NCBI GenBank assembly: GCA_013178095.1
Contig: JABLXK010000007.1
Span: forward strand, 1-64,000
Origin: Anaerolineae bacterium
Lineage (GTDB): Bacteria > Chloroflexota > Anaerolineae > Anaerolineales > Anaerolineaceae
Direction of reading: 5' to 3'
Length of the DNA: 64,000 bases
Part shown: positions 1 through 64,000 of the stretch, piece by piece
How the letters are laid out: every line of letters starts with the position of its first letter
How positions within the stretch are numbered: position 1 is the first letter of the stretch
Position numbers and translations under genes: made by a program
Notes under the pieces: model-generated
Told to the model about the DNA's origin: nothing
The model's input: only the letters and a program-made list of their open reading frames with translations
Database searches by the model: none

Positions 1-151
1 GACTGGCTCGTTCCGCGCTCAACCCCATCTCGCGCAGTGCTTGCCATGCCCGCAGCATTTGCAGTCTGTGTTTCGCTTTCTCGCTAAGTGCTATTGGCTT
101 GCGCTTGACTAACTGATAAAATTCCTTGGGTAAGTGATATCGAATGTGCAT
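1..151 (-). CDS. Transposase/integrase-type protein, N-terminal part (runs off window)
   Basis: The 50 visible codons start at an ATG whose complement is at 149-151, behind a strong ribosome binding site (AAAGGAG, 7 nt upstream). The peptide begins MHIRYHLPKEFYQLV and continues with a basic helical stretch (ALSEKAKHRLQMLRAW, then EMGLSAERAS) that looks like the first helix-turn-helix of IS481/IS3-like or integrase-core transposases. The catalytic domain would lie outside the window, so neither family nor integrity can be judged. The neighbouring 150 bp show no obvious terminal inverted repeat. Identity as a transposase is an inference from the N-terminal pattern only; another DNA-binding protein is possible. 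Confidence 0.5.
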   Translation of the reverse strand, partial: MHIRYHLPKEFYQLVKRKPIALSEKAKHRLQMLRAWQALREMGLSAERAS

Positions 152-308
152 CGGGATCTCCTTTTTTTGGTTTACCACCGCTAAGGATGACCCTGATGCT
201 CCTTTTTGTCCAGAGCCTTCGTCTCATATGTTTCTGAACTTATTCAGATTTCAGTATAATACCGGCCGGAAGTAAAATTTTACCGGATGCTATAATCAGC
301 CCAGGTAT

Positions 309-767
309 ATGAATTCCAGAGTGAAAAACCCGCTTATCTCCGAAAAAAAAGCAGTCTGCCGGCGGAACGTGCGCCGCGCCGCAACCCTTTTTTGTTTATT
401 CTGGTACGCGCTGCTGGGCGGACTGCGCTTTTATGAAGCGCTGAAGTATCAGTCTTATCTCGTTGGATTGAATGTCTGGCCGCGGCCGCTATATATCCAA
501 TTGAGCGGATTATTAATCGGATTGGGTTTCAGCCTAGCCTTATTCTTTGTGGTATTCAAGCTGCGCTGCACGCCGCTGTATATTCGCGCCCTGGGCAGCC
601 TCTTTTTAGCCTGGTTATGGTTCGATGTCATCTGGCTGGGCACACGGGAAGCTTTTTACCATAACCTGCCCGTCACCGGCCTGATCAGCGCGGCCACGCT
701 GCTGGTCATGTTCGCGCTGGTCAAGCCATACGACTATTTTCGGGAGGAAAAAGATGGGCACCAATAA
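309..767 (+). CDS. Small integral membrane protein of unknown function
   Basis: A 152-residue protein with a basic N terminus (residues 1-25, many Arg/Lys) and four hydrophobic segments at about 26-46, 62-85, 91-108 and 120-137, ending in a charged tail. I recognise no family. The basic start followed by hydrophobic helices predicts a cytoplasmic-membrane protein with its N terminus inside. Its last 14 nt overlap the next gene, a CYTH-domain protein, so the two are probably co-translated. A TATAAT hexamer at 255-260 and another at 291-296 lie upstream and could be the promoter. The ATG used has only a weak AGG 3 nt upstream, so the exact start is uncertain. Confidence 0.6.
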   Translation: MNSRVKNPLISEKKAVCRRNVRRAATLFCLFWYALLGGLRFYEALKYQSYLVGLNVWPRPLYIQLSGLLIGLGFSLALFFVVFKLRCTPLYIRALGSLFLAWLWFDVIWLGTREAFYHNLPVTGLISAATLLVMFALVKPYDYFREEKDGHQ

Positions 768-1365
768 ACTGGAGCAGGAAGCCAAATTCTGGCTGGGCGA
801 CCCTGCGAAACTGGAGCAGAATTTGATATCTCTAAATGCGCGCCTGGTGCAGCCGCGCACCTATGAACTCAACTTGCGTTTCGATACCGAGGATGGGCGC
901 CTGGCCAAGGCTTTTCAGGCGCTGCGCCTGCGCCAGGACCAAAAAACCCGACTGACTTTCAAGGGCGCCGCCGACCCGCACAGCGCGGTCAGCTCCCGCA
1001 CGGAAATTGAAGTGGAGGTCAGCGACCTGAAAACCGCGCGTGAAATCCTGGAAGCGCTGGGATACAGGGTCGTGGTTACGTATGAAAAATACCGGGCGGC
1101 ATACCACCTAGGGAAGGTGGAAGTATCGCTCGATGAAATGCCCTTCGGCAATTTCTGCGAGATCGAGGGGCCGGATACGGAAAGCATCCAGACCGCTGCG
1201 GAAAAATTGGGATTGGACTGGGAAGCGCGCAGCAAGCTCAGTTATTTAGCCATCTTCAGCATCTTGAAAGAGGCTTACTCGCTGCCCATCGATGACCTGA
1301 CTTTTGAAGCTTTTAAAGGATTAAAACTTTCAATGGAAAAGGTCGGATTGGTATTCGCAAATTGA
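754..1365 (+). CDS. CYTH domain protein (class IV adenylate cyclase / thiamine-triphosphatase-like)
   Basis: The 203-residue protein has the CYTH pattern. A near N-terminal acidic motif (LEQEAKFWL) is followed by alternating basic and acidic strands lining a tunnel: LRLRQDQKTRLTFKG at about 52-66, EIEVEVSD at about 80-88, YEKYR at about 110-114, VEVSLDEMPFGNFCEIEG at about 121-138. These supply the Glu/Lys/Arg residues that bind triphosphate and metal in the family. The C-terminal part (SKLSYLAIF) also fits CyaB-like members. Known CYTH enzymes include adenylate cyclases and inorganic or thiamine triphosphatases, and sequence alone does not choose between them. A good ribosome binding site (GGGAGGAAAAAG) sits directly before the ATG, inside the end of the upstream membrane-protein gene. 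Confidence 0.85.
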   Translation: MGTNKLEQEAKFWLGDPAKLEQNLISLNARLVQPRTYELNLRFDTEDGRLAKAFQALRLRQDQKTRLTFKGAADPHSAVSSRTEIEVEVSDLKTAREILEALGYRVVVTYEKYRAAYHLGKVEVSLDEMPFGNFCEIEGPDTESIQTAAEKLGLDWEARSKLSYLAIFSILKEAYSLPIDDLTFEAFKGLKLSMEKVGLVFAN

Positions 1366-1610
1366 TCTTGAATTTTGTCCTCCTAAATAATCACCGGGAT
1401 GGGAATGGATTACCCGTTATTAATTCATTCTCCTGTTTCGTACATAAATACAACCACCGTTTTAAGAAAAATATATTCAGTACTCTTGTGAATGCATGAA
1501 TATACGTATAAAGCATTAAATTCAGAAGACCTTGATCAACAAGGACATTGCATCGAAATTATGAATCGATATAATCACCGCCCGATTTATTAAAACCTAC
1601 ATTAACGTTT
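1366..1610. other. Intergenic, AT-rich, convergent gene ends
   Basis: The 245 bp lie between the convergent ends of the CYTH gene and glpK. I see no convincing ORF, RNA gene or strong terminator hairpin here; the sequence is AT-rich throughout. Confidence 0.5.
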
Positions 1611-3101
1611 TTATTCTATCCAATCAAATGTTCTCGTTACTGCTTTTTTCCATTCTTTATATTTTTCAGAATACAGAGGACTGCATACTTTAGGGTTCCA
1701 CACTTTATCTTTCTTCCAGTTGGAACGCATCTCTTTTAGGTCTTTCCAGAATCCGATTGCATATCCAGCTGCATAAGCCGCACCTAATGCAGTGGTTTCA
1801 GCAACACGAGGCCGAATGACAGGCACTTGAAGGACATCTGCCTGGATTTGCATTAACAAATCATTCCTTACCATGCCCCCATCAACTTTAAGCGCAAGTA
1901 AATCCACCCCTGAATCGGATTTCATCGCCTCTAAAACCTCACGGGTTTGAAAAGCGGTTGCTTCCAGCACTGCTCTAGCAAAATGCCCATTATTCACGTA
2001 TCGAGTCAATCCGACGATAATTCCGCGCGCGTTTGATTTCCAGTACGGAGCAAACAATCCTGAAAAAGCTGGCACAAAATAAATCCCGCCATTATCATCG
2101 ACTGTCTTGGCTAGATTTTCAATCTCTGCTGCGCTGCTGATCATTTTTAAATTATCGCGCAGCCATTGGACAAGAGCGCCGGTGATGGCAATAGAACCTT
2201 CCAATGCGTAGACAGGTTTTTCATTTTTCAACTGGTAACAAACCGTTGTTAAAAGGCCATTTTTCGAAAATACGATATTGTTTCCGGTATTGAGCAGCAT
2301 AAAACAACCGGTGCCATAGGTATTTTTTGCTTCTCCAACATCAAAACAGGCTTGTCCGACAGTAGCCGCTTGTTGATCACCCAAATCTCCGCAGACCGGA
2401 ATCTCACCGCCAAAAGGCCCATCCTTGAAAGTCAACCCATAGACTTCGGAAGATGAGCATATTTTTGGGAGCATCTTCATGGGGATAGTAAATATTTCAC
2501 AAATCTCCTCATCCCATTTCAGTGTTTTAAGGTCCATCAACATTGTTCGGCTTGCATTTGTCACATCCGTAACGTGTTGCCCGGTAAGATTCCAAATAAT
2601 CCAGGTGTCGATATTGCCAAATATCGCTCTTCCTTCTTCGGCAGCCTGGCGAACTTCCGGAACATTATCCAGGATCCATTTAATTTTTGGGCCGGAAAAA
2701 TAAGTTGCCAATGGAAGACCAACACGTTTGATAAACCGCTCCTGCCCCCCTTTTTTTGCCAATTCTGAAATTATCTCATCGGTGCGAGTATCCTGCCAAA
2801 CAATAGCGTTATAAAAAACTTTTCCACTATCCTTGTCCCATACAACGGTGGTTTCGCGTTGATTGGTCACTCCAATCGCGGCAATATCTTCAAGTCTAAG
2901 CCCTGCAAGCTTCATAGCCTCTTTGATAACATCTTGAGTGCGCGCCCATATTTCGTAGGGATTATGTTCCACCCATCCGGGTTGTGGATAAATTTGTTTA
3001 TGCTCAAGTTGATGACTGCTGATTATCTCTCCGCCATGATTAAAAATCATACAACGGGTACTCGACGTTCCTTGATCAATCGAAGCAATAAATTCCGCCA
3101 T
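1611..3101 (-). CDS. glpK: Glycerol kinase
   Basis: A full-length (496 aa) FGGY-family kinase that phosphorylates glycerol to sn-glycerol 3-phosphate with ATP in the cytoplasm. Visible signatures are the N-terminal phosphate loop [13 protein letters not shown], the glycerol-binding stretch [12 protein letters not shown], the WLRDNL and [17 protein letters not shown] blocks, and the C-terminal ATP-site block [17 protein letters not shown] followed by [12 protein letters not shown]. Length and block order are those of E. coli GlpK. It is divergent from a GlpA-like/GlpB-like/DUF1667 module at 3347-6475, which would oxidise the product to dihydroxyacetone phosphate. No glycerol facilitator gene lies in the window. 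The start ATG is preceded by GGAGGGTTTCT, a good ribosome binding site. Confidence 0.97.
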
Positions 3102-3305
3102 AGAAACCCTCCATTGAATTGTTGTATTAAGTATAAATACAGTTAAGCTTGCGCGGTGGACAAATTATGATCCTAAATTCTGCTTCAGCAAAAGAGAACA
3201 TGAACCATTAATTTTACGAATGATCGAATATCAGCACAATCAGGTTTATATTCCTACTTTTATAAATATGAATATCTTCAGGTGGCAGTTTTACCTGATT
3301 GCTTC

Positions 3306-3311
3306 TATAAT
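3306..3311 (+). promoter_or_regulatory. Possible -10 element of the glycerol-3-phosphate dehydrogenase module
   Basis: A perfect TATAAT hexamer occurs 36 nt before the TTG start chosen for the downstream gene; the hexamer about 17 nt upstream (TGGCAG) is a poor -35. Transcription would begin near 3318, which argues against a translation start at 3320. Confidence 0.4.
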
Positions 3312-3346
3312 TCCATAGTTTGAAGATCATCCTGGGAGCTTGTACG

Positions 3347-4840
3347 TTGTCTGAAACTTACGATATCATCATCATTGGCGGAGGCGTGGTGGGTTGCATG
3401 ACTGCCCGTTTCCTCTCGCGGTATAAACTATCTATTTTGTTAATTGAAAAAGAAATCGATATCGGTTCGGTCACCTCGGCTGCCAATACCGCGCTGGTGC
3501 ATCCCGGCTACGACCCGGTCAGCGGCTCGCTGAAAGCCAAAATGAACGTGGCTGCCGTGCCGCTTTGGCTGAATTTATCAGAAGAATTGAATTTCGCCTA
3601 TGAGCGTTGCGGTGATTTTGTAGTGGCTATCGGGCAGGAAGAATTACCACAGTTGGACGAGTTGGTTGAGCGCGGCAAACGCAACGGCGTGACAGGCATG
3701 TCCATCGTCTCCGGCGATGAGATGCGCAAGCGCGAACCGTTGATAAATCCCGCTGTCAGCGGCGCTCTGTTTGCTGAAACAGGCGCCATGTGCGACCCCT
3801 TCGGGGTGACCTTGGCCGCTGCTGAAAACGCGGTGATGAACGGCGTCACCATCCTGCGCGATACCGCTTTTGAAGATTTTATTATTCAGAACAAACGCAT
3901 TGTCGGCGTCAAGACCAACCGCGGAGCGTTCGGCTGCCGCTGGGCGATCAACGCTGCCGGTCTGTATTCGGACGTGGTGATGCACAAAGCCGGCGTGCGC
4001 CCGGAATTCAAGATCACGCCGCGCAAGGGCGAATACCTGATTCTCGACCGCGCTGACTTTGAACTTCAGTCGGTCTATTTTCCCGTGCCTACTGAAATCA
4101 GCAAAGGTATTATGGCTACTAATTCCGTGCACGGCAACACCATCCTCGGACCAACCGCTCACGATCAGGATGATAAAGAAGACAAGACTAACAGCGAAAG
4201 CGGACTGCAGGAAGTGCTGGAAGGCGGGCGCAAACTGATCCCGTGTGTAGATCCGCGCCACGTGATCGCGGTTTTCGCCGGTCTGCGCGCGGCAGGCAAT
4301 GCTCCCTGCGAGACGCCCGGCGTGGATTATGGGCATGATTTTATCGTCGAAATTCCGGCCACAATCCAGGGTTTGGTCAACCTGGGTGGTATCGAATCCC
4401 CCGGGTTGTCATCATCGCCCGCCATCGCTCTGCGCGTGATCGACTTGCTGAAAGACGCCGGAGAGAAATTGGTCGAAAAATCGGATTGGAATCCCATCCG
4501 CCCGGCGCGCCCGCGCTTCCGCCACATGACGCACGCGCAGCGTCAGGCGGTCATCGAAAAAGACGAACGTTACGGACGCGTGGTTTGCCGCTGCGAAAAC
4601 GTCACTGAAGGCGAGATTGTAGCCGAGATCCATTCCCCCGTGCCCGCCACCACTTACGACGCGATCAAGCGCCGCACCTGGCTGGGCACCGGCCGCTGCC
4701 AGGGCGGGTTCGACCTGCCGCGCGTGACGCACATCCTGGCGCGTGAATTGGGCATATCCGAAACCGCCGTCAGCAAGAAAGGCGGAGATTCCACTTTCCT
4801 ACTGCGCCCCACCAAGCAAGCGGAGGATGACCATGACTAA
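3347..4840 (+). CDS. FAD-dependent glycerol-3-phosphate dehydrogenase, GlpA-like, with BFD-type [2Fe-2S] domain
   Basis: A DAO-family flavoprotein: the dinucleotide fold IIIIGGGVVG lies at residues 6-15, the substrate domain continues to about 390, and a C-terminal BFD-like iron-sulfur domain starts at VVCRCENVTEGE. The reaction expected is oxidation of sn-glycerol 3-phosphate to DHAP, consistent with the divergent glpK. I place the start at TTG 3347 because GGGAG lies 8 nt upstream and a TATAAT at 3306 would put the transcript start near 3318; an in-frame TTG at 3320 is less likely. The BFD domain keeps C-x-C and the later Cys of GRCQGGF, but the usual fourth Cys is Asp (GGFD). The stop overlaps the next gene's ATG by 8 nt. 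It could instead be a related 2-hydroxyacid or amine oxidase; context favours glycerol phosphate. Confidence 0.85.
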   Translation: MSETYDIIIIGGGVVGCMTARFLSRYKLSILLIEKEIDIGSVTSAANTALVHPGYDPVSGSLKAKMNVAAVPLWLNLSEELNFAYERCGDFVVAIGQEELPQLDELVERGKRNGVTGMSIVSGDEMRKREPLINPAVSGALFAETGAMCDPFGVTLAAAENAVMNGVTILRDTAFEDFIIQNKRIVGVKTNRGAFGCRWAINAAGLYSDVVMHKAGVRPEFKITPRKGEYLILDRADFELQSVYFPVPTEISKGIMATNSVHGNTILGPTAHDQDDKEDKTNSESGLQEVLEGGRKLIPCVDPRHVIAVFAGLRAAGNAPCETPGVDYGHDFIVEIPATIQGLVNLGGIESPGLSSSPAIALRVIDLLKDAGEKLVEKSDWNPIRPARPRFRHMTHAQRQAVIEKDERYGRVVCRCENVTEGEIVAEIHSPVPATTYDAIKRRTWLGTGRCQGGFDLPRVTHILARELGISETAVSKKGGDSTFLLRPTKQAEDDHD

Positions 4841-6107
4841 TCTGCATTATGACGTGGTGGTGGTGGGCAGCGGACCCGGTGGTTTGGCCGCCGCTATTTC
4901 CGCCAGACAGAACGGCGCTGAAAAAGTGCTGATCATCGAACGCGATATCGAACTGGGCGGCATTCTGCTGCAATGCATCCACAACGGTTTCGGCGTGGAG
5001 GTTTTCAAGGAAGACCTGCCCGGCCCCAGTTATGCCCAGCGTTTCATCCAGCAGGTGCATGATCTCAAGATTGATACCTTGTTGGACAGCATGGTGCTGG
5101 AAACCACACCCGACCGGCGCTTGTTCATCACCAACCGTAAACTGGGCATCCGCGAGATCAAGGCCGGGGCGCTGGTGTTTGCCATGGGCTGCCGCGAACG
5201 CACACGCGCTCAGATCCGCCTGCCTGGTTCGCGGCCAGCCGGCGTCTATACCGCCGGCACCGCCCAGCGCTGGGTGAACGTGGAAGGTTACATGCCCGGT
5301 AAGCGTTTCGTCATCCTGGGCTCCGGCGACATCGGCATGATCATGGCCCGCCGTCTGACCTTCGAGGGCGCCAAAGTGGAACGCGTGCTGGAGATCATGC
5401 CTTATCTTTCCGGTTTAACCCGCAACTACGTGCAATGCTTGCAGGATTTCGACATCCCGCTGCAGCTCAACCATACGGTGAAACGTATCATCGGCAACAA
5501 CCGCGTGGAGGCCATCGAAGCCGCCGCGGTGGACGAGCAGCGCCGCATCATCCCGGGCAGCGAGGAAATCATTCCCTGCGACACGCTGCTGCTCTCGGTC
5601 GGGTTGATCCCCGAAAACGAACTTTCGCGCCAGGCCGGCGTGCGCATCGATCCGGTCACCGCAGGCGCTTTCGTAGACAGCCGCTTCCACACCAGCGTGC
5701 CGGGCATCTTCAGCGCCGGTAATGTGGTGCACGTCTACGATCTGGTGGATTGGGTCACGCAGGCCGGGTTAGCTGCGGGAAAGGGCGCCGCGCTTTTCGC
5801 TCAGGGAAAGCTGGCAGTTTCGGATAAGGTGGTTCGAACCCAAGCCGGTGAAAATGTACGCTATATTGTGCCGCACACTTTCGATCCCAATCTGCTGGCA
5901 GAAGAAGCCATTCCGCTGCAAATGCGCGTGAAACAGCCGATCGAAGCGCCGGTATGGGTTGAAGCTGTCTGCAACGGCAAGTCGGTTACCCGCAAAGCGC
6001 TGCCCTATGCCCGGCCGGGAGAGATGGTTACCTTGAACCTGAAGCCGGATGTGGTCGACTCGTTCCGAGAAAGCGGAACTTTGACAGTAAATATTACAGA
6101 ACGGTGA
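4833..6107 (+). CDS. NAD(P)/FAD-dependent oxidoreductase, second subunit of the glycerol-3-phosphate dehydrogenase module
   Basis: This pyridine-nucleotide-disulfide-type oxidoreductase (about 424 aa) has two Rossmann motifs: the FAD site VVVVGSGPGGLAAA near residues 7-20 and the NAD site FVILGSGDIGMIMARR near residue 160. A further FAD-contact motif (GIFSAGNVVHVYD) lies near residue 290. It lacks the redox-active CxxC of thioredoxin reductases. The start at 4833 is preferred because GGAGGATGACC immediately precedes it and its reading frame begins with the FAD fold; the ORF extends 30 codons further upstream, but those codons overlap the previous gene and are not conserved-looking. Homologues sit between a GlpA-like protein and DUF1667 in many anaerobes and are thought to pass electrons from the flavoprotein. 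That role is taken from family context. Confidence 0.85.
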   Translation: MTNLHYDVVVVGSGPGGLAAAISARQNGAEKVLIIERDIELGGILLQCIHNGFGVEVFKEDLPGPSYAQRFIQQVHDLKIDTLLDSMVLETTPDRRLFITNRKLGIREIKAGALVFAMGCRERTRAQIRLPGSRPAGVYTAGTAQRWVNVEGYMPGKRFVILGSGDIGMIMARRLTFEGAKVERVLEIMPYLSGLTRNYVQCLQDFDIPLQLNHTVKRIIGNNRVEAIEAAAVDEQRRIIPGSEEIIPCDTLLLSVGLIPENELSRQAGVRIDPVTAGAFVDSRFHTSVPGIFSAGNVVHVYDLVDWVTQAGLAAGKGAALFAQGKLAVSDKVVRTQAGENVRYIVPHTFDPNLLAEEAIPLQMRVKQPIEAPVWVEAVCNGKSVTRKALPYARPGEMVTLNLKPDVVDSFRESGTLTVNITER

Positions 6108-6475
6108 TTGCCATGACTTCTGAACCGATACCAATCATTTGCGTTGCCTGCCCCAAAGGCTGCCGCCTGGAAGTCCTGCGCAGCGAAGGCGATATTCTGG
6201 TCAACCACGCCGGCTGTAAACGCGGGCAGGAATATGCGCGCGGCGAAGTCACCGATCCGCGCCGCATGGTTGCCAGCACAGTAAAGGTTTTAAACGCCAT
6301 TCATCCCCTGCTGCCGGTGTACACCTCGGCGCCTTTTCCAAAGGGAAGGATTCGTGAATTGCTGGCGGAAATCCGTAAAGTGGAATTAAAAGCCCCGGTC
6401 AAGATAAACCAGGTGGTGATTGAAAACGCGCTGGGCACAGGCATCGATGTGGTCGCCAGCCGCGATTTGGAATAA
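6104..6475 (+). CDS. DUF1667 protein, third member of the glycerol-3-phosphate dehydrogenase module
   Basis: A 120-123 residue protein with four N-terminal cysteines in the pattern CVACPKGC and a later GCKRGQEYA, which probably bind an iron-sulfur cluster or zinc. The remainder (STVKVLNA, LPVYTS, PKGRIREL) matches DUF1667, whose genes regularly follow the GlpA-like and GlpB-like oxidoreductases. It is likely a small electron-transfer or assembly partner; no activity is established. GTG 6104 overlaps the preceding stop (GTGA), while ATG 6113 is an alternative with GGTG upstream; translational coupling is likely either way. Confidence 0.85.
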   Translation: MIAMTSEPIPIICVACPKGCRLEVLRSEGDILVNHAGCKRGQEYARGEVTDPRRMVASTVKVLNAIHPLLPVYTSAPFPKGRIRELLAEIRKVELKAPVKINQVVIENALGTGIDVVASRDLE

Positions 6476-6505
6476 TGCCAATCCGCACTAGCACTCAATA
6501 AGCCG

Positions 6506-6540
6506 AAAAAAAAGGGCAGGTTTGAAATTAAACCTGCCCT
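6506..6540 (-). terminator. Rho-independent terminator (mainly for the minus-strand lipoprotein gene)
   Basis: An 11-bp perfect stem (AGGGCAGGTTT / AAACCTGCCCT) is followed on the minus strand by eight consecutive T residues, the classic layout, 24 bp past the lipoprotein stop. Read on the plus strand the hairpin is followed only by TTCC, so termination of the glycerol module from this side would be weaker. Confidence 0.9.
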
Positions 6541-6563
6541 TTCCTGTTCAGTTTTCGCTGACT

Positions 6564-7277
6564 TTAATCGTCATCAGGGGTTTTAGTGGGAGACGGATAG
6601 GTGTACGTAACTGCCAGATAGAAACGGCAGAATATGTCACCATTGTCGTTGACAATACCCCATTGCGAAACTTTCATCTTGCTGAATGGATGAGTCGGCA
6701 TCTGGAAATCAATCGTGATATCCACTGTTTCGTAGGGATCGACGTCTTCGGAGAATTTGTACAAATGCTTCGGACTCCAATCCGAGTCCTCGGTGGATTC
6801 GTCCTCGATCCAGGTCACGTAATATTCGTCTTTATCCCAGGTCACCAATCCGGTGTTCTTCACCGTCCAGACGCCATCGAAAATCCACCCGGTCATTTGC
6901 GGGCCGTCCCAAGGAGTTTGGTTGACAATCTCGCATTTATAGACGTCTGGCGTATAGGTAGGAATTTTTGTTTTAGATGAACTGCCGCCGCTCGAGCTGC
7001 TGCTTGAGCTGCTGCCGCCGCTGTAAACCACCTTCACGGTTGGGGTTACCGTGCTGAGCGTGGCAGTGGGCAAGGGGGTCATCGTGGGTGGCACCGGAGT
7101 AGCCGAAGGGTTCAGCGCCGCATCCACGGTGAGCTGCGCCATGGCTTGCATAACGGCTTCGGTTTGGATCGCGGCCACATCCGGGGTGGGTTCCTGGCTG
7201 GCACCGCCGCAGGAAGTCAGCAACAGCATCCCCGCGATAATGATCCCCAAGCTTACTGATTTCATACTTTTAACCAT
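6564..7277 (-). CDS. Lipoprotein with NBR1-like Ig domain
   Basis: A 237-residue secreted protein. A lipoprotein signal peptide ends in the lipobox LLLTSCGG (Cys about residue 23), so the mature N terminus should be lipid-anchored on the outer face of the membrane. Residues 40-75 are rich in Thr/Pro, followed by a serine/glycine run near 80-100 that forms a flexible linker. The C-terminal half (GWIFDGVWTVKNTGLVTWD, then YDIT-like strands and FSKMKVSQWGIVNDNG) resembles the Ig-like domain first described in human NBR1 and common in Chloroflexota extracellular proteins. The start has an excellent ribosome binding site (GGAGGAAAA). Its partner or ligand is unknown; it is monocistronic and divergent from a GGDEF gene. 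Confidence 0.75.
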   Translation of the reverse strand: MVKSMKSVSLGIIIAGMLLLTSCGGASQEPTPDVAAIQTEAVMQAMAQLTVDAALNPSATPVPPTMTPLPTATLSTVTPTVKVVYSGGSSSSSSSSGGSSSKTKIPTYTPDVYKCEIVNQTPWDGPQMTGWIFDGVWTVKNTGLVTWDKDEYYVTWIEDESTEDSDWSPKHLYKFSEDVDPYETVDITIDFQMPTHPFSKMKVSQWGIVNDNGDIFCRFYLAVTYTYPSPTKTPDDD

Positions 7278-7568
7278 TTTTCCTCCAATCTGTTCCCGGG
7301 TCGAGCATCGGAATCAGAAGTAGTGCCGTATTTTGAACTCAAACTTACGGCTTGTCAAGTGGGGTTGCAGGCAGTTTTACCTGAATTCTTATTTATTGTA
7401 ACACTATGTAATTCAATCAAAGTCCTGGCAGATATCCCAGAGGATCTATCGTGTGGTATGGGTTTAAATCTGATCAAGTCGTAAACATTATTCTTTTTTG
7501 CGTATAATAATGTGCATGCCCGTTTACTGGAAGAGCGGGTAAACTCATTAACGATTGGTTTCATCAAA

Positions 7569-9194
7569 ATGAGCTCTCGCAACAAATTCAACTTGATCAT
7601 CAAATATACAATCTTTGGATGTGCGTTCGGCCTCCTGTTCCCGTTCGTGGCCACCTGCTGCCAGCTCGTGATTCTCAAACTGCCGGTTAATGGGCAAAGC
7701 ATTCGGGAGATTCATCTAAACCCATTGTTATGGATCATCGATACCGCTCCTGTCTTCCTGGGACTATTTGCTTACTCAGCCGGCGTGCGCCAGCAGCAAT
7801 TGGTTGACCAGGCTGACAAACTGGAAGATTTAATCAACCTGCGCTCCACTGAAATTATCCGCCAAAAACTGTTCTACGAAGCCCTGGTCGACAACAGCCC
7901 GATTGCCATCGTCACCCTGGACCAGGATCAGAAGATCATCTCAATCAACCCGGCATTTCAGGAATTGTTTGGGTATCATCAGGACGAAGTCATGGGGAAA
8001 GATCTTGATACTCTGATCGCTAATCCCAATAGCCCTCATGAAGCTTTTTTGATCAGTCAAAAAGTCTGGGAAGGCGAAGCAGTACACGAGTTCGGAAAAC
8101 GAAAACACAAAGATGGGCACATGGTGGACGTGGAGATCTTTGGCGAACAGATCAGAATTAATGGAAAACGCGTTGGCATCGTTGGATTGTATCGGGATAT
8201 CACTGTTGAAAGGCGCGCGCAGGAAGCCCTGAGCGCCAGCGAGGAACGCTTCCGGCGCATGTTTTCGGATTCACCGGTGGCGTTGCGCATGGAAGATTAT
8301 TCGCCTCTAAGAAAATGGCTCGATGAAAACTATCGCGACCAAAGTATTTCGCTTAAAGCAATGGGGGAAAAGGATGCGCTGCTTTTTCAGCGTCTGGCGG
8401 CCCTGCCGCAGGTGATCGATCTCAACGAAGCCACCCTGTGGCTCTTCGGAGTTAAAGATAAAGATGAAATGCAGAAAAACCTGCATAATATCCTGAGCCA
8501 GGAATGCCGCAACGAAGCCCTGGATATCCTGGATTGCATGCTGGCGGGCGAAACCTCGCTGGAACGGGAATTGATTTATAACCGCATGGACGGCAAAAAA
8601 ATCTATACGATCACCAAATTATCCGTGATTCCGGGACACGAAAAAACCTGGGGCAGGGTGCTTTTTTCCAACCTGGACATAACCGAACGGAAATTGGCCG
8701 AGGAACGGTTAACCTATATCAGCCTGCACGATATCATGACCGGCATCTATAACCGGGCATTCTTCGAAGAGGAAGTTTCCCGCTTATCCAAAAGCCGTTC
8801 TTTTCCCATCAGCATCCTGGTAATGGATATGGACAACCTGAAAACTATCAACGATCAATATGGGCATCAGGCGGGTGATTTGGCGCTGCAGAGTATTGCT
8901 AACATCGTCAAGAACTGCTTCCGCAGCGATGACGTGATCGCGCGCATCGGCGGCGATGAAATTGCCGTTCTGCTAACCGGGGTCGATGCCGAAGGGGCTG
9001 AGAACGCCAAGGCCAGGATCAACCATGCCGTTCAAAACCATAATCAAACCAGGGGTACGGATATCCCGCTCAGCGTGTCCATCGGCTGCGCTACAGCACA
9101 TGCGGGGGACAATCTGAGCGAAAAATTCCAAAAAGCCGATACGCTCATGTATGAAGAAAAAAAGACAAAAAAGAAAAACAGCCCCGCGAAATAA
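7569..9194 (+). CDS. Membrane PAS-GGDEF diguanylate cyclase
   Basis: The protein makes cyclic di-GMP from two GTP. It has two transmembrane helices in the first 80 residues (IFGCAFGLLFPFVATC and LLWIIDTAPVFLGLFAYSAG), a PAS domain from about 100 (FYEALVDNSPIAIVTLDQDQ), a second, poorer PAS-like region near 230-360, and a C-terminal GGDEF domain with active-site loop RIGGDEIAVLL. The inhibitory RxxD site (RSDD) lies five residues upstream of the GG. I use ATG 7569. A GTG at 7512 is in frame but lies just after a TATAAT at 7503, making it likely to be upstream of, or at, the transcript start. No ribosome binding site is strong at either position. The sensed signal is not evident from the sequence. 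Confidence 0.88.
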   Translation: MSSRNKFNLIIKYTIFGCAFGLLFPFVATCCQLVILKLPVNGQSIREIHLNPLLWIIDTAPVFLGLFAYSAGVRQQQLVDQADKLEDLINLRSTEIIRQKLFYEALVDNSPIAIVTLDQDQKIISINPAFQELFGYHQDEVMGKDLDTLIANPNSPHEAFLISQKVWEGEAVHEFGKRKHKDGHMVDVEIFGEQIRINGKRVGIVGLYRDITVERRAQEALSASEERFRRMFSDSPVALRMEDYSPLRKWLDENYRDQSISLKAMGEKDALLFQRLAALPQVIDLNEATLWLFGVKDKDEMQKNLHNILSQECRNEALDILDCMLAGETSLERELIYNRMDGKKIYTITKLSVIPGHEKTWGRVLFSNLDITERKLAEERLTYISLHDIMTGIYNRAFFEEEVSRLSKSRSFPISILVMDMDNLKTINDQYGHQAGDLALQSIANIVKNCFRSDDVIARIGGDEIAVLLTGVDAEGAENAKARINHAVQNHNQTRGTDIPLSVSIGCATAHAGDNLSEKFQKADTLMYEEKKTKKKNSPAK

Positions 9195-9259
9195 AGAAAC
9201 GATCACAAAACCCTGATGCTATTCCTAACCTTTCCCTACCAGGCTGATTTTTAAATCAA

Positions 9260-9294
9260 AACAGCCGCGTTTGTGTTACCAACGGCTGTTTTTT
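9260..9294 (+). terminator. Rho-independent terminator after the PAS-GGDEF gene
   Basis: An 8-bp stem AACAGCCG / CGGCTGTT with a 15-nt loop is followed by a run of T (TTTTTTG in the plus direction). It lies 65 bp beyond the GGDEF stop and before the convergent pspC gene. Confidence 0.85.
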
Positions 9295-9310
9295 GAATTC
9301 GGGACGCCCC

Positions 9311-9595
9311 TTATTTTTCTTTTGATTTTTCTTCTACCGGTTTGACGTCGATGGTTTGCGCATCGCTGGATGCGGCGGGTTTTTCTTTTACGTCGATGCT
9401 GTTATCGATGTTTTCCGGTTGAAGCGGCATGACAATCCACAAAATAATATAGATCCAGAATCCGCCTGTTCCCGCAAAAAGCAATAAAACAAATAATAGG
9501 CGGATAATGGCCGGATCAATTTCAAAGTAATCCGCCAACCCTCCGCAAACACCCGCGATCATCTCATCTGACCTACTGCGATACAACTTTTTCAT
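9311..9595 (-). CDS. pspC: PspC domain membrane protein
   Basis: A 94-residue protein whose first 60 residues carry the PspC signature: a basic N terminus (KKLYRSRSDEMIAGVCGGLADYF), a short acidic turn (EIDPAIIRLLFV) and one or two membrane helices (LLLFAGTGGFWIYIILWIVMP). In enterobacteria PspC responds to envelope stress together with PspA/PspB; here no psp partner is adjacent, so only membrane-stress-type sensing can be suggested. The charged tail (about 65-94) is lineage specific. I start at ATG 9595 because AAGGAG lies 7 nt upstream; the longer frame would need a TTG inside that ribosome binding site. Confidence 0.9.
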   Translation of the reverse strand: MKKLYRSRSDEMIAGVCGGLADYFEIDPAIIRLLFVLLLFAGTGGFWIYIILWIVMPLQPENIDNSIDVKEKPAASSDAQTIDVKPVEEKSKEK

Positions 9596-9656
9596 TCTAT
9601 TCTCCTTCAATTCACATTAAATACGGGAAAATGGCGAAAGGGTTGCGCGGATCGCA

Positions 9657-11042
9657 TCAATAACGGGCGGTGGTTACAGCTTTGAGGTATTCAACCGGCG
9701 ATCCGCAGGTAAAACCGACCGGCGCTTTGGGCTGCTCGTAGCGGTTGGTGTCGAAATACAATATGACGGCATCGCTTTGATCTTCGTAAGTCACCGATAC
9801 TTTGCAGTACATCAAACCGTCTTTCTCGACCTCTTCGATCAATTGAATATCCAGCACCTGCCCCTGTGGCCCCAACAACCAGGGCATGCAGCCCGAGCCG
9901 GAACTGCCCTGGTCGCGTGGGTCGTAACCGATGCGGATCGGATTATCAATCGTAAATCCGTAAGTTGGATCGCCGGCATTCACGCAGGCGGCTTCCGGCA
10001 CTGCCGTGGGTTCAGCAAGCGCTGCGGCCAGGTAAGGCAGGTTGGGCGACCAGGCGGGACAAAACTCCTCACCTTCCATTATCGTCAGGCGCTGCATGGT
10101 AGTTCCGTCCGAACTGATGATGAAGATATCGCGCGTGCTTTCGAAATCGGCGGCGATGGCAATCAATTTACTGTCGGGCGACCAGCTCGGCACCTCGACG
10201 GTCGATTTATAGCGGGTTAATTGAACCACATTTTCACCATCGGTGTCCATCAGGTATAAGTTGGTAAAGCCATCCCTGCGCGACACAAAAGCGATTTGGC
10301 TTCCATCCGGCGACCAGGCCGGGGTGTAATCCGCAGCCGGATCATTGGTCAAACGAATCAGGTTTTTGCCGTTCTTGTCCATCTTATAAATTTCCGAGTT
10401 TACGTCCCGCGTGGAAGCAAAAGCGATCCACTCCCCATCCGGCGACCAGCTCGGGGAATCATCGCTGCCAAAGCCGCTGGTCAATTGTTTGACGCCGCTG
10501 CCATCCGTGTTCATCAGAAAGATCTTATCGTCGCCATCCCGATTGGAAACGTAAGCAATTGTCTTTCCGTCCGGAGACCAGGCCGGAAAACTATCCTCGT
10601 ATTCGTCATGGGTCAACTGGCTGATTTTGGCGCCATCCGCGTTCATGACAAAGATATCCGGACTGCCGTTCATATCTGAGACAAAAACAATGCGTGATCC
10701 GTCCGGCGACCAGGCAGGGAACACATCCGCGCCGGCATTATTCGTTAACCGGCTGACCTGGCTGCCGTCGGCATTCATCACGTAAATATCCAGGCTGCCT
10801 GATGCATTGGATTGGAAGGCAATACGCCCCTGGGGTTGGATGCGCAGCGGACGCATGGTCGGCGTGGGCGTGGAAGTGGCGACGTTATCCGGCGCGATCG
10901 TCAGGAAAGTCCGGTAAGTAGCCGTTGGGTAGACGATCGGGGTCTTTTCGGGAGAAAGAGTGGCATCCGGTGAATCCGCGCCGCAGGCTGCAATAAAAAT
11001 CACCATCCACAGAATTAAAAGGTAAAACAATTTCCGCATCAT
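9657..11042 (-). CDS. TolB-like beta-propeller lipoprotein (PD40 repeats)
   Basis: A 461-residue exported protein. The signal peptide ends with AACGA (lipobox, Cys near residue 20), followed by a Thr/Pro-rich spacer to about residue 70. Then come six PD40/WD40-like repeats of about 41 residues, each containing the signature AWSPDG or SWSPDG followed by IAFVS-type strands, with intervening IYxMNxDG motifs; together they form a six-bladed propeller like the C-terminal part of TolB. A C-terminal domain of about 120 residues after the repeats contains four cysteines and is not assigned. No Tol-Pal partner is present, so a ligand- or glycan-binding surface role is more likely than a TolB role. The start codon may be either of the first two Met codons. 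Confidence 0.85.
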   Translation of the reverse strand: MMRKLFYLLILWMVIFIAACGADSPDATLSPEKTPIVYPTATYRTFLTIAPDNVATSTPTPTMRPLRIQPQGRIAFQSNASGSLDIYVMNADGSQVSRLTNNAGADVFPAWSPDGSRIVFVSDMNGSPDIFVMNADGAKISQLTHDEYEDSFPAWSPDGKTIAYVSNRDGDDKIFLMNTDGSGVKQLTSGFGSDDSPSWSPDGEWIAFASTRDVNSEIYKMDKNGKNLIRLTNDPAADYTPAWSPDGSQIAFVSRRDGFTNLYLMDTDGENVVQLTRYKSTVEVPSWSPDSKLIAIAADFESTRDIFIISSDGTTMQRLTIMEGEEFCPAWSPNLPYLAAALAEPTAVPEAACVNAGDPTYGFTIDNPIRIGYDPRDQGSSGSGCMPWLLGPQGQVLDIQLIEEVEKDGLMYCKVSVTYEDQSDAVILYFDTNRYEQPKAPVGFTCGSPVEYLKAVTTARY

Positions 11043-11075
11043 ATCTCAAGCATTCCGATCAATTGTAAACCCGCT

Positions 11076-11735
11076 CTAGGGCTGCCAGACCTTGATGTCG
11101 TCGAACGCGATATGCACATCCGGCTCGTCAAAGGTTCCGGCAATCAAACCCACATCGCCGCTTTCGAAGGATTTATCCTGCTGCGCGTCCACCGGCGTGC
11201 CGTTCACTGCCAAAGCCAGCGATTCGCCGATGCATTCAAAATGGATCAGGTTGGGGGTTGTTCCGCCCAGAATGGCCGGCACGGGGATCATTTCGCTGTG
11301 ACCAAGCATGCGGTATTTTCCATCGTTGACCTCGAATATTCCGGCGTAACCGTCGCTGGTGATCAAAGCGGTGTAAAAATTCTTTTCATCCTGATAACGG
11401 CAGATCACGCCGTAGCTGTTATTCAAGGGGCCAGACTGGCGGGCGGCTTTCACTTCGATGATCGCATTCTTGTATGACCCGCCGGGGTTGGCAAATAAAT
11501 CCACCAGCGGCTCGCGGACAAGGATATGGTAGGCGCCGTCATCATAATTGGTTGATCCGATTTCGGATTCCATGCGGTCCCAGCCGCTGCCGGATTCCGA
11601 GAAATCGTCTTCCAGCAGCATCCCGACTGTGGTAGCCTGGGGAGCGGGATTGAAAACCTGGTTAAGAATCGGCAAACCGCTGCAGCTTGCGAGAAGAAAT
11701 ATTGTAATGATAAAGGTCATTGCTTTCTTGATCAT
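11076..11735 (-). CDS. Lipoprotein with jelly-roll (LamG / 3-keto-disaccharide hydrolase-like) fold
   Basis: About 219 residues from the chosen ATG. The signal peptide is followed by the lipobox LLASCSG. The mature part opens with LLEDDFSESGSGWDRM and continues with long alternating strands (YHILVREP, NAIIEVKAA, NSYGVICRYQDEKNFYTALI, VGLIAGTF, IAFDDIKVWQP) that match the concanavalin-like domain of surface lipoproteins (DUF1080/LamG-type). The terminal strand pattern FDDIKVW is typical. Carbohydrate binding is plausible but unproven. ATG 11735 is preferred, with GGA about 10 nt upstream; a longer start at 11786 would put charged residues before the signal peptide. It lies 33 bp upstream of the propeller lipoprotein and may be transcribed with it. 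Confidence 0.7.
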   Translation of the reverse strand: MIKKAMTFIITIFLLASCSGLPILNQVFNPAPQATTVGMLLEDDFSESGSGWDRMESEIGSTNYDDGAYHILVREPLVDLFANPGGSYKNAIIEVKAARQSGPLNNSYGVICRYQDEKNFYTALITSDGYAGIFEVNDGKYRMLGHSEMIPVPAILGGTTPNLIHFECIGESLALAVNGTPVDAQQDKSFESGDVGLIAGTFDEPDVHIAFDDIKVWQP

Positions 11736-11857
11736 GTGAAACAATTCCATTTTTTTATGTTCAGTATACTTCAAGGAAAACCCCAAAGACGAGGATCGGG
11801 TTATTTACCGCAATTATAAATTTGAGTGGAAATTTTAACGTTGGAAATTAATTTTCC

Positions 11858-11893
11858 ACTCGTGAGCAAATCCTATCTGATTTGCTCGCGAGT
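11858..11893 (-). terminator. Long hairpin after the zinc alcohol dehydrogenase gene
   Basis: A 15-position stem (ACTCGTGAGCAAATC / GATTTGCTCGCGAGT, one mismatch) with a 6-nt loop lies 28 bp past the dehydrogenase stop. On the minus strand it is followed by GGAAAATTAATTT rather than a clean T tract, so it may be a weak terminator or an mRNA-stabilising hairpin. Confidence 0.6.
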
Positions 11894-11921
11894 GTTATAA
11901 ACCGATAAGGAAAAGATGGAA

Positions 11922-12941
11922 TTAATCGGGCACCACGATCACCTTGCTGACGTTGGCAGACCTGGATTCAATGAAACCCTCGCGGATCGCCGACAACTTG
12001 AACTGGCTGGAGATCAGGTCGGCCATTTTTAGATTGGGCAGCAATTTCGCCGACATATTGAAATCGCGGATAGTCGCATCGATGGAGCCGTGTAATTGAA
12101 TCTCACGGTAGTGGATCTTGTTGGGGTCGATGGCAATTTTTGTTCCGTAGGTGTATCCGCTGAACAGGAGGATGTTGCCACCGGGGCGGGTCACCTCGAA
12201 AGCCGTCTCAACCACCGATTCGTTGGAAGTGGCGATGATGACCAAATCGAAGGCATTCTTGAATTTGTCCAGGCTGCCCTCTTCTTTGGCATCAATTGTG
12301 TCGTCTGCGCCGAATCTAACAGCCAGTTCCCGGCGGTACTGCCGGCGACCAGAGGTCACCACAAAAGAAGCGCCCATGAACCGGGTGAGCTGCAGGAAGG
12401 TCAGCCCGATGGGTCCATCGCCGATGATCAGCACACGATCGCCGGCATGAAAGTTCACCAGATTGATGGCATGGTAACAGCAGGATAGGATTTCCGTCAT
12501 GGTGGCGGAAAGCGGGTTGATACCCTGAGGAATGCGCACGACCCCTCCTGACAAAACCATCTGCTCGGGAATGTACATGGTTTCTGAAAAACCACCTGCG
12601 ATGGTGCAGCCGATCACCTCTCCGCTTTCACACAGGTTATCTTCACCACGAATGCAGGCCGGACAGCGCATGCAGGGCATGATCGGGGCGACGGTTACCA
12701 GGTCGCCGACCGCAAGGTCGTTGACCTGGTAACCCTTCTGATCAACCTGCGCGACAATCTCATGACCCAGGACGATTGGAAGTTTATACCTGGGAGTGGG
12801 TCCTTCAAAATACATGCGCAAATCCGAACCGCAGATACCGCACGCCACAATCTTCAGGATCAGGCTATGGCCGGTTGGTTTTGGCATATCCATTGTGATT
12901 TCTCGAATGTCTTCTTTGCCGTAAAGCGCCATTGCTCTCAT
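11922..12941 (-). CDS. Zinc-dependent medium-chain alcohol/polyol dehydrogenase
   Basis: A 339-residue MDR-family enzyme that oxidises an alcohol or polyol with NAD(P)+. Catalytic zinc ligands are seen in GICGSD and GHEIV, and the structural zinc site is C-x2-C-x2-C-x7-C (CMRCPACIRGEDNLC) near residues 93-107. The nucleotide fold is VLIIGDGPIGLTFLQL near 170. It most resembles the sorbitol, threonine and galactitol-phosphate dehydrogenase branch. It is divergent from a PTS/DeoR/aminotransferase/SIS module, so it may act on the imported sugar or sugar phosphate; this is inferred from position only. The start has GAAGGGA 9 nt upstream; an in-frame ATG lies three codons later. Confidence 0.88.
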   Translation of the reverse strand: MRAMALYGKEDIREITMDMPKPTGHSLILKIVACGICGSDLRMYFEGPTPRYKLPIVLGHEIVAQVDQKGYQVNDLAVGDLVTVAPIMPCMRCPACIRGEDNLCESGEVIGCTIAGGFSETMYIPEQMVLSGGVVRIPQGINPLSATMTEILSCCYHAINLVNFHAGDRVLIIGDGPIGLTFLQLTRFMGASFVVTSGRRQYRRELAVRFGADDTIDAKEEGSLDKFKNAFDLVIIATSNESVVETAFEVTRPGGNILLFSGYTYGTKIAIDPNKIHYREIQLHGSIDATIRDFNMSAKLLPNLKMADLISSQFKLSAIREGFIESRSANVSKVIVVPD

Positions 12942-13049
12942 GCTCGATTATCCCTTCGATACCATTGATGTGTTAAACGAACTGGTTCACAGCAATTGTT
13001 AATTATTGTTCTGATCCAAATTCGACAATATAAATATATCACAATATTT

Positions 13050-13076
13050 AACATTTATTGACATTATATAACATTA
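13050..13076 (+). promoter_or_regulatory. Three phased direct repeats, probable DeoR operator
   Basis: AACATTT (13050), GACATTA (13060) and AACATTA (13070) recur exactly every 10 bp and overlap the -35 element and spacer of the PTS promoter. DeoR-family regulators such as GlpR and FruR commonly bind direct repeats on one face of the helix. Assignment to the DeoR protein encoded at 15154 is inferred. Confidence 0.6.
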
Positions 13077-13086
13077 ATGCTATTCT
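13058..13086 (+). promoter_or_regulatory. Sigma-70 promoter of the PTS operon
   Basis: TTGACA (13058-13063), a 17-bp spacer and TATTCT (13081-13086) predict transcription from about 13093. This places the only other in-frame start of the IIA gene (13077) upstream of the transcript and supports ATG 13125. Confidence 0.8.
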
Positions 13087-13124
13087 TATATCAAATTCAA
13101 TGCAAGGAATTGGATGATCTTTCG

Positions 13125-13586
13125 ATGGAAATCGCGCAATTACTTGACCCAAAACTGATCAGGTTCCAGATGGAATCGCAGGAAAAATGGGGGGCGATTA
13201 ATGAATTAATTGACCTGCTGGCTGCTGAAAAACGGGTGGAATCTAGCGAGAAAATGCTGGAAGCAGTCAGGCAGCGCGAAGCCGAAGTGTCCACCGGAGT
13301 CGGCTTTGGTATCGCCATACCGCACGGCATCTCGGACACCGTCATCCAACCATCCATCGCTTTCGGCCGGTCGTTGAAGGGAATCGAGTATGACTCCATC
13401 GATCAAAAACCGGTGACCCTCATCTTCCTGCTGGCTATTCCAAAAACACAACATAACCAGGATTACTTGCGCACGTTAGCCGGCCTGGCCCGCATGCTGG
13501 TGCATAAGCCGGTGATCGAGAAGCTATTCACCGCCTCCACGTTTGAGGATGTCCTTGAAGTATTCCAAAGCGAGAAACAAAGATAA
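13125..13586 (+). CDS. PTS sugar transporter subunit IIA (fructose/mannitol type)
   Basis: A cytoplasmic phosphocarrier of about 153 aa that takes phosphate from HPr and passes it to IIB. The phosphorylated histidine lies in the family motif GFGIAIPHG, near residue 70, followed by the conserved LIFLLAIP strand. The preceding segment (REAEVSTGVG) and LLDPKLIRF N terminus are also typical of PTS EIIA type 2. Start chosen at 13125 because the promoter places the transcript start at about 13093; ORF codons before it are unlikely to be transcribed. It forms an operon with separate IIB and IIC proteins. No EI or HPr gene lies in the window, so these must be elsewhere. Confidence 0.9.
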   Translation: MEIAQLLDPKLIRFQMESQEKWGAINELIDLLAAEKRVESSEKMLEAVRQREAEVSTGVGFGIAIPHGISDTVIQPSIAFGRSLKGIEYDSIDQKPVTLIFLLAIPKTQHNQDYLRTLAGLARMLVHKPVIEKLFTASTFEDVLEVFQSEKQR

Positions 13587-13622
13587 GATATTAGGAAATC
13601 GGTTCAAGGAGAAGTTTTGATT

Positions 13623-13937
13623 ATGAAAATCGCAATTGTTTCAGCATGCAGCGCGGGAATTGCCAGCACGTATATGGCAGCGGAATCGTTGGAACTGGCA
13701 GCCAAAAAGAAAGGGCACACGGTTTATGCGGAAACCCAGGGCACGATCGGGATAGAGAACGCGATCAGTCTGAAGGATGCCCAATTGGCCGACATCGTGA
13801 TCATCGCCCGGGATATCAAAATCCAGGGAATGGAGCGATTCAAAGGCCGCAAGATCATCGAAGTTGGAGTTGCGGAAGCAATCCGAAAAGCTGACCTGAT
13901 TATCGAGAGAGCTGAAAAGGAGGTGATCGGTAAATAG
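13623..13937 (+). CDS. PTS fructose-type subunit IIB
   Basis: A 104-residue phosphotransferase domain. The phosphorylated cysteine is in the N-terminal loop SACSAGIAST, corresponding to ACPTGIAHT of fructose IIB proteins, and the second signature ETQGTIGIENAIS is nearly canonical. IIB phosphorylates the sugar while it is bound by IIC. The Pro after the active-site Cys of most homologues is Ser here. Start ATG 13623 has AAGGAGAA 6 nt upstream. Separate IIA, IIB and IIC polypeptides are common in PTS systems for uncharacterised sugars, and the substrate cannot be read from this domain. Confidence 0.92.
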   Translation: MKIAIVSACSAGIASTYMAAESLELAAKKKGHTVYAETQGTIGIENAISLKDAQLADIVIIARDIKIQGMERFKGRKIIEVGVAEAIRKADLIIERAEKEVIGK

Positions 13938-13991
13938 CATTTTGTTCGGTGTGTTCATCAAACCAAATATCTAATTAGGAGGCTCAATATT

Positions 13992-15041
13992 ATGGAAGAC
14001 GAAAAGAAACATTTATTGGACATCAAGAAACACCTGTTGACCGGTGTTTCCTACATGATCCCCTTAGTCGTTGCCGGTGGTATTTTGATCGCATTGTCGT
14101 TTCTCGTGGGTGGATATCTTGGGTTCCAGACTGAAGGTACCCCTGCCGATTACCTGATGCGTATCGGTGGTGGAGCGCTGAGTTTCATCGTGCCTATCCT
14201 AGCCGGCTTCATTGCCTATTCCATCGCCGATCGGGCCGGTATTGCCCCCGGTTTGGTAGCCGGTTACGTGGCCGTACAGGTCAATTCCGGTTTCCTGGGC
14301 GGTATCGTTGGCGGTTTGCTGGCCGGCTATTGCGTATTTTTCCTGAAGAAAATCAAGGTGCCGAACCTGGTTAAACCCCTGATGGGCATTCTGATCATCC
14401 CGCTGCTCAGCACGCTCGTTGTCGGTTTGCTCCTTTACCTGGTGCTCGGCAGCCCCATTGCCGCGGTCATGACTGCCTTGCAGAACTGGCTGACCAGCAT
14501 GAGCGCCACGAACCTGGTCATCTTCGGCGCCATCCTGGGCGCCATGCAGGCTTTCGATATGGGCGGCCCGGTTGACAAGACAGCCTACACCTTCGGCCTG
14601 GCCATGCTTGCTCAAAACCAGTTCACCCCCATGGCGGCCATCATGGTGGGCGGCATGGTTCCCCCCATCGCGCTTTCCATCGCTGCGAAGCTAAAACCCG
14701 CCAAGTTCTCTCCCTCCGAGAGAAAACACGCAGATGCGGCCTGGATCATGGGCTTGTCCTTCATCACCGAAGGCGCCATTCCCTTCGCCTCAGCTGATCC
14801 GCTGCACGTCATTCCGTCGCAGATGATCGGTTCAGCAATTGCCGGCGCGTTATCGATGGTGTTCGGTTGCGCGCTGCGCGCGCCTCACGGCGGTATCTTC
14901 GTCCTGCCCCTGGTCGAAAAACCAGTGCTTTACCTGGTTGCGCTGGCCGCCGGTATCGCGGTGACCACTACGCTGGTGGTTTTGTTCAAGAAGGACCTGC
15001 CAAAGGAAGAAGCAGAAGACACGGCAGTCGTTGCAGATTAA
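13992..15041 (+). CDS. PTS fructose-type subunit IIC (membrane permease)
   Basis: A 349-residue integral membrane protein with eight to ten hydrophobic segments, preceded by a perfect AGGAGG ribosome binding site. Signatures of the fructose family are the N-terminal HLLTGVSYMIPLVVAGGILIA, the AGFIAYSIADRAGIAPGL loop, GGPVDKTAYTFG near residue 195, and the substrate-loop region ITEGAIPFASADPLHVIP near 258-275. It imports and presents the sugar for phosphorylation by IIB. Family alone does not restrict the substrate to fructose; neighbouring genes for a polyol dehydrogenase, aminotransferase and 3-hexulose-6-phosphate isomerase suggest another hexose or hexitol. Confidence 0.92.
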   Translation: MEDEKKHLLDIKKHLLTGVSYMIPLVVAGGILIALSFLVGGYLGFQTEGTPADYLMRIGGGALSFIVPILAGFIAYSIADRAGIAPGLVAGYVAVQVNSGFLGGIVGGLLAGYCVFFLKKIKVPNLVKPLMGILIIPLLSTLVVGLLLYLVLGSPIAAVMTALQNWLTSMSATNLVIFGAILGAMQAFDMGGPVDKTAYTFGLAMLAQNQFTPMAAIMVGGMVPPIALSIAAKLKPAKFSPSERKHADAAWIMGLSFITEGAIPFASADPLHVIPSQMIGSAIAGALSMVFGCALRAPHGGIFVLPLVEKPVLYLVALAAGIAVTTTLVVLFKKDLPKEEAEDTAVVAD

Positions 15042-15081
15042 TCAAAAGTAAAATATTGTTATTGAAGCGATGAACGCACAG

Positions 15082-15128
15082 CCCCCTCTTTATCTGAAAG
15101 AAAAATGGATTCATGGATAAAGAGGGGG
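15082..15128. promoter_or_regulatory. 13-bp perfect inverted repeat between IIC and deoR genes
   Basis: CCCCCTCTTTATC (15082) and GATAAAGAGGGGG (15116) are exact complements separated by 21 nt. The repeat starts 40 bp after the IIC stop and ends 25 bp before the regulator ATG. It is followed by GATAAAAAG, not a T tract, so it is not a standard terminator. A transcript-processing or partial attenuation role, or a protein binding site, are the options. Confidence 0.6.
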
Positions 15129-15153
15129 GATAAAAAGATTATACTGGATAACC

Positions 15154-15948
15154 ATGATAGCAGCAGAACGCCTGGATTACATCATCGAAAAATTACGCTC
15201 GGAGCACATCGTGTCGATTCAAGTGCTCAGCGCGAAATTGGGCGTGACTCCCATGACCATCCGCCGGGATATCCTGCAATTGGAAGAAATGGGTTTGTGC
15301 CAGCGCACGCATGGGGGCGCAATTTCCACCAGCCGCCCGATCCTGTCGGACACACCCTACGATCAGCGCGAACTGCTGTACGTGAACGAAAAACAAGCCA
15401 TCGCAAGGAAAGCGGCTGAAATGGTCAATGAAGGCGATACCATTGCCATCGACAGCGGCACCACCACCTTTCACTTCGCGCAAGCGCTCAAGGATAAAAA
15501 GAACATCACCGTCATCACCAATTCGGTTTACGTGCTGACGGAATTATATGACTCCCGGCAGATCAACGTCATTTCCTGCGCCGGCATCCTTTCCCGATCC
15601 AATCTCACGGATAAAGAACACGGCGATCCCTGCCTGGTTGGGCCGCTGGCGGAGATGATCATGCACCGCTTTCGGCCGCAAAAAGCTTTCATCGGCACCA
15701 CCAGCCTTTCACTGGTGGACGGCCTTTCCAACAGCGTTGTGGATCAGGCATCCATGAAGCAGGCGATGATCGAAGTATCCTCCGAGGTCATCCTGCTGGC
15801 GGACCATAGCAAATTCGGCCACGTTTCGTCAGCGATAGTCGGTCCGGTCACGTTGGTTGATTACCTGATCACGGACTCAGGTATCTCGGACGAATTCGAA
15901 AAACGGATAACCGAATTGGGAGTTAAAGTCGTCAAAGTAAACCCGTAA
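15154..15948 (+). CDS. DeoR/GlpR family transcriptional regulator
   Basis: A 264-residue repressor-type protein. An N-terminal DeoR helix-turn-helix occupies residues 1-57 (ERLDYIIEKL, SIQVLSAKLGVTPMTIRRD, GLCQRTHGGAI). A C-terminal DeoRC effector domain contains the conserved IDSGTTTFHFAQAL phosphosugar-binding stretch, NSVYVLTEL and LADHSKFG. Such regulators bind sugar phosphates from the pathway they control. Its position inside the cluster, after IIC and before the aminotransferase and SIS genes, makes it the likely regulator of the phased repeats at 13050-13076. A TATACT hexamer at about 15139 could provide its own -10. Confidence 0.92.
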   Translation: MIAAERLDYIIEKLRSEHIVSIQVLSAKLGVTPMTIRRDILQLEEMGLCQRTHGGAISTSRPILSDTPYDQRELLYVNEKQAIARKAAEMVNEGDTIAIDSGTTTFHFAQALKDKKNITVITNSVYVLTELYDSRQINVISCAGILSRSNLTDKEHGDPCLVGPLAEMIMHRFRPQKAFIGTTSLSLVDGLSNSVVDQASMKQAMIEVSSEVILLADHSKFGHVSSAIVGPVTLVDYLITDSGISDEFEKRITELGVKVVKVNP

Positions 15949-16030
15949 ATCCGTCTTTCTTCATCACGCGCCGCCACTTCTTTCAACCAAATCATTTTGA
16001 TACACAACTTTGATTCTTTAGGAGAAATCA

Positions 16031-17365
16031 ATGGGTAACTACATGGAAAAATACTTCGGCAAATATACCGAAGAGGACTTAAAACAGGGCCGTGAAACGT
16101 TGGCCGGGGGGAGCGTCGGGAAAAGCGAGGATCTGCTGATCGTCGATCAAACCGGCGCGACCTTCACTGATCAACACGGCAAGGAGTACATCGATTGCAC
16201 TTCGCAAGCCTGGAGTTTGAACATCGGCGGCGGGCGACAGGAGATCATCGATGTGGTCTCCGAGCAAGTGCAACATACCATGCACGTGCGCAGCGGCTAC
16301 GGAACCATCCCGAAATTTCTGTTGAGCAAGCGGCTTGCAGACATCGCCCCCGGCAATTTAAAGAAAGTGAGTTACTGCCTGCACGGCTCGGTGGCCAACG
16401 AAGGCGCAATGAAACTGGCCATGCGCAACAAACCCAACCGCATGTACTTTCTCACCCCCTGGCGCGGCTTTGCCGGCCGCACCCTGGCGACCATCGCCAT
16501 GACCTGGCCGCACCCCAACAATCAATTTCTGCCATTTATGGGGCACGCTGTCCGTTTCCCGAACGCCTACTGCTACCGCTGCCCGTTCGAGAACCATTAC
16601 CCGGGATGCAATTTCGAATGCGCCCGCTTTCTGCGCAAGACCATTGAAAACAGCGTGGACGGCAAACCAATCGCCATTTTAATGGAACCCATGCAAGCAG
16701 CCGGCGGGATGATCACCTACCCCGACGGTTATTTGCAGGAAATTCGCAAAATCTGTGATGAACTGGATATCCTGCTGATCTTCGACGAGATCCAGACTGC
16801 CTTCGGACGCATGGGGCGCATGTTCGTTTCCGAGCTGTACGGCGTTCTGCCCGACATTATGACCTTCGGGAAAGCCATCGGCGGCGGCTTCCCCCTGGCC
16901 GGGTCGCTGCACCGCACGGACCTGGTGGATTTCGGCTCGCAGGACCATGGCTTCACTTTCGCCAGTTTCCCGGTTTCCATGGCAGCCGGCATCGTAACCC
17001 TGGGAATTTTACAGAACGAAAATTTGCCCGAACGGTCAGAAAGAATGGGCAATCTGTTCCTGGCAGGTTTGGAGGAATTGAAGAATAAATACGAGTTACT
17101 TGGCGACGTCCGCGGTCACGGGTTGATGATCGGCATCGAGCTGGTAAAAAACAAAAAGACCAAAGAACCCGCGCTGGACGAAACCGGTATGTTTATCGAG
17201 GAAGGTACCAAAAGGGGCGTGCTCTTCGGGCGATCGACCTATCCGATGATGAGCAACGTGGTCAAGATCAAACCACCTTTGGTGATCTCGGAAGCCCAGG
17301 TCGAACAGGTCTTAAAGGTGTTCAAAGAAACCACGGAAGCCGTCTCGCAAGCATATCATCTATAA
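16031..17365 (+). CDS. Class III PLP-dependent aminotransferase
   Basis: A 444-residue cytoplasmic aminotransferase. The fold-type I signatures are clear: the DCTSQAWSLNIGGG substrate loop near 55-70, the HGSVANEGAMKLA cofactor phosphate loop near 117-130, LLIFDEIQTAFGRMG near 245-260 with the PLP-binding Asp, and FGKAIGGGFPLAG near 281-293 with the Schiff-base lysine. A cysteine-rich insertion (CYRCPFENHYPGC, FECARF) near 175-200 occurs in one class III branch and could bind metal. It is preceded by AGGAGAAATCA and sits between the DeoR and SIS genes. A role in making or breaking an amino sugar or related ketose is inferred from context; a conventional amino-acid substrate is the alternative. 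Confidence 0.9.
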   Translation: MGNYMEKYFGKYTEEDLKQGRETLAGGSVGKSEDLLIVDQTGATFTDQHGKEYIDCTSQAWSLNIGGGRQEIIDVVSEQVQHTMHVRSGYGTIPKFLLSKRLADIAPGNLKKVSYCLHGSVANEGAMKLAMRNKPNRMYFLTPWRGFAGRTLATIAMTWPHPNNQFLPFMGHAVRFPNAYCYRCPFENHYPGCNFECARFLRKTIENSVDGKPIAILMEPMQAAGGMITYPDGYLQEIRKICDELDILLIFDEIQTAFGRMGRMFVSELYGVLPDIMTFGKAIGGGFPLAGSLHRTDLVDFGSQDHGFTFASFPVSMAAGIVTLGILQNENLPERSERMGNLFLAGLEELKNKYELLGDVRGHGLMIGIELVKNKKTKEPALDETGMFIEEGTKRGVLFGRSTYPMMSNVVKIKPPLVISEAQVEQVLKVFKETTEAVSQAYHL

Positions 17366-17398
17366 TCAGATAAACTTGGTTGGATTACAGGATAACCG

Positions 17399-17953
17399 AT
17401 GAAATTTCAGGATTTGGCGGAGCTGTTCAGCGAGGATCAAAGGCAGTCTGCCCGCCTCGTGAATGAGGAGCAATTGGAGCAATTCGCGGAAGCCATCCGG
17501 TCCACGCAGCGCATCTTTCTGCTAGGTAAGGGCCGCACCGGGCTGATCGTCGAAATGTTTGCCATGCGGCTGGTGCACCTCGGGTTTCAGGCATACGTTA
17601 TCGGGCTATCCACGACCCCGAAATATTCGCCGGAAGATATGTTGATCCTGGCTTCCGGCAGCGGGACGACCGAAGGATTGATGCTCACCGCGCAGCAAGC
17701 GCAGCGGGTCGGCGGAAAGATCGGCGTGATCACGCGCAACCCCGCCGGGCCTCTCGGCCAATATGCACAGAGTATATTGGTCATTCCCGACCCGCAACTG
17801 GATCATGGTGCGCTCGCGAAGAGCAAAATCCTCTCAGGGACGCTTTTTGAACAATCGCTGCTGCTGACATTGGATTGCCTGTGCATTTTGTTGGCTAAAA
17901 AAACAGGCCAAGACCTCAACGACATGAGCGACCGGCACGTAACCATCGAGTAA
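17399..17953 (+). CDS. hxlB: 6-phospho-3-hexuloisomerase-like SIS protein
   Basis: A single SIS domain of 184 residues, the length of HxlB/PHI. The family blocks are FLLGKGRTGLIVEMFAMRL near 40-58, the GLSTTPKY turn, LILASGSGTTEGL near 83-95 with the phosphate-binding SGSG, and the C-terminal FEQSLLLTLDCL. PHI interconverts D-arabino-3-hexulose 6-phosphate and fructose 6-phosphate in the ribulose monophosphate pathway. The partner synthase HxlA is absent here, so the enzyme may instead funnel a 3-keto hexose phosphate produced by the PTS and the dehydrogenase into glycolysis. That step is an inference. AGGATAACCG precedes the ATG. Confidence 0.82.
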   Translation: MKFQDLAELFSEDQRQSARLVNEEQLEQFAEAIRSTQRIFLLGKGRTGLIVEMFAMRLVHLGFQAYVIGLSTTPKYSPEDMLILASGSGTTEGLMLTAQQAQRVGGKIGVITRNPAGPLGQYAQSILVIPDPQLDHGALAKSKILSGTLFEQSLLLTLDCLCILLAKKTGQDLNDMSDRHVTIE

Positions 17954-17970
17954 AGTTCGCCGAAAGTAAA

Positions 17971-18000
17971 AACAGGCTGAAATTCTTCAGCCTGTTTTTG
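17971..18000. terminator. Bidirectional terminator between the SIS and lpd genes
   Basis: An 11-bp perfect stem (AACAGGCTGAA / TTCAGCCTGTT) with a 4-nt loop is followed by TTTG on the plus side and by TTTAC on the minus side. It lies between the convergent hxlB and lpd genes and could terminate both. Confidence 0.88.
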
Positions 18001-18017
18001 TTTAACATACCTCCGGC

Positions 18018-19433
18018 TTATATGTAGAAATCCACCGCTTTATCCAACGCGTAATCCAGGGTGGAGTGGATGATCTCCGCGAAGGTTGGGTGGGCATGGA
18101 TGATCTCGCTGACTTCGCGAATGTCGGTCTTGAGCGCGATCATGTTGGCAACTTCCTGCATGATCTCGGAAACATTCTGGCCGATGGCCTGGGCCGCCAG
18201 GATGCGGTTGTCTTTCAACCACATCTTGATGAAACCATCCTTGTAGTCCTCAATACCCGCCCGCAGGTTGATGGCAAAGGGCACCTTCACGACTCTTATG
18301 CCTTCCAGGTCTTGCGGGACCATGCCGACGGAAACGATCTCCGGCAAGGTATAGATCACCGCCGGGATGACAGAGTAGTCCATCCTGCGCAGTTCCGCAT
18401 CACTTTTTGCCATGATATTCTCGGCGGCGATGACGCCCTGCTGAATGCCGACATGCGCCAGGATGGAGCGGCCGGTGGCGTCGCCCACCGCCCAAATGCC
18501 GGGCACGTTAGTACGCTGGTAATCGTCCACTTCCACGCCCTTGCGGCTGTATTTCAGGCCCAATTTTTGATAAGTCTCGTCGTGCACGACTGCCTGGCGC
18601 CCGATAGCTACCAGCGTCATGGGAGCGTCGATCTTGACCATTTTGCCGCTGCGCACGTCTTCAGCTTCGATCACGCCGTTTTTCAGGGACACACATTTAT
18701 GCGCGGTGAGAATGCGCACGCCGCGTCCTTCCAGAATACGGGTGATTTCTTTGGAAACATCCTCGTCCATCTGCGCCAGCACGCGGTCGAGAAATTCAAC
18801 GATAGTGACCTTGCTTCCCAGGCTGGAAAAAATGGTGGCGAACTCCAGCCCGATCACTCCGCCTCCGATGATGGTCAGCGACTTAGGCAGCTCGTTAATA
18901 CTGATCAGGCGGTTGCTGCTCACAACGGATGGATCAGAGGCATCGATGAAGCCCGGAATGAGCGGCTGCGAGCCGGTGGAAATGATGATGTGATCGGCGC
19001 TGAGTTCGACTTCGCCGCCGTCATAGTGCATGGTCTTGCCGTCCGGATCGAGCTTTCCTTTGCGTACACGTATCCTTCCCGGAGCCACGATCTCGCCTTC
19101 TCCCTGGTAAATATCCACGTGATAATGCTGCAAGAGGTCCGTGACGAAATTACGCGTGTTGAGGATGACCTTGTTGCGGCGATCCGCGATTGCCGGGAAA
19201 TCAACTTTTACATTTTGCACTTCGATGCCGTAATGCCCGCTTTCCGCGACGGTCTTGGCCACTTTGGCCGACTCGATCATGGCTTTGCTGGGCGTGCAGC
19301 CCCAATTGGTGCAAATGCCGCCGATAAAATCACGTTCGACCAGGGCGACCTTGCCGCCCAATTCTGAGATGCGGACGGCGGCGGAATGTCCCGCCGGGCC
19401 TCCTCCCATCACAATTGCTGTATATTCACTCAT
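18018..19433 (-). CDS. lpdA: Dihydrolipoyl dehydrogenase
   Basis: About 471 residues, full length for the E3 subunit of 2-oxoacid dehydrogenase or glycine cleavage complexes. It reoxidises dihydrolipoyl groups with NAD+. Seen are the FAD fold VMGGGPAGHSAA, the redox disulfide in GGICTNWGCTPSK near residue 40, the NAD fold IIGGGVIGLEFA near 185, the second FAD motif GIWAVGDATG near 310, and the C-terminal HAHPTFAE with the His-Glu catalytic pair near 450. ATG 19433 is chosen because GGAGCAGGA stands directly before it. No E1 or E2 gene is adjacent, so the partner complex is encoded elsewhere. Confidence 0.95.
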   Translation of the reverse strand: MSEYTAIVMGGGPAGHSAAVRISELGGKVALVERDFIGGICTNWGCTPSKAMIESAKVAKTVAESGHYGIEVQNVKVDFPAIADRRNKVILNTRNFVTDLLQHYHVDIYQGEGEIVAPGRIRVRKGKLDPDGKTMHYDGGEVELSADHIIISTGSQPLIPGFIDASDPSVVSSNRLISINELPKSLTIIGGGVIGLEFATIFSSLGSKVTIVEFLDRVLAQMDEDVSKEITRILEGRGVRILTAHKCVSLKNGVIEAEDVRSGKMVKIDAPMTLVAIGRQAVVHDETYQKLGLKYSRKGVEVDDYQRTNVPGIWAVGDATGRSILAHVGIQQGVIAAENIMAKSDAELRRMDYSVIPAVIYTLPEIVSVGMVPQDLEGIRVVKVPFAINLRAGIEDYKDGFIKMWLKDNRILAAQAIGQNVSEIMQEVANMIALKTDIREVSEIIHAHPTFAEIIHSTLDYALDKAVDFYI

Positions 19434-19556
19434 TCCTGCTCCCATAATTAATTCGATAAATAAGACTAAATTGATATTAATTCTTGGGGAAATAGCTGAA
19501 TATTAGCAAATTCTAAGAAATCCAACGATTGTCGTGAGATTTTTGATTATCGCCGC

Positions 19557-22148
19557 TCAGGGTTTATAGACCCGCACGCAATTGCGCCCATCGCCTTTTG
19601 CCTGGTACAAAGCCTTGTCGGCTTTACTAATCAGATCCGTCAAGGATTCATCTTTATTTTCCAGGCCGGCAACGCCGATACTCACGGTAATGCGCACCTC
19701 GCCCTGCTCGGTAGCCAGATGCTTCCCGGAGATCGCTTTGCGAATTCGCTCCGCAGCCACGAGAGCCTTGGATTGCGAAGTCTCCGGGAGGAGCACCACA
19801 AATTCCTCCCCGCCAAAGCGGCACAAGATATCCATCTTGCGCAATTGGGAAGCGCAGGCCTGTGCCATCATGATCAAGGTTTGATCCCCAATGACATGGC
19901 CGAAGTGGTCGTTGATCAATTTAAAATGATCGATGTCCAACATGATCAACGCCAGGTCGCTCCCGTAACGCACGGCGCGCGCCAATTCCTTTTCGCTGTG
20001 CGAGAAAAAATAGCGGCGGTTGAAAACACCGGTCAGGCTGTCGGTGATGGCCATTTGCTGCACCTGTTCAAACAAGCGCGCGTTATCCATAACGATCGTA
20101 GCTTGATTGGCGATAGTTTCCACTAGGCGTATTTGATCCTGGTTGTACGCATTCGGCCTGGATTCTTCCACGAACATGGCCCCTAGAACTTTATCGCGAA
20201 GGATCAATGGAATCCCCAAAATACTGCGCGGGTCATGGCCAGGTATTAAAAGCATATCTTTTCGAGGAAATTCCGAATCGGGGGAATGTGTATCCGGTAG
20301 ATAGACCTTCTTGCATTGTTCCACGACATAACGGGTCAGGGATGGGCGGTCTTTCATGGAAACCGGGCCGAAATCGATTTGTTTACCATCATGCTCGAAC
20401 ATGGTATAAACAGCATTTTCTTCAGCATCATCCAACATGGCAATAAAAAACACCTCGATCGGCAAGACACGCTTCAATTGGTTAAAAAGCGTCACCACAG
20501 TTTTATCCAGTCCTGATCCGGAAGTGACCGCCAGGCCAACTTCATACAGGATTGACATCTCCTGAGCGCTCTCGGAAATTTCCTTGAAATATTGCGCATT
20601 CATAATGGCAACCGCAGCCTGGTTGGCGAATGCTTCCAATCGTGAAATATGTTCTTCCCGAAAATAATTGGGGCGTTCCGCATCCAGGCTGATGAATCCC
20701 AGTAATTGATCTTTGGCAATAATTGGCGCCCCGATATACGACTTTATCCAAGCAGAGCCTTGCATTTCAGTCGCCCAATTGGGGTCATTCCGGGTATCCG
20801 AGCAAAAAGCGGCTTTTCTCGTCTTGGCCATGCGGCGGAAGTTGGGTATTTCTCCCAGCTTAAATTTGATCGCCTTGATATCCTCTTCCGTGCCATATTT
20901 TTCATACCCTTTGATCTTTTCAAAACGCACGATTTTATTCACGTCCACCAGGGCAATGTTAGCCGCATCGTGCGGGACAACGCTGCCCACATTTTCCAGG
21001 ATATTCTCCAGTACATCATCCAGGTCCAGTGAGCTGTTGATGTCAGCAGCGGTGTTGGCCAAGGCCTGCGCCAGGATGCGCTGCTCGGATTGCTCAATTT
21101 CGGCCAGCTTCCTTTTGGTGATATCAAAAATTACTACGATTTCACCGATTTCTTTTTTTTGATCATCACGAATAGTGGTAACGTTGACACCCAAAAATCG
21201 AGGGGGATGATCAGATACTTGTATCTCAGTTGAGTAGTCGGTTTTTCCTTTCAGCCCGTCAATGATATCGGAATAGTCCTTTAAAGCCTCGCGCAGCGTT
21301 AATCCCAACAGGGAATCGCGTTTTTTCACGCCAATCAATGCAGCAGCGGCGGGATTTATGTCAACAATAATATTGTCGGGATCCAGTACGATGACCCCAT
21401 CGTGCATATTATCAATTAATATATCGCGCGCCAGGGGAACAATATTGAATAGCCGCATCTGGAAGATATTCCAGAACAACAGAAAAGCAATGAAAGTAAA
21501 AGAGAGCGGTGTGATATCCAGTCCCTCGATGGGGAATAAACCTGTGATGTACCAGACATTGGCAGACCAACCGATGAGTAGACCGGCAAAGATGATGTAA
21601 ACCTGGCGGCGTTTATTCCGCGTAAATTTCAGTAAAGACTTGATCAGCCAATAGGTCCCCAAAAACAGCATGAGGTAACTATAGGCAATGTGCACGTAAA
21701 ACCAGGGGCCATGTTCGTATTTCGTGATATGCAATATACCCGGAAGGATGGAAACGTTAGACCAAAGCAAGTGATGGTGTTCATTGGTAATGGCCATTCC
21801 GAGCGTGATCAAAGGAATGACCATGATCAACAATCTAAATTTTTCTTTAAGCTTATTCTGCTGCGCAAAATCAGCCGCAAAAAAGAGCCAAAGAGGGGGC
21901 AATGCCACAATTCCGATATATTGCCACTTAGACCAAAATAATCTTTCTGAAAGGTTAGGTGCCCCCGCTTCGAATATCGATGCAAAACTCCATACGCAAA
22001 GCGACATCAACATTAACGCAAATGAAACGTTGCCCGGATTCGCGCGCCGATTCCAGGCTAAGGCCGCGGTCACAAACGAAAGGATAGCCGCTGCCACGTA
22101 CGCAAATGCAAATTCAGGGAATACGTATCCGCTCATTTGCCCATTCAC
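19557..22148 (-). CDS. 7TM-PAS-GAF-GAF-GGDEF diguanylate cyclase
   Basis: An 863-residue membrane signalling protein. A His-kinase-type 7TM N terminus (about 1-225) is followed by a PAS domain (about 240-350, NMHDGVIVLDPDNIIVDINPAA), a first GAF domain (about 370-530), a second GAF domain (about 540-690) and the GGDEF domain. The active-site loop is CRFGGEEFVVLLP, with the inhibitory RxxD site (RKMD) five residues upstream. It should produce cyclic di-GMP. The start may be GTG 22148 or ATG 22136; neither has a strong ribosome binding site. It precedes, on the same strand and in the same direction as transcription from 23850, a second 7TM GGDEF gene, so the two may be duplicates of one ancestral architecture. 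Confidence 0.9.
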   Translation of the reverse strand: MNGQMSGYVFPEFAFAYVAAAILSFVTAALAWNRRANPGNVSFALMLMSLCVWSFASIFEAGAPNLSERLFWSKWQYIGIVALPPLWLFFAADFAQQNKLKEKFRLLIMVIPLITLGMAITNEHHHLLWSNVSILPGILHITKYEHGPWFYVHIAYSYLMLFLGTYWLIKSLLKFTRNKRRQVYIIFAGLLIGWSANVWYITGLFPIEGLDITPLSFTFIAFLLFWNIFQMRLFNIVPLARDILIDNMHDGVIVLDPDNIIVDINPAAAALIGVKKRDSLLGLTLREALKDYSDIIDGLKGKTDYSTEIQVSDHPPRFLGVNVTTIRDDQKKEIGEIVVIFDITKRKLAEIEQSEQRILAQALANTAADINSSLDLDDVLENILENVGSVVPHDAANIALVDVNKIVRFEKIKGYEKYGTEEDIKAIKFKLGEIPNFRRMAKTRKAAFCSDTRNDPNWATEMQGSAWIKSYIGAPIIAKDQLLGFISLDAERPNYFREEHISRLEAFANQAAVAIMNAQYFKEISESAQEMSILYEVGLAVTSGSGLDKTVVTLFNQLKRVLPIEVFFIAMLDDAEENAVYTMFEHDGKQIDFGPVSMKDRPSLTRYVVEQCKKVYLPDTHSPDSEFPRKDMLLIPGHDPRSILGIPLILRDKVLGAMFVEESRPNAYNQDQIRLVETIANQATIVMDNARLFEQVQQMAITDSLTGVFNRRYFFSHSEKELARAVRYGSDLALIMLDIDHFKLINDHFGHVIGDQTLIMMAQACASQLRKMDILCRFGGEEFVVLLPETSQSKALVAAERIRKAISGKHLATEQGEVRITVSIGVAGLENKDESLTDLISKADKALYQAKGDGRNCVRVYKP

Positions 22149-22242
22149 TCTTAAATCATACCATTCATTTTACATTACCGTTCTACAGTAACGATAATGC
22201 CTCTTCCAATCATCAATCATTCAGTACATCTGACTGATTCTT

Positions 22243-23850
22243 TCAACTCGAAAATACACAATCTTTTCCGGATTGTTTGGCATGGTAGAGAGCGGCGTCC
22301 GCGGCGCCGAGCAAATCATCGTTTGTCTTGCCATCTTTAGGATAGGTAGACAAACCGATTGATACAGTAACGGGTAAATCGAGACCGGGAATTGAAAACT
22401 TCAAGTCGTGGATTTCCTGACACAAAATTTCAGCGCGCTGGCGCGCGTCTTCATTATCCATTCCGGGCAGGATCAAGACAAACTCATCTCCGCCATAGCG
22501 GCTGACGCAATCGTTCTCGCGTGTTTTGTCCTTCAGAAAACGCCCCAATTCAATGACGACTACATCTCCGGCTTTATGACCAAAAGTATCATTAATGATC
22601 TTAAAATCATCCACGTCCAACATCATCAGACTTAAGCAGGTTTGATTAATTTGCGCCTTGGATACCTCGTGTTTCAATACCTCTTCCAGGTAACCCCGGT
22701 TATAAACCCCGGTCAGAGTATCGCGTTTGATTTGTTCACGCAGCTGATCCTCAAGTTTGGAGATGTCATCCAATTGGGTTCCCAGCGCTTGGTTGATCCG
22801 GCGTAATTCATCCTCGGCGTTTTTTCGTAACGTAATATCTTCGCAAATCGCCACCCATCCCAAAAAAAGGCTGCGTTCGTTGCGCAATGGAGAAACGCAG
22901 ATGTTCAGCCAAACCGCGGAATTGTGCGGAGAAATGGCCTCAAACCGGTTTGCTTTTTCTTTATTAAAAAAGGGCTGAATCATCCGCAAGAAATCTTCGT
23001 GGTTTTTTTGAGGATGGTCAATCAATTGCGGGAACTCAAGCTGTAAAAGTCTGGCCGCCGCGGGATTCAGATCGATAATCCTCATTTTTTCATCGAAGAT
23101 CACTACACCTTCGTCAATATTTTTAATAATCAGTTCGTGGGCAACCGGGATGTAATCCATTAAATTCCCCCTGGCGATCCCGATCAACAAGAATAATTCG
23201 GTGAACACAAAACTGATCGAGATCAGCTCAAGCCCGGGGAAAGGATTGGGTTTCAATAAATATAAAAATGTACCCACCCATGGCATGATTGAAGCTAACA
23301 GCAGCGTCAGGTTTTGGATTCGATAGATCTTTTGGCTCTTAACAGCCGAAACAGCCAGCAAAGCCGTGGAGAAAGAAACCAGTATGTAAATATAGGTAAG
23401 ACCTATCCAAAAAGCCGGACCATGTTGATAGATCAGGCTGTTGGTGCCGGAAGGCCCGGAGGCAAAACCGCTCCAGATCAGATGATGGGATTCATTGGTA
23501 GCGGCCAGGCTCACAATCACCGCGGGAATTAAAAAAAGCCCGGTAACGCTGATTGGCTGGATCCTTTCGACCCTGCCGGAAAATTTTAACGCGAATAGCA
23601 GCAGAAAGACCGGTGATGATTGGGCGCCGACGTAAACGATCTTGGAAAATAATATTTTCAAATCCCGCCCCACCGCCGCGCTTTCCAGTCCGTTGCCGAA
23701 AGCCCATTCAGAAACCGCCAGGAAAAGCAGGAAAAGAGCAATTCCGCCCCTGACCGACCGGCGCTGCCATACCAGGATTGTGGTCACAATAGAAATACCA
23801 GCAGCAATGAACTGGGCCAGCGCATAAGGGGTTAAAATAAAGTCGGTCAT
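22243..23850 (-). CDS. 7TM-PAS-GGDEF diguanylate cyclase
   Basis: A 535-residue protein. Seven hydrophobic helices occupy roughly residues 1-230, a PAS domain follows (IKNIDEGVVIFDEKMRIIDLNPAA, about 240-350), then a short coiled linker (about 350-375) and a GGDEF domain. The catalytic loop is SRYGGDEFVLILPG with RxxD (REND) five residues upstream. The 7TM part shares sequence style with the protein encoded just downstream (for example the NESHHLIWS / NEHHHLLWS loop), indicating paralogy. It lies 94 bp upstream of that gene on the same strand. Its ligand is unknown. Confidence 0.9.
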   Translation of the reverse strand: MTDFILTPYALAQFIAAGISIVTTILVWQRRSVRGGIALFLLFLAVSEWAFGNGLESAAVGRDLKILFSKIVYVGAQSSPVFLLLFALKFSGRVERIQPISVTGLFLIPAVIVSLAATNESHHLIWSGFASGPSGTNSLIYQHGPAFWIGLTYIYILVSFSTALLAVSAVKSQKIYRIQNLTLLLASIMPWVGTFLYLLKPNPFPGLELISISFVFTELFLLIGIARGNLMDYIPVAHELIIKNIDEGVVIFDEKMRIIDLNPAAARLLQLEFPQLIDHPQKNHEDFLRMIQPFFNKEKANRFEAISPHNSAVWLNICVSPLRNERSLFLGWVAICEDITLRKNAEDELRRINQALGTQLDDISKLEDQLREQIKRDTLTGVYNRGYLEEVLKHEVSKAQINQTCLSLMMLDVDDFKIINDTFGHKAGDVVVIELGRFLKDKTRENDCVSRYGGDEFVLILPGMDNEDARQRAEILCQEIHDLKFSIPGLDLPVTVSIGLSTYPKDGKTNDDLLGAADAALYHAKQSGKDCVFSS

Positions 23851-24007
23851 CGCATCAGGTAATTCTATTTACAATGTGTTTTGATAATTATAGACAATTT
23901 TTAATTGAGACAGCATGAAAATCGGCGTATTAATTCAATACGTTTTCATTGATTATCGCTCAAATAATCCTGCTTTCGAAAAATCTAAATACTTGTTGAG
24001 AATATAA

Positions 24008-24520
24008 ATGAAAAAAAATAAATGGTTCTGGGTATGGGATGATGAAAAAGAAGAAGCCTGGTTGAGAGAGATGGCGCTGCAAGGGTTTCAATTGGAAGCA
24101 ATATATCCTCCTTGCATTTATATCTTTAAGTCCATTCAACCGAGTGATGTGTGTTTCCGCATGGATTTTTGGAACCAAAGCGGGCAGGGGTTGGAAAAAT
24201 ATTTGCAGCCCCGCACCGAAGCCGGCTGGGTTTTCATCAGCAAGCTGAATGGCTGGCATTATTTTTGCAAACCTGCGGAGGACGGTAAAATGCCGCATTT
24301 CGCGGATATTGACCAAAATAAAGCGCAGAAATTCCAACGCCTGATGACTTTCCTGGTCGGTTTTCTTCCGGTAATGCTCTTATGGTTTCCCATCATCGAC
24401 AACCGTCTTTCATCGCCACTCTATGAATTCCTTGGAGCGGTATTTATTCTGTCGTTACTATTTTTTATCTTTGCCACATATAAAATATACCGCCGCATCA
24501 ATCAATTGCGGGAACTATAG
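24008..24520 (+). CDS. DUF2812 membrane protein
   Basis: A 170-residue protein. The N-terminal soluble domain (about 1-110) contains the DUF2812 signature WDDEKEEAWLREMALQGFQLEAI and a later GWVFISKLNGWHYF. Two membrane helices follow at about 112-130 and 142-160. DUF2812 proteins in Firmicutes are often paired with PadR regulators; none is adjacent here. Function is unknown. The nearest upstream gene is divergent, so this is a single transcription unit ending in the terminator at 24554. Confidence 0.8.
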   Translation: MKKNKWFWVWDDEKEEAWLREMALQGFQLEAIYPPCIYIFKSIQPSDVCFRMDFWNQSGQGLEKYLQPRTEAGWVFISKLNGWHYFCKPAEDGKMPHFADIDQNKAQKFQRLMTFLVGFLPVMLLWFPIIDNRLSSPLYEFLGAVFILSLLFFIFATYKIYRRINQLREL

Positions 24521-24553
24521 AAAAACGCTTTGCCATGCATGAAATTGCCTTTA

Positions 24554-24584
24554 AACCGGCTTGAGACACAAGCCGGTTCTTTTT
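24554..24584 (+). terminator. Rho-independent terminator after the DUF2812 gene
   Basis: A 9-bp perfect stem (AACCGGCTT / AAGCCGGTT) with a 7-nt loop is followed by CTTTTT, 33 bp past the stop. Confidence 0.88.
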
Positions 24585-24629
24585 ACGCAGCCGTTATATA
24601 ATGTTTATTATTCCGCAACGAGGCGCCTG

Positions 24630-25742
24630 ATGCAGATCAAGAAAGCAAGCACTCCTAAAGACCTGACCGAATTTATTAATCTGCCTTATCAGATTTATCG
24701 AAATGATCCCAACTGGATTCCCCCATTGCGCAGTGAAATGCGCGGGCAGTTTGATCCCCGACGCAATCCGCTGCTGGACCATTGCGAATATCAACTGTTT
24801 TTATTGATGGATGGCGATAAACCTGCCGGCCGGATCGCAGCCTTTATCGACACCCTGGCTGTGGATTATTGGAAAGAAAAAATCGGCTTGTTCGGTTACT
24901 ACGAATGCCCGCGGGACGAATCCTGCGCGAAAATGCTCCTGGATACCGCGGCGGAATGGCTGCGCGATAGGGAAATGAAAAGCATACGCGGACCCTGGAG
25001 TTTCGTCTCGCAGGAATGGGGTGCGGTTCTGGAAGGTTTTACCCCCGAACCAGTGGTCATGTCCCCCTACAATCCGCCGTATTACAACGATCACTTCGCA
25101 GCTTACGGATTGGCAAAAACGAAAGATCTGCTGGTTTACTATATTGACGCACGCGAGGGTTATCAGATCCCGGAGCGCATCCTGACCCTGACCGACAAGG
25201 TAGCCCAAACTTATGGTGTGCGCCTGCGTCCGCTGGACACAAAGAACTTTGACCGGGACGTGGAAACGGTGATCGCGCTATCCAACCAAAGCCTGGCGTT
25301 GAACTGGGGTTATTCCCCGGTGACCGAAGACGAGGTGCGCGCCATGGCGCATGATATGAAACCGATCATTCAACCCGAGGGGGTAATTTTTGCCGAGGAT
25401 AGCCAGGGCAGGGCGATCGGTTTTGCCATTGCACTGCCGGACGTTAACGCGCTGATCAAGGGATTGGACGGGCGCCTGTTTCCCTTTGGCTGGTGGAAAT
25501 TGCTGCGCGGATTGCCGCGCCTGAAACAATACCGCATGTTCGCGTTAGGCGTTATCCCTGAATATCACGGCAAGGCCATCGACAGCCTGATTTACCGCGC
25601 GTTGTATGAATCCCTGTTCAGCTCAGATTTACGTATGGAGATCAATTACGTTCTGGAAGACAATGGACCGATGAACAACGCCATCGTCAAGTTGGGCGCC
25701 AAACCGCTGCGCCGGTATCGTATTTACGAGATGGCAATCTGA
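24630..25742 (+). CDS. GNAT-superfamily protein (YghO-like)
   Basis: About 370 residues. The start at 24630 follows GAGGCGCCTG and skips a 23-codon extension that would overlap the upstream terminator. The protein contains features of a two-domain acyltransferase-like fold: LPYQIYRNDPNWIPPLRSE near the N terminus, RGPWSFVSQEWG near 120, MSPYNPPYYNDHF near 150, and a C-terminal GNAT core with ALGVIPEYHGKAIDSL near 320 and INYVLEDNGPMN near 350. These match a family of uncharacterised acetyltransferase-like proteins found in many bacteria, including E. coli YghO. The substrate is unknown. Confidence 0.75.
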   Translation: MQIKKASTPKDLTEFINLPYQIYRNDPNWIPPLRSEMRGQFDPRRNPLLDHCEYQLFLLMDGDKPAGRIAAFIDTLAVDYWKEKIGLFGYYECPRDESCAKMLLDTAAEWLRDREMKSIRGPWSFVSQEWGAVLEGFTPEPVVMSPYNPPYYNDHFAAYGLAKTKDLLVYYIDAREGYQIPERILTLTDKVAQTYGVRLRPLDTKNFDRDVETVIALSNQSLALNWGYSPVTEDEVRAMAHDMKPIIQPEGVIFAEDSQGRAIGFAIALPDVNALIKGLDGRLFPFGWWKLLRGLPRLKQYRMFALGVIPEYHGKAIDSLIYRALYESLFSSDLRMEINYVLEDNGPMNNAIVKLGAKPLRRYRIYEMAI

Positions 25743-25770
25743 AAAAAGCGCGAGCAGAAATGCCCGCGCT
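25741..25770 (-). terminator. Terminator after the LOG-family gene
   Basis: Stem AGCGCG-A-GCA / TGC-C-CGCGCT with a GAAA tetraloop on the plus strand; on the minus strand the hairpin is followed by TTTTTT. It lies 6 bp past the LOG stop and overlaps the last base pairs of the convergent GNAT gene. Confidence 0.82.
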
Positions 25771-25776
25771 GCTTAT

Positions 25777-26394
25777 CTACAAAAGTGACCCATCCTTTGG
25801 TTTGTCTTCCATTTTTCGCACCCACTCGGCTTTATTCATGCGCACGGGCTGATAAGCCGCGAATACGTCCAGCAGTGCGGCAGGGCTGCCGGCTTGCAGG
25901 ATCAGGTCGCGGTGCGGCTGGTAAATAAAATGATCTGCCACGGATTGGTCGAGAAATTCAAGCAGCCGATCATAGTAGTGGTTGATATTCAAAATACCGC
26001 AGGGTTTGACGTGGAGCCCGAGCTGCGACCAAGTCAGTACTTCAAAAAGCTCCTCCAGCGTGCCATAACCGCCAGGCAGAGCGATGAAGCCGTCAGCCAG
26101 CTCGGCCATCATGGCTTTGCGTTCGTGCATGGAGTTCACCACGCGCAATTCGGCCAACTCGCTGAAGGCCAATTCCTGATCTTGCAAGGCTTTGGGAATC
26201 ACGCCAATCACGCGCCCGCCGTTCTGCAAAGCCGAACGTGCGACCTGGCCCATCAAACCGACCCGCCCGCCGCCGTAAACCAGCGTCAAATCGCGCGCGG
26301 CGATCTCTTCGCCCAACACGCGCGCGGCTCGCATATACTCAGGATTATCACCTGAACTTGATCCGCAGTAAACGCAAATACTCTTTAGCTGCAT
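25777..26394 (-). CDS. LOG family protein (nucleoside 5'-monophosphate phosphoribohydrolase)
   Basis: A 205-residue Rossmann-fold protein with the LOG signature PGGYGTLEELFEVLTW near residue 105-120 and the upstream LVYGGGRVGLMG near 38-50. The N-terminal SICVYCGSSSG is also conserved. Family members release free bases from nucleoside monophosphates, including cytokinin ribotides in plants, and act in nucleotide turnover in bacteria. Ribosome binding site GAGGAAAG precedes the ATG. It follows the transglutaminase-like gene at 26411 by 16 bp, suggesting co-transcription. Confidence 0.93.
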   Translation of the reverse strand: MQLKSICVYCGSSSGDNPEYMRAARVLGEEIAARDLTLVYGGGRVGLMGQVARSALQNGGRVIGVIPKALQDQELAFSELAELRVVNSMHERKAMMAELADGFIALPGGYGTLEELFEVLTWSQLGLHVKPCGILNINHYYDRLLEFLDQSVADHFIYQPHRDLILQAGSPAALLDVFAAYQPVRMNKAEWVRKMEDKPKDGSLL

Positions 26395-26410
26395 CTTTCC
26401 TCAATCGCTA

Positions 26411-27061
26411 TTATTTTTTCGGTTGATAAGCTCCATCCGGATTGATTCCCAGTGAGCCTGCGTCGAATGAGCGCTGATCGATTGGGTTCAGCCGGGCCAC
26501 CTGGGCAGGCGTGATCAGGGGAATCAGTTTCAATGTTTTTAAATAACTTTCCACCCAATCCACACCACCAGAAGAGAACATCCAGTTATGTCTGTCAAAA
26601 CGGCTCAAGTGGACTGGCCGCGTGTAATAGCGTAGCGTTCGCAGGCCATTCACATTAAAGAAATCTTCGAAGTACGAGATGACCAGTTCGCGCAGGTTGC
26701 GGTAAACCGGTTCACGGAAACGCAATCCACTGTAGTTGGATTTAGCCACCGCCCCCCAGCAGCCATCGATCCGGTACAAGGCCAACACGTGATCATCATC
26801 CATACCGGGATCAGGCTGCAAGTCGATAATCAACGGTGGAAAGCCGATGCGCCTCAGCGCAGTCACGGCAAACAAGCCGCCATCCAGACAGTGCGCTTCG
26901 CGCTGACGATAGACCTCGAGCGGAGAGCGGTTTTCGCTGCCCGAGGGGTAGCGGGTTTGGTCCAAAAACGCCTGGATCAGGGCAGGCGTTCGTAGACTTT
27001 CGAAGAACTCTTTTTCTGCTTTGGACAGGTGATTTTCAAGGCGCTGAAGTGCAGTTTCCAT
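26411..27061 (-). CDS. Transglutaminase-like fold protein of unknown function
   Basis: A 216-residue cytoplasmic protein without signal peptide. A cysteine in the motif EAHCLDGGLFAVTALRRIG near residue 75, a histidine in DDDHVLALYR near 108 and a downstream hydrophilic residue in GCWGAVAKSNYSGL give the spacing of a transglutaminase/cysteine-peptidase core. The C-terminal third is lineage specific. I do not recognise a named family. It lies directly upstream of the LOG gene. A catalytic Cys-His pair is probable but the reaction is unknown. Confidence 0.6.
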   Translation of the reverse strand: METALQRLENHLSKAEKEFFESLRTPALIQAFLDQTRYPSGSENRSPLEVYRQREAHCLDGGLFAVTALRRIGFPPLIIDLQPDPGMDDDHVLALYRIDGCWGAVAKSNYSGLRFREPVYRNLRELVISYFEDFFNVNGLRTLRYYTRPVHLSRFDRHNWMFSSGGVDWVESYLKTLKLIPLITPAQVARLNPIDQRSFDAGSLGINPDGAYQPKK

Positions 27062-27140
27062 TTTTCATCTATTTCCGACAGGAATTCAATGATTGAATCT
27101 TACCATTGCTGTACCTACGGCGCTACGAAAACTTTGCTTA

Positions 27141-27392
27141 TTAATCTTCGACTCTCTCGACCACGATCGAGCCGCTGCCCAATAGAGCGGCGATCGCCCC
27201 AATGGCCGCCAATTGCGGCGCAAGCAGCGCGCCCACTACACCGAAGGTGAGCGGGATATCGATCAGCGTGCGTCCTTCCTGGTTGCGGATGAGGATGCGG
27301 CGGATATTGCCGGCATGCACCAATTCTTTTATCTTCTCCAGCAATTCTTCCCCATTGACCTGAAATTCTTCGGTGTACGTTCTTTCAGGCAT
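27141..27392 (-). CDS. DUF4342 domain protein
   Basis: An 83-residue protein with a charged N-terminal helix (EEFQVNGEELLEKIKELVHAGNIRRILIRNQEG) and a C-terminal hydrophobic hairpin (LTFGVVGALLAPQLAAIGAIAALL), matching DUF4342. In other proteins this domain follows a UBA-like helix; here it stands alone. Probably membrane associated. AGGAGAAAAC precedes the ATG, and the gene lies 19 bp downstream of the B3/B4-domain gene. Confidence 0.85.
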   Translation of the reverse strand: MPERTYTEEFQVNGEELLEKIKELVHAGNIRRILIRNQEGRTLIDIPLTFGVVGALLAPQLAAIGAIAALLGSGSIVVERVED

Positions 27393-27411
27393 GTTTTCTC
27401 CTATTCTTTAA

Positions 27412-28131
27412 TTAATCAATTCGCAGGGTGATGGTCGGGTTGTCTTTTGTCAGGTACTGGCAGGATAATTCGCCACCGCAGAACTTCTTGATCAGCTCCA
27501 TCAACTCACCGCTGACCTGTTCAACCTCTGCAAGCGTGACAGGCGGCAGCCCATCCACATTGAACTCAATGACTTTTGTTGCGGGCAAAGTCATGGAGTG
27601 ATTGGCCTGGCGCCAGCTCCAGCGGCGGGTGAGCACCGTATCGCCTTCTACGAATACAAATTCATCAGGGTCCGGATGTTCATGATCTTGCGTGCCGAAG
27701 GGCACGAAATCCTCGCTGCCCCTGGCCGGGCGCAACGCGATATCGCCGGTGACATCATCAAACGCGTGCCCGCCAGTAGGGATCAGGTACCGCAGAGAAA
27801 TGATGTTGCCGATATCCACCAAAGCGTTGATGGCCGGCAATTCGTTGCCGCGAAGCACACGCCGCGACATAGCTTCGATGGAAGAGCGGTATTCACTGGG
27901 TTTAATACCAAGCGCGCGGAATGCTTCGCGCCAGGAATTGATCCTGGGTTCGGTGGCAATATCGTCAACATTCAGGCGCTGTTGAAGCGATTTTTCCTCG
28001 CTGCGCATCAACTGCACCAACTCAGAAGACGACTCGCCATTTTTAACGCCCACTGCCAGGACAACTCCGCGTACATAGGCCGGGAATTTTTCGAAAACTT
28101 CGGGTGAAATGGAGTATTGAATGGTTTTCAT
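27412..28131 (-). CDS. B3/B4 tRNA-binding-domain protein
   Basis: A 239-residue stand-alone B3/4 domain like that of the phenylalanyl-tRNA synthetase beta subunit. Conserved blocks include SWREAFRALGIKPSEYRSSIEAM near 68-90, LPAINALVDIGNIISLRYLIPTGGHAFDD near 98-127 and the VVLAVGVKNG strand near 23-33. Stand-alone versions are proposed to edit misacylated tRNA or bind free amino acids; none is proven for this branch. The ATG overlaps the stop of the upstream GGDEF gene by 4 nt (ATGA) with AGGATAAACC before it, so the genes are translationally coupled. Confidence 0.85.
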   Translation of the reverse strand: MKTIQYSISPEVFEKFPAYVRGVVLAVGVKNGESSSELVQLMRSEEKSLQQRLNVDDIATEPRINSWREAFRALGIKPSEYRSSIEAMSRRVLRGNELPAINALVDIGNIISLRYLIPTGGHAFDDVTGDIALRPARGSEDFVPFGTQDHEHPDPDEFVFVEGDTVLTRRWSWRQANHSMTLPATKVIEFNVDGLPPVTLAEVEQVSGELMELIKKFCGGELSCQYLTKDNPTITLRID

Positions 28132-29717
28132 GGTTTATCCTGTTTCTTTGAATTATTTTTTAACTGAATTTGCTTGGCTTGTTTCATGGCGTACATCAAG
28201 CGATCGGCTTTATCCAGATCGGAATCCAGCGAGTGCTCCAGTTTCTCGATCCCGTAAGAAACGCTGAGATTGTCGGAGCGCGTTGCTTCTTCAAGATCGC
28301 GCCTGATGCGCAATGCAACCTGTTCGGCATCGGGAATATGGATACCGCTGAGCAGCACCAGGAATTCATCCCCCCCGTAACGCACCACCAAGTCCTCATG
28401 CCGCAGGTTCTTTTTAATAATCTCGGTGAATTTTATCAGGATCAGATCGCCTTGTTGATGCCCATGCTTGTCGTTGTAGGCTTTGAAATTATCCAAATCC
28501 ATCAGGATCAGGACGTCATATTGCTCCGAGGCAGCTTTTCCGAGGATGTTGCGGTTATACGCGGTAGTCAGCGTATCCATGACGATCCTTTTTTCCAGAT
28601 CCTGTTTTTCCGCATAAATCCGATTGAAATCCAGCAAAAGATTGACGCCAAAAACTGCTGTGCTTAATAAAACGATCGTCTGCATCACAAAAGGACCGGT
28701 AAAGCCGAAAAAGAGATTTGCCAGCACCTGCAAAATGCTTAACGATAACCAGACCGCCAGGAAAATCATCCAATTTCTGACCCTGGATTTATTCACAAGG
28801 TAATAAATTGAAATAATCACATTCAACAGCAGAATGACGTTGAGGGCTGCAATGAGGTCATTGAACTTGGTCATGTCTCTCAGAAAGATGATCAGTAAAA
28901 CCGAGAGCAGTGTAGGTATGGCGATGGATTTACTGATGACAAGTTTCTGGCGGCAGTATTTTTCCATGCCTGCCAGGAAAGCGAAGCTGGCCAAATACCC
29001 GGCGCTGATCAGAATTTTTTTGAAAGCAAAATAAAAAGACAGGCTGTCAAGAGAGACGCTATATGCGAAGTCGTAACTTTCGACCGCGGCCAAAACAGCC
29101 GCCCATCCCATCCACATTTCCACGCTCCAGCGCCTCTTTTGCATCATGGAAAGAAAGATGAGGATAAAACCGATTAATAGTGAAGCACCGATCGCGATCA
29201 GAAGAAAATCGTTGTAGACCAGATTGGCCAAGGCAACTCTGCGCCGGGCGGATTTCATATCCATGATGTAAGGCGAATTGGAAATATCGATCGGGTACGA
29301 CGCGCTGGACAGGTAAATGTCCAGATTTTTTTCCATTACAGTCGCGTCGTCATCCGGAAGCGCGATCAGGAATGTCTGATTCCAGATATTCGCGGTAGGT
29401 TGAGCGGGATCGCCGACAGAGAAGATTACATCCCCATCCAAGCGAACTTCAAGCGCCTGACCATCCAAACGCGCCAGCACCAACCCTTCGCCGGATTCAT
29501 ATTGAATCTTTCGAGAGAATTTAAAAGTCGATAATTCAGCAATCGATTCGCGAAACGGCAATTCAATCTCGGTTTGACGGCCGTTCTCTGTCAACACCCA
29601 GCCATCGTCCAATACCTGCCCGGCGGGTTTGATCAGACCGGTAAGCAGGAAATAGAATAACGCAAAGGAAATGATTGCGCCGACAGCATAAGCAAGTCGA
29701 TGGAAAACAGGTTTCAT
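28128..29717 (-). CDS. Membrane GGDEF diguanylate cyclase with extracytoplasmic sensor region
   Basis: About 529 residues from ATG 29717. A first membrane helix (AVGAIISFALFYFLLTGL) is followed by an extracytoplasmic beta-rich domain (about 35-170) that resembles the 7TMR-DISM extracellular sensor with its jelly-roll strands. About seven further helices (about 180-370) and a GGDEF domain end the protein. The catalytic loop is VRYGGDEFLVLLSG with RxxD (RHED) five residues before it. The sensor type suggests carbohydrate or other small-ligand sensing outside the cell. It is the first gene of an operon with the B3/B4 and DUF4342 genes. Confidence 0.87.
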   Translation of the reverse strand: MKPVFHRLAYAVGAIISFALFYFLLTGLIKPAGQVLDDGWVLTENGRQTEIELPFRESIAELSTFKFSRKIQYESGEGLVLARLDGQALEVRLDGDVIFSVGDPAQPTANIWNQTFLIALPDDDATVMEKNLDIYLSSASYPIDISNSPYIMDMKSARRRVALANLVYNDFLLIAIGASLLIGFILIFLSMMQKRRWSVEMWMGWAAVLAAVESYDFAYSVSLDSLSFYFAFKKILISAGYLASFAFLAGMEKYCRQKLVISKSIAIPTLLSVLLIIFLRDMTKFNDLIAALNVILLLNVIISIYYLVNKSRVRNWMIFLAVWLSLSILQVLANLFFGFTGPFVMQTIVLLSTAVFGVNLLLDFNRIYAEKQDLEKRIVMDTLTTAYNRNILGKAASEQYDVLILMDLDNFKAYNDKHGHQQGDLILIKFTEIIKKNLRHEDLVVRYGGDEFLVLLSGIHIPDAEQVALRIRRDLEEATRSDNLSVSYGIEKLEHSLDSDLDKADRLMYAMKQAKQIQLKNNSKKQDKP

Positions 29718-29843
29718 GATACGATCGTTTCTTGTAAAAAAAGGGCGGCCAGCCAATTATAAATAATACAATCAAATTGGACAGGGTCATTTATGCCATT
29801 GTTCAAGCAAAATGACGTTAACCCTGCATCCATTATAAATGGT

Positions 29844-30347
29844 TCAGTCCAAATCGATAAAGCTCTTCAGTGCGCCCAAAGAAATCACATCACTGATACG
29901 TTCCACAAAACGGATATTTTCCTCACTGCCGCTGGCCAGTGCGTCCCGCAGCAGGATGGGGTTGAGGTCCAGGTCCATCGCGCCGCGATAAGTTGACAGC
30001 ACGCAATATTCAGCGCAATAACCTGACAAGATGATCGGATCGGCCCCCAGGTTTCGCAGATTTTCCGCCAAACTGGTTTTGATGAAAGCGTTGCTATATT
30101 TTTTGTGAATGTGCAAGTCACCCGGGAGAATATTCAAATCATCCGGCAGATCGAAACCGATCTTGCCGGGGGTTAAATCTTCCGTTTCATCGATATGCTG
30201 GATGCTGATCACCGGCAGGCTCTTTTCCCTGAAAAGCGCAATGGCAGCATTGATATATGCCACGGCGCTTTTCAGCGATTGAATGGTTCCCACATCATCT
30301 TTGAAAAACTCTTTCTGGATATCGATCACCAAAAGGGCTGGTTTCAT
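29844..30347 (-). CDS. Isochorismatase-family cysteine hydrolase
   Basis: A 167-residue alpha/beta hydrolase of the isochorismatase-like family. The catalytic triad is visible: Asp in ALLVIDIQKEFF near residue 8, Lys in IHKKYSNAF near 85-93, and Cys in the YCAEYCVLST motif near 118-127, with the cis-peptide region ILSGY before it. Members cleave amides or vinyl ethers such as nicotinamide or N-carbamoyl compounds; the substrate here is unassigned. The start has GGAAAAAG upstream. It stands alone between a GGDEF gene and a divergent aldo/keto reductase. Confidence 0.9.
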   Translation of the reverse strand: MKPALLVIDIQKEFFKDDVGTIQSLKSAVAYINAAIALFREKSLPVISIQHIDETEDLTPGKIGFDLPDDLNILPGDLHIHKKYSNAFIKTSLAENLRNLGADPIILSGYCAEYCVLSTYRGAMDLDLNPILLRDALASGSEENIRFVERISDVISLGALKSFIDLD

Positions 30348-30426
30348 CTTTTTCCAATCCTCCTTTACAATTATATTTTAGAAAGAAACAAGCATTGTTA
30401 TCCATATCACAACAACCGGAGCATTC

Positions 30427-31482
30427 ATGAACTTCGATAAACCAAGACCAGAGTTTTATAAAGCACCTCTCGACATTTTCCAGTTCAACGGCATGCCTTA
30501 CATGCAGTTGGGAAAATCAGGCTTGTGGGTACCCAGGGTTGGATTGGGGACGTGGAAATTCGGGCGGCCGGAAAGCGGGGATGAAGCGCGGGTTGACCAG
30601 GAAACCGGCTTAAGAATCTTCGACCGCGCGCTGGAGCTGGGCGTGACCTTTTGGGATACCGCTCCGCGGTACAACAACGCCTCCGGGAACTCGGAGCGGG
30701 TGATCGGCGCGTGGTTCAAAGCCAACCCCGACCAGCGGCGCAACATTGTGATCGCCACCAAATTGTACGGCGGCATGGACGGATTGACGCCCAATCATTG
30801 CCGCCTGACGCGCGGCAACATCAAAGAATCGGTTTACGCGTCACTTGAAAGAATGCAGATCGACACCATCGACCTGCTGTATTTTCATCATTATGATGCT
30901 TACACGCCGGTTGATGAAAGCCTCAGCGCGGTGGAAGACCTGGTGCGGGCCGACCTGGTGCGCTATCTGGGTGTATCCAATTTCACCGCGGAACAATTAC
31001 ATCAACACCGGGAACTGGAATCAGCGTTCGGCTCGCGCTGCCGGATCATCGCCGTCCAGAACCAATTCGACGTGCTGCGCGGAGAACACCCGGATTATCC
31101 AGGCGTGCGTAAACTGACGCAAGAGATGGGAGCGGCTTTTATTGCCTACAGCCCCCTGGCGGAAGGGTTCTTAACCGACCGCTACCTCGATTTGAGCGCA
31201 GTTTCCAAAGGCGATCGCATTTACGACCAGGGCATGCTGACCAACCTGGCCACGCCGGCCAACCATGCCAGCTTGCGCGCGCTGGCGGAATTGGCGCGCA
31301 AATGGGAGTTAAGCCTCAGCCAGCTTGTGCTGGCATTCACGCTCAGCCTGCCGGGCATGGGCCCGGTCATTCCCGGCGCGTCTTCGGTCGCTCAACTGGA
31401 ATCCAACGCGAAAGCGGGCAGCGTGACTTTTACATCCTCACAAATCAACGAGATAAAAGCCATCCTGACACCAGCGCCTTAG
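30427..31482 (+). CDS. Aldo/keto reductase (aldose dehydrogenase-like)
   Basis: A 351-residue NADPH-dependent TIM-barrel oxidoreductase. The catalytic tetrad positions are seen as Asp and Tyr in FWDTAPRYNNASGNSE near 78-93, Lys in IVIATKLYGG near 110-119 and His in LLYFHHYDAY near 153-162. Cofactor-binding residues occur in the C-terminal IPGASSVAQLESN near 325-338. It resembles the D-threo-aldose / L-galactose dehydrogenase branch more than the classical aldose reductases. GGAGCATTC precedes the ATG. The convergent neighbour at 31541 is another AKR of a different branch, so the two are not recent duplicates. Confidence 0.88.
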   Translation: MNFDKPRPEFYKAPLDIFQFNGMPYMQLGKSGLWVPRVGLGTWKFGRPESGDEARVDQETGLRIFDRALELGVTFWDTAPRYNNASGNSERVIGAWFKANPDQRRNIVIATKLYGGMDGLTPNHCRLTRGNIKESVYASLERMQIDTIDLLYFHHYDAYTPVDESLSAVEDLVRADLVRYLGVSNFTAEQLHQHRELESAFGSRCRIIAVQNQFDVLRGEHPDYPGVRKLTQEMGAAFIAYSPLAEGFLTDRYLDLSAVSKGDRIYDQGMLTNLATPANHASLRALAELARKWELSLSQLVLAFTLSLPGMGPVIPGASSVAQLESNAKAGSVTFTSSQINEIKAILTPAP

Positions 31483-31490
31483 GAAGCAAA

Positions 31491-31524
31491 AAGTGCTTTG
31501 GAAAACCAAAGCACTTTTTTTCTT
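31491..31524. terminator. Bidirectional terminator between two aldo/keto reductase genes
   Basis: An 11-bp perfect stem (AAGTGCTTTGG / CCAAAGCACTT) with an AAAA loop is followed by TTTTTTCTTTTC on the plus strand. The minus side has TTTTGC, giving weaker termination for the convergent gene. Confidence 0.92.
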
Positions 31525-31540
31525 TTCGGCTCAATCCTGT

Positions 31541-32503
31541 TTAGCCTTCCAGCACAATCCGGATTGATTCCATCACATCCGGCGTCATCTGCGCGACCAC
31601 TTCCATGGCTTTCATGTTCTCTTTGACTTGCTCCAGTTTACTGGCGCCGGTGATGACCGTGCTGACGTTGGGATTTTTCAGAATCCAGGCAATCGCCATT
31701 TGCGCCAGCGGCACGCCCAGCTCATCCGCCACTTTCTGCAGACGAGTCACTTTTTCCATCTTCGCTGTATCAGCCACCCTGTCCTTGAGCCACTCATAAC
31801 CGGGCAGCGTGGCGCGCGTCCCCGCAGGAATGCCCTGGTTGTATTTACCGGTCAGCAGGCCGGATGCCAGCGGGCTCCAGGTGGTGCTGCCGTAGCCGTA
31901 GTCCTTGAAGAGGCGCGCGTATTCCACCTCGAAACGTTCGCGGTGAAGCAGGTTGTATTGCGGCTGCTCCATGAGCGGTTTGTGCAGATGATGGCGCTCG
32001 GCAATTTCGATAGCCGCCAGGATATCGGCCGCCGGCCATTCGGAGGTGCCCCAGTAAAAAGCCTTGCCGGATTCGACTATGTTGTGCATCGCCCAAACCG
32101 TTTCGCCAATGGGAGTATTGGGATCCGGGCGGTGGCAGTAAACCAAGTCGACGTGGTCAAGGCCGAATCGCTTTAGAGAGCCGTCAATAGCTTCCAAAAG
32201 GTATTTCCGATTGAGCGTATCCTTCTCATTAATGCCTTCGTTGACACCCCAGAAAAACTTGGTCGAGATCAGGTAGCTGGAGCGCCGCCAACCCAATTTC
32301 TTAAGCGCCGCGCCCATGATCTCTTCAGATTTGCCTTTGGCATATGCCTCGGCGTTATCAAAAAAGTTGACACCCGCGTCATAGGCGGCCGCCATCATGT
32401 TGACCGCATCCGCGACATTCACCTGGTTGTGAAAAGTGACCCAGGATCCCAGGGAGAGGGCGCTGACCCGAATTCCGGAACGCCCCAAATAACGATATTC
32501 CAT
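31541..32503 (-). CDS. Aldo/keto reductase, potassium-channel beta-subunit type
   Basis: A 320-residue AKR of the Kv-beta/YghZ branch. It opens with [19 protein letters not shown] and carries the catalytic Asp and Tyr in [15 protein letters not shown] near 47-61, Lys in LISTKFFWG near 78-86 and His in [14 protein letters not shown] near 118-131, with cofactor-binding [13 protein letters not shown] near the C terminus. In bacteria such proteins reduce aldehydes such as methylglyoxal or sugar derivatives. A very good ribosome binding site (AGGAGGTATC) precedes the ATG. The cyclophilin gene lies upstream on the same strand behind its own terminator, so this is a separate unit. Confidence 0.9.
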
Positions 32504-32583
32504 ATTAAAGATACCTCCTGTTTTACCGCAATTATTTCATTATTTATACTCACTCAAAAGGCGGAAAAATCTTTAAGTTCTAT

Positions 32584-32615
32584 AAGAAAAAGCCCGAGGG
32601 TGATACTATCGGGCT
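32584..32615 (-). terminator. Terminator after the cyclophilin gene
   Basis: Stem AGCCCGA / TCGGGCT (7 bp, 11-nt loop) followed on the minus strand by TTTTTC, 20 bp past the stop. Confidence 0.85.
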
Positions 32616-32634
32616 TGGCATTCAGGCGAATCGA

Positions 32635-33180
32635 TCAGGCTGCACTGATCTCAGATTCTTCGATAAGGATAGATTTGATCGCGTCGCCGGGGAAATCAGG
32701 ATTGCGGCTTGGGTCGCGGCGCTTGATGTTGTTGACCACCGGCATGCCTTTGACCACCTGTCCGAAAATGGTGTAACCGCCGTTCAGGTGTGGGGTAGGC
32801 GCAAAAGTGATGAAAAACTGGCTGCCGTTGGTATCGCGTCCGGCGTTAGCCATGGCCACAATCCCGGCGCGGTCGAACTCCAGATCCGAATCCTCATTCT
32901 CGAATTGGTAGCCGGGACCGCCGCGGCCGGTGCCGGTGGGGTCGCCGCCCTGCGCCATGAAACCTTCCAGGACACGGTGAAAGGTCACGCCGTCAAAATA
33001 GCCTTCCCGCGCCAGGAAAACAAAACTATTGACCGTGATGGGGGCTTTATCGGCATATAAATTGATCAGAAATTCCTCGCCCTTTTCCATTTTCACAACA
33101 GCCGTGTACTGCTTTTGGGGGTCAATGGTCATTGGGGGAACGGAAGCGTATTGCTTCTTCTCATTGCTTGTGGTATCCAT
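32635..33180 (-). CDS. Peptidyl-prolyl cis-trans isomerase, cyclophilin type
   Basis: A 181-residue cyclophilin. The active-site arginine lies in VTFHRVLEGFMAQGGDPTGTG near 74-94, and the phenylalanine/glutamine positions in NGSQFFITFAPTPHLNGGYTIFG near 127-149. No signal peptide is seen, so the enzyme is cytoplasmic and accelerates proline isomerisation in protein folding. The first 25 residues (to TIDPQKQYTAVVKMEKGEE) are a short extension typical of Chloroflexota and Firmicutes versions. Start codon assignment rests on the open frame; no strong ribosome binding site is visible. Confidence 0.95.
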   Translation of the reverse strand: MDTTSNEKKQYASVPPMTIDPQKQYTAVVKMEKGEEFLINLYADKAPITVNSFVFLAREGYFDGVTFHRVLEGFMAQGGDPTGTGRGGPGYQFENEDSDLEFDRAGIVAMANAGRDTNGSQFFITFAPTPHLNGGYTIFGQVVKGMPVVNNIKRRDPSRNPDFPGDAIKSILIEESEISAA

Positions 33181-33468
33181 TTTTAATACTGCTTTCTTTT
33201 ATTATTTGAGGTTCAAGGTTAATTGGCTGATTATACCCGCTTCACGATTTTTTGAGAGCCGGTTGCGGGCAAACCGATTACGTTATTTTATCAAAACCGG
33301 AAGTCTGCTCTTCCATTTATCAGGACACATGTAAATTATTTATTAATTTCGCTCCTTTCAGGTGAAAATTTCAGCCGTTGCAAAGCAACTGTCGTACAAT
33401 AAAAAAACTTGGAACCAGTCAAAGTGTTCATCGTTTGAGTAAAATGCCGGCATTAAAAGGATATGAAT

Positions 33469-34326
33469 ATGGGTAAAGAAATTGCGCTGGTAACCGACAG
33501 CACGTGCGATATTCCCCCTGAATGGCGCGAACAGTACGATATCAGCGTAGTGCCGTCAATCATTATTTTCGGCGAGAAACAATACGTCGATGGCGTCGAA
33601 ATGACCGCAGCGGAATTCTACCAGCAGCTGCCCAGAGAAAGAGTCCATCCCAGCACCTCTCATCCCGCGCCGGCCGCATTTGTGCAAGCCTATCTGGAAG
33701 CGATCAAAAAGGGCGCCAAGCAGATCCTGACCATCGTGGTTGCGGCTGCCATGAGCGGCACCATGGCTGCCGCGCAGGAAGCCGCCAAACTGGTGAAAAT
33801 CCCGGTGCATATCATCGATAGCTGCAGCAATTCCATGGGATTAGGCTGGCAGGTGATCGCCGCGGCGCGCGCCCGCGAGAACGGCGGCGTATTGGCGGAC
33901 ATGATCGCCGCCGCGGAAAAGGTGCGCGAAAAAATGGTGTATTTCGTCTCCCTCAACACGCTGGAATACCTGTCCAAGGGCGGCCGCATCGGAGACGCCA
34001 TCCGCCTGGTTGAATCCGTGCTCAGCATCAAACCGCTGGTATACGTCAAACGCGAAAATGGGACAGTGGGCGTCGGCTTGCCGGCGCGATCACGCAAATT
34101 GGCTATCGAAGGGTTGCAGCGCGAATTCTTTAAAAACGTGAATACCCGGACGCCCCTGCACATTGCCGTTTTGCACAACAACGCGCTGGAAGAAGCCAAA
34201 ATGCTCGCGCAAAAGGTTACAGAGACTTACAATCCCACTGAGTTGATTATCACCATCGTGTCGCCCATCCTGGGCGTGCATACCGGACCGCAGGCCATCG
34301 CGCTGTGCGGGTATTCCGAAGGATAA
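33469..34326 (+). CDS. DegV family protein (fatty-acid-binding)
   Basis: A 285-residue DegV/FakB-type protein. The N-terminal signature IALVTDSTCDIPPEW and the lipid-contact segment FVSLNTLEYLSKGGRIGDAIRL near 165-186 are canonical, as is HPAPAAFVQAYLEA near 66-79 (the usual STSQP-like loop reads STSHPAP). FakB proteins hold a fatty acid for the kinase FakA; no fakA gene is nearby. I start at ATG 33469 because AAGG lies 8 nt upstream; the ATG two codons earlier is too close to that site. Confidence 0.93.
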   Translation: MGKEIALVTDSTCDIPPEWREQYDISVVPSIIIFGEKQYVDGVEMTAAEFYQQLPRERVHPSTSHPAPAAFVQAYLEAIKKGAKQILTIVVAAAMSGTMAAAQEAAKLVKIPVHIIDSCSNSMGLGWQVIAAARARENGGVLADMIAAAEKVREKMVYFVSLNTLEYLSKGGRIGDAIRLVESVLSIKPLVYVKRENGTVGVGLPARSRKLAIEGLQREFFKNVNTRTPLHIAVLHNNALEEAKMLAQKVTETYNPTELIITIVSPILGVHTGPQAIALCGYSEG

Positions 34327-34382
34327 AACTTTCGCTTAGGGCATAATCCACAACATCATTCTAAAGCTTGAATCCGTTTCAC

Positions 34383-35009
34383 TTACCAGCAGTCGTGGTG
34401 GATTTTTTCAGCGACTGAAACCGGGTACTGTTCCAGCCGCCCCGCGTTTTCAGCCGGATAGCCCAACGCCAGGTAGCAGGGAACTTCATATTCAGCCGGT
34501 ACCTTGAGTATCCTGCGAATATGCTTGCGTTCCGGTTCGAAGGGAATGCGCGTCACGCCAAAGATTCCTTCAGAGGCAGCGGCGACCAGGATATTCTCGA
34601 TGCAGCACCAGATGGAAGCGAAGCTGTTCAGCGATGAAAGGCTTTCGGGATGCAGCAAGTCGCCGGAAGCGAAGAAGCAGGGCATGATTAAAACCGCTGC
34701 ATCCAGCAGCATTTGCGATTGGCGCGGGATGGCCTCAATGTAGACATTGCGCTGCGAGGGAATGGTCAGCCCCCAGCGGTTCACCGCCGCCGCGGCGCCT
34801 TTGCGGTCTTTTGGATGGCGGATTTTACCGACCAGCAGCTCGCGCTGCGCCCTATCCTGCACCAGGATATATTCCCATTGGCGCAGATGGTCGTTGGAAG
34901 GCGCCTGCAAGCCTGCCGAGAGGATCTTTTGGATAATCCCGGCAGGAATTTCTTTTTGGGCAAAATCCCGGATGGTCCTGCGACCGGCAATCGCCTGATA
35001 GACTTCCAT
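34383..35009 (-). CDS. Nitroreductase-family flavoprotein
   Basis: About 208 residues. The N terminus EVYQAIAGRRTIRDFAQKEIP contains the FMN-binding RR-x-R-F pattern, followed by LSAGLQAPSNDHLRQWEYI near 35-53. The C-terminal block GIFGVTRIPFEPERKHIRRIL and VPCYLALGYPAE gives the remaining cofactor contacts. Such enzymes reduce nitro, quinone or flavin substrates with NAD(P)H. Start at ATG 35009 leaves 10 bp to the upstream VOC gene; the frame extends 23 codons further but would overlap that gene. Co-transcription with the VOC gene is likely. Confidence 0.88.
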   Translation of the reverse strand: MEVYQAIAGRRTIRDFAQKEIPAGIIQKILSAGLQAPSNDHLRQWEYILVQDRAQRELLVGKIRHPKDRKGAAAAVNRWGLTIPSQRNVYIEAIPRQSQMLLDAAVLIMPCFFASGDLLHPESLSSLNSFASIWCCIENILVAAASEGIFGVTRIPFEPERKHIRRILKVPAEYEVPCYLALGYPAENAGRLEQYPVSVAEKIHHDCW

Positions 35010-35019
35010 GCTTGCCCGC

Positions 35020-35430
35020 TTATTTCGAAATCGGCCCGGTGTATACCACTTCGAATAACAAATTATCAGGGGAAGCAAACATGACCTGGTAATACGTCTC
35101 GTCCGGACTGCCGCTGAACTCGGGGCGGTGGCGCGGAGTCTCGAACAAAGCCGGGATACCCTGATCCTTCAGATAGGCCGCGGTTTGGTCGACTTCCTGT
35201 TGGCTGCCGGCGGCGATGGCGATGTGATTGGCGCCGATACCGTCGTAGTCATTCACCACCTGCTTCAAGCCTGGCACAAACCATAATCCGCAGCCATGCT
35301 CGTCACCCACTCCCAATATGTTTTCGTCCTGATACAACAGCGACCATCCCAGAAAATCAAACAGAGCTTTATAGAACGCCTGATTTTTAGGGTTGACATT
35401 CACCTGTAAATGACCGATTTTCGTTTTCAT
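35020..35430 (-). CDS. VOC-family (glyoxalase-like) protein
   Basis: A 136-residue protein made of two beta-alpha-beta-beta-beta modules. Possible metal ligands are His in KIGHLQVNVNP near 7, His in GANHIAIAAG near 73 and Glu in LLFEVVYTG near 128. Members include glyoxalases, dioxygenases and antibiotic-binding proteins; no substrate can be assigned. The ribosome binding site GGAGGAAAAT directly precedes the ATG. It is the first gene of a two-gene unit with the nitroreductase. Confidence 0.85.
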   Translation of the reverse strand: MKTKIGHLQVNVNPKNQAFYKALFDFLGWSLLYQDENILGVGDEHGCGLWFVPGLKQVVNDYDGIGANHIAIAAGSQQEVDQTAAYLKDQGIPALFETPRHRPEFSGSPDETYYQVMFASPDNLLFEVVYTGPISK

Positions 35431-35831
35431 ATTTTCCTCCTGATTTCAACTTTGAACTATTCCTGCAACCCAATACGGGCTGGTTCAGATTACCTAATTC
35501 TATCAATGCCTATTTTTTGCGGAGGGGGATTTTTTCGCAATCATGCGCGTGTCGATGACCTCCCCCAGATTCTACAAGCTGTATATTTCGGATCCACAGC
35601 TCTGGCATCGATCGTTGCTTTCAACCTAATGGGCGTTTTCAGGTAGTTACACGCAGTGGGACAGCTTTCAAATGGTACTGAAAGAAATCATCACTGTATT
35701 ACAGGAGGTATGGCATTTGCCATTTTATCCGTTGATTTATTCCTTAAAATGGAGTAATATATTCAATGGTTCGGTAGAAGCTTTTATTTTTTTTCATCGG
35801 ACACTGCAGCACGTTTAGGGAACCGTGCAAG
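35431..35831. other. Intergenic region, no gene recognised
   Basis: About 400 bp between the VOC gene start and the mutS2 terminator. A 78-codon plus-strand frame is open at 35410-35646, but it overlaps the VOC gene's promoter and ribosome binding site, has no ribosome binding site of its own and is Cys/Phe-rich without family resemblance. I regard the region as promoter DNA plus spacer. Confidence 0.5.
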
Positions 35832-35870
35832 AAGATCGATAGTGACTAGAGGTCAGCCACTATCGATCTT
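35832..35870 (-). terminator. Hairpin after mutS2
   Basis: A perfect 13-bp stem (AAGATCGATAGTG / CACTATCGATCTT) with a 13-nt loop lies 4 bp past the mutS2 stop. On the minus strand it is followed by CTTGC, so the T tract is poor; a terminator role is likely but not ideal. Confidence 0.65.
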
Positions 35871-35874
35871 TGTC

Positions 35875-38271
35875 TTATTCATTCGTGAAGTGCACGATGG
35901 TCACGCCTTCCCCGCCCTCGTTATCCATGGCATTTTCCCAACGGGCAACCAGCGGCGATGCGCCCAAAGCCTGGCGCACCAGTTGGCGCAGCGCGCCGGT
36001 GCCCTTGCCGTGCACAATGCGCGCAAAAGGCAATCCGGAAGCGTAGGCGCTGTCGAGATATCGATCCAGCTGCTCCAGGGCTTCATCGCCCCGCAAGCCG
36101 CGCAAATGCAGTTCCACGCCCGGCGAGGGCTGCAGCGAGATGGAGCTGGAGGATTCAACCGCCTGCCGTTCCTCCCGCACAGCTTTCGTTTTTGAGGGAG
36201 CGGTTCCTTTTCCGGAGCGTTCGATATTGCGCAGGTCCACCTTAACGCGCATCTTGCCAATCTGAACTTCCACGATATCGTCGCCGATATCCAGCACTTC
36301 TCCATCCGTTTTTAAATTGCGCAGGTGCACGCGATCGCCCACGCGCAGCGGGCGCGGCGTGGATGGCGATCCATATTCCTTTTTATCCAACGGTTCGGAG
36401 GCTTTTTCTTCCAGGCCGGCGATCTTTTTAGCCAGGTTTTTCTTCTCTTTAACGTCTCCGGCGGTTTCGCGGGCATCCTTCCGGATGGTTTCCATTTCGG
36501 CGCGCAACTCTTCCAATTCGCGCAATGATTGCCGGCGGGCTTCTTCCAGCACTGCCAGTCTTTCATTCTCGATGTCCTGCAATTTTTCCGCCATTTCCCG
36601 GCGCTGCGTTTCCAGTTCGTTCTTCAGATTTTCAGCCTCGGCATGTTCGCGGCGGGTTTGCTCCAACTGGCGGTGAATTTCGTCCAGCAGGTCCTCCGTG
36701 CGCAGGCTGCCGGGGTCGATCATCTCGCGCGCGTCCTGGATGATCTCGTCGCGGATACCCAGGCGCGCGGCGATGGCCAGCGCGTTGGAGCGGCCGGGGA
36801 GACCCATGATCAGGCGGTAGGTCGGTTTAAGCGATTGCAGGTCGAATTCCACGCTGGCGTTCAATGCGCCGGGCGTGTTGTGAGCATAGGCTTTCAGTTC
36901 CGGGTAGTGCGTGGCGATCAGCGCGGGGATGTTGCGGCGCAGCAGGTAGGCCAGGATGGCACGCGCCAAGGCCGAACCTTCCTGCGGATCGGTGCCCGCG
37001 CCCAACTCGTCGAAGATCACCAGCGAGCGCGCGTCGGCCTTCTGCAGGATGCGCACGATGTTGGTGACATGGCCGGAAAACGTGGAAAGGGATTGTTCGA
37101 TGGACTGCTCATCGCCGATATCGGCGAACACATCCCTGAAAATGCGGGTTCGCGAGCCGGATTGGGCGGGGATATGCAGCCCCGCCTGGGCCATCAGCAC
37201 CAGCAAACCCGCCGTTTTAAGCGAGACGGTCTTGCCGCCGGTATTGGGGCCGGTGATCACCAGCGCGCGGGTGCCTTTTTCCAGCGCAATATCGATCGGT
37301 ACGACCGACTGCGGATCGAGCAGGGGGTGACGGGCGCGCGTGAAATGCAGGATGGTCTGCTCATCTTCATCCGTCTTGCCGGAATTTTCCAGCAGCAGCG
37401 GTTCAGCCGCGCCCAGGTCATCCGCATACTTGGCGCAGGCAAAAGCCATATCCAGAGTTGCCAGCGCGCGCACGTTGGCCTGGATGAGGGAAATCTGCGC
37501 GCCCACTGCGGCGGATAATTCAGCCAGGATGCGCCTTTCTTCCTCTTTCTCTGCCATGACCGCTTCGTTCCAGGCGTTGTTCATTTCGACCACGTTGAGC
37601 GGCTCGACGAAGAGTGTCGCGCCGGAGGCGGATTGGTCCTGCACCACGCAGCGCATGCGACTCTTGAACTCGGCACGCAGCGGCACCACGTAGCGCCCGT
37701 TGCGCTTGGTGATAATGGCTTCCTGCAGCATGGCTGAAGTGCGGCTGTCACCGATCAGTTTTTCCAATTTGGCCAGGATGCGCTCGTTGGCGGCTTTCAC
37801 TTCGCGCCGCAGGCTGTCCAGTCTTTGCGACGCGCCGTCGGCCACCTCGGCGTTTTCCGTGATAGTTTGCGTGATGGCTTCAATCAGCCCGGGCGGTGGG
37901 GTCAGGTCGGCCGCGATGGCTTGCAAGTGAGGGCATTCGAATTCCAGCTTGCTGAAGAAGCGCTGCAGATCGCGGCTGGAGATCAGCGTGGCTTTGACGT
38001 CCAGCAAATCCTGCGGCGTCAGCACACCGCCACGCCCAGCCAGCTCCACCTGCGGGCGCACATCGCGCGCGCCGCCGATGCTCGTTTCAGGAAATTCCGC
38101 CAGCAGGCGGCGGGCCTGGCTGGTGCGGGCTTGGCGTTCTTGAGCCAGGATTAAATCGTTGGTTGGGCGCAGGGCGCGCAGCAGCGCGGCGGAGGCGCTG
38201 AAAGCGGCATAGCCGCTCAGGCGCTCCAAAATTTTGTTAAATTCAAGCGTAGCAACAGATTTGGCGTCCAT
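35875..38271 (-). CDS. mutS2: Endonuclease MutS2
   Basis: A 798-residue protein with the full MutS2 architecture. The N-terminal clamp region runs to about 300; the ABC-type ATPase has Walker A GPNTGGKTVSLKTAG near 335 and the signature STFSGHVTNI near 385-394 followed by LVIFDELGAGTDPQEG near 410. A long coiled coil (about 510-630, rich in Glu/Arg/Lys) and a C-terminal Smr nuclease domain (from VELHLRGLRGDEAL near 718, with the HGKGTGALR motif near 755) complete it. MutS2 suppresses homologous recombination and, in Bacillus, also splits collided ribosomes. It lacks the MutS mismatch-recognition domain, as expected. Confidence 0.96.
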   Translation of the reverse strand: MDAKSVATLEFNKILERLSGYAAFSASAALLRALRPTNDLILAQERQARTSQARRLLAEFPETSIGGARDVRPQVELAGRGGVLTPQDLLDVKATLISSRDLQRFFSKLEFECPHLQAIAADLTPPPGLIEAITQTITENAEVADGASQRLDSLRREVKAANERILAKLEKLIGDSRTSAMLQEAIITKRNGRYVVPLRAEFKSRMRCVVQDQSASGATLFVEPLNVVEMNNAWNEAVMAEKEEERRILAELSAAVGAQISLIQANVRALATLDMAFACAKYADDLGAAEPLLLENSGKTDEDEQTILHFTRARHPLLDPQSVVPIDIALEKGTRALVITGPNTGGKTVSLKTAGLLVLMAQAGLHIPAQSGSRTRIFRDVFADIGDEQSIEQSLSTFSGHVTNIVRILQKADARSLVIFDELGAGTDPQEGSALARAILAYLLRRNIPALIATHYPELKAYAHNTPGALNASVEFDLQSLKPTYRLIMGLPGRSNALAIAARLGIRDEIIQDAREMIDPGSLRTEDLLDEIHRQLEQTRREHAEAENLKNELETQRREMAEKLQDIENERLAVLEEARRQSLRELEELRAEMETIRKDARETAGDVKEKKNLAKKIAGLEEKASEPLDKKEYGSPSTPRPLRVGDRVHLRNLKTDGEVLDIGDDIVEVQIGKMRVKVDLRNIERSGKGTAPSKTKAVREERQAVESSSSISLQPSPGVELHLRGLRGDEALEQLDRYLDSAYASGLPFARIVHGKGTGALRQLVRQALGASPLVARWENAMDNEGGEGVTIVHFTNE

Positions 38272-38326
38272 TTCTGTCCATTATAGTGTTGATTGTCTAT
38301 TGTTCGAGAAAAGAAATCTTTTCAGG

Positions 38327-39574
38327 TTACTCCCATCCGAATAATTTTCGGATGATATTCATCGAGAAACGCTCACGCAGGTACAGGCCGTAATTCTTGG
38401 CAGTTTCGACTTGCTCGGCGGTGATCTCCAGTTCTGCGGCAGTGGTCGGCGCTCCCAGCAGCTTCAACCAGCTCCGCACCTGTTCGGCAGTCGGTACGTT
38501 GGCCGCCAAAGACTGGATCTCGTCCCAATGCTCCAGGATACGCTGCCGGCTGCGTTCGAGCAAAGCCGGATCAGCCATTTGCAGGTAGATCGGGTTGCCA
38601 TGCACCAATTCCTCCGCGATCAGCGGGACATGCGTTTCGATGGCTTTGATCTGCGCTGCCCGATCGGGCACGACTGCCTTGTTAAGCAAGCTTTCCGCTT
38701 CGGCCCTGGAAAGCGCGCGCAGGCGTTCGTACCACTCCGCTTCGATGATGGTGGCAACACCCACGGCATGGCCATGGAACAGACCATCGCGGCCTTCCCA
38801 GTGGTACATCATCTCCCACAAGTGGGCGATGTGATGTTCACCGCCGGAAGCCGGAGCACTGTTGGCGAAATCGGCCATGCAAAAGCCGCTTTCAAACTGC
38901 GAATCCATCAGGCGGGCCATGCTCTCCGGATCGGAACGCAGGATGCCCTGCAAGGCATCGGCGGACTGGCGGGCGGCATGCAGCGCGTGCCGGTAGATAT
39001 CGTCGTCAAAACCACAGCCCCAGATCAACTGGCTGAATTTCCAATCGGTGGAAGAAGTGAATTTGCTGATGGAATCGCCAAAACCAGAAGCTGTCAGAAA
39101 GCGCGGCGATTCGCAGACAGTCGCGATATCGGTGAAAATGGAAACCGGCGCGTGGCAGTAGATGGACCCTTTCAATCCGCCCACGGTAACCGGGGCATTC
39201 TTGGAAGTGTAAGCGTCCACCGAAGCAGCGGTTGGAAAGGAAACGAAGGGATTGCGGGAGCGGTGGCTGGTGAAACGCGTGATGTCGGTGATGGTGCCGG
39301 AACCCACCGCCACGAACAGGCGCGGCTGCGCATCATAGGCTGCGAAAACGCGCGTCAGGGAGAAATCGTCGGCGTGCAGGTGTTCCGGATTCAAGATTTG
39401 ACTGAGCACGTCCCAACCCTGACCTTTGATGGCTGTCAGCACGCGGTCGCCCAGCACGCGGTAGGTGTTCTCATCCGCGATCAGGTAGAATTTTTTATAT
39501 TCCTTTTCCTTGCAGAATTTTAAGAATTCCTCGATGGCTTTATCGCCAACGTAAATAGGCATGTGGTCGTTCAC
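38327..39574 (-). CDS. sn-glycerol-1-phosphate dehydrogenase homologue (AraM/EgsA family)
   Basis: About 415 residues of the iron/zinc-containing dehydroquinate-synthase-like superfamily. The nucleotide motif VAVGSGTITDITRF near 92-105 and the expected metal ligands are present: Asp in ASGFGDSISKFTSSTDW near 165-180, His in SGGEHHIAHLWE near 243-254, and His in LFHGHAVGVAT near 265-275. AraM and archaeal EgsA reduce DHAP to sn-glycerol 1-phosphate. I use GTG 39574 because AGGAG is 7 nt upstream; ATG 39562 is an alternative. It is the last gene of the operon transketolase N, transketolase C, SIS, VOC, dehydrogenase, which argues for a sugar-phosphate substrate as an alternative to lipid synthesis. 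Confidence 0.88.
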   Translation of the reverse strand: MNDHMPIYVGDKAIEEFLKFCKEKEYKKFYLIADENTYRVLGDRVLTAIKGQGWDVLSQILNPEHLHADDFSLTRVFAAYDAQPRLFVAVGSGTITDITRFTSHRSRNPFVSFPTAASVDAYTSKNAPVTVGGLKGSIYCHAPVSIFTDIATVCESPRFLTASGFGDSISKFTSSTDWKFSQLIWGCGFDDDIYRHALHAARQSADALQGILRSDPESMARLMDSQFESGFCMADFANSAPASGGEHHIAHLWEMMYHWEGRDGLFHGHAVGVATIIEAEWYERLRALSRAEAESLLNKAVVPDRAAQIKAIETHVPLIAEELVHGNPIYLQMADPALLERSRQRILEHWDEIQSLAANVPTAEQVRSWLKLLGAPTTAAELEITAEQVETAKNYGLYLRERFSMNIIRKLFGWE

Positions 39575-39664
39575 GGGCAATCTCCTGAAAGCGCGATATG
39601 GTCGGACTTGTGGATTATACCCCAGCGATGTTTTTCCGCCAAAAACCGGGCAAATTCACAATGA

Positions 39665-40177
39665 TTAGGTGCCCGGCGCGCAGCGGACCAGCCAGGGAGC
39701 GGCTTCCTTTTCAGGTTGAAAGCTGCAGGTGCGCAGTTCAATGATCAGCCCGTTGAGAATGGACCGCGTGTCGAAATAAGCCCAGCGCGAGCCGGCGTGC
39801 ACCCCCCGCCCGCAGGAAATCATCAAGTAGCCTTTGCGCTGGAATTCCGCCACCGCCTGGTCGAAATCGTCCACGCTGAAGCGCAGGTGATGCAAACCCG
39901 AACCGCAGCGCGCCAGGAATTCCTCCATCTGCGGGTTGCCCGCTATCGGCTGGATCAGTTCGAGGTGCACGCTGCCCACGTCCGCGAAAGCGATATCCAT
40001 GCGCCAATCCGCCGGCTGCCCGTCCAGGTATGAATCCGGCTGATTGCCCTCTACAGGCCACTCGCTGATCTCGAACGGGCCGATGCCCAACAGGTCCTCC
40101 AATTGACCGGCAGCGGTTTGGATATCCGCCACCAGGTAGCCAACCTGGTCCAGCGTGAAACGCTTCTTTTCCTTCAT
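39665..40177 (-). CDS. VOC-family protein (methylmalonyl-CoA epimerase-like)
   Basis: A 170-residue vicinal-oxygen-chelate protein. Blocks include QVGYLVADIQTAAGQLEDLLGIGPFE near 11-36, VHLELIQPI near 70, GLHHLRFSVDDFDQAV near 93-108 and FDTRSILNGLIIELRT near 135-150. The His and two Glu positions in the later blocks could bind metal; the first conserved His (usually H in the first strand) is Gly/Tyr here. It resembles the methylmalonyl-CoA epimerase branch, but its place between a SIS and a G1P dehydrogenase homologue suggests an epimerase or isomerase for a sugar derivative. AGGAGGGTTGGC precedes the ATG. Confidence 0.8.
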   Translation of the reverse strand: MKEKKRFTLDQVGYLVADIQTAAGQLEDLLGIGPFEISEWPVEGNQPDSYLDGQPADWRMDIAFADVGSVHLELIQPIAGNPQMEEFLARCGSGLHHLRFSVDDFDQAVAEFQRKGYLMISCGRGVHAGSRWAYFDTRSILNGLIIELRTCSFQPEKEAAPWLVRCAPGT

Positions 40178-40214
40178 GCCAACCCTCCTATTTTGCAGTT
40201 CAATCCGGGCAATC

Positions 40215-41312
40215 TTACTTGCGCATCTCCGGTTCCTGGCGGCCGGGCGGGAGAATGGTCTGCAGGATGGATTCCATGGAAGCGGGCGCGTCCGGGTTCA
40301 TGCCGCGCCGGACTGTCCAGTAATATGCCAACAGCTGCACCGCCGGCAGGTAAACCAGGGCGGCCAGATAAGGATCGTCGAAAGCGGGGGTGACGATTTC
40401 ATCATCTGCCAATCCGCCCAGGTCCAATCCTTGCGGGTGAACGGCCAGGATGTAAGCATGGAACCCGCGTGTCAGTTTGAGCAGTTGTTTGCTCAATTCA
40501 ACGTCCTGAGGCATGACCAGGGCATACACCAGCCAGTCTTTATTCAACGCGCCCACCGGTCCTTGCAGCAGGCCGGCAGTGCTGTCGCCGCGCGTGGGGA
40601 TATATGTGGCTTCCTGCACCTTGATGGCGGCTTCCAGGGCGGTGCCGTGATTGCTGCAGGTTCCCACCACGTCGATCAGTTTATGCTCCGCAATTTTGGG
40701 CAGGAGCGCCAGCAGTTGGGGCTCGATGCTCTCGATGAAGCCCTTCATTTCGGCGGACAGAAGGCTCAGTTTTTCCAGGCGCTGCTGCGCGGCTTTATCC
40801 TCCGGGCACGCCAGCGCCAACCCCAGGCGCATGAGCGTGGCCACGCAGGCGCTCACGCTCTTGGTCTTAGGGAAGGTGATTTCCGGGCCTTCCTGCGTGA
40901 TCAGGGATAATTTGGAAGTCTGCGCCAGCAGGCTGTCGGCTACGCCGGTCACGGCTACGCCCAGCGCGCCGGCATCATTGGCGGCTTGCAGCGTGTCAAT
41001 CACCGCGCCGCGCTCGCCCGAGCGGGAAACCACCACCACCAGGCTGTGGGCGTCGACCCAGCGCTGCGCGTAATAACCGGTCTCCTCGGAATTGATCACG
41101 ATGGTCGGAAAGGGGCAATGCACCTGAAAGAGCGGCAGCGCCATCAAACAGGAGGTATAGGAACTGCCCACGCCGGACAGGACGACCTTGTCCACGTTCA
41201 TTTCTTTGGCTTTTTGGGCGATCGCGCGGATGGCGGCCTCGTTTTCCTTCAAAGTTTTTTCAAGCGCAATGGGGCTTTCGTGGATGTAATCCAGCATGTG
41301 ATAGTGTTCCAT
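40215..41312 (-). CDS. Double-SIS sugar isomerase/deaminase-like protein
   Basis: About 365 residues with two tandem SIS domains like the C-terminal isomerase half of GlmS, FrlB and AgaS. The first domain contains VVLSGVGSSYTSCLMAL near 42-58 and VVVVSRSGERGAVIDTL near 94-110; the second contains LIDVVGTCSNHGTALEAAIKVQEAT near 210-234. The substrate would be a phosphosugar or amino-sugar conjugate, isomerised or deglycated. The start at ATG 41312 has AAGGAG 8 nt upstream; a GTG three codons earlier sits inside the spacing region. It lies 12 bp downstream of the transketolase C-terminal subunit, within one operon. Confidence 0.88.
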   Translation of the reverse strand: MEHYHMLDYIHESPIALEKTLKENEAAIRAIAQKAKEMNVDKVVLSGVGSSYTSCLMALPLFQVHCPFPTIVINSEETGYYAQRWVDAHSLVVVVSRSGERGAVIDTLQAANDAGALGVAVTGVADSLLAQTSKLSLITQEGPEITFPKTKSVSACVATLMRLGLALACPEDKAAQQRLEKLSLLSAEMKGFIESIEPQLLALLPKIAEHKLIDVVGTCSNHGTALEAAIKVQEATYIPTRGDSTAGLLQGPVGALNKDWLVYALVMPQDVELSKQLLKLTRGFHAYILAVHPQGLDLGGLADDEIVTPAFDDPYLAALVYLPAVQLLAYYWTVRRGMNPDAPASMESILQTILPPGRQEPEMRK

Positions 41313-41324
41313 TTTGACCACTCC

Positions 41325-42272
41325 TTAATTTTTGTATTTTTTCTTCAATTCAACGGCTTTATTGACCGCGGCCAGGATATCGGGGACGCCAATACGGAAT
41401 TTCTCCGCCAGGTATTCCGCGCTGCCCACCTCGCCGAAAGCGTCGTGGATGCCGACCTTCACGACCGGTACGGGACAGGCTTCGCCGACAATCTCAGAGA
41501 CTGCCGAGCCCAGGCCGCCAATAACGGTATGGTTCTCGGCGCTGACGATGCAGCCGGTTTCAGCGGCACAACGCAGGATGGTTTCTTCATCAATTGGTTT
41601 CAAGCAGGAAAGCGCCACCACGCGCACCTCTATACCAGTTTTAGCTAATTCGTCTACCGCCGCCAACGCCCGTTCCAGCATGATCCCGCTGGCGATGACG
41701 GTCGCGTCCCGGCCTTCGCGCAGGATAAGCGCCTTGCACGGGTCGGCGGCCGCGGCCGGGTCGAGGATGGCCGGGCCGGATTTGCGAATGCCGCGCAGAT
41801 AGGCCGGACCAGGATGATCGGCCTCGTAATGCATGACCGCGTTCAACGAGACCGCGTCCACAGGATCGTACACGCGCATGTTGGGCAGGGCGCGCATCAG
41901 CGCCAGGTCCATCATACTCTGGTGGGTGGCGCCGTTTGAGCCGGAGGTGAGGGCAGCTTCGATGCCGCACAGCTTGACGTTGTTCTGCATGTATGCCACG
42001 GAGATGGCCACCTGGTCGTACACCCGTTGGGTGATGAAGCAGGCGAAGGTGCCGCTGAACACCAGCTTGCCGGAAAGCGCCAGACCGGCGGAAACCCCGA
42101 TCATGTTGGCTTCGGTCACGCCCAGGTTAAGGTAGCGTTCGGGGTATTTTTGGGCAAAGTCACCCGTGTCGCACGCCCGCGAAAGGTCGGCGTCGATCAC
42201 CACCAATTCGGGGTGCGTTTCCGCCAGTTTGAGCAGGCCGGCTCCGTAAGGCTTATCGATCTTTGGGTACAT
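41325..42272 (-). CDS. Transketolase-like protein, C-terminal subunit (pyrimidine-binding and C-terminal domains)
   Basis: A 315-residue half-transketolase. The pyrimidine-binding domain opens with LVVIDADLSRACDTGDFAQKYPERYLNLGVTEANMIGVSAGL near 19-60 and holds the cofactor-activating Glu in GVTEANM. The C-terminal domain runs from about 190 (VIASGIMLERALAAVDEL). It needs the TPP-binding N-terminal subunit encoded 2 bp upstream. Such split enzymes are common in bacteria and include special-purpose transketolases for unusual sugars, such as the two-subunit apulose-phosphate enzyme. The ATG follows GGAGCCTAGGC. Confidence 0.92.
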   Translation of the reverse strand: MYPKIDKPYGAGLLKLAETHPELVVIDADLSRACDTGDFAQKYPERYLNLGVTEANMIGVSAGLALSGKLVFSGTFACFITQRVYDQVAISVAYMQNNVKLCGIEAALTSGSNGATHQSMMDLALMRALPNMRVYDPVDAVSLNAVMHYEADHPGPAYLRGIRKSGPAILDPAAAADPCKALILREGRDATVIASGIMLERALAAVDELAKTGIEVRVVALSCLKPIDEETILRCAAETGCIVSAENHTVIGGLGSAVSEIVGEACPVPVVKVGIHDAFGEVGSAEYLAEKFRIGVPDILAAVNKAVELKKKYKN

Positions 42273-42274
42273 GC

Positions 42275-43150
42275 CTAGGCTCCTTTTCCTGATAAAGCGG
42301 TAAAAGCAGCTTCTGCCGCGGCCAACTGGTTAATGGCAGAACAATATTCGTCTTCGGTGAGCCCCCTGGAATGCCATTCCACTTTAAGTTCCATGAAATC
42401 GAAGCCTTTGCCTTTGATAGTATCCGCGATGATCACGTGCGGTTTGCCCTGTACGGATTTGGCGAGCGCGGCGGCTTTAAGGATCTGCTCCACATCGCTG
42501 CCGTCGATGCGCTGCACGTGCCAGCCGAAGCTCTCCCATTTTTGCACAAGCGGTTCGACGTTGAGAATGTCTTTGGTGAAACCGTCCACCTGCATCTGGT
42601 TGTCGTCCACGAAGGCGATGATTTTGTCAAGCTTGTGCTGGGCAGCGGTCAGGGCGGCTTCCCAGATTTGGCCTTCCTGCATTTCCCCATCACCCATCAA
42701 CACGTAGGTGAAGCGTTCTTTTCCATCCATACGGTCAGCCAGCGCCATACCCGCGGCGATGGAAAGCCCCTGCCCGAGCGAGCCGGAAGAGGCATCGATG
42801 CCGGGCAGTTTGTGCATGTCCAGGTGCTTTTGCAGACGCGTGCCGCTCTTGCCGAAGGTTTTCAATTCCTCGGCCGGGAAAAAGCCCCGGGCGGCCATGA
42901 CGGCATACATGCCCGGGGCGGCGTGCCCCTTGGAAATCACCAGGCGGTCGCGTTTTCCCCACAGCGGCAGGTCGGGATTGATGCTCATGATCCTGAACAG
43001 CAGGCAGGTGAGGATTTCCACGGAGGAAAGCGATCCGCCCAGGTGGCTGGAGCTGCCATAGAAAGTCAGGTCAAGGATGTTGCGCCGGACTTCCAGGCAT
43101 TTCTTTTTCAAATCCAGGATCTCATCTTGCGACCAATCATTGTTCGTCAT
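42275..43150 (-). CDS. Transketolase-like protein, N-terminal (TPP-binding) subunit
   Basis: A 291-residue half-transketolase. The TPP/magnesium motif is VLMGDGEMQEGQIWEAALTAAQHKLDKIIAFVDDNQ near 148-183 (GDGE, then NQ at about 182). Histidines of the active site lie in GSSSHLGGSLSS near 31-42 and ISKGHAAPGMYAV near 70-82. It forms the alpha chain of an alpha2beta2 enzyme with the next gene. It is the first gene of the operon and is transcribed from the strong promoter at 43203-43231. AGAGGG precedes the ATG. Confidence 0.93.
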   Translation of the reverse strand: MTNNDWSQDEILDLKKKCLEVRRNILDLTFYGSSSHLGGSLSSVEILTCLLFRIMSINPDLPLWGKRDRLVISKGHAAPGMYAVMAARGFFPAEELKTFGKSGTRLQKHLDMHKLPGIDASSGSLGQGLSIAAGMALADRMDGKERFTYVLMGDGEMQEGQIWEAALTAAQHKLDKIIAFVDDNQMQVDGFTKDILNVEPLVQKWESFGWHVQRIDGSDVEQILKAAALAKSVQGKPHVIIADTIKGKGFDFMELKVEWHSRGLTEDEYCSAINQLAAAEAAFTALSGKGA

Positions 43151-43176
43151 GCAGCCCTCTTATAGAATATAATTAT

Positions 43177-43194
43177 GTCGTGATGTACCTACAA
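43177..43194. promoter_or_regulatory. Probable GntR operator at the transketolase operon start
   Basis: The sequence GTCGTGATGTACCTACAA matches GTCGTGTTGTTACTACAA at 47148-47165 at 15 of 18 positions. It lies from about +2 to +19 of the minus-strand promoter at 43203-43231. The core has the dyad TGTA-CC-TACA. The adjacent upstream stretch TTATGTC is also shared. Confidence 0.65.
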
Positions 43195-43202
43195 CTTCAC
43201 AG

Positions 43203-43231
43203 AGTATAAAGGCGAACGATGGGCTTGTCAA
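43203..43231 (-). promoter_or_regulatory. Sigma-70 promoter of the transketolase operon
   Basis: On the minus strand TTGACA (43231-43226), an exact 17-bp spacer and TATACT (43208-43203) give a near-consensus promoter with a start near 43196. Confidence 0.88.
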
Positions 43232-43254
43232 AATAAAAATCATCACTTTATAAG
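43225..43254 (+). promoter_or_regulatory. Probable promoter of nagA
   Basis: TTGTCA (43225-43230), 18 bp and TATAAG (43249-43254) read toward nagA. The -35 overlaps the opposite-strand TTGACA of the transketolase promoter, so the two divergent promoters share this segment. Confidence 0.55.
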
Positions 43255-43315
43255 GCTTCCCATTCGTTCATGCGATAAAAATATACCTGCTTATATCAAG
43301 TAAACTGAAAAAAAG

Positions 43316-44470
43316 ATGAACACGCTTATAGAAAATGCGGATATATACACTCCCGATCAGCATATCGTGAACGGTTCAATCCTGATCGATGGGCAAAAGA
43401 TCACAGCGGTCCATTCCGGCAAAACGGCTTCCCTGCCCCCGGATACGCAAATTATCGACGCGCTCGGAAAAAAGGTCATTCCGGGATTGATCGACACGCA
43501 CATTCATGGCGCGGGCGGGTTCGATATTTCGGCCGGCGGCACCCCCGGCGCGGCGCGCTACCTGGCAACCCAAGGCACCACGGCTTTCCTTCCCAGCACG
43601 CATTTCGTGATGACCCACGACGAACTGCTGCGTTCCATCGCGCAGATTGCGGAGGATATGCAAAACATGCAGGAAGGCGCCCAACCCCTGGGCATTCACA
43701 TGGAAGGTCCCTGGATCGCCGCGGACCGCTCGCCTTTCTCGCAGGAGGAACTCTGCTATCCGATCACCCGAGGGGATATCGAGCTGTTTATCAAAGCCTC
43801 CCAGGGCCGGCTGCGCATGGTGACATTCGCGCCGGAATTGCCGGGGTCGCTGGAGGTGATCCCCTGGCTGAAAGAGCAAGGCATCATCCCATCCATCGGC
43901 CATACCAACGCCAGCTACGATTTGACTATGCAAGCGGTGGCATTGGGTCTGAAGCACAGCACGCACACGTACAACGCCATGCCTTCGCTGCACCACCGCA
44001 ACCCCGGCGCGCTGGCAGCCATCATGGACAGCCCGCAAATTTACGCCGAACTGATCGCCGACGGCTTTCACGTGCTGCCGCCCTTGATGCGCCTGTTGAT
44101 TAAAGCAAAGGGCATCGACAGGATCAGCATTGTGAGCGATGCCGTGCCTTTGGCGGGCATGCCGGCCGGCACCGAAATGGATTGGTGCGGGCTGCACATC
44201 GGCACGGACGGCGAGATCAGCATTCTGCCGGACAGGCGCCCGGCAGGGGCTTATAAATTGCTCAACCGTTCGCTCAAAATCCTGGTCGAGAAGGAGGTGG
44301 CTTCGTTTAGCGAGGCGGTGCGCATGGCCAGCACAGTGCCGGCGGAGATCCTGAACGTGAAAAAGGGCCGCCTGACAGCGGGTTATGACGCCGACCTGGT
44401 TATCCTGAATGAGGATTACAATCCATTATTGACCATGATCACAGGGCGGATCGTGTTCTCAAAAATTTGA
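43316..44470 (+). CDS. nagA: N-acetylglucosamine-6-phosphate deacetylase
   Basis: A 384-residue amidohydrolase that converts GlcNAc-6-P to glucosamine-6-P and acetate. Metal and substrate motifs are LIDTHIHGAGGFDIS near 58-72, GIHMEGPWIA near 125-134 (Glu ligand), SIGHTNASYD near 196-205 (His), STHTYNAMPSLHHRNPGA near 216-233 (His), and IVSDAVPLAGMPAG near 276-289 with the catalytic Asp. Full length for the family. It is divergent from the split transketolase operon and followed by two HAD phosphatases. No NagB deaminase is in the window; a double-SIS protein in the divergent operon might substitute, which is speculation. The start is preceded by AAAAAAAG, so the ribosome binding site is weak. 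Confidence 0.93.
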   Translation: MNTLIENADIYTPDQHIVNGSILIDGQKITAVHSGKTASLPPDTQIIDALGKKVIPGLIDTHIHGAGGFDISAGGTPGAARYLATQGTTAFLPSTHFVMTHDELLRSIAQIAEDMQNMQEGAQPLGIHMEGPWIAADRSPFSQEELCYPITRGDIELFIKASQGRLRMVTFAPELPGSLEVIPWLKEQGIIPSIGHTNASYDLTMQAVALGLKHSTHTYNAMPSLHHRNPGALAAIMDSPQIYAELIADGFHVLPPLMRLLIKAKGIDRISIVSDAVPLAGMPAGTEMDWCGLHIGTDGEISILPDRRPAGAYKLLNRSLKILVEKEVASFSEAVRMASTVPAEILNVKKGRLTAGYDADLVILNEDYNPLLTMITGRIVFSKI

Positions 44471-44489
44471 TTTTGCAGGGTAACTGATC

Positions 44490-45314
44490 ATGATGAAAAA
44501 TCCACAAACGGCTATCGAGCTGGTGGCGATCGACTGCGACGGCACCCTGCTGGATTCGCGGAAAGAAATTTCCACGGGCGCCGCGAAAGCCATCGCGGAG
44601 GTCAACGCAGCCGGCATTCAAACAGCGCTGATCACCGGGCGCAACGTGGACGCCGTGCGCTTCATTCTCGACGCCATCGAATTAAGCGGGCCGATGGTGG
44701 GCTGCGGCGGGGCGTTCATTTACGATCAGCATTCGCGCAAAACCCTGGAAATGCACACCTTGCCGATGGACAAAACTATCGAACTGGTCAAGATTTGCCG
44801 CGATTACCAATCCGTGCTGTACCTGGAATATTTACACTATGCCATTTACGAAAAAACCAATGCGTTGATGGAGCACCTGAACAGCCTGCATCAATACAAC
44901 CGCCGCAGGGTATCCGATTTACTGTCCGAAATACAGACCGAACCGGTCAAAGCTATGGTCATCGGGGAAGAGAACGTCAGCAGTGTGATTGACGAAATTC
45001 AGAGAAGAGGACTATTCGGGAATTTTGTGTTTGCGGATGCTTTTTCCGCGGACATCCTTCCGGAGAGTGTGAACAAGGGCGTGAGCCTGCGTTCGCTGGC
45101 CGACATTCAGGGCGTTCCCTTGGAGCGCGTGGCCGTAGTCGGCGATTGGTTGAACGATCTGGATATGTTCAACGTGGGTGGATACAAGATCGCCATGGGC
45201 AACGCTCCCGCTGAATTGAAAGCGCAGGCCGACCTGATCGCCCCGACCAATGATGAAGGCGGCCTGGCTTGGGCTTTACGAAAAATATTGAAGTTCAAAC
45301 GGGAAAAACAATGA
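44490..45314 (+). CDS. Cof-type HAD hydrolase (sugar phosphatase), copy 1
   Basis: A 274-residue type IIB HAD phosphatase. Motif I is VAIDCDGTLLDS near 12-23, motif II ALITGRN near 44-50, and the motif III/IV region GVSLRSL followed by VAVVGDWLNDLDMF near 210-223 and KIAMGNAPAEL near 228-238. The cap lies between about 80 and 190. Such enzymes dephosphorylate sugar phosphates and nucleotides; its position after nagA suggests a role in the same pathway. It is closely related to the next gene. Confidence 0.9.
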   Translation: MMKNPQTAIELVAIDCDGTLLDSRKEISTGAAKAIAEVNAAGIQTALITGRNVDAVRFILDAIELSGPMVGCGGAFIYDQHSRKTLEMHTLPMDKTIELVKICRDYQSVLYLEYLHYAIYEKTNALMEHLNSLHQYNRRRVSDLLSEIQTEPVKAMVIGEENVSSVIDEIQRRGLFGNFVFADAFSADILPESVNKGVSLRSLADIQGVPLERVAVVGDWLNDLDMFNVGGYKIAMGNAPAELKAQADLIAPTNDEGGLAWALRKILKFKREKQ

Positions 45315-45464
45315 GAAACGTGACCATCTCCGATAGTTTGAGAATCCCGAACATAAAAATGACGGACATATTATAATGAACGACTGATTGCGTTTTGGGG
45401 TTAGACAATCACCCCGGCTTGAATCAATTTTTAAAAAGAAAGCTCCATAAGAGAAATTCCTGAA

Positions 45465-46277
45465 ATGAAAAACAAACAGAACAGGTCATTCGACCTGGTT
45501 GCTATCGACTGCGATGGTACATTGCTGAATACCGACAAGACCATTTCGGATGGCGCCAAGGAAGCCATCGATCAGGTAAAAGCCACGGGGGTGGAAATCG
45601 CCTTGATCACCGGCCGCAATCTGGGAGGCGTGACATTCATTGTCAGCGAACTTGGGCTGGATGGATTGATCGTCGGCTGCGGCGGCGCAGTTCTTTACGA
45701 TATTAAAACCTCCCGGACGATCGAGTGGCATCCATTACCGAAAAATGAAACTGCCGAATTGATCCGGATTTGCCGCAGGCAGGATGCGCTGCTCGTCCTC
45801 GAGAATTTGGAATATTCGGCATACGAGAAAGCGGTTGATGAAAAGGAAAGCCAGGATCGGGCAGCTAAATTCAACAACCGCAAAGTGGATGATTTGATGC
45901 AGGTTATCGACGAAAACCCCATCAAAGCAGTGCTCGTCGGCGAACCGGAAGCCATTCAGGCAGCGCTCGCGGAAATTGAGAGCCTCCAATTATCATTCAA
46001 TCTTGCCATGTCCGGCCCGAATTCCGTCGACATATTGGCAAAAGGGATCAACAAGGGTTCGGGGTTGAGAGCGCTGGCAAATGTCAGGAATATCCCACTG
46101 GAAAGGATCGCGGTGATCGGCGATTGGCTGAATGACCTGGATATGTTCAAAGCCAGTCATTTTTCCATCGCGATGGGCAACGCTCCTGAGGAATTAAAAG
46201 CTGAAGCCGACCTGATCGCCCCCACCAACGACGAGGGCGGGGTCGCCTGGGCTTTGCGGGAGATAATCGGAAGTTAA
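45465..46277 (+). CDS. Cof-type HAD hydrolase (sugar phosphatase), copy 2
   Basis: A 270-residue paralogue of the preceding gene, with VAIDCDGTLLNT, ALITGRN, GSGLRAL, IAVIGDWLNDLDMF and SIAMGNAPEEL in the same positions. The C-terminal 65 residues are nearly identical in pattern between the copies, while the caps differ. A tandem duplication is the simplest reading, with possible change in substrate range set by the cap. The spacing to copy 1 is 150 bp, so it may have its own promoter. Confidence 0.9.
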   Translation: MKNKQNRSFDLVAIDCDGTLLNTDKTISDGAKEAIDQVKATGVEIALITGRNLGGVTFIVSELGLDGLIVGCGGAVLYDIKTSRTIEWHPLPKNETAELIRICRRQDALLVLENLEYSAYEKAVDEKESQDRAAKFNNRKVDDLMQVIDENPIKAVLVGEPEAIQAALAEIESLQLSFNLAMSGPNSVDILAKGINKGSGLRALANVRNIPLERIAVIGDWLNDLDMFKASHFSIAMGNAPEELKAEADLIAPTNDEGGVAWALREIIGS

Positions 46278-46278
46278 G

Positions 46279-46306
46279 AACAGGCGCCGGATCACCGGCG
46301 CCTGTT
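46279..46306. terminator. Bidirectional terminator between HAD and SIS genes
   Basis: A 12-bp perfect stem (AACAGGCGCCGG / CCGGCGCCTGTT) with an ATCA loop. The plus side continues AGTTT, and the minus side TTAAC. It lies between convergent stops only 32 bp apart. Confidence 0.85.
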
Positions 46307-46309
46307 AGT

Positions 46310-47059
46310 TTAACCGCAAATATAGCGTTTCCCGCCGAAGCGGTCGTACAACAAGCGGGTGCGCTCGTCGCCGCCGGGAACGTTGGCGCTGGTCCAAATG
46401 GGCGGCTCGAAGCCGTCGGCATGCATGCGCGCCGCCACTTCCGCCACGATGGTCTGAACGATGGTCGCGCCGGCCAGCGTGGAAAGCGAAGAAGCCTTGG
46501 GCAAACCCGGAGCGATTTCAACGCAGGCATCTCCCACATCAATGCAGTTATCGATCACCAGGTCGGCGATTTCGTAGAGTTTCTTTCCGCTCGAATGGCG
46601 GCTGTGGGCAGCCCGCGATTGGGTCAGGTTGGTCATGGCGATGATTTTCAACCCGCGTTCTTTTCCGATCATGGCCACCTCGATCGGGACAGCGTTGATG
46701 CCCGAATTGGAGACCACCAGCAGCACCTCGCCCTTGCGCAGATCGTAACTGGCCATGATGATCTTGGCATAGCCTTCCAGCCGCTCCAGGTTGGTACCAC
46801 GGGTGGGCGAGCCGCCGCCGAACATCGACAGGTTCACGTCCAGGATGGCATCCACCGGCGCCAATCCTCCGGCGCGGTAGAAAAGTTCCTCACACATGGC
46901 GTGGCTGTGCCCGCTGCCGAACACATGCCAGACACCGCCCTGTTCGATTGAGTCCTTGATCCAATCGGCGGCTGTTTCGATGGCCTGCGCCTGGGTTTCG
47001 CGGATCTGTTTCAATACTTCCATGCTTCTTTCAAAAAAATCGTTGCCTTTGGTTAACAT
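46310..47059 (-). CDS. SIS-domain protein (UPF0309-like)
   Basis: A 249-residue single SIS-domain protein. Conserved blocks are VWHVFGSGHSHAMCEELFYRAGGL near 43-66, EVLLVVSNSGINAVPIEVA near 108-126, and KIIAMTNLTQSRAAHSRHSSGKKLYE near 136-161. It matches uncharacterised phosphosugar-binding proteins of the UPF0309 type, often encoded in sugar utilisation loci. It is transcribed divergently from the GntR gene from a consensus promoter (47165-47193). The ATG follows GAGGTTCCT. It may bind or isomerise an amino-sugar phosphate. Confidence 0.87.
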   Translation of the reverse strand: MLTKGNDFFERSMEVLKQIRETQAQAIETAADWIKDSIEQGGVWHVFGSGHSHAMCEELFYRAGGLAPVDAILDVNLSMFGGGSPTRGTNLERLEGYAKIIMASYDLRKGEVLLVVSNSGINAVPIEVAMIGKERGLKIIAMTNLTQSRAAHSRHSSGKKLYEIADLVIDNCIDVGDACVEIAPGLPKASSLSTLAGATIVQTIVAEVAARMHADGFEPPIWTSANVPGGDERTRLLYDRFGGKRYICG

Positions 47060-47147
47060 AGGAACCTCGTTTTTCAGGATTTTTTACCGATATAGACTCA
47101 ATTATCAGCACAAAAAAAATAATTAGGTAGATAATTTATGTCATGAT

Positions 47148-47165
47148 GTCGTGTTGTTACTACAA
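47148..47165. promoter_or_regulatory. Probable GntR operator between the SIS and gntR genes
   Basis: GTCGTGTTGTTACTACAA shares 15 of 18 bases with 43177-43194. It begins within the last base of the minus-strand -10 (47165) and covers the transcription start of the SIS gene. A second partial copy (TTATGTCATGATGT, 47136-47149) matches the segment upstream of the 43177 site at 13 of 14 bases. The GntR gene divergently starts at 47255, so autoregulation is also possible. Confidence 0.65.
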
Positions 47166-47193
47166 TTATAGTCTATACTATGGATATCGGCAA
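47165..47193 (-). promoter_or_regulatory. Sigma-70 promoter of the SIS gene
   Basis: On the minus strand TTGCCG (47193-47188), 17 bp and a perfect TATAAT (47170-47165); transcription would begin near 47158. Confidence 0.8.
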
Positions 47194-47254
47194 TTGATTC
47201 TGGTTATTCTTAAAATAAGCAAGTTCGATTACAATTAATTCATTCGAGGTTGCT

Positions 47255-48019
47255 TTGAGCGAACGTATTGAAAAACTGGATAGCAAGAGCCCCATACCGC
47301 TCTATTATCAATTGAAATCCTACATCGAGGAGCAGATTGAAACAGGGGTGTGGGAAGCAGGCACGCAAATTCCCTCCGAACTGGAATTAAGCGAACAGTT
47401 CAATATCAGCCGCACCACCATCCGGCAGGCCATCGGCGATCTGGTCAACGAGCGCAAGCTGGAGCGCATTCAGGGACGCGGCACATTCGTTTCCGAGATC
47501 AGCATTGAAAAGCAGATCGAAAGGGTATCCGGTTTCTCTCAGGACATGCGCATGCGCGGCCTGGTGCCCACCTCCGACATTCTCAATTTTGAAGTCGTCA
47601 AGGCCAGCCCGGCGGTCGCCAAAGCCCTGAAGATCAACGAAGGCGATGACGCCATCCTGCTCAAGCGGCTACGAAAAGGCAATGACAAGCGCATCGCGCT
47701 TGAGGTTGTCTACATGGATTACAAAAAGTACAAAGATTTTCTATCGGTCAACCTGGCGAATGAATCCTTATACGAAATGTTGGCCAAGAAGTTCGCGGTC
47801 TGGCCGAAATACTCCCAACAGGTGATCGAGTCGATCAAGTGCCCGGCAGAAGAAGCTGAGTTGTTAGGTATTCAAAAGGGCGATCCGGTTTTTTATTTCC
47901 ACACGACCGCCTTCGACCAGTATGACGAACCGTTGGAATACACCGAAGGGTATTACCGCGGCGACCGCTACATCCTGCACCTGACCAACGTGATCAACCC
48001 CAGTTCGCAATCTAAATAA
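47255..48019 (+). CDS. GntR-family regulator, HutC subfamily (UTRA domain)
   Basis: A 254-residue regulator. The winged helix occupies about 10-75 (PLYYQLKSYIEEQIETGVW, IPSELELSEQFNISRTTIRQAI, LERIQGRGTFVS). The UTRA effector domain follows from about 90 (VSGFSQDMRMRGL, LEVVYMDYKKY, FYFHTTAFDQYDEPLEYTEGYYRGDRY). Family members often sense amino-sugar phosphates, as NagR does with GlcN-6-P, which fits the nagA cluster. The start is TTG 47255 with GAGG five bases upstream. The shared 18-bp sequences near the SIS and transketolase promoters are candidate operators. Confidence 0.93.
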   Translation: MSERIEKLDSKSPIPLYYQLKSYIEEQIETGVWEAGTQIPSELELSEQFNISRTTIRQAIGDLVNERKLERIQGRGTFVSEISIEKQIERVSGFSQDMRMRGLVPTSDILNFEVVKASPAVAKALKINEGDDAILLKRLRKGNDKRIALEVVYMDYKKYKDFLSVNLANESLYEMLAKKFAVWPKYSQQVIESIKCPAEEAELLGIQKGDPVFYFHTTAFDQYDEPLEYTEGYYRGDRYILHLTNVINPSSQSK

Positions 48020-48093
48020 CCCCATTACCTGTTGCGCAAGCGTTGATATTCCAAACCACAGATGGTTTAGAATAAATAGAGGTTTTAAATCGC

Positions 48094-49152
48094 ATGAGCA
48101 CAGTTCAGGAAAAACTGGATTCCCTGACCAAAGCCGGATCCCTGTACAGCACAGAGTCCGGCGGCGCTGTGCGCTGCCAGGCTTGCGCGCATCGCTGCCG
48201 CATCCAACCCGGCAAGCGCGGCGTTTGCCTGATGCGCTTCAACCGCGATGGTCAGCTCTACGTGCCTTGGGGTTACGTGGCAGCCGCCAACGTGGACCCT
48301 ATCGAGAAAAAACCGTTCGCCCACTTCCTGCCGGGCAGCGACGTATTGACCTTCGGCATGTTAGGATGCAACTTCCACTGCGATTTCTGCCAAAACTGGG
48401 TCAGCTCGCAAACCTTGCGCGATCCGGCGTGCGACAACAGCCTGGCTTACATCCAGCAGGTGAGCGCGCGCGACCTGGCCGCCTATGCTGTGCGCAGCGG
48501 CGCGAAGGCTGTGGCATCTTCCTATAACGAACCGCTCATCACCAGCGAGTGGGCAATCGAGATCTTCAAAGCCGCCAAAAAAGAAGGGCTGCGCTGCGCG
48601 TACGTCTCCAACGGTTTCGCCACGCCGGAAGCGCTGCATGCCTTGCAGCCATATCTGGACGGGTACAAGATCGACTTGAAGTGCATGACCGATGCGGCTT
48701 ACCGCGAACTGGGCGGTTCGCTGCAAATCGTTCTGGATACCATCCGCCTGGCGCGCGAACTGGGTATGTGGGTGGAAGTGGTCACGCTGGTCATTCCGGG
48801 TTTCAACGACAGCAACGAAGACCTGTGGGAAATGGCGCGCTATCTCGCTTCTGTATCAAACGACATTCCCTGGCACGTGACCGCATTTCATCCGATGTAC
48901 AAGCGTCTGGAGGCGACCGCCACCGACAGTGAAACGCTGCAGCGCGCCGCCGAGATCGGACAGGAAGCCGGGCTGCATTACGTGTATGCCGGCAACCTGC
49001 CGGGCCGGGTCGGCTCGCTGGAAGATACACATTGCCCCAAATGCCATGCTGTGTTGATCCGGCGCACGGGTTACCTGGTGCGCAGCAACCGGGTCACCCC
49101 GCAAGGCACCTGCCCGGATTGCGGGCAGCCCATCGCCGGCATTTGGTCTTAA
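48094..49152 (+). CDS. amrS: AmmeMemoRadiSam-system radical SAM enzyme
   Basis: A 352-residue radical SAM protein. The N-terminal cysteine cluster AVRCQACAHRCRIQPGKRGVC is typical, and the [4Fe-4S]/SAM site is GCNFHCDFCQNW near 90-101 (C-x3-C-x2-C). Family features also include SYNEPLI near 147-153, LDGYKIDLKCM near 187-197 and a C-terminal zinc-like CPKC / CPDC knuckle. The system normally pairs this enzyme with AmmA and Memo (AmmB) domains; neither is present in the window. The product chemistry is unknown. Ribosome binding site GAGG lies 11 nt before the ATG. Confidence 0.93.
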   Translation: MSTVQEKLDSLTKAGSLYSTESGGAVRCQACAHRCRIQPGKRGVCLMRFNRDGQLYVPWGYVAAANVDPIEKKPFAHFLPGSDVLTFGMLGCNFHCDFCQNWVSSQTLRDPACDNSLAYIQQVSARDLAAYAVRSGAKAVASSYNEPLITSEWAIEIFKAAKKEGLRCAYVSNGFATPEALHALQPYLDGYKIDLKCMTDAAYRELGGSLQIVLDTIRLARELGMWVEVVTLVIPGFNDSNEDLWEMARYLASVSNDIPWHVTAFHPMYKRLEATATDSETLQRAAEIGQEAGLHYVYAGNLPGRVGSLEDTHCPKCHAVLIRRTGYLVRSNRVTPQGTCPDCGQPIAGIWS

Positions 49153-49198
49153 AGAATTCCACAAAAACTTCACAAAACCGGAAACTTTTTTCGTATTT

Positions 49199-49227
49199 TT
49201 GCGTTAAGTAGATACAGGTACGATTAT
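49199..49227 (+). promoter_or_regulatory. Possible promoter of the structured locus
   Basis: TTGCGT (49199-49204), a 17-bp spacer and GATTAT (49222-49227). The -10 is only four of six bases from consensus, so confidence is moderate; the predicted start is near 49235. Confidence 0.4.
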
Positions 49228-49330
49228 TGCACCTTAATTTACAGGTCTTATTATTGAAATGCCGCAGACAGGCTGCCGCGCCGCATTGGAAAACCAATGG
49301 GAAGCCTGTCAAGGCAGGAAGAGGAGAGCC

Positions 49331-49423
49331 ATGGCTATTTTTACAAATCTCGTAATTGGATTTCTCGGATTTATCTTTCTGGCCATGAGCCTGTTAGGTT
49401 TACAGCCACCATCCAAGCAATGA
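49331..49423 (+). CDS. 30-residue hydrophobic small protein
   Basis: The ORF reads MAIFTNLVIGFLGFIFLAM, then SLLGLQPPSKQ and TGA. It has a strong ribosome binding site (GAGGAGAGCC directly upstream), a single membrane helix over residues 4-24 and a short hydrophilic end. Upstream and downstream lie the hairpins of the surrounding structured region. The ORF is too short to be judged by codon use. The strong ribosome binding site and coherent membrane-helix composition argue for translation; chance occurrence cannot be excluded. Confidence 0.5.
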   Translation: MAIFTNLVIGFLGFIFLAMSLLGLQPPSKQ

Positions 49424-49537
49424 GGATGCGATCTCAACACCCAACGGGAAGGAGCGGTTAGCGCGGCAGCCGCGGCTGACCGTTGGACAAGGGATCTGGC
49501 AAGCCTGTTGCAGGCAGCCGGAACCATTTCCGACCCG

Positions 49538-49567
49538 CCGGGAGCATTCAAGCTCCCGGTTTAGGTT
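49538..49567 (+). terminator. Terminator-like hairpin ending the structured locus
   Basis: A perfect 8-bp stem CCGGGAGC / GCTCCCGG with a 6-nt loop is followed by TTTAGGTTT. It stands 43 bp before the convergent xpt stop. Confidence 0.7.
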
Positions 49568-49609
49568 TAACAATTCAGAGTTTTTTGGATTTTGCTTAAA
49601 TAAGAGCGG

Positions 49610-50191
49610 TTATTCTTGCCGATCCGAAAAGAGAATCTCGCCATTCTCCATCGATTTTATGGAAGCCAGCGCATGCACGGGAACATTCAAATATGCCAGG
49701 GCTTCCCGTCCGCCCTCGAATTCTTTCTCGATCAAGGCACCCACTCCCACCAGGGGCGCGCCGGCGGCCTGGATGAGGCGCACCAATCCCATGATGGTCG
49801 CACCGCTGGCTAAAAAGTCATCGATGATCAAGACTGGTTCTTCGCGGGGCAAAAAATCGGGAGAGACAATCAACTCGGTCATTACGCCTTTGGTATGCGA
49901 AGGTGCTACGGTCAGATAAACCGTATCCGACATGGTGACTGGTTTCTTTTTACGAGCATAGACTACCGGTAAATTCAAATATCGCGCGGTCATCAATGCG
50001 GGAGCAATACCCGAGATCTCGGCTGTGAGGATGCGCCTGGCGCCCACGCCGGCAAACAGCCGCGCGAATTCCTTCCCGCAAGCTTCCATTAACTCAGGAT
50101 CAACCTGATGATTGATAAATCCATCGACCTTGAGAATTCCATCCCCCAGGTTTCGAGCTTCTTTCGCAATGCGATCCTCTAATAATTGCAT
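49610..50191 (-). CDS. xpt: Xanthine phosphoribosyltransferase
   Basis: About 193 residues, the usual Xpt length. The PRPP-binding loop is VLIIDDFLASGATIMGL near 120-136, and other family marks are HQVDPELMEACGKEF near 27-41 and YARKKKPVTM near 75-84. It forms XMP from xanthine and PRPP for purine salvage. ATG 50191 is preferred: AGGAG lies 6 nt upstream of it, and the length then matches the family. No purine riboswitch is visible upstream (50192-50256 is short and has the ABC gene stop). Confidence 0.92.
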   Translation of the reverse strand: MQLLEDRIAKEARNLGDGILKVDGFINHQVDPELMEACGKEFARLFAGVGARRILTAEISGIAPALMTARYLNLPVVYARKKKPVTMSDTVYLTVAPSHTKGVMTELIVSPDFLPREEPVLIIDDFLASGATIMGLVRLIQAAGAPLVGVGALIEKEFEGGREALAYLNVPVHALASIKSMENGEILFSDRQE

Positions 50192-50256
50192 AGACAACTC
50201 CTGCGGCATATTTCAGGCAATTAAACCACAATCCTAACCCTTGCATAGGGGAATCC

Positions 50257-51012
50257 CTAAACGCTGATCGCGCCGCGAATTTGTTTTGCCATGGCCTGAA
50301 ATTCAGCGGAATAGCGGGCCTCCTCGCCGCGCGGGCGCGGCAGCCTGACCGGCAAATCCAGCAGCACGCGCGCCGGCCGCTGGCTGAGCACCAGTACACG
50401 ATCAGCCAGCAGCAGAGCCTCGGAGATTGAGTGCGTGACCATAACCACCGTTTTGCGGCGCGCCTGCCAAATGCGCAGCAACTCCGCCCCCATCTTTTCG
50501 CGGGTCAGAGCGTCCAGCGATCCGAAGGGCTCATCCAGCAGCAGCAAGTCAGGGTCCTGGATGAGAGCGCGTGCGATCGCCACGCGCTGGGCCATCCCAC
50601 CCGACAGGGATTCCGGCCAGACGTTGGTGAACTCCTGCAGGCCGACCAATTCGATCAAGTCCTGCGCTTTTTGCAGCGCCGCATCCTGCGGCACCCCGCG
50701 CAACTCCAAAGGCAGCAGGATGTTATCCAGCACGGTGCGCCAGGGCATCAGGTTGCTTTGCTGGAAGACCAGCCCTACGCTTAACTGCTGATTGTCCGCT
50801 TTGAGCAGTTGGCCGCCGGTTGGCGCCAACAACCCCGCCAGCATCCGCAGCAAGGTGGACTTTCCGCAGCCGGAAGGACCCAGCACGCATAAAAACTCCT
50901 GCGGACGGATTTCCACCTGAATATCCCGCAGCACTTCCAACTCTCCATTCTGATCGTGGAAAGTCATCTGAATGTGCTGGAGGGAAATCACGCTGGCAGT
51001 TGAAGCGGTCAT
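50257..51012 (-). CDS. ABC transporter ATP-binding protein of the riboflavin system
   Basis: About 251 residues of the nitrate/sulfonate/taurine-type ATPases. Walker A is GPSGCGKSTLLRML, the Q-loop VFQQSNLMPWRT, the signature LSGGMAQRVAIARAL and Walker B LLLLDEPFGSLD. The start at 51012 leaves 4 bp to the stop of the substrate-binding protein gene. It is the last gene of the permease, binding protein, ATPase operon behind an FMN riboswitch. In described RibXY systems a dedicated ATPase is often missing, whereas here it is encoded in the operon. Confidence 0.92.
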   Translation of the reverse strand: MTASTASVISLQHIQMTFHDQNGELEVLRDIQVEIRPQEFLCVLGPSGCGKSTLLRMLAGLLAPTGGQLLKADNQQLSVGLVFQQSNLMPWRTVLDNILLPLELRGVPQDAALQKAQDLIELVGLQEFTNVWPESLSGGMAQRVAIARALIQDPDLLLLDEPFGSLDALTREKMGAELLRIWQARRKTVVMVTHSISEALLLADRVLVLSQRPARVLLDLPVRLPRPRGEEARYSAEFQAMAKQIRGAISV

Positions 51013-51016
51013 TGTC

Positions 51017-51991
51017 TCATTCAGGCAAAAAAGTGTTGCTGTAAGCGGCACTCAAATCCAGCGGGCTGGAAAGCAGCTCCATGCGCAGCAGTAAATCTTG
51101 CATATTCTGCCAGGCTTGCGGGTCGCTATAACCCGGCCGTTCGACCTGCCAGATTTTGATGGAAGCTTCCAACACCTGGCGCTGTACTTCCTGTTCTTCA
51201 GGCGTAAGGGAAGCCAGGTTATCCACATATTTTTTGCAGATTTGGAAAGCTTCATCCGCGTGTTCAGCCGTGTAGGTGACCCCGCGCGTGAGTGCGCGCA
51301 CCATCCCGCGCACCAGGTCAGGATCCTCCTCCATCGTTTTTTCATTGGTGATCAGCCCATTGGCTACCAGCGACAGGTAATCCGAAACCGGCAGGACATC
51401 GACCTCATAACCCCTGGCTTGCAGCTGGATCGGTTCGTTGCTGGTGTAGATGTCTACCACATCCACCACCCGGTTAGCCAGGGATTCGACCTGGGTATAA
51501 CCGATCGATTGCAGGGTAACGTCGGCATCGCTTAACCCGCCGGCATGCAGCAGGGCTTCCAGGCCGATATAACTGGCGCCGTACAAGCCGGGTAAACCGA
51601 TGGTCTTGCCTTTTAAGTCGTGTGGAGAACGCAGGTTTTGCTCCTTCAGGGCGGCGATACCCACCGGGTAATCCTCATACCAGGCGGCCACGTACACCAC
51701 CGGCAATTGCTGGGCGCGCCCCAGCAGCACCTGCTCGCCGGACACGATGGCAAATTGCAGTTCGTCCGAACCCACCAGCGCCACCGAATCCGTTTCCATG
51801 TTGTAATCCAGCTCCACCTGGATGCCTTCTTCGGAAAAATACCCTTTTTCAATTGCTACATAAAGGGGTGCGAATTGCACGTTGGGGATGTATCCAAGCG
51901 GCAGGCGCACCGCGCTCACTTTTTGGGATGAACAAGCAGATGCCAGCAGCATGATGATCCCACACAGGATAAAATTCAATGTCTTTTTCAT
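51017..51991 (-). CDS. ribY: Riboflavin ABC transporter substrate-binding lipoprotein (RibY-like, NMT1 family)
   Basis: A 324-residue lipoprotein: signal peptide and lipobox LLASACSS (Cys about residue 20). The mature protein begins RLPLGYIPNVQFAPLYVAIEKGYFSEEG, the NMT1/SsuA-type pattern, with LQFAIVSGEQVLLGRA near 75-92 and LKGKTIGLPGLYGASYIGLEALL near 130-152. NMT1 proteins bind thiamine precursors, sulfonates or flavins; the FMN riboswitch upstream makes riboflavin or a precursor the best supported ligand. Attached to the outer face of the membrane. Confidence 0.87.
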   Translation of the reverse strand: MKKTLNFILCGIIMLLASACSSQKVSAVRLPLGYIPNVQFAPLYVAIEKGYFSEEGIQVELDYNMETDSVALVGSDELQFAIVSGEQVLLGRAQQLPVVYVAAWYEDYPVGIAALKEQNLRSPHDLKGKTIGLPGLYGASYIGLEALLHAGGLSDADVTLQSIGYTQVESLANRVVDVVDIYTSNEPIQLQARGYEVDVLPVSDYLSLVANGLITNEKTMEEDPDLVRGMVRALTRGVTYTAEHADEAFQICKKYVDNLASLTPEEQEVQRQVLEASIKIWQVERPGYSDPQAWQNMQDLLLRMELLSSPLDLSAAYSNTFLPE

Positions 51992-52006
51992 CGTTAAAAT
52001 CCTTCC

Positions 52007-52780
52007 TTAATCCAGTTTCCAACGCAACAATCTCTTTTCCAGCCAAACAACCAGGGAATACAGCAGCACTGCCAGGCAGACCAACGTCAGCACACCCACG
52101 AAAACCAGAGCGGTATCATACTGGCCGCGCCCGACATTGATCAAAAAACCCAAACCGCGGTCTGAACCCACCAATTCCCCCACCACCGCGCCGATCACCG
52201 AAAGCGTGGCGCCGATACGCAAGCCGCCCAGCAGAATTGGCAAGGCAGCCGGGAGTTCCAACTGGCTGAATGTCTGCCAGGGCGTGGCGCGCATGGACCG
52301 CATCAGATCGCGCAGATTTTCCGGCACGGCGCGCAAGCCCACCACCGTGTTCACCAGCACCGGGAAGAATACGGTCAGCGCGCAAATCAGCACCTTGGAA
52401 AAAATTCCCGACCCAAACCAGATCACCAACAGGGGCGCAATGGCTATCGTAGGCACCGCCTGGCTGGCTACCAGGAAAGGCTGCAGCACGTTTTCCAGGA
52501 ATCTGGACTTGGCCAGGAGATACCCCAGCAGGCTGGCAAATAAAACCCCGCAGGAAAGGCCGCTAACCACTTCCAACAGGGTTGCGGCGCCATGTTCCAA
52601 CAGCGATCCGTCGCTCAACGCGCGCACAAAGCGCTCAGCCACCTGGATGGGTGCCGGCAGGATAAAAGCCGGCAATTGCAGCAACAGCACCAGCAACTCC
52701 CACAGCAACAGGAATAGAGCTATGGTGATCACCACGCTCAACCTCCTGATGCTTCGATTTTTTACTTCAGCGGTTTCCAT
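52007..52780 (-). CDS. ribX: Riboflavin ABC transporter permease (RibX-like)
   Basis: About 257 residues of the BPD_transp_1 family with six membrane helices. The EAA-type coupling loop is near DLMRSMRATPWQTFSQLELPAALP (from about 165). The frame is open up to TTG 52825, but that codon lies inside the riboswitch terminator, so the real start is ATG 52780, just after the T tract. No good ribosome binding site precedes 52780, which is unusual. It is the first gene of the riboswitch-controlled operon. Confidence 0.88.
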   Translation of the reverse strand: METAEVKNRSIRRLSVVITIALFLLLWELLVLLLQLPAFILPAPIQVAERFVRALSDGSLLEHGAATLLEVVSGLSCGVLFASLLGYLLAKSRFLENVLQPFLVASQAVPTIAIAPLLVIWFGSGIFSKVLICALTVFFPVLVNTVVGLRAVPENLRDLMRSMRATPWQTFSQLELPAALPILLGGLRIGATLSVIGAVVGELVGSDRGLGFLINVGRGQYDTALVFVGVLTLVCLAVLLYSLVVWLEKRLLRWKLD

Positions 52781-52788
52781 TTTGTATA

Positions 52789-52822
52789 TAAAAAGACCTC
52801 GAAAACGAACTACGTTTCGAGG
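52789..52822 (-). terminator. Rho-independent terminator of the FMN riboswitch expression platform
   Basis: On the minus strand CCTCGAAACG / CGTTTTCGAGG (one bulged base) forms a stem followed by TCTTTTT. It lies between the aptamer and the permease start. FMN binding is expected to favour this terminator and shut the operon off. Confidence 0.88.
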
Positions 52823-52837
52823 CAATTCATAAAAGAA

Positions 52838-52970
52838 AACCTTCTTTAATATCCGGACTATACCGTCGACCCCGGAATTACACCGGATCTGCGCATTTCA
52901 GCGCTCGTGGGTTATTACCACCGATCGGGAATCGGGAAACCAGTTCCCTCACCCTGCCCCGAAGGAAGTT
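52838..52970 (-). promoter_or_regulatory. FMN riboswitch (RFN element)
   Basis: On the minus strand the canonical blocks occur in order: CTTCGGGGCAGGGTGAG, CCGATCGGTGGTAATAACC, CCACGAGCGCTG, GATCCGGTGTAATTCCGGGG, CGACGGTATAGTCCGGAT, closed by GAAGG pairing with CCTTC. These match the conserved RFN sequence in all six arms. It lies between a consensus promoter and a terminator, upstream of the ribX-ribY-ATPase operon. Confidence 0.97.
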
Positions 52971-52977
52971 CGCCATC

Positions 52978-53006
52978 ATTGTATAAGCATTTTTAACACG
53001 CGTCAA
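52978..53006 (-). promoter_or_regulatory. Sigma-70 promoter of the riboflavin transporter operon
   Basis: Minus strand TTGACG (53006-53001), exactly 17 bp, TACAAT (52983-52978). Transcription would start at about 52971, at the first base of the aptamer. Confidence 0.85.
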
Positions 53007-53043
53007 GTCAAATCTGTGAATATCCATTTATAATGTTGAAATC

Positions 53044-53517
53044 ATGCAAGCGGAAAAACCCTATACCATCCAACCGGCCACCTGGCGCGACCTGTTCGCT
53101 TTGAGCGAACTGGAGAAGATCTGTTTCAAAGAAGACGCCTGGCCGCTGCTGGAATTGATGGGCGTGCTCACTTTTCCCGGCGTGGTGCGGCTGCGAGCGG
53201 TGGTGGAAAAGGAAATGGTCGGTTTCATCGCCGGCGATGCGCGCCGCGCGGAAAAAACCGGCTGGATCCTGACCCTGGGCGTGCTGCCTTTCTGGCGGCG
53301 CAGGGGAATCGCATACGACCTGCTCAGCACTTGCGAGCAGCAAATGGGCATGCCGGTCGTGAAACTGACCGTCCGGCGCAACAACGAATCCGCCCTGCGG
53401 TTGTATGAAAAAATGGGCTACCGGCAAGTGGACATCTGGTCGCGTTATTACCGCAGCGGGGAAGATGGATTGGTTTTGGAAAAGACAATCGCGCCCGCAT
53501 TCGAATCCACAAAATGA
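53044..53517 (+). CDS. GNAT acetyltransferase, RimI-like
   Basis: A 157-residue single-domain acetyltransferase. The acetyl-CoA pyrophosphate loop is in LGVLPFWRRRGIAYDLL near 79-95 (Rx2GxG-like), and KLTVRRNNESALRLYEKMGYRQV near 108-130 gives the last strand and helix. It resembles ribosomal-protein alanine acetyltransferase RimI but lacks proof of that target. Its stop overlaps the LysE ATG (ATGA), so the pair is translationally coupled. The upstream region is the divergent FMN promoter. Confidence 0.85.
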   Translation: MQAEKPYTIQPATWRDLFALSELEKICFKEDAWPLLELMGVLTFPGVVRLRAVVEKEMVGFIAGDARRAEKTGWILTLGVLPFWRRRGIAYDLLSTCEQQMGMPVVKLTVRRNNESALRLYEKMGYRQVDIWSRYYRSGEDGLVLEKTIAPAFESTK

Positions 53518-54146
53518 ATATCAACACAGAATCTCTGCAAATCATCCTGAAAGGCCTAGCGCTGGGGTTTTCAATCGCCGCACCAGTCGGGCCGATCGGC
53601 ATCTTGTGCATCCGCCGTACGCTGGAACGCGGATTCAAATCGGGCGCGGTCAGCGGGTTAGGAGCCGCTGCAGCCGACGCGATTTACGGAACTATCGCAG
53701 CCGCGGGATTAACGCTGGTGGCCAAATTCCTGGCCGAGCAGAAATTGTGGATGGGCCTGCTGGGAGGCGGATTTCTGCTTTATTTGGGCGTGAAGACCTT
53801 TTTCAGCAAGCCTGCTGAAAACTCGGTCCGGAGCGACAGCCGGAACCTGGGTGGAGATTTTATCTCCACGCTGTTGTTGACCCTCAGCAACCCCATGACC
53901 ATCTTCGCGTTCGTGGCCATCTTCGCCGGCTTCAACGCTCAATCCGACACGGGCTACCGCACTTCCGCTTTTCTGCTGGTGCTGGGCGTTTTCTGCGGTT
54001 CGGTTTTCTGGTGGTTGACCCTGAGCACCTTGGTAAACCTGCTCAGACAGCGCTTGAACGCAAGCGTGATCTATTTCATCAATAAAGCTGCCGCCCTGAC
54101 CATTGCCGGATTTGGGGTATATTTGATTTTCAGCCAAGTCTTATAA
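53514..54146 (+). CDS. LysE-family amino-acid exporter
   Basis: A 210-residue six-helix transporter. The N-terminal segment LKGLALGFSIAAPVGPIGILCIRRTLERG near 11-39 is the LysE/RhtB signature with the Pro-rich AAPVGP turn; GLGAAAADAIYGTIAA near 46-61 is also conserved, as is TLSNPMTIFAFVAIFAG near 122-138. The family exports amino acids or related metabolites by proton antiport. The substrate is not predictable. It starts inside the stop codon of the GNAT gene. Confidence 0.92.
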   Translation: MNINTESLQIILKGLALGFSIAAPVGPIGILCIRRTLERGFKSGAVSGLGAAAADAIYGTIAAAGLTLVAKFLAEQKLWMGLLGGGFLLYLGVKTFFSKPAENSVRSDSRNLGGDFISTLLLTLSNPMTIFAFVAIFAGFNAQSDTGYRTSAFLLVLGVFCGSVFWWLTLSTLVNLLRQRLNASVIYFINKAAALTIAGFGVYLIFSQVL

Positions 54147-54163
54147 ATGCAACTGCAAGGTTT

Positions 54164-54733
54164 ATGAAAACAGAGTCCAAAAATTCATGGGAAGTGATCC
54201 GTTCCGAAAGCGGACCGGATTTGGGTTTATTCAAAACCCGCTACGATTGGGCAAAAAATCCGCGTAACGCCAAAACCATCAAAGCGGTGGTGCTCGAATC
54301 GCGCGATTGGGTCAATATCGTGGCGCTCACACCTGCGCACAAGATCCTGATCGTGCGGCAATTCCGCTTTGGGGTAGGCCGAGACACGCTTGAGATCCCC
54401 GCCGGCATCATGAATGCAGGAGAAAACCCGCAGCAAGCAGCGATGCGCGAGCTTAGGGAAGAAACCGGCTGCGTGACCGATAACTGGAAGTACCTCGGCG
54501 CGTTCGACGCCAACCCGGCATTCATGAACAATATTTGCCATTCCTGGCTGGCCCTGGACGTCATTCAAAAATTCCCCCTGCAACTGGATGAGGGAGAAGA
54601 GATCGACCTGGCGGAACTATCCCTGGATGAAATCCGTAAAGAGATCAACGCAGGCCGCATGCGCAACGCCCTCTCGCTGGCAGCGCTTTCCCAAGTGTTC
54701 GACCTGCGTATTCAGCAGGGCGATGCCGGTTAG
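54164..54733 (+). CDS. NUDIX hydrolase (ADP-ribose pyrophosphatase-like)
   Basis: A 189-residue protein. The Nudix box GIMNAGENPQQAAMRELREE, continuing TGCV, fits G-x5-E-x7-REUxEExGU near residues 84-108, with the upstream LIVRQFRFGVGRDTLEIPAG loop typical of ADP-ribose pyrophosphatases. It cleaves nucleoside diphosphate derivatives. AAGG stands before the ATG. It lies 17 bp after the LysE gene in the same direction. Confidence 0.93.
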   Translation: MKTESKNSWEVIRSESGPDLGLFKTRYDWAKNPRNAKTIKAVVLESRDWVNIVALTPAHKILIVRQFRFGVGRDTLEIPAGIMNAGENPQQAAMRELREETGCVTDNWKYLGAFDANPAFMNNICHSWLALDVIQKFPLQLDEGEEIDLAELSLDEIRKEINAGRMRNALSLAALSQVFDLRIQQGDAG

Positions 54734-54766
54734 TGATCCAAAAACCGAACCTATCGAGAGGTATTC

Positions 54767-55408
54767 ATGGCAAAAAAATCAAAAAAAATTCAGAGCGTTG
54801 ATAGTCTGTTAGCCGGCGTGGAGCGGCTGTACATACAGGTCATGATTGGAATCGTGCCGCCTGTCTTCTTGCTGCTGGCGGGTTGGTGGGGCAGCCTGTA
54901 TTTTGTACCGGAAGAAGCGGTCAAATTCTTTGCCCTGGGCGGGCTGCTGCTGGGCTTGTTCCTGGATATATTGTTCATGCGGCGCTGGCTGCGCAAGGCC
55001 TACACCTTACCGGCGGGTTGGTTCGCGGCAGTTTATCTCTTCTACTCCGCCGGCTTGTTCGGTTTCTTTATGGGTGTGCCGGTTTTCAACGCACTGTTGG
55101 GAATCATGGGCGGCTACTATGTGGGGATCTGCCTGCGCTTCGCGCAAAAGGATAAAGCGGAAGTGGAAATCGCCGCCCGGCGCACCGCGTTGTTCGCCGC
55201 CGGCATGCTGGCAGCGGTTTGCGCCGCTAGTTGGACCATCGCTTACCTGGATCCTTCAACAGCCGCCAATATCAACGGTATGTTCCATCTATCCAGGCCA
55301 ATCAGCCGCGAGAATATCCTGCTGTTTTCCGCCTTCGCGGGAGTTGGGCTGGCGGCGCTTGAATATTTCATCACGCGCGCGACCGTCAAGTTCGCGCGCT
55401 TCATGTAA
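54767..55408 (+). CDS. Membrane protein of unknown function
   Basis: A 213-residue protein with about six hydrophobic segments (about 27-47, 53-72, 84-104, 105-121, 138-158, 180-205) and a very basic N terminus (AKKSKKIQ). I recognise no family. Aromatic residues are common near the helix ends. GAGAGGTATTC precedes the ATG, and the gene follows the NUDIX gene by 33 bp, so it is probably the fourth gene of one operon. Confidence 0.65.
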   Translation: MAKKSKKIQSVDSLLAGVERLYIQVMIGIVPPVFLLLAGWWGSLYFVPEEAVKFFALGGLLLGLFLDILFMRRWLRKAYTLPAGWFAAVYLFYSAGLFGFFMGVPVFNALLGIMGGYYVGICLRFAQKDKAEVEIAARRTALFAAGMLAAVCAASWTIAYLDPSTAANINGMFHLSRPISRENILLFSAFAGVGLAALEYFITRATVKFARFM

Positions 55409-55419
55409 TTGCAGGCGAT

Positions 55420-56301
55420 TTAACGGTTCATTTTTTCCGCGGTAATTTTCCGACTGGCTGGCTGCATCCGGTAGAGAGTAGCAAGCGCCAGGCAAAGGAA
55501 CAAGCCCGCGTTGATCACGCCGGCTGCCCCGACCACCAGTTTGCTGGGATTAATGAAGATCACGCTCCATACGCCGTAAGTATTGGCGTTAAAGAAAGCG
55601 TGCATGAACGCTGCCAGGATGGTGCTGCGGGTTCTAAACCATACGGCGCCCATCCAGACACCCAGACTGGACACCAGGATAAAGTGCAACAGCACGCCCG
55701 GGAACGCCTGGCGCCCATAGCCGAACCCCAGGATCAGGATCAGCGGCGTATGCCATAAAGCCCAGATCATACCGGAAAGCACTACCGCCCTGACCTGCCC
55801 CAACGGTTCCAGCGCCGGCAGCAGGAATCCGCGCCAGCCAAGTTCTTCCCCCAGGGAGGGAAGCATGTTCATAACCGGCGCGCCTGCCAGTGTTACGAAA
55901 GCCAGGGCAGCCAGCATGGTGCCTGCCGGCAGCGGCAGCCCGCTGCTTACGCCGTATTGAGCCATGAAAGATTGCAGGGTCAGGTCGGGCTTTTGGATAA
56001 AAGCCCAGGTAATGGCGTAGTTCAATACAAACATTAGCAGGATCACGGCATAGACTTTCAGATAGTCGAACGCTTTTCCCCAATTCAAGCCCAAATCCTT
56101 AAGCGGTCTTTTCATTACGATGGTCTGGGTGAAGATGGCGCTCAATGCCGGCACGAACATGGCAGCCGCGATCACCATTTGCGAATTGAGCAAGGGTGCG
56201 TCGTAGAGCGTCAGCCCCAACCGCCTGGCCGCGCAGGCCAGCAAGATGGTTGCGCCGAAGGTCAGCCCGATGAAACTGAAGAGCGCTTTTTTGTTGATCA
56301 T
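55420..56301 (-). CDS. CPBP intramembrane metalloprotease (CAAX protease family)
   Basis: About 293 residues with eight membrane helices. The three family motifs are present: EELGWRGFLLPALEPLG (EExxxR), SGMIWALWHTPLILILG (FxxxH-like, WHTP) and HAFFNANTYG (HxxxN). Members cleave prenylated or small membrane peptides, or act as bacteriocin immunity proteins. ATG 56301 has GGGA upstream; the frame extends 20 codons further, into the preceding gene's end. Function is unassigned. Confidence 0.9.
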   Translation of the reverse strand: MINKKALFSFIGLTFGATILLACAARRLGLTLYDAPLLNSQMVIAAAMFVPALSAIFTQTIVMKRPLKDLGLNWGKAFDYLKVYAVILLMFVLNYAITWAFIQKPDLTLQSFMAQYGVSSGLPLPAGTMLAALAFVTLAGAPVMNMLPSLGEELGWRGFLLPALEPLGQVRAVVLSGMIWALWHTPLILILGFGYGRQAFPGVLLHFILVSSLGVWMGAVWFRTRSTILAAFMHAFFNANTYGVWSVIFINPSKLVVGAAGVINAGLFLCLALATLYRMQPASRKITAEKMNR

Positions 56302-56332
56302 AGCAATTTCCCGATTTTGATTGAATTGCAGA

Positions 56333-57031
56333 TTATAGATCCCGCCGGTGTTTGTTCTCAATCACGCGCTGCTGGATCTTTTCGCTCTGCAGCTCGCGCA
56401 GCGCGTCGCGCGCGATCCAGTTGGCGGTCTTGTCGCCCAGGGTCAGCAATTCATTGGCCAATTCAATGGCCGCCTTGTTCAAAGCCAGGTTGCGCTTGCC
56501 GATATTGCGCAGTGCCCAGTTCACGGCTTTTTTGACGAAGTTGCGCGGATCGCCGGAGCAGGTTTTGATCAGGGGAAAGCAGGCGATGAATTGTTGGTCA
56601 TCGGCGGTCTTGTCGTGCCAGGCCAGGCAGGAAAGCAGGGCAAAAGCAGCGCGCCTGACGAATTCCTCATCGCGCGTTGACCATTCGCGCACATTATCCC
56701 AGGCAAAACGCGTATGCTGAAAGAGGTTGTCGCACACCTGATCGCATACGTCCCAGGAATCGAAATCCTTCACCCAGGCTTCCAGTTGCTGCTCAGTGGC
56801 TTGTTCGGGAACGTCGAGCATGGAGGCCAGGACGCGCGCATCAGGAATGCCGCTCTGCCAGAGTTCGAGCGCCAACTGGTGATCATGCGGAATCTCTTTG
56901 GCCAGCTTGCGCAGGTCGGGGATGGAAAGTCCCAACCGCTGCTCGGTGCGGATGGCGAAGCGCGCCATGCTTTCCAGTTGATCCGGCCGGGCGCGGGATT
57001 TAAGGAGATCGAGAACTTGTTCTGTTTGCAT
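56333..57031 (-). CDS. DNA alkylation repair protein (AlkD-like HEAT-repeat)
   Basis: A 232-residue all-helical protein of the AlkD/AlkC family. Blocks are IRTEQRLGLSIPDLRKLAKEI near 27-47, WQSGIPDARVLASML near 57-71, WDVCDQVCDNLFQHTRFA near 92-109, and the family-typical NFVKKAVNWALRNIGKRN near 165-182. AlkD removes bulky or charged alkyl-purines from DNA. The positively charged helix ends fit DNA binding. AGGCAGTCCGGT precedes the ATG; the C45 gene upstream is 14 bp away. Confidence 0.9.
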   Translation of the reverse strand: MQTEQVLDLLKSRARPDQLESMARFAIRTEQRLGLSIPDLRKLAKEIPHDHQLALELWQSGIPDARVLASMLDVPEQATEQQLEAWVKDFDSWDVCDQVCDNLFQHTRFAWDNVREWSTRDEEFVRRAAFALLSCLAWHDKTADDQQFIACFPLIKTCSGDPRNFVKKAVNWALRNIGKRNLALNKAAIELANELLTLGDKTANWIARDALRELQSEKIQQRVIENKHRRDL

Positions 57032-57045
57032 ACCGGACTGCCTTT

Positions 57046-58074
57046 CTAAAACTTCAATTCTTGTGTTTTTCGCTCTTCAAAGAGGTCCCAGTAGATATTG
57101 TACTTTCTGCCGGTCATATCCAAAGCCAAAGTCCAGATGGTTTTGATTCCGGGGAAGTTCTGCAGGGTATAGGTTCCGGGCGCTGTCAGGATCCACAGAA
57201 TGCTGTCATAAGTGAATTTTTCCCGCTGCAGGGCGATGCGCTGCAGGGTTTCATAGTAACGAATGAAAGTGTTGTGGTACGGGATTTTTTTCAACACGGT
57301 GTCTTCACGCGCCAGTTCGGGGTCGAGATAGTGGTTGGTCTGGATCAAAACACCCTCCCTGGGATGGATCACCTTGAAGCGTTGGGCGGTGTGTTCCACC
57401 GTCGCCATGTTGCCGAAGCGATCGGCCAAAAAATATTTCTTCGGGCAGCAGGCCGGCACCCTTTCGAACACAGCCAGCGCGTCGTCCACCGTTGCGCAGG
57501 TCTCGGCTATCAGTTTCACCAGGTGGATGCTGGAAATGCCGTAAGCCCATTGTTCCGCAAAAGAGAAGGTGATGCCGACGTATAAACCCTGGTCGTTGAG
57601 GGCGTCCTCGGGGAGGAAAGCGCGGTAGGACGGCGCGGTCAGCGCTGGATCGACAATGCCGTAATCTGTCACCGCGAAAAATGCGTTCCGTTCCGAATTT
57701 TTCACCCGGTAGGCTTCGAAGAGATCGGCGGGAACCGGCAGCCAATCGTAATTGCGGCCTACGCAAAGCGCATCGCCCTGCCTACAACCAAAAATCGTAC
57801 AAGCCCTGCCCATCCCGATCATATTTTTGAAGAAGAAAATCTCGCCGGTAATGGCGCCATAGAGCGCACTTTGCAGGTCAAACCCGCCGCCCTCGGCTAT
57901 TCCCCTCAACTCTTCCAGGTACTCCGGGTAGAATTTTTCGTATACCCGCAGTTGATTTTTCAACAGCTGCGGGTCGATAGGGACCGGACTGTTCCCGGCA
58001 CCATTCTCTCGATAAACGCAGCCCATTTGCCGGCCGATTTCGTAGAAATTACCTTCAAAGGTTCTGTTAAGCAT
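57046..58074 (-). CDS. C45-type Ntn hydrolase (acyltransferase/choloylglycine-hydrolase-like)
   Basis: About 342 residues. The likely nucleophile is Cys in MGRACTIFGCRQGDALCVGRN near 82-102, followed by NYDWLPVP; this matches the pattern of the C45 peptidase / linear amide hydrolase family, in which the Cys becomes the N terminus after self-cleavage. Asn and Arg positions occur in the next stretches (TNHYLDPEL near 253). Substrates may be acyl-amino acids, penicillin-like amides or bile-salt-like amides. ATG 58074 with AGAGGACAATTC upstream is chosen; the extra 17 codons of the open frame lack a ribosome binding site. Confidence 0.82.
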   Translation of the reverse strand: MLNRTFEGNFYEIGRQMGCVYRENGAGNSPVPIDPQLLKNQLRVYEKFYPEYLEELRGIAEGGGFDLQSALYGAITGEIFFFKNMIGMGRACTIFGCRQGDALCVGRNYDWLPVPADLFEAYRVKNSERNAFFAVTDYGIVDPALTAPSYRAFLPEDALNDQGLYVGITFSFAEQWAYGISSIHLVKLIAETCATVDDALAVFERVPACCPKKYFLADRFGNMATVEHTAQRFKVIHPREGVLIQTNHYLDPELAREDTVLKKIPYHNTFIRYYETLQRIALQREKFTYDSILWILTAPGTYTLQNFPGIKTIWTLALDMTGRKYNIYWDLFEERKTQELKF

Positions 58075-58254
58075 GAATTGTCCTCTTTGTCTTCCTTTGT
58101 ACTTGTACAAAAGAATTATTGACACATCTCATCCAGTGCAGGGATGATTAATATACCAAAACTATACTAACATAAATAAAATTATTGCGTGGAATTATTT
58201 TCAGGGGGGGGGTTCTTGGGGTGATCAAATAAAAGAGTTCAAGATAAAAAACAG

Positions 58255-58342
58255 CGGAGAGGGTGGGATTCGAACCCACGGTAACCAAACTGGCTACAAC
58301 GGTTTTCGAGACCGCCCCGATCGGCCGCTCCGGCACCTCTCC
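58255..58342 (-). tRNA. tRNA-Ser (anticodon CGA)
   Basis: The minus strand gives an 88-nt type II tRNA. Acceptor GGAGAGG pairs with CCTCTCC, and the discriminator base is G. The anticodon stem-loop is CGGT-CTCGAAA-ACCG, so the anticodon is CGA and reads UCG. A long variable arm and the T-arm GTGGGTTCGAATCCCAC are present. CCA is not encoded. Confidence 0.97.
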
Positions 58343-58353
58343 GTGTGCAGGGT

Positions 58354-58359
58354 ATTATA
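58354..58359 (-). promoter_or_regulatory. -10 element of tRNA-Ser
   Basis: A perfect TATAAT on the minus strand, 11 bp before the tRNA 5' end. The -35 at the expected distance (CTACAG) is poor. Confidence 0.6.
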
Positions 58360-58410
58360 CATTGAGAATCGCCGCTCTGTAGGAGAATTTTTGCCAGTGA
58401 TTCTGATAAT

Positions 58411-58440
58411 AACCACAGATGAACACTGATAAACACGGAT
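58411..58440. repeat. Dispersed short repeat (ACAGATGAACACxGATAAACACGGAT type)
   Basis: AACCACAGATGAACACTGAT followed by AAACACGGAT. Variants of the same sequence occur at 63306-63327 (AACCACAGGTGAACACAGAT) and on the other strand at 63517-63536. Function unknown; members of this repeat type recur in intergenic DNA of several phyla. Confidence 0.7.
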
Positions 58441-58536
58441 ATTTAAAAACCCAGCTCTTCGACTCGCACAGTGATCGGGATTTTGTACTTTTCGCTGAAA
58501 AGGATACTCGCGTCGCAGATTCAAACGCAGTTAGCC

Positions 58537-59331
58537 TTATTTTCCCTTCAGTTTTTGGCGCATGATGTTGGCGAAGCGCGTGCTGCTGATGGGATGATGG
58601 CTGAGAACTTCTCCCTGATAGATCAGGCAAAAAGAACCGAATGGGCTGGGGCAATTTTGTGCAGCTTCGAAATCAGCCATCTCCACCAGGTTGGCTTCAA
58701 GGCCAAATTCCCCTTTGGCCGCCTCCAGGATGGCTTTAATATTTTTTTCGGTATAGGGGCACTGGAACGAGCGCATGACCGTCAGGCCTGCGGGGTATCC
58801 GTCGGAATGATTGATGATTTCGTGCCTGAAATGCGGATTTTCAGCAGCTTCATCAAATTTCAATGCCAGCAATTCAAAATCGGGTTTGGCCTGATCGACA
58901 ACCAAGAAACCGTTCTTCAGGAAAATATCACTGCCGGCCATGAACGCGCTCTTGCGAGTAACCACCGCCAGGCCGGCCAATTGTTTTTGCCGGGCTTCTT
59001 CAACGATTGTCTGCAGCATGGCTGAAGCATAGCCATGATGCTTGCAGGTACTCTTGAATCCCACAAAGATGCAGTGGATGAACAAATAGCCTTTCGCGCG
59101 CACCGGCCGATGGACGTATTCACCGGGAATGTATTCCAGCATGCCCTGGTAACCTTCCGTTTTAGTTATCAAAGCTTTGATGCGTAATCCTTGGGGGTAA
59201 TATTGGCCAAACCACTGGATTTTGTTTCTGAGCTCCAGATGCTTAGCAACATCCTTGTAACCGCAAACACCGTAATCGGCAATGTTCTCCGGGGTTAGAT
59301 CGATAATTTGCGCATTGCCATCCAATTCCAT
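58537..59331 (-). CDS. GNAT acetyltransferase with YoaP-like C-terminal domain
   Basis: About 264 residues. The GNAT half (about 1-150) contains KHHGYASAMLQTIVEEARQ, with the CoA-loop, and GSDIFLKNGFLVVDQ. The C-terminal half (about 165-264) is the YoaP-like domain: TVMRSFQCPYTEKNIKAILEAA and LVEMADFEAAQNCPSPFGSF. YoaP proteins are acetyltransferases of unknown substrate. I choose ATG 59331 because AGGGAG stands 7 nt upstream; two earlier Met codons lack one. A perfect 16-bp palindrome lies 42 bp upstream. Confidence 0.87.
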   Translation of the reverse strand: MELDGNAQIIDLTPENIADYGVCGYKDVAKHLELRNKIQWFGQYYPQGLRIKALITKTEGYQGMLEYIPGEYVHRPVRAKGYLFIHCIFVGFKSTCKHHGYASAMLQTIVEEARQKQLAGLAVVTRKSAFMAGSDIFLKNGFLVVDQAKPDFELLALKFDEAAENPHFRHEIINHSDGYPAGLTVMRSFQCPYTEKNIKAILEAAKGEFGLEANLVEMADFEAAQNCPSPFGSFCLIYQGEVLSHHPISSTRFANIMRQKLKGK

Positions 59332-59372
59332 GGGTTTCTCCCTCATCATGTTCTGTTTATCGTTAGGATAAC

Positions 59373-59388
59373 ATGAATCATGATTCAT
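59373..59388. promoter_or_regulatory. Perfect 16-bp palindrome upstream of the YoaP-like gene
   Basis: ATGAATCA-TGATTCAT is an exact dyad, between possible -35 TTACAA and -10 TTATCC elements on the minus strand. It has the layout of an operator for a dimeric regulator. Confidence 0.5.
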
Positions 59389-59479
59389 ATTGTAAGTTTG
59401 AGAAATGCACGATGCAATTCCACCTAATTTTCACCCATAAATAGTTCGCGTTACAAATGAGGGGGGTATATTATTGCTT

Positions 59480-59541
59480 GAGATTGCCACGCCCGTCTGT
59501 CCTTCGATAGACTCAACGTAAGCGGCGCGTGCGCAATGACA
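59480..59541. repeat. Dispersed repeat, GAGATTGCCACG ... CGCAATGACA type
   Basis: The ends GAGATTGCCACG and CGCAATGACA enclose about 40 bp. A related sequence with ends GAGATTCTTC and TCAGAATGACA lies at 63392-63428. The paired ends suggest a foldback. Confidence 0.6.
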
Positions 59542-59553
59542 AATAAAAATAAT

Positions 59554-59723
59554 CTAATGATCGTAGGTTGGGTTGGAACCGCACCAACCCAACAGATCCA
59601 TAAAAAATAAAAGAGTTGGGTTTCGCTGTGCTCCGCATTATGCGGCTGGAAGCCGCTATTGCAGAGTATCTCCGCTCAATACGCTGTATTGAGCTTCGAC
59701 GCTCAACCCAACCTACTAATGAT
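59554..59723. mobile_element. MITE-like element with 12-bp terminal inverted repeats and flanking direct repeats
   Basis: GTAGGTTGGGTT (59563-59574) and AACCCAACCTAC (59705-59716) are perfect terminal inverted repeats. CTAATGAT flanks them at 59554-59561 and 59716-59723, as a target duplication would. The inner left end forms a hairpin, TTGGGTTGG / CCAACCCAA. No ORF is inside. The right flank ends 2 bp before the thiolase stop codon. Confidence 0.65.
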
Positions 59724-59725
59724 TT

Positions 59726-60883
59726 TTAATAATTTGTGAACACGTGTGTGATGGCGGTGGAGGCGGGGCCGCCCAGGGCTTGCAGGACGGCTGTGCGCAC
59801 ATCCGGCACCTGGTTCCCGCCAGCCTGCCCGCGCAACTGCATCACGGCTTCGACCGCCTGGTAAACGCCGGCCGCGCCCAGCGGAAAACCGCGCGCCTTA
59901 TTGCCGCCCATGGTCAGCAGCGGCAGCCTGCCCCTGGAGCTCAGGTCGTTTTCCTGCAGCCAGCGCCAGCCCTCGCCGCGCGCGGCAAACCCGCAGGCTT
60001 CCAGCGTTAAAACTCCATAGATGGAGGCGGCATCCCATAATTCGAAAAAGCTCACGCCGTCCCAATCCAGGTTCGCGTTCTGCAGCGCTTTGAGCACGGA
60101 TTGCGCGGCGGCGTTGAACGCCAGCGGATCGGGGCGGTCGTGCAGCGCCAGGGCATCGATGGATATGGTGGAGGAGGCGATACGCACCGGTTTCACCTGT
60201 CGGCTGCGGAAGAGCACCTTGTCGCTGACCAACAGCAGGGCAGCCGCCCCATCTGCATAGGGAGCCACGTCATACAGGTTGAGCGGGTCGCACACCAGCG
60301 GCGCGCGGTCGTAGGCTGCCTGGTCAATTGCCTTGCGGTACATGGCGTGCGGGTTATGCACGGCGTTGGCGTGCGCCAGCAGCGGCAGGACAGAGAAAGC
60401 GGCACGGGGAGCCTGGTAAAGGTCCAGATAGCGCTGCATAAGCATGCCCGCCAACCCGTTGGGGGTCAGGCCCTGCGTACTCTCGAAATCGAAATCAGCA
60501 GCTTGCGCCACGATCCCGTCCACTTCCGGGCCGACCATGTCGGTGTATTTTTCCACGCCCACTACCAGGGCGGATTCCACCAGGCCGGATTTAATTGCCA
60601 GGTAGCCCAGGCGCAGGGCGGCTGCGCCGGAAGCCTCGCCGGCTTCGGTTGTGAAGGTTTCAATGCCCTGCAAACCGATGTCGCTGGCCAGGCGCCCGCC
60701 CAAATTGGCCTGCTGCGAAAGAGAGGACGCCAGCAGGTTGCCCACGTACATGGCCTGCGGACGCATTACGCCCGCCTCGCGCATGGCCGCCAGCATAGCT
60801 TTGGAGGCCAGATTTTCCAGGGTAAGCTCCCAATGCTCCCCCACCGGAACGGCGCCGACTCCCGCAATGATGACTTCGCTCAC
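59726..60883 (-). CDS. Thiolase-superfamily protein of the mevalonate operon, catalytic residues replaced
   Basis: A 385-residue archaeal-type thiolase homologue, third gene after HMG-CoA reductase and synthase. The fold is clear: ALVVGVEKYTD, APYADGAAALLLVSD and the C-terminal GGNKARGFPLGAAG. However, where archaeal acetoacetyl-CoA thiolases have the nucleophile in EAACASGG, this protein reads EAGEASGAA (Glu instead of Cys, residue about 83). The usual HD in the middle motif is WD (ELWDAASIYG), and the GHP of the C-terminal motif is GFP. All recognised catalytic Cys and His residues are therefore missing. It may be structural, like the partner proteins in archaeal thiolase/HMGS complexes, or use a different chemistry. 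Start GTG follows AGGTAGGG. Confidence 0.85.
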   Translation of the reverse strand: MSEVIIAGVGAVPVGEHWELTLENLASKAMLAAMREAGVMRPQAMYVGNLLASSLSQQANLGGRLASDIGLQGIETFTTEAGEASGAAALRLGYLAIKSGLVESALVVGVEKYTDMVGPEVDGIVAQAADFDFESTQGLTPNGLAGMLMQRYLDLYQAPRAAFSVLPLLAHANAVHNPHAMYRKAIDQAAYDRAPLVCDPLNLYDVAPYADGAAALLLVSDKVLFRSRQVKPVRIASSTISIDALALHDRPDPLAFNAAAQSVLKALQNANLDWDGVSFFELWDAASIYGVLTLEACGFAARGEGWRWLQENDLSSRGRLPLLTMGGNKARGFPLGAAGVYQAVEAVMQLRGQAGGNQVPDVRTAVLQALGGPASTAITHVFTNY

Positions 60884-60889
60884 GATACC

Positions 60890-61963
60890 CTACCTCATCG
60901 CGATCTTGCCGCGGTAGCGGACATAAGTGGCGTAATCGATCTCCACACGCCGTGCGATATATTGGGCAGTCGAGGTCGCCAAAGACCGGTACTTCTCCAA
61001 CCGATCGGTTACGCGCAAATCCAGCGCGTCAGAACCGGCGCCGGAACCGTAGGAGACCACCAGGATGCGGTCGCCCGCTTTGGCCTCGTCCAGCACGGCA
61101 GTAAGGCCAATGGGGGAAGCCGCCGCGTAGGTATTGCCGATCATCGGCGCCAGCAGCCCGGTTTTGATTTGCTCCGCGCTAAAACCCAACTGCTTGGCCA
61201 CTCGTTGGGGAAACTTGGTATTGGGTTGATGGAAAACGGCGTAGGCATAATCGGCCGCCGTGGTGCCGCTGGCTTCCATCATGGTTTTGGCTGCCGTGGA
61301 AACGTGCTTGAAGTATGCCGGTTCACCGGTGAAGCGCTGGCCGTGTTCGGGGTAATGCTGGTAGGCGCGCCGCCAGAAATCGGGGGTATCCGTAACAAAA
61401 GAATAGGTGGAAATGATCTCGACCAGCGATTCTTCAGCCGGCCCCAGGATAAAGGCAGCCGCGCCGGCCGCGGCGGTGTATTCCAGCGCGTCACCGGGCT
61501 TGCCCTGCGCGGTATCCGCGCCGACAGCCAGGGCGTAATCGCCCATGCCGGAACCCACCAGCGCAATGGCCATCACCATGGCTTCCGTGCCGGCTTTGCA
61601 GGCGAATTCCATGTCGGCCGCCTGGATGTTGGGCGCAGTGCCGATAGCTTCCGCTACGATGGTGGAGCTGGGTTTGACCGCGTAAGGATGCGATTCCGAG
61701 CCCACCCAAACCGCGCGCAGCTTGCGCGGATCGAGGGCGGAACGCGCCAAGGCGTTGCGCGCTGCTTCGATGGACATGGTGACCGTGTCTTCGTCTAAAC
61801 CGGGGACGGATTTCTCCTTAATCGGCAGGCCCTCGTCCGAACCGCCCCACATGCGCGCCACTTCCGTGGCGGGCAGGCGGTACTGCGGCACGTAAGCGCC
61901 GTAGCCAACAATGCCCACCGGGCGGTTTGGTTTTAACAGCAAAGAATTCGATTCAGGGTTCAC
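60890..61963 (-). CDS. Hydroxymethylglutaryl-CoA synthase, archaeal type
   Basis: A 357-residue HMG-CoA synthase that joins acetoacetyl-CoA and acetyl-CoA. The catalytic residues are in place: Glu in [16 protein letters not shown] near 94-109, Cys in [13 protein letters not shown] near 126-138, and His in [14 protein letters not shown] near 235-248. The N-terminal [15 protein letters not shown] is also typical. The archaeal form is shorter than the eukaryotic one and works in complex with thiolase in methanogens. Start GTG overlaps the HMGR stop by 4 nt (GTGA) with GGAGGG upstream. The thiolase-like gene follows after 6 bp. Confidence 0.95.
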
Positions 61964-63240
61964 TTGGCCCTCCAGCTTTCGATAATTTCCAGGGCGCGTT
62001 GAATGTGGATCTTGCCCTCGTTGATCATTTGCTCCGATACGGCCGCCACCATGTCCTCCGGCGCACCGGCCGCAATTGCCACCTGGCGGGCATGCAGCGC
62101 CATGTGCCCGCGCTGAATGCCTTCGGTCGCCAGGGCGCGCAGTGCGCCCAGGTTTTGCGCCAGCCCGACCGAAACGATCACCTCGGCCAGTTCGGCGGCG
62201 GTCTTCACACCCATTAATTGGATGGCCGCGGCCGCGCCTTTGTGCACGCGCGTGGCCCCGCCTACGATCCCGACCGCCATGGGCATTTCCAGGCTGCCCA
62301 GCAGGCTGCCGTCCTCACCCTTTGACCAGGTACTCAGGCTGGTGTAACGCCCGCTGCGGGCGGCGTAGGCGTGCGCGCCGGCTTCCACCGCGCGCCAGTC
62401 GTTTCCGGTGGCAATCACCACCGCGTCCACGCCGTTCATGATGCCCTTGTTATGGGTGGCCGCGCGGTAAGGGTCCGCCGCGGCGAATGCCCAGGCTTCA
62501 ATGATGCGATCACGCACTTCGGCTCCCGTGTAATTGTTGAATGCCAGCGCCTCTTCCGGGATGCGGCATTGCGCGCGCGCCAGCCGGCGGTCCGCCAGGT
62601 TGGACAGGATGCGCAGCAGCACACGCCCGCCGCTGATGCGTTCGACCTGCGGCGCCAGGCGTTCCAGGGCGGTATTAATGGCGTTGGCGCCCATGGCGTC
62701 GCGCACGTCCATGATCAGGTGCAGCACGAGGAACGGCCCGATGGGCGATTTCTCGATCAGGCGCACCTGCAAATCGCGCGCGCCGCCGCCCAGCTTGAGC
62801 AGCAGCGGATCGATCTGGTTCGCTTCCGCCAGCAAGCCCTCACGCTGGGCTTCCAGGGCAGCTTTAGCCTGCTGCAGGTCGGGGACATCCAGCACTTGCA
62901 TCTGCCCGATCATCTCGGGAGCAGTTGCGGAAGCAGTGAAACCGCCGCCGGCGCGCGCCAGGCGCGCCATGAAAGAAGCAGCCGCCACCACCGAGGGTTC
63001 TTCGATCACCATCGGCACAGGTACTTCCCGCCCATTGATGAGGAAATGCTGCGCAACGCCCATGGGCAGGGCGTACGTACCCACCACATTTTCGATCATG
63101 TGATCGGCCTGCGCCAGGTTTAGTCCGTCCGCTCCGCTCAGCGCATCCAGCGCGGACTGATCCAGCGAGGTTTGCTCCGCCAGCTGCGCCAGGCGTTCGG
63201 CCGGGGTCATTTCGTAAAATTTCTTGTTATATTCTTCCAT
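61960..63240 (-). CDS. Hydroxymethylglutaryl-CoA reductase, class II
   Basis: A 426-residue bacterial-type HMG-CoA reductase. Motifs are [17 protein letters not shown] near 50-66 (HMG-CoA site, Glu), [19 protein letters not shown] near 172-190 (NAD(P) site), [20 protein letters not shown] near 262-281 (Lys and Asp), and the C-terminal [19 protein letters not shown] near 388-406 with the catalytic His. It converts HMG-CoA to mevalonate using NAD(P)H. It is the first gene of the operon and probably the rate-setting step. No strong promoter was identified in the 400 bp before it. Confidence 0.96.
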
Positions 63241-63305
63241 TTTTAGATTGTAGATGATACAAGCCGCCGGCTTGCAAAAACTATCAGAATATTAACAGGG
63301 ATTTT

Positions 63306-63327
63306 AACCACAGGTGAACACAGATTA
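63306..63327. repeat. Dispersed repeat (ACAGGTGAACACAGATTA)
   Basis: A 22-bp variant of the repeat at 58411-58440, differing by a few bases. Confidence 0.6.
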
Positions 63328-63391
63328 GGGATAGCTCCCTCTCCGGTTTATACGCCTTGAGGAGAAGGCAAAAAACCTTCCACTTCCAGCC

Positions 63392-63428
63392 GAGATTCTT
63401 CCCTCGCTGCGCGAGGTCAGAATGACAG
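63392..63428. repeat. Dispersed foldback repeat (GAGATTCTTC ... CAGAATGACAG)
   Basis: The central part CCCTCGCTGCGCGAGG forms a small hairpin (CCTCG / CGAGG). The ends resemble those of the repeat at 59480-59541. Confidence 0.6.
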
Positions 63429-63516
63429 TATCTGGCGGGAATGGAATCTCATCCTACCGATTACACAAGAAAGACAGATAAAAGTGAGTCATCTATGTTC
63501 ATCAATTATGAAACAA

Positions 63517-63536
63517 TCATCTGCGTTTATCCGTGT
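63517..63536. repeat. Dispersed repeat, minus orientation (ACACGGATAAACGCAGATGA)
   Basis: Read on the minus strand this 20-bp sequence joins the ACACGGATAAACGCAGATGA variant of the repeat at 58411. Confidence 0.55.
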
Positions 63537-63641
63537 AAGAAAGCAGCCTTTCAACCAAGTAGTACACATGAATGGGTGCTCTAGAAACATTTGGGGAGAG
63601 GTAAAATAACCATAGCACTACAGAATTAGAATGGAGTAAAA

Positions 63642-64000
63642 ATGAGAGATCCGCGCATCGATAAATTGGCTGACCTGTTGGTGGATTACAGCGTCAAAGT
63701 TCAGCCCAAACAAAAAGTCCTGATCCACGGCGAGTTGGGCAGCGAACCCTTGATATCCGCCTGTTTCAAGAAATGCCTGCAAGCCGGCGCGTATCCATTC
63801 GCCGTACCGTACATTGCCGACTGGGTGGAAAGCACCCTGCGCTACGGCAGCCCCGAGCAATACGCCGAGGTTTACCGCCCCTTCAAGGAAATGTACGAAA
63901 CCTACGACGCGCGTATCCGCATCCTGGGCGAGTTGAATACCAAAGAGCTTTCCCAGTTCGACCCGGCCAAAGTCTCGCAATTTTTTGGCGTCAACGGCGA
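63642..64000 (+). CDS. M29-type aminopeptidase, N-terminal part (runs off window)
   Basis: The 119 codons visible begin MRDPRIDKLADLLVDYSVKVQP and continue KVLIHGELGSEPLISACFKKCLQAGAYP, the opening of thermophilic M29 aminopeptidases (AmpS/AmpT type), including the later LGELNTKELSQFDPAKV. The metal ligands (Glu, His, Asp) lie further on, outside the window. GGAG lies 5 nt before the ATG. Confidence 0.85.
   Translation, partial: MRDPRIDKLADLLVDYSVKVQPKQKVLIHGELGSEPLISACFKKCLQAGAYPFAVPYIADWVESTLRYGSPEQYAEVYRPFKEMYETYDARIRILGELNTKELSQFDPAKVSQFFGVNG

Follow-up and report, generated by a model that had tools for sequence, protein, structure and literature searches.

Predicted control of amino-sugar genes by a NagR-like GntR repressor through a non-dre operator in an Anaerolineae bacterium

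An 18-bp word that occurs twice in a 64-kb stretch of DNA from an Anaerolineae bacterium (the whole stretch is referred to below as the window) is very probably the docking site of the GntR-type repressor predicted to be encoded next to one of the copies. We consider it highly likely that both copies are operators of this regulator, whose gene occupies positions 47255-48019, and that they govern an amino-sugar regulon which includes three more promoters of the same genome and is subject to effector-released repression.

Results

The two copies of the word, GTCGTGATGTACCTACAA (positions 43177-43194) and GTCGTGTTGTTACTACAA (47148-47165), were found where the sequence-only reading had placed them, and differ at three of 18 bases, i.e., they are identical at 15. 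When up to three mismatches were allowed, the pattern matched the 64-kb window only at these two places, compared with 0.07 matches expected by chance. Each copy is contained in a longer minus-strand element, Operator 1 (O1, 43169..43194, TTGTAGGTACATCACGACATAATTAT) and Operator 2 (O2, 47140..47165, TTGTAGTAACAACACGACATCATGAC). With a weight matrix built from nine sites of this genome and of Pelolinea submarina, O1 and O2 scored 32.9 and 36.5, respectively, and were the sole two matches within the window. The core of O1 reads TGT-AGGT-ACA, with GT-N4-AC at positions 43185-43192, and is followed by ACA-type half-sites in 8-bp steps. The core of O2 reads TTGT-AGTA-ACAA, with GT-N4-AC at positions 47156-47163, and direct half-sites are present there too. 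Both cores (GTAGGTAC and GTAGTAAC) carry the GT-N4-AC pattern of GntR/HutC operators, and in the direction of the genes the operator can be read as TTGT-N4-ACA plus ACA half-sites every 8 bp. A further 14-bp stretch had been described as shared upstream of the two words. As a string match it holds at 13 of 14 positions (TTATGTCGTGATGT, 43173-43186, and TTATGTCATGATGT, 47136-47149), but it is not a separate element, since it overlaps the 18-mer in copy 1. The register offset between the copies is 3971 for the 18-mer and 3963 for the 14-mer; the element is a direct repeat with an 8-bp period and can therefore be aligned in two registers, which gives the second match.

Both 18-mers overlap the start regions of promoters on the minus strand. 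The promoter of the transketolase operon (43231 to 43203), located upstream of O1, consists of TTGACA and TATACT elements separated by a 17-bp spacer and matches the consensus at 11 of 12 positions, in agreement with the near-perfect promoter proposed for this copy. The promoter of the SIS gene (47193 to 47165, minus strand; TTGCCG-17-TATAAT, 10 of 12 positions) had also been called a consensus promoter, which is true of its −10 element but not of its −35 element, which is weak. The −10 element abuts O2, and the operator indeed begins in the last base of TATAAT. At the sites found, the distance from the −10 element to the operator downstream of it is 0-13 bp. A protein bound there would cover the start region, which is the usual location for a repressor. 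As a side observation, the minus-strand −35 element of the transketolase promoter overlaps a possible plus-strand −35 element (TTGTCA) of the divergent nagA operon (43203-43255), and one site there could affect both operons.

The candidate repressor (47255..48019, plus strand, TTG start) combines a GntR HTH domain with a UTRA domain (PF00392, 68.9 bits with a cut-off of 27; PF07702, 125.5 bits with a cut-off of 23.8), as do members of the HutC subfamily. None of the named NCBIfam equivalogs compared with it (PhnF, HutC, TreR, and others) reached its cut-off; the best match was to the PRK11402 subfamily, at 157.8 bits with a cut-off of 269. The predicted target gene of O2 (46310..47059, minus strand) encodes a SIS-domain sugar isomerase of the PRK02947 subfamily (289.6 bits, cut-off 135). 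The first gene of the O1 operon, also on the minus strand, encodes the N-terminal subunit of transketolase (42275..43150) and is followed by the gene of the C-terminal subunit (41325..42272). Also encoded on the same strand (40215..41321, start codon uncertain) is a relative of the GlmS isomerase half and of NagB-II deaminase, a SIS protein whose gene probably belongs to the same operon. Divergent from O1, on the plus strand, lies nagA, coding for N-acetylglucosamine-6-phosphate deacetylase (43316..44470; TIGR00221, 261 bits, cut-off 226), and after it come two plus-strand genes of HAD-IIB (Cof-type) sugar-phosphatase-like proteins (44490-45314 and 45465-46277). We also observed a gene for a Fe-ADH family protein at 38327-39580 that is kept in Pelolinea. 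Its best NCBIfam match, which is below the cut-off, is to NAD(P)-dependent glycerol-1-phosphate dehydrogenase. Enzymes of this type are typical of archaeal lipids; the gene here is surrounded by bacterial amino-sugar genes.

The genome to which the window belongs (2.94 Mb, 23 contigs) was searched with the originally reported word. Among the best matches were C1:90488 and C1:131633, in the surroundings of which we found a mannose-family PTS operon (IIC, IID, SIS, IIA, IIB) and a nagA-SIS operon. A third extra site, TTGTAGGGACAACATGAC, overlaps the ATG of another nagA at about C6:124363-124364. When written in the direction of the genes, the sites approximate TTGTARNWACAWYAYKACRTYATKAC. Perfect matches to the form GTARNNACAWYAYKAC number exactly five genome-wide, and each lies at one of these amino-sugar/PTS promoters, a result that shows specificity and is no independent test, as the form was derived from the sites themselves. 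When searched for by itself with three mismatches allowed, the 18-mer was not enriched genome-wide over a reversed control (9 versus 14 matches), and weak matches were left out as evidence. The genes at the sites are those of amino-sugar uptake and catabolism: three nagA genes (one of them divergent), a GalNAc/mannose-family PTS, and SIS isomerases. An OmpR-type response regulator encoded divergently from the PTS operon was considered as a binder of the direct repeats and was rejected, as it is not found beside the corresponding Pelolinea site.

The congener used for comparison was Pelolinea submarina MO-CFX1 (Anaerolineaceae; NZ_AP018437.1). Its GntR is 81% identical to that of the window and is the only close orthologue; among the Anaerolineaceae genomes, GntR proteins of more than 44% identity were found only in the window genome and in Pelolinea. 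Conservation of the motif upstream of orthologues had been put forward as a check of the initial prediction, and it was observed at the Pelolinea SIS/GntR promoter: the intergenic region keeps GTAGTGTTGTAACTACAA, with most flanking bases changed and gaps needed in the alignment. Pelolinea also has sites at the PTS operon and at nagA-SIS, plus one at another promoter, at about 3348374-3348375. The 18 bases of the latter site, TTGTAGGGACAACATGAC, are identical to those at the third nagA of the window genome (L118:12364); Pelolinea lacks that nagA, and the site is followed by an oxidoreductase gene. A fifth zero-mismatch match in Pelolinea lies inside a coding gene, apparently that of a glycine dehydrogenase subunit, and was taken as chance. 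The nagA intergenic region of Pelolinea contains only a weak site (score 15.0). A scan of the Pelolinea transketolase locus (58% identity) revealed no site, and the transketolase part of the regulon is therefore based on the window genome. The idea that the transketolase operon and the SIS gene form one GntR regulon is supported by the recurrence of the site at amino-sugar promoters and by the HutC-type architecture of the operator. The predicted regulon is wider than proposed, taking in nagA paralogues and the PTS operon in addition to the transketolase and SIS genes.

The strict motif TGTARNNACAWYAYKACR is present in four copies in the window genome, in three copies in Pelolinea, and in no more than one copy in each of 145 other Anaerolineaceae genomes. 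The single strict matches, found in four of these other genomes, are all non-coding; one has a GntR gene and a PTS-like gene as neighbours, and two are next to apparent sugar-transport genes.

The sites might bind another regulator of the same genome, such as a HutC-type GntR paralogue, in which case the adjacent GntR would have a different operator. Four other HutC-type homologues, with 25-39% identity, are indeed encoded in the genome, and the paralogues L003 and L004 resemble the window GntR in having no Arg at HTH position 28 (see below). However, the motif was found upstream of none of the paralogues, and it occurs where the adjacent GntR or its close orthologue is encoded, being present in the window genome and in Pelolinea and absent from two congeners with other GntRs. 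Moreover, a site of this type is also present at the promoters of the nearest GntR relatives (44% identity, in genomes G033 and G055), with TTGTTATRACATCATGAYGTTG directly upstream of gntR. We thus regard binding by another regulator as unlikely.

The tie of this operator type to HutC-GntR genes was assessed by scanning 275 bp at the start of genes with the weight matrix. Sites of the same type (score of at least 10) were found upstream of 18 of 30 further HutC-GntR genes from this order and upstream of 10 of 332 control genes (3%), and the scores of the two sets differed accordingly (Mann-Whitney p=1.4e-12), in a comparison where the matrix was built from sites chosen for matching and related GntR genes are not independent. 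The three best-scoring control genes are GntR genes themselves. GT-N4-AC is present in all nine sites of the window genome and Pelolinea. A third half-site, counted as such when alike in four or five of five bases, was located exactly 8 bp further in 13 of 18 palindromes upstream of GntR genes (a set that excludes the window and Pelolinea) and in no more than three at any other offset; a lesser rise in half-site recurrence was seen at 16 bp.

HutC regulators are reported to recognize a GT-N4-AC core with weaker extra boxes 7-12 nt from its centre (PMC4494728; the set contains no Chloroflexi HutC regulators). The 8-bp step observed here places the extra box ~11 nt from the palindrome centre. 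The present operators resemble those HutC operators in combining the core with a weaker directly repeated box at about this distance. They differ in that an additional box, set at a constant 8-bp step, is normally present and is often followed by a second one.

The residue at HTH position 28 is reported to correlate with the base at the outer end of the half-site, G being paired with Arg (PMC4494728). The same covariation was evident in our set: all 11 regulators with TGGT sites had Arg at this position, as did one of 25 with TTGT, ATGT, or other non-TGGT sites (Fisher p=2e-8, kinship ignored). In the window GntR, the position (numbered as in the Pfam domain) corresponds to residue 43 and is occupied by Leu, as it is in the Pelolinea GntR, which fits the predicted TTGT half-site.

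These data also bear on the possibility that the true GntR operator is a dre-like palindrome, TAGTCTATACTA (47169-47180), as is the case for NagR and DasR, and that the 18-mer is something else. The palindrome lies in the spacer/−10 region of the SIS promoter, adjoining O2; it is a perfect match to the HutC consensus GTMTAKAC, and the window contains no other TRGTMTAKACYA. Yet Arg-28, which accompanied TGGT half-sites in every case, is replaced by Leu in the window GntR, the palindrome is absent at O1, and its GT is lost in Pelolinea. The palindrome was dropped as the true operator on the latter two grounds, and we judge this possibility to be very improbable. Finally, two similar 18-mers that lie 4 kb apart and both overlap promoters might go back to a local duplication of recent date, or to a promoter element that they have in common, with no regulator involved. 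This explanation is scarcely credible, being largely refuted already: only operator bases are common to both copies, and promoters of related function on other contigs and in another species carry the same word between flanks that have diverged.

Discussion

NagR (YvoA) of Bacillus subtilis and DasR of Streptomyces are GntR/HutC regulators that act at dre sites and whose affinity for DNA is lowered by GlcN-6-P or GlcNAc-6-P (PMC4333415, PMC4918961). The regulator predicted in the window is like NagR and DasR in having a GntR HTH and a UTRA domain, in targeting nagA and an amino-sugar PTS, and in using a palindromic GT-N4-AC core at the promoter. It is unlike them in its TTGT rather than TGGT half-site, in the Leu rather than Arg at HTH position 28, in the extra direct half-sites every 8 bp, and in a regulon that adds a split transketolase and SIS isomerases. 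The two operators, which read TTGTAGTAACAA and TTGTAGGTACAT, do not resemble the dre-type sequences TGGTATAGACCA and TGGTCTATACCA. From the sequence comparisons, it is a well-supported prediction that a NagR-like GntR repressor governs an amino-sugar regulon through an operator that is not of the dre type, and gene switches of this general kind are known.

The sites, their conservation, the promoter geometry, the content of the regulon, and the statistical tie of the operator type to HutC-GntR genes are observations, from which binding, repression, the effector, and the oligomeric state are inferred. Without effector, a GntR dimer would sit on TTGT-N4-ACA, aided by one or two half-sites 8 bp apart. 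Bound in this way, GntR would cover the +1 region just past the −10 element and repress the transketolase operon and the SIS gene, and binding of an effector to the UTRA domain would lead to its release. The same GntR may control three further promoters, those of the mannose-family PTS/SIS operon, the nagA-SIS operon, and the third nagA. Since amino-sugar genes are targeted, the analogy to NagR and DasR points to an amino-sugar phosphate as the probable effector, e.g., GlcN-6-P, GlcNAc-6-P, or a GalNAc analogue. Their positions make it plausible, though less strongly so, that O1 also controls the divergent nagA and that O2 controls gntR; as O2 is ~90 bp from the gntR start, autoregulation would be less direct than repression of the SIS gene.

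Directly repeated half-sites are found with other GntR regulators of amino-sugar genes, NagQ (TGGTATT repeats) and NanR (TGGTATAW repeats; both as cited in PMC4494728), which the window regulator resembles in this respect. Unlike in NagQ and NanR operators, the repeats here follow an inverted pair, giving a mixture of palindrome and direct repeats, and NanR is a member of the FadR rather than the HutC subfamily. Tentatively, HutC-type GntRs of Anaerolineales might in general read such a mixed operator, an inverted pair followed by direct half-sites at a fixed 8-bp step, although we would sooner bet against this generalization than for it. If it were true, more than one dimer, or an asymmetric oligomer, would assemble on the promoter; our literature search found no description of such a binding mode for sugar-sensing HutC regulators. 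Because an extra half-site at this constant 8-bp step is shared by many HutC regulators, the function of such boxes can be tested directly. More broadly, few regulators have been studied in the class Anaerolineae, for which the analysis provides an amino-sugar regulon and operator that can be tested; it also gives a likely physiological role to the split transketolase and several SIS isomerases.

Separately, a second group of GntR genes (L026, L027, L028, L042, L044, L045, and L046) was observed to have sites of the TTGTAATTACAGGATTACAA type and a recognition helix of the form SRTV[VI]RQ, and here again a third half-site is found at 8 bp.

Follow-up and report, generated by a model that had tools for sequence, protein, structure and literature searches.

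The archaeal complex of thiolase and HMG-CoA synthase (HMGS), solved from Methanothermococcus (PNAS 2018), is reported to be explained by channelling via a shared CoA site, and CoA in this complex binds where thiolase, HMGS and a DUF35 protein meet (PMC6392133). PhlA, the HMGS-like subunit of PhlACB, has no catalytic Cys and Glu and is thought to be necessary for the complex; acyl transfer relies on residues of PhlC alone, and the enzyme is functional only if the whole phlABC operon is expressed (PMC6392133). The function proposed for T. brucei SLP, one of the solved thiolase-fold proteins, is that of an aldolase (PMC12329534). PMC3857490 deals with the mevalonate pathway of Chloroflexi in its later steps, and the word 'thiolase' is absent from the passages of it that we examined. 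In the open-access literature searched, we found no earlier description of a Cys-less thiolase beside HMGS; most subscription journals lay outside this search.

Here we compare these systems with the mevalonate operon of an Anaerolineae genome, found in a stretch of 64,000 nucleotides that was analysed as a whole (the window). The operon is located on contig 21 of an assembly of 2.94 Mb that is 94% complete, and its features are as follows.

59726..60883, minus strand: pseudo-thiolase (thiolase fold, without the catalytic residues), 385 aa, last operon gene in the window genome
60635..60637, minus strand: codon of Glu83, at the position of the nucleophilic Cys (Cys85 of 6esq_A), by alignment
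60035..60037, minus strand: codon of Trp283, at the position of the HDAF His (His284 of 6esq_A), by alignment
59885..59887, minus strand: codon of Phe333, at the position of the GHP His (His336 of 6esq_A), by alignment
60890..61963, minus strand: HMGS of the archaeal type (PRK04262 / TIGR00748), with Glu90, Cys122 and His245 present
61960..63240, minus strand: HMG-CoA reductase (HMGR; PF00368; TIGR00532), first operon gene

The thiolase-fold reading frame starts with GTG, contains no internal stop and follows HMGS after a gap of 6 nt, and the start of HMGS overlaps the HMGR stop (61960) by 4 nt. The HMGS scores above the cut-offs for archaeal HMGS. The DUF35 gene (PF01796) lies outside the operon in the window genome (G000), about 28 kb onward on the same contig (G000:C21:91988-92173), and carries four zinc-ligand-like Cys residues. 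As a separate observation, a fragment at G000:C21:90995-91084 (L096 ~7029-7184) corresponds to part of this DUF35 gene with a 94% match; it is a partial duplication, about 1 kb from the full gene, and adjoins an open reading frame that resembles a HigA-type antitoxin by eye.

To describe the window protein, we compared it with thiolases of known structure. It belongs to the family PF22691 (125 bits) / PF00108. Among solved sequences it is closest to 7yvy_A, a thiolase of Pyrococcus furiosus (E 2.5e-76); 6esq_A, the thiolase chain of the archaeal complex, is matched with an E value of 1.3e-41. The AlphaFold model, with a pLDDT of 91.6, has as its top hit the thiolase subunit of the HMGS complex (6esq/6et9; Z 60.3, 1.5 Å over 382 residues), and 7yvy ranks lower (Z 57.5) despite its closer sequence. 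A thiolase fold is thus predicted by the model. In the alignment to archaeal thiolases, Glu83, Trp283 and Phe333 replace the nucleophilic Cys, the HDAF His and the GHP His, respectively, and the C-terminal GGSG/GGTG motif has become GGPA. Neither AcCoTHIOL_METTL (233.6 bits, cut-off 600) nor PRK06064 (315.7, cut-off 420) is reached by the score of the protein. The nucleophilic Cys and both His residues that define an acetoacetyl-CoA thiolase are therefore all missing. A preliminary description of the locus had listed three replacements (Glu for Cys, Trp for His and GFP for GHP) in a protein that keeps the thiolase fold within an operon with an intact HMGS and HMGR; the replacements held exactly as described, and the fold and operon setting held by alignment, fold model and HMGS residues.

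The loss is not restricted to the window genome. We collected an order-level set of 61 genomes: the window genome plus 60 others of the same genus, family and order. Relatives were found in 61/61. HMGS or the adjoining stretch was missing, cut or not fetched in 12 of these genomes, which remained unscored. The Cys is absent in 47 of the 49 scored HMGS-adjacent thiolases, and its site is occupied by Gly (26), Glu (14), Asp (3), Gln (2), Asn (1) or Ser (1). Among the 47, the first His is retained in 13 and the second in one, and one sequence is cut by a contig end. In a species-wide scan, 60 of the best 80 loci are also without Cys. The cultured Leptolinea tardivitalis YMTK-2 (L108) has the dead operon form together with an intact paralog elsewhere. 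According to the preliminary description, its reading would have been refuted by close homologues that keep Cys and His; this is not what the 47 of 49 show. It had also asked whether Glu, Trp and Phe are conserved, and they are not, since this combination is confined to 7 of the 49 order-level operon thiolases. The Cys and His sites drift freely, so loss of function fits better than new catalysis, and a conserved new catalytic triad is rejected because many different residues occupy these sites.

The operon setting is conserved around the altered protein. We refer to an HMGS-linked operon thiolase without Cys as a dead slot, of which there are 47 in the order-level genomes. HMGS is located less than 100 nt from the thiolase in 44/47 dead-slot genomes, HMGR within 1.5 kb in 40/47 and a DUF35 gene at no more than 1 kb from the thiolase in 34/47, in most relatives close downstream of it. 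No DUF35 was found in the fetched flank of 9/47 dead-slot genomes, some of which are cut by contig ends. HMGS, thiolase and DUF35 are thus encoded together in most of the dead-slot genomes, although the window genome has its DUF35 gene away from the operon. The class-wide order is HMGR-HMGS-thiolase-DUF35, which corresponds in gene content to the archaeal thiolase/HMGS complex. None of the 61 order-level genomes has an IspH above the cut-off; therefore, mevalonate is probably the sole isoprenoid route.

Regarding the source of acetoacetyl-CoA, PF22691 is represented twice in the window genome, by the operon copy and by an intact paralog at G000:C7:32240-33388 with the motifs SACSSG, HDAF, GHPVGATG and NIGGSGSN. 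The paralog is also the sole PF02803 match and the only intact thiolase found in this genome. It belongs to the same family as the pseudo-thiolase and is 42% identical to it; unlike the operon protein, it has full motifs and no adjoining HMGS. The proposal of the preliminary description that another thiolase supplies acetoacetyl-CoA is met in so far as a second intact thiolase exists, whereas the supply itself is inferred. A Cys-bearing paralog outside the operon is present in 37/47 dead-slot genomes (the copy in G002 is cut by a contig end), and a classical thiolase (E <1e-40) in nine of the ten dead-slot genomes without such a paralog, the remaining one (G035) being 80% complete. One or the other is found elsewhere in 46/47 dead-slot genomes. 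On one contig (G040 C177), the genes for HMGS, a dead thiolase, DUF35 and a second thiolase, which is intact, follow one another. An intact operon thiolase occurs in just two of the scored order-level genomes (G037 and G051), and neither has a separate thiolase of the family. In a set of 30 genomes, the 11 Cys-less ones have a second Cys-bearing copy (five), a Cys-to-Thr paralog alone (three) or none (three), and among the 19 with an intact operon copy just one (G066) has a second full-length copy (>=50%), which adjoins an HMGS-like gene. A second Cys-less paralog outside the HMGS operon was observed in G038, G039, G057, G058, L255, L256, L257 and L258. It shows Thr at the nucleophile position (AATATGAA-like) with both His residues intact (HDAF, GHPIGATA), and as this Thr-type paralog is found in several families, it could be a genuine enzyme that catalyses a different reaction.

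We then compared the residues under constraint. The dN/dS values of the Cys-less operon thiolases are 0.03-0.17 (nine pairs), similar to those of intact operon thiolases (0.08-0.16, six pairs); several dS values exceed 1, hence the estimates are rough. Strong, long-term purifying selection maintains the Cys-less protein. The two intact groups, operon thiolases and outside paralogs, share 101 positions conserved at >=95% in both. In the Cys-less group, 65 of these are kept at >=90%, 19 are intermediate and 17 fall below 50%, the last including C83, H283, H333, S373-G374 and eight sites within 113-145. The bulk of the fold is therefore retained and the catalytic residues are shed. If the 113-145 loop lines the CoA site, the shared CoA site may possibly be gone. 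Positions conserved specifically in the operon Cys-less group are only four (15, 148, 181 and 376), so conservation of an interface is barely supported. The catalytic Cys, Glu and His of HMGS are present in 152/152 locus copies, with overlapping loci counted more than once. Judged by residues, and from sequence alone, HMGS would be catalytically competent and the thiolase subunit would not, and its loss of activity is likewise an inference.

To follow the loss across the class, we sampled 150 Anaerolineae genomes, found HMGS in 132 and fetched 60 HMGS loci from 46 families. A thiolase adjoins HMGS in 55/60, and five loci have no thiolase in reach. The Cys is present in 40 of the 55 operon thiolases and absent from 15, which represent 12 of the 46 families. 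A PF02803 match at E <= 1e-20 occurs in 15/15 Cys-less versus 33/40 Cys-bearing class genomes, and within this sample no significant link was found between Cys loss and a classical thiolase (Fisher p 0.17). Seven class genomes lack a classical thiolase and have a single match to the intact paralog, and the operon Cys is kept in all seven. HMGS loci without a thiolase in reach include L294, L317 (f52), L304 (f60) and L306 (f62), whose genomes have matches to the intact paralog elsewhere; in f62, two DUF35 matches follow HMGS.

The pooled set comprises 173 sequences, with some genomes counted twice and a few sequences at contig ends without HMGS in view. All three catalytic residues are kept in 59, the Cys is lost and both His are kept in eight, the Cys and GHP His are lost in 55, all are lost in 48, and three show other states. 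The first His is present in all 60 Cys-bearing sequences. Seven kinds of residue occur at the Cys site and eight at the first His. These nested states fit a progressive decay, which we consider likely, in which the nucleophilic Cys was followed by the GHP His and then by the HDAF His. As an observation on a single family, L297 (f39) has an operon thiolase with the Cys kept and GNP in place of GHP (CHN); this form is possibly an early decay step or else a variant that still works. It neighbours f27 in the tree, and there the Cys is gone (DHH).

The thiolase-only tree was built without the motif columns from 85 rows. The Cys state needs five changes on this tree, of which at least four are forced by starred branches. 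For the concatenation of thiolase, HMGS and DUF35, 22 of these rows were left out (the archaeal row, four for which no operon HMGS sequence was available, G037 and 16 near-duplicates), and its quick tree needs seven changes, at least six of them forced. In the AU test, a single Cys-less clade is not rejected on the thiolase-only tree (p 0.29; p 0.27 with an earlier 28-row set) but is rejected on the concatenation tree (p 3.6e-6). A single origin of all Cys-less forms is thus rejected by the operon tree and not by the thiolase-only tree. Repeated silencing of the operon thiolase is likely but not proven, and the same conflict between trees could arise if the thiolase gene had been replaced inside operons. 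The main Cys-less group, which includes the window protein, forms one clade (support 100/99) with L163 outside, and this clade nests among intact operon thiolases of other lineages of the class. The intact outside paralogs form a clade of their own, together with the operon copies of family f2. From this placement among operon thiolases, the ancestor of the window protein was most likely a thiolase that already belonged to the operon. In f2 (L050 and L045), the gene order is HMGS-DUF35-thiolase and not HMGS-thiolase-DUF35; its thiolase falls in the clade of outside paralogs, which suggests that the operon copy was replaced.

The reading that we favour is that the pseudo-thiolase persists in a structural role, as a subunit of a complex with HMGS and DUF35. 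The loss of Cys and both His, the operon position, the purifying selection, the intact HMGS and the other thiolase are shown, as is the fold by a predicted model. The physical complex and the lack of activity are inferred, so that the reading as a whole is likely and not established. In this view, the operon thiolase would have lost its Claisen chemistry and would remain as the thiolase-shaped subunit of an HMGS/thiolase/DUF35 complex, still docking on HMGS and DUF35. The docked protein would complete or stabilize the HMGS active site or the CoA-binding site, and may hold DUF35 and HMGS together. A different thiolase, which in the window genome would be the G000:C7 paralog, would make the acetoacetyl-CoA, and this would reach HMGS by diffusion. 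The nucleophile would have been lost first, the GHP His second and the HDAF His third, in lineages that had another thiolase. Several findings count against this reading: the f2 HMGS runs beside an intact paralog; f52, f60 and f62 have no thiolase near HMGS; DUF35 is unlinked in the window genome; and conserved residues of 113-145 are lost. The preliminary description had proposed a silent thiolase as the scaffold of an HMGS complex, and this is supported, with complex formation and inactivity remaining inferences. A bolder reading, which we are slightly more inclined to doubt than to accept, is that the thiolase was silenced repeatedly in Anaerolineae (at least four to six changes of the Cys state forced on the two trees) and kept in the operon under purifying selection, with the lasting role of the complex being to build a working HMGS, for which the thiolase is an obligate structural subunit, and not the channelling of acetoacetyl-CoA that is argued for archaea.

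Among the alternatives, the pseudo-thiolase could be the inert half of a heterodimeric thiolase with the intact paralog, tuning that enzyme or docking it to HMGS. Thiolases of this fold are generally dimers, and the pairing of a chain-length factor with a ketosynthase is a precedent for an inert half. The Cys-bearing paralog present in 37 of the 47 dead-slot genomes is also in favour of this model. However, 10/47 dead-slot genomes have no Cys-bearing paralog of the family, the only match to the intact paralog in some Cys-less genomes of the class sample (for example G098, G102 and G107) is the operon copy itself, and in the window genome the intact copy lies apart from the operon. We consider the heterodimer unlikely. 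A second alternative is a neofunctional enzyme that uses other residues, comparable to the Cys-less aldolases Ltp2 and Sal, which need a DUF35 partner. Thiolase-fold aldolases with DUF35 do exist (PMC12329534), and 8/173 pooled sequences keep both His with the Cys changed to Asp, Gly or Ala, for which altered chemistry is conceivable. Against this, the catalytic Tyr/Cys or paired Tyr of the Sal/Ltp2 type (YDCY / YDHF region; Tyr302 and Cys304 in Sal) is absent, and WDAA is found at what we infer to be the corresponding motif of the window protein. No consistent replacement of the triad is seen, with seven kinds of residue at the Cys site and eight at the first His, and the partner gene is HMGS and not a hydratase. 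Since neither the Sal/Ltp2 motif nor any other replacement is conserved, an aldolase-type neofunction is improbable. Still weaker is a regulatory subunit that binds acyl-CoA: it would detect acetyl-CoA or acetoacetyl-CoA and gate HMGS, with no chemistry of its own. In the archaeal complex, CoA is bound where thiolase, HMGS and DUF35 come together (PMC6392133), and most conserved fold positions are retained; however, the loss of the 113-145 loop residues and of the GGSG motif argues against a preserved thioester pocket, as do the bulky Trp and Phe that the window lineage has in place of the two His, making this role very unlikely. Lastly, a pseudogene, frameshift or assembly error, which has nothing in its favour besides the missing residues, is rejected and all but excluded by the full-length stop-free frame, the absence of Cys in 47/49 and the dN/dS of 0.03-0.17, so that where the preliminary description took the replacements for a real change of role and not a reading error, the error is excluded and a loss of chemistry is favoured.

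Returning to the structural-subunit reading, we compared the pseudo-thiolase with the known systems. ST0096 of Sulfolobus tokodaii (4yzo_A) and T. brucei SLP (5AB4-7) are solved matches in the thiolase fold, and ST0096 also has no Cys at the nucleophile site of the alignment. Unlike the pseudo-thiolase, neither is known to be encoded with HMGS. PhlACB (PpATase) is similar in having HMGS-like, thiolase-like and DUF35 subunits and in retaining one dead catalytic subunit; as a precedent, however, it is the mirror image of the window operon. PhlA is dead and the thiolase-like PhlC (Cys88) works in PhlACB, and in the window operon HMGS is intact and the thiolase is dead. A PhlACB-type acyltransferase is rejected for the window operon, as the arrangement of an active PhlC-like with a dead HMGS-like subunit is reversed.

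If this gene were annotated as acetyl-CoA acetyltransferase, the first mevalonate step would be credited to a protein that is incapable of it by its residues. The question can be tested at the bench, since the cultured L. tardivitalis YMTK-2 has the dead operon and the intact paralog. The archaeal thiolase/HMGS complex shares with the window operon the class-wide gene set and the archaeal-type HMGS, and its thiolase is the top structural match of the model. It differs in that the thiolase of the window operon has neither the Cys nor the two His; a direct hand-over of its own acetoacetyl-CoA is thus not expected. A channelled reaction that has been deleted, with the subunit and the operon kept, is a natural test of why the complex exists. 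If the reading is true, the channelled reaction is gone and the subunit is retained in a large bacterial clade, and channelling would not be the sole reason for a complex of the archaeal kind.
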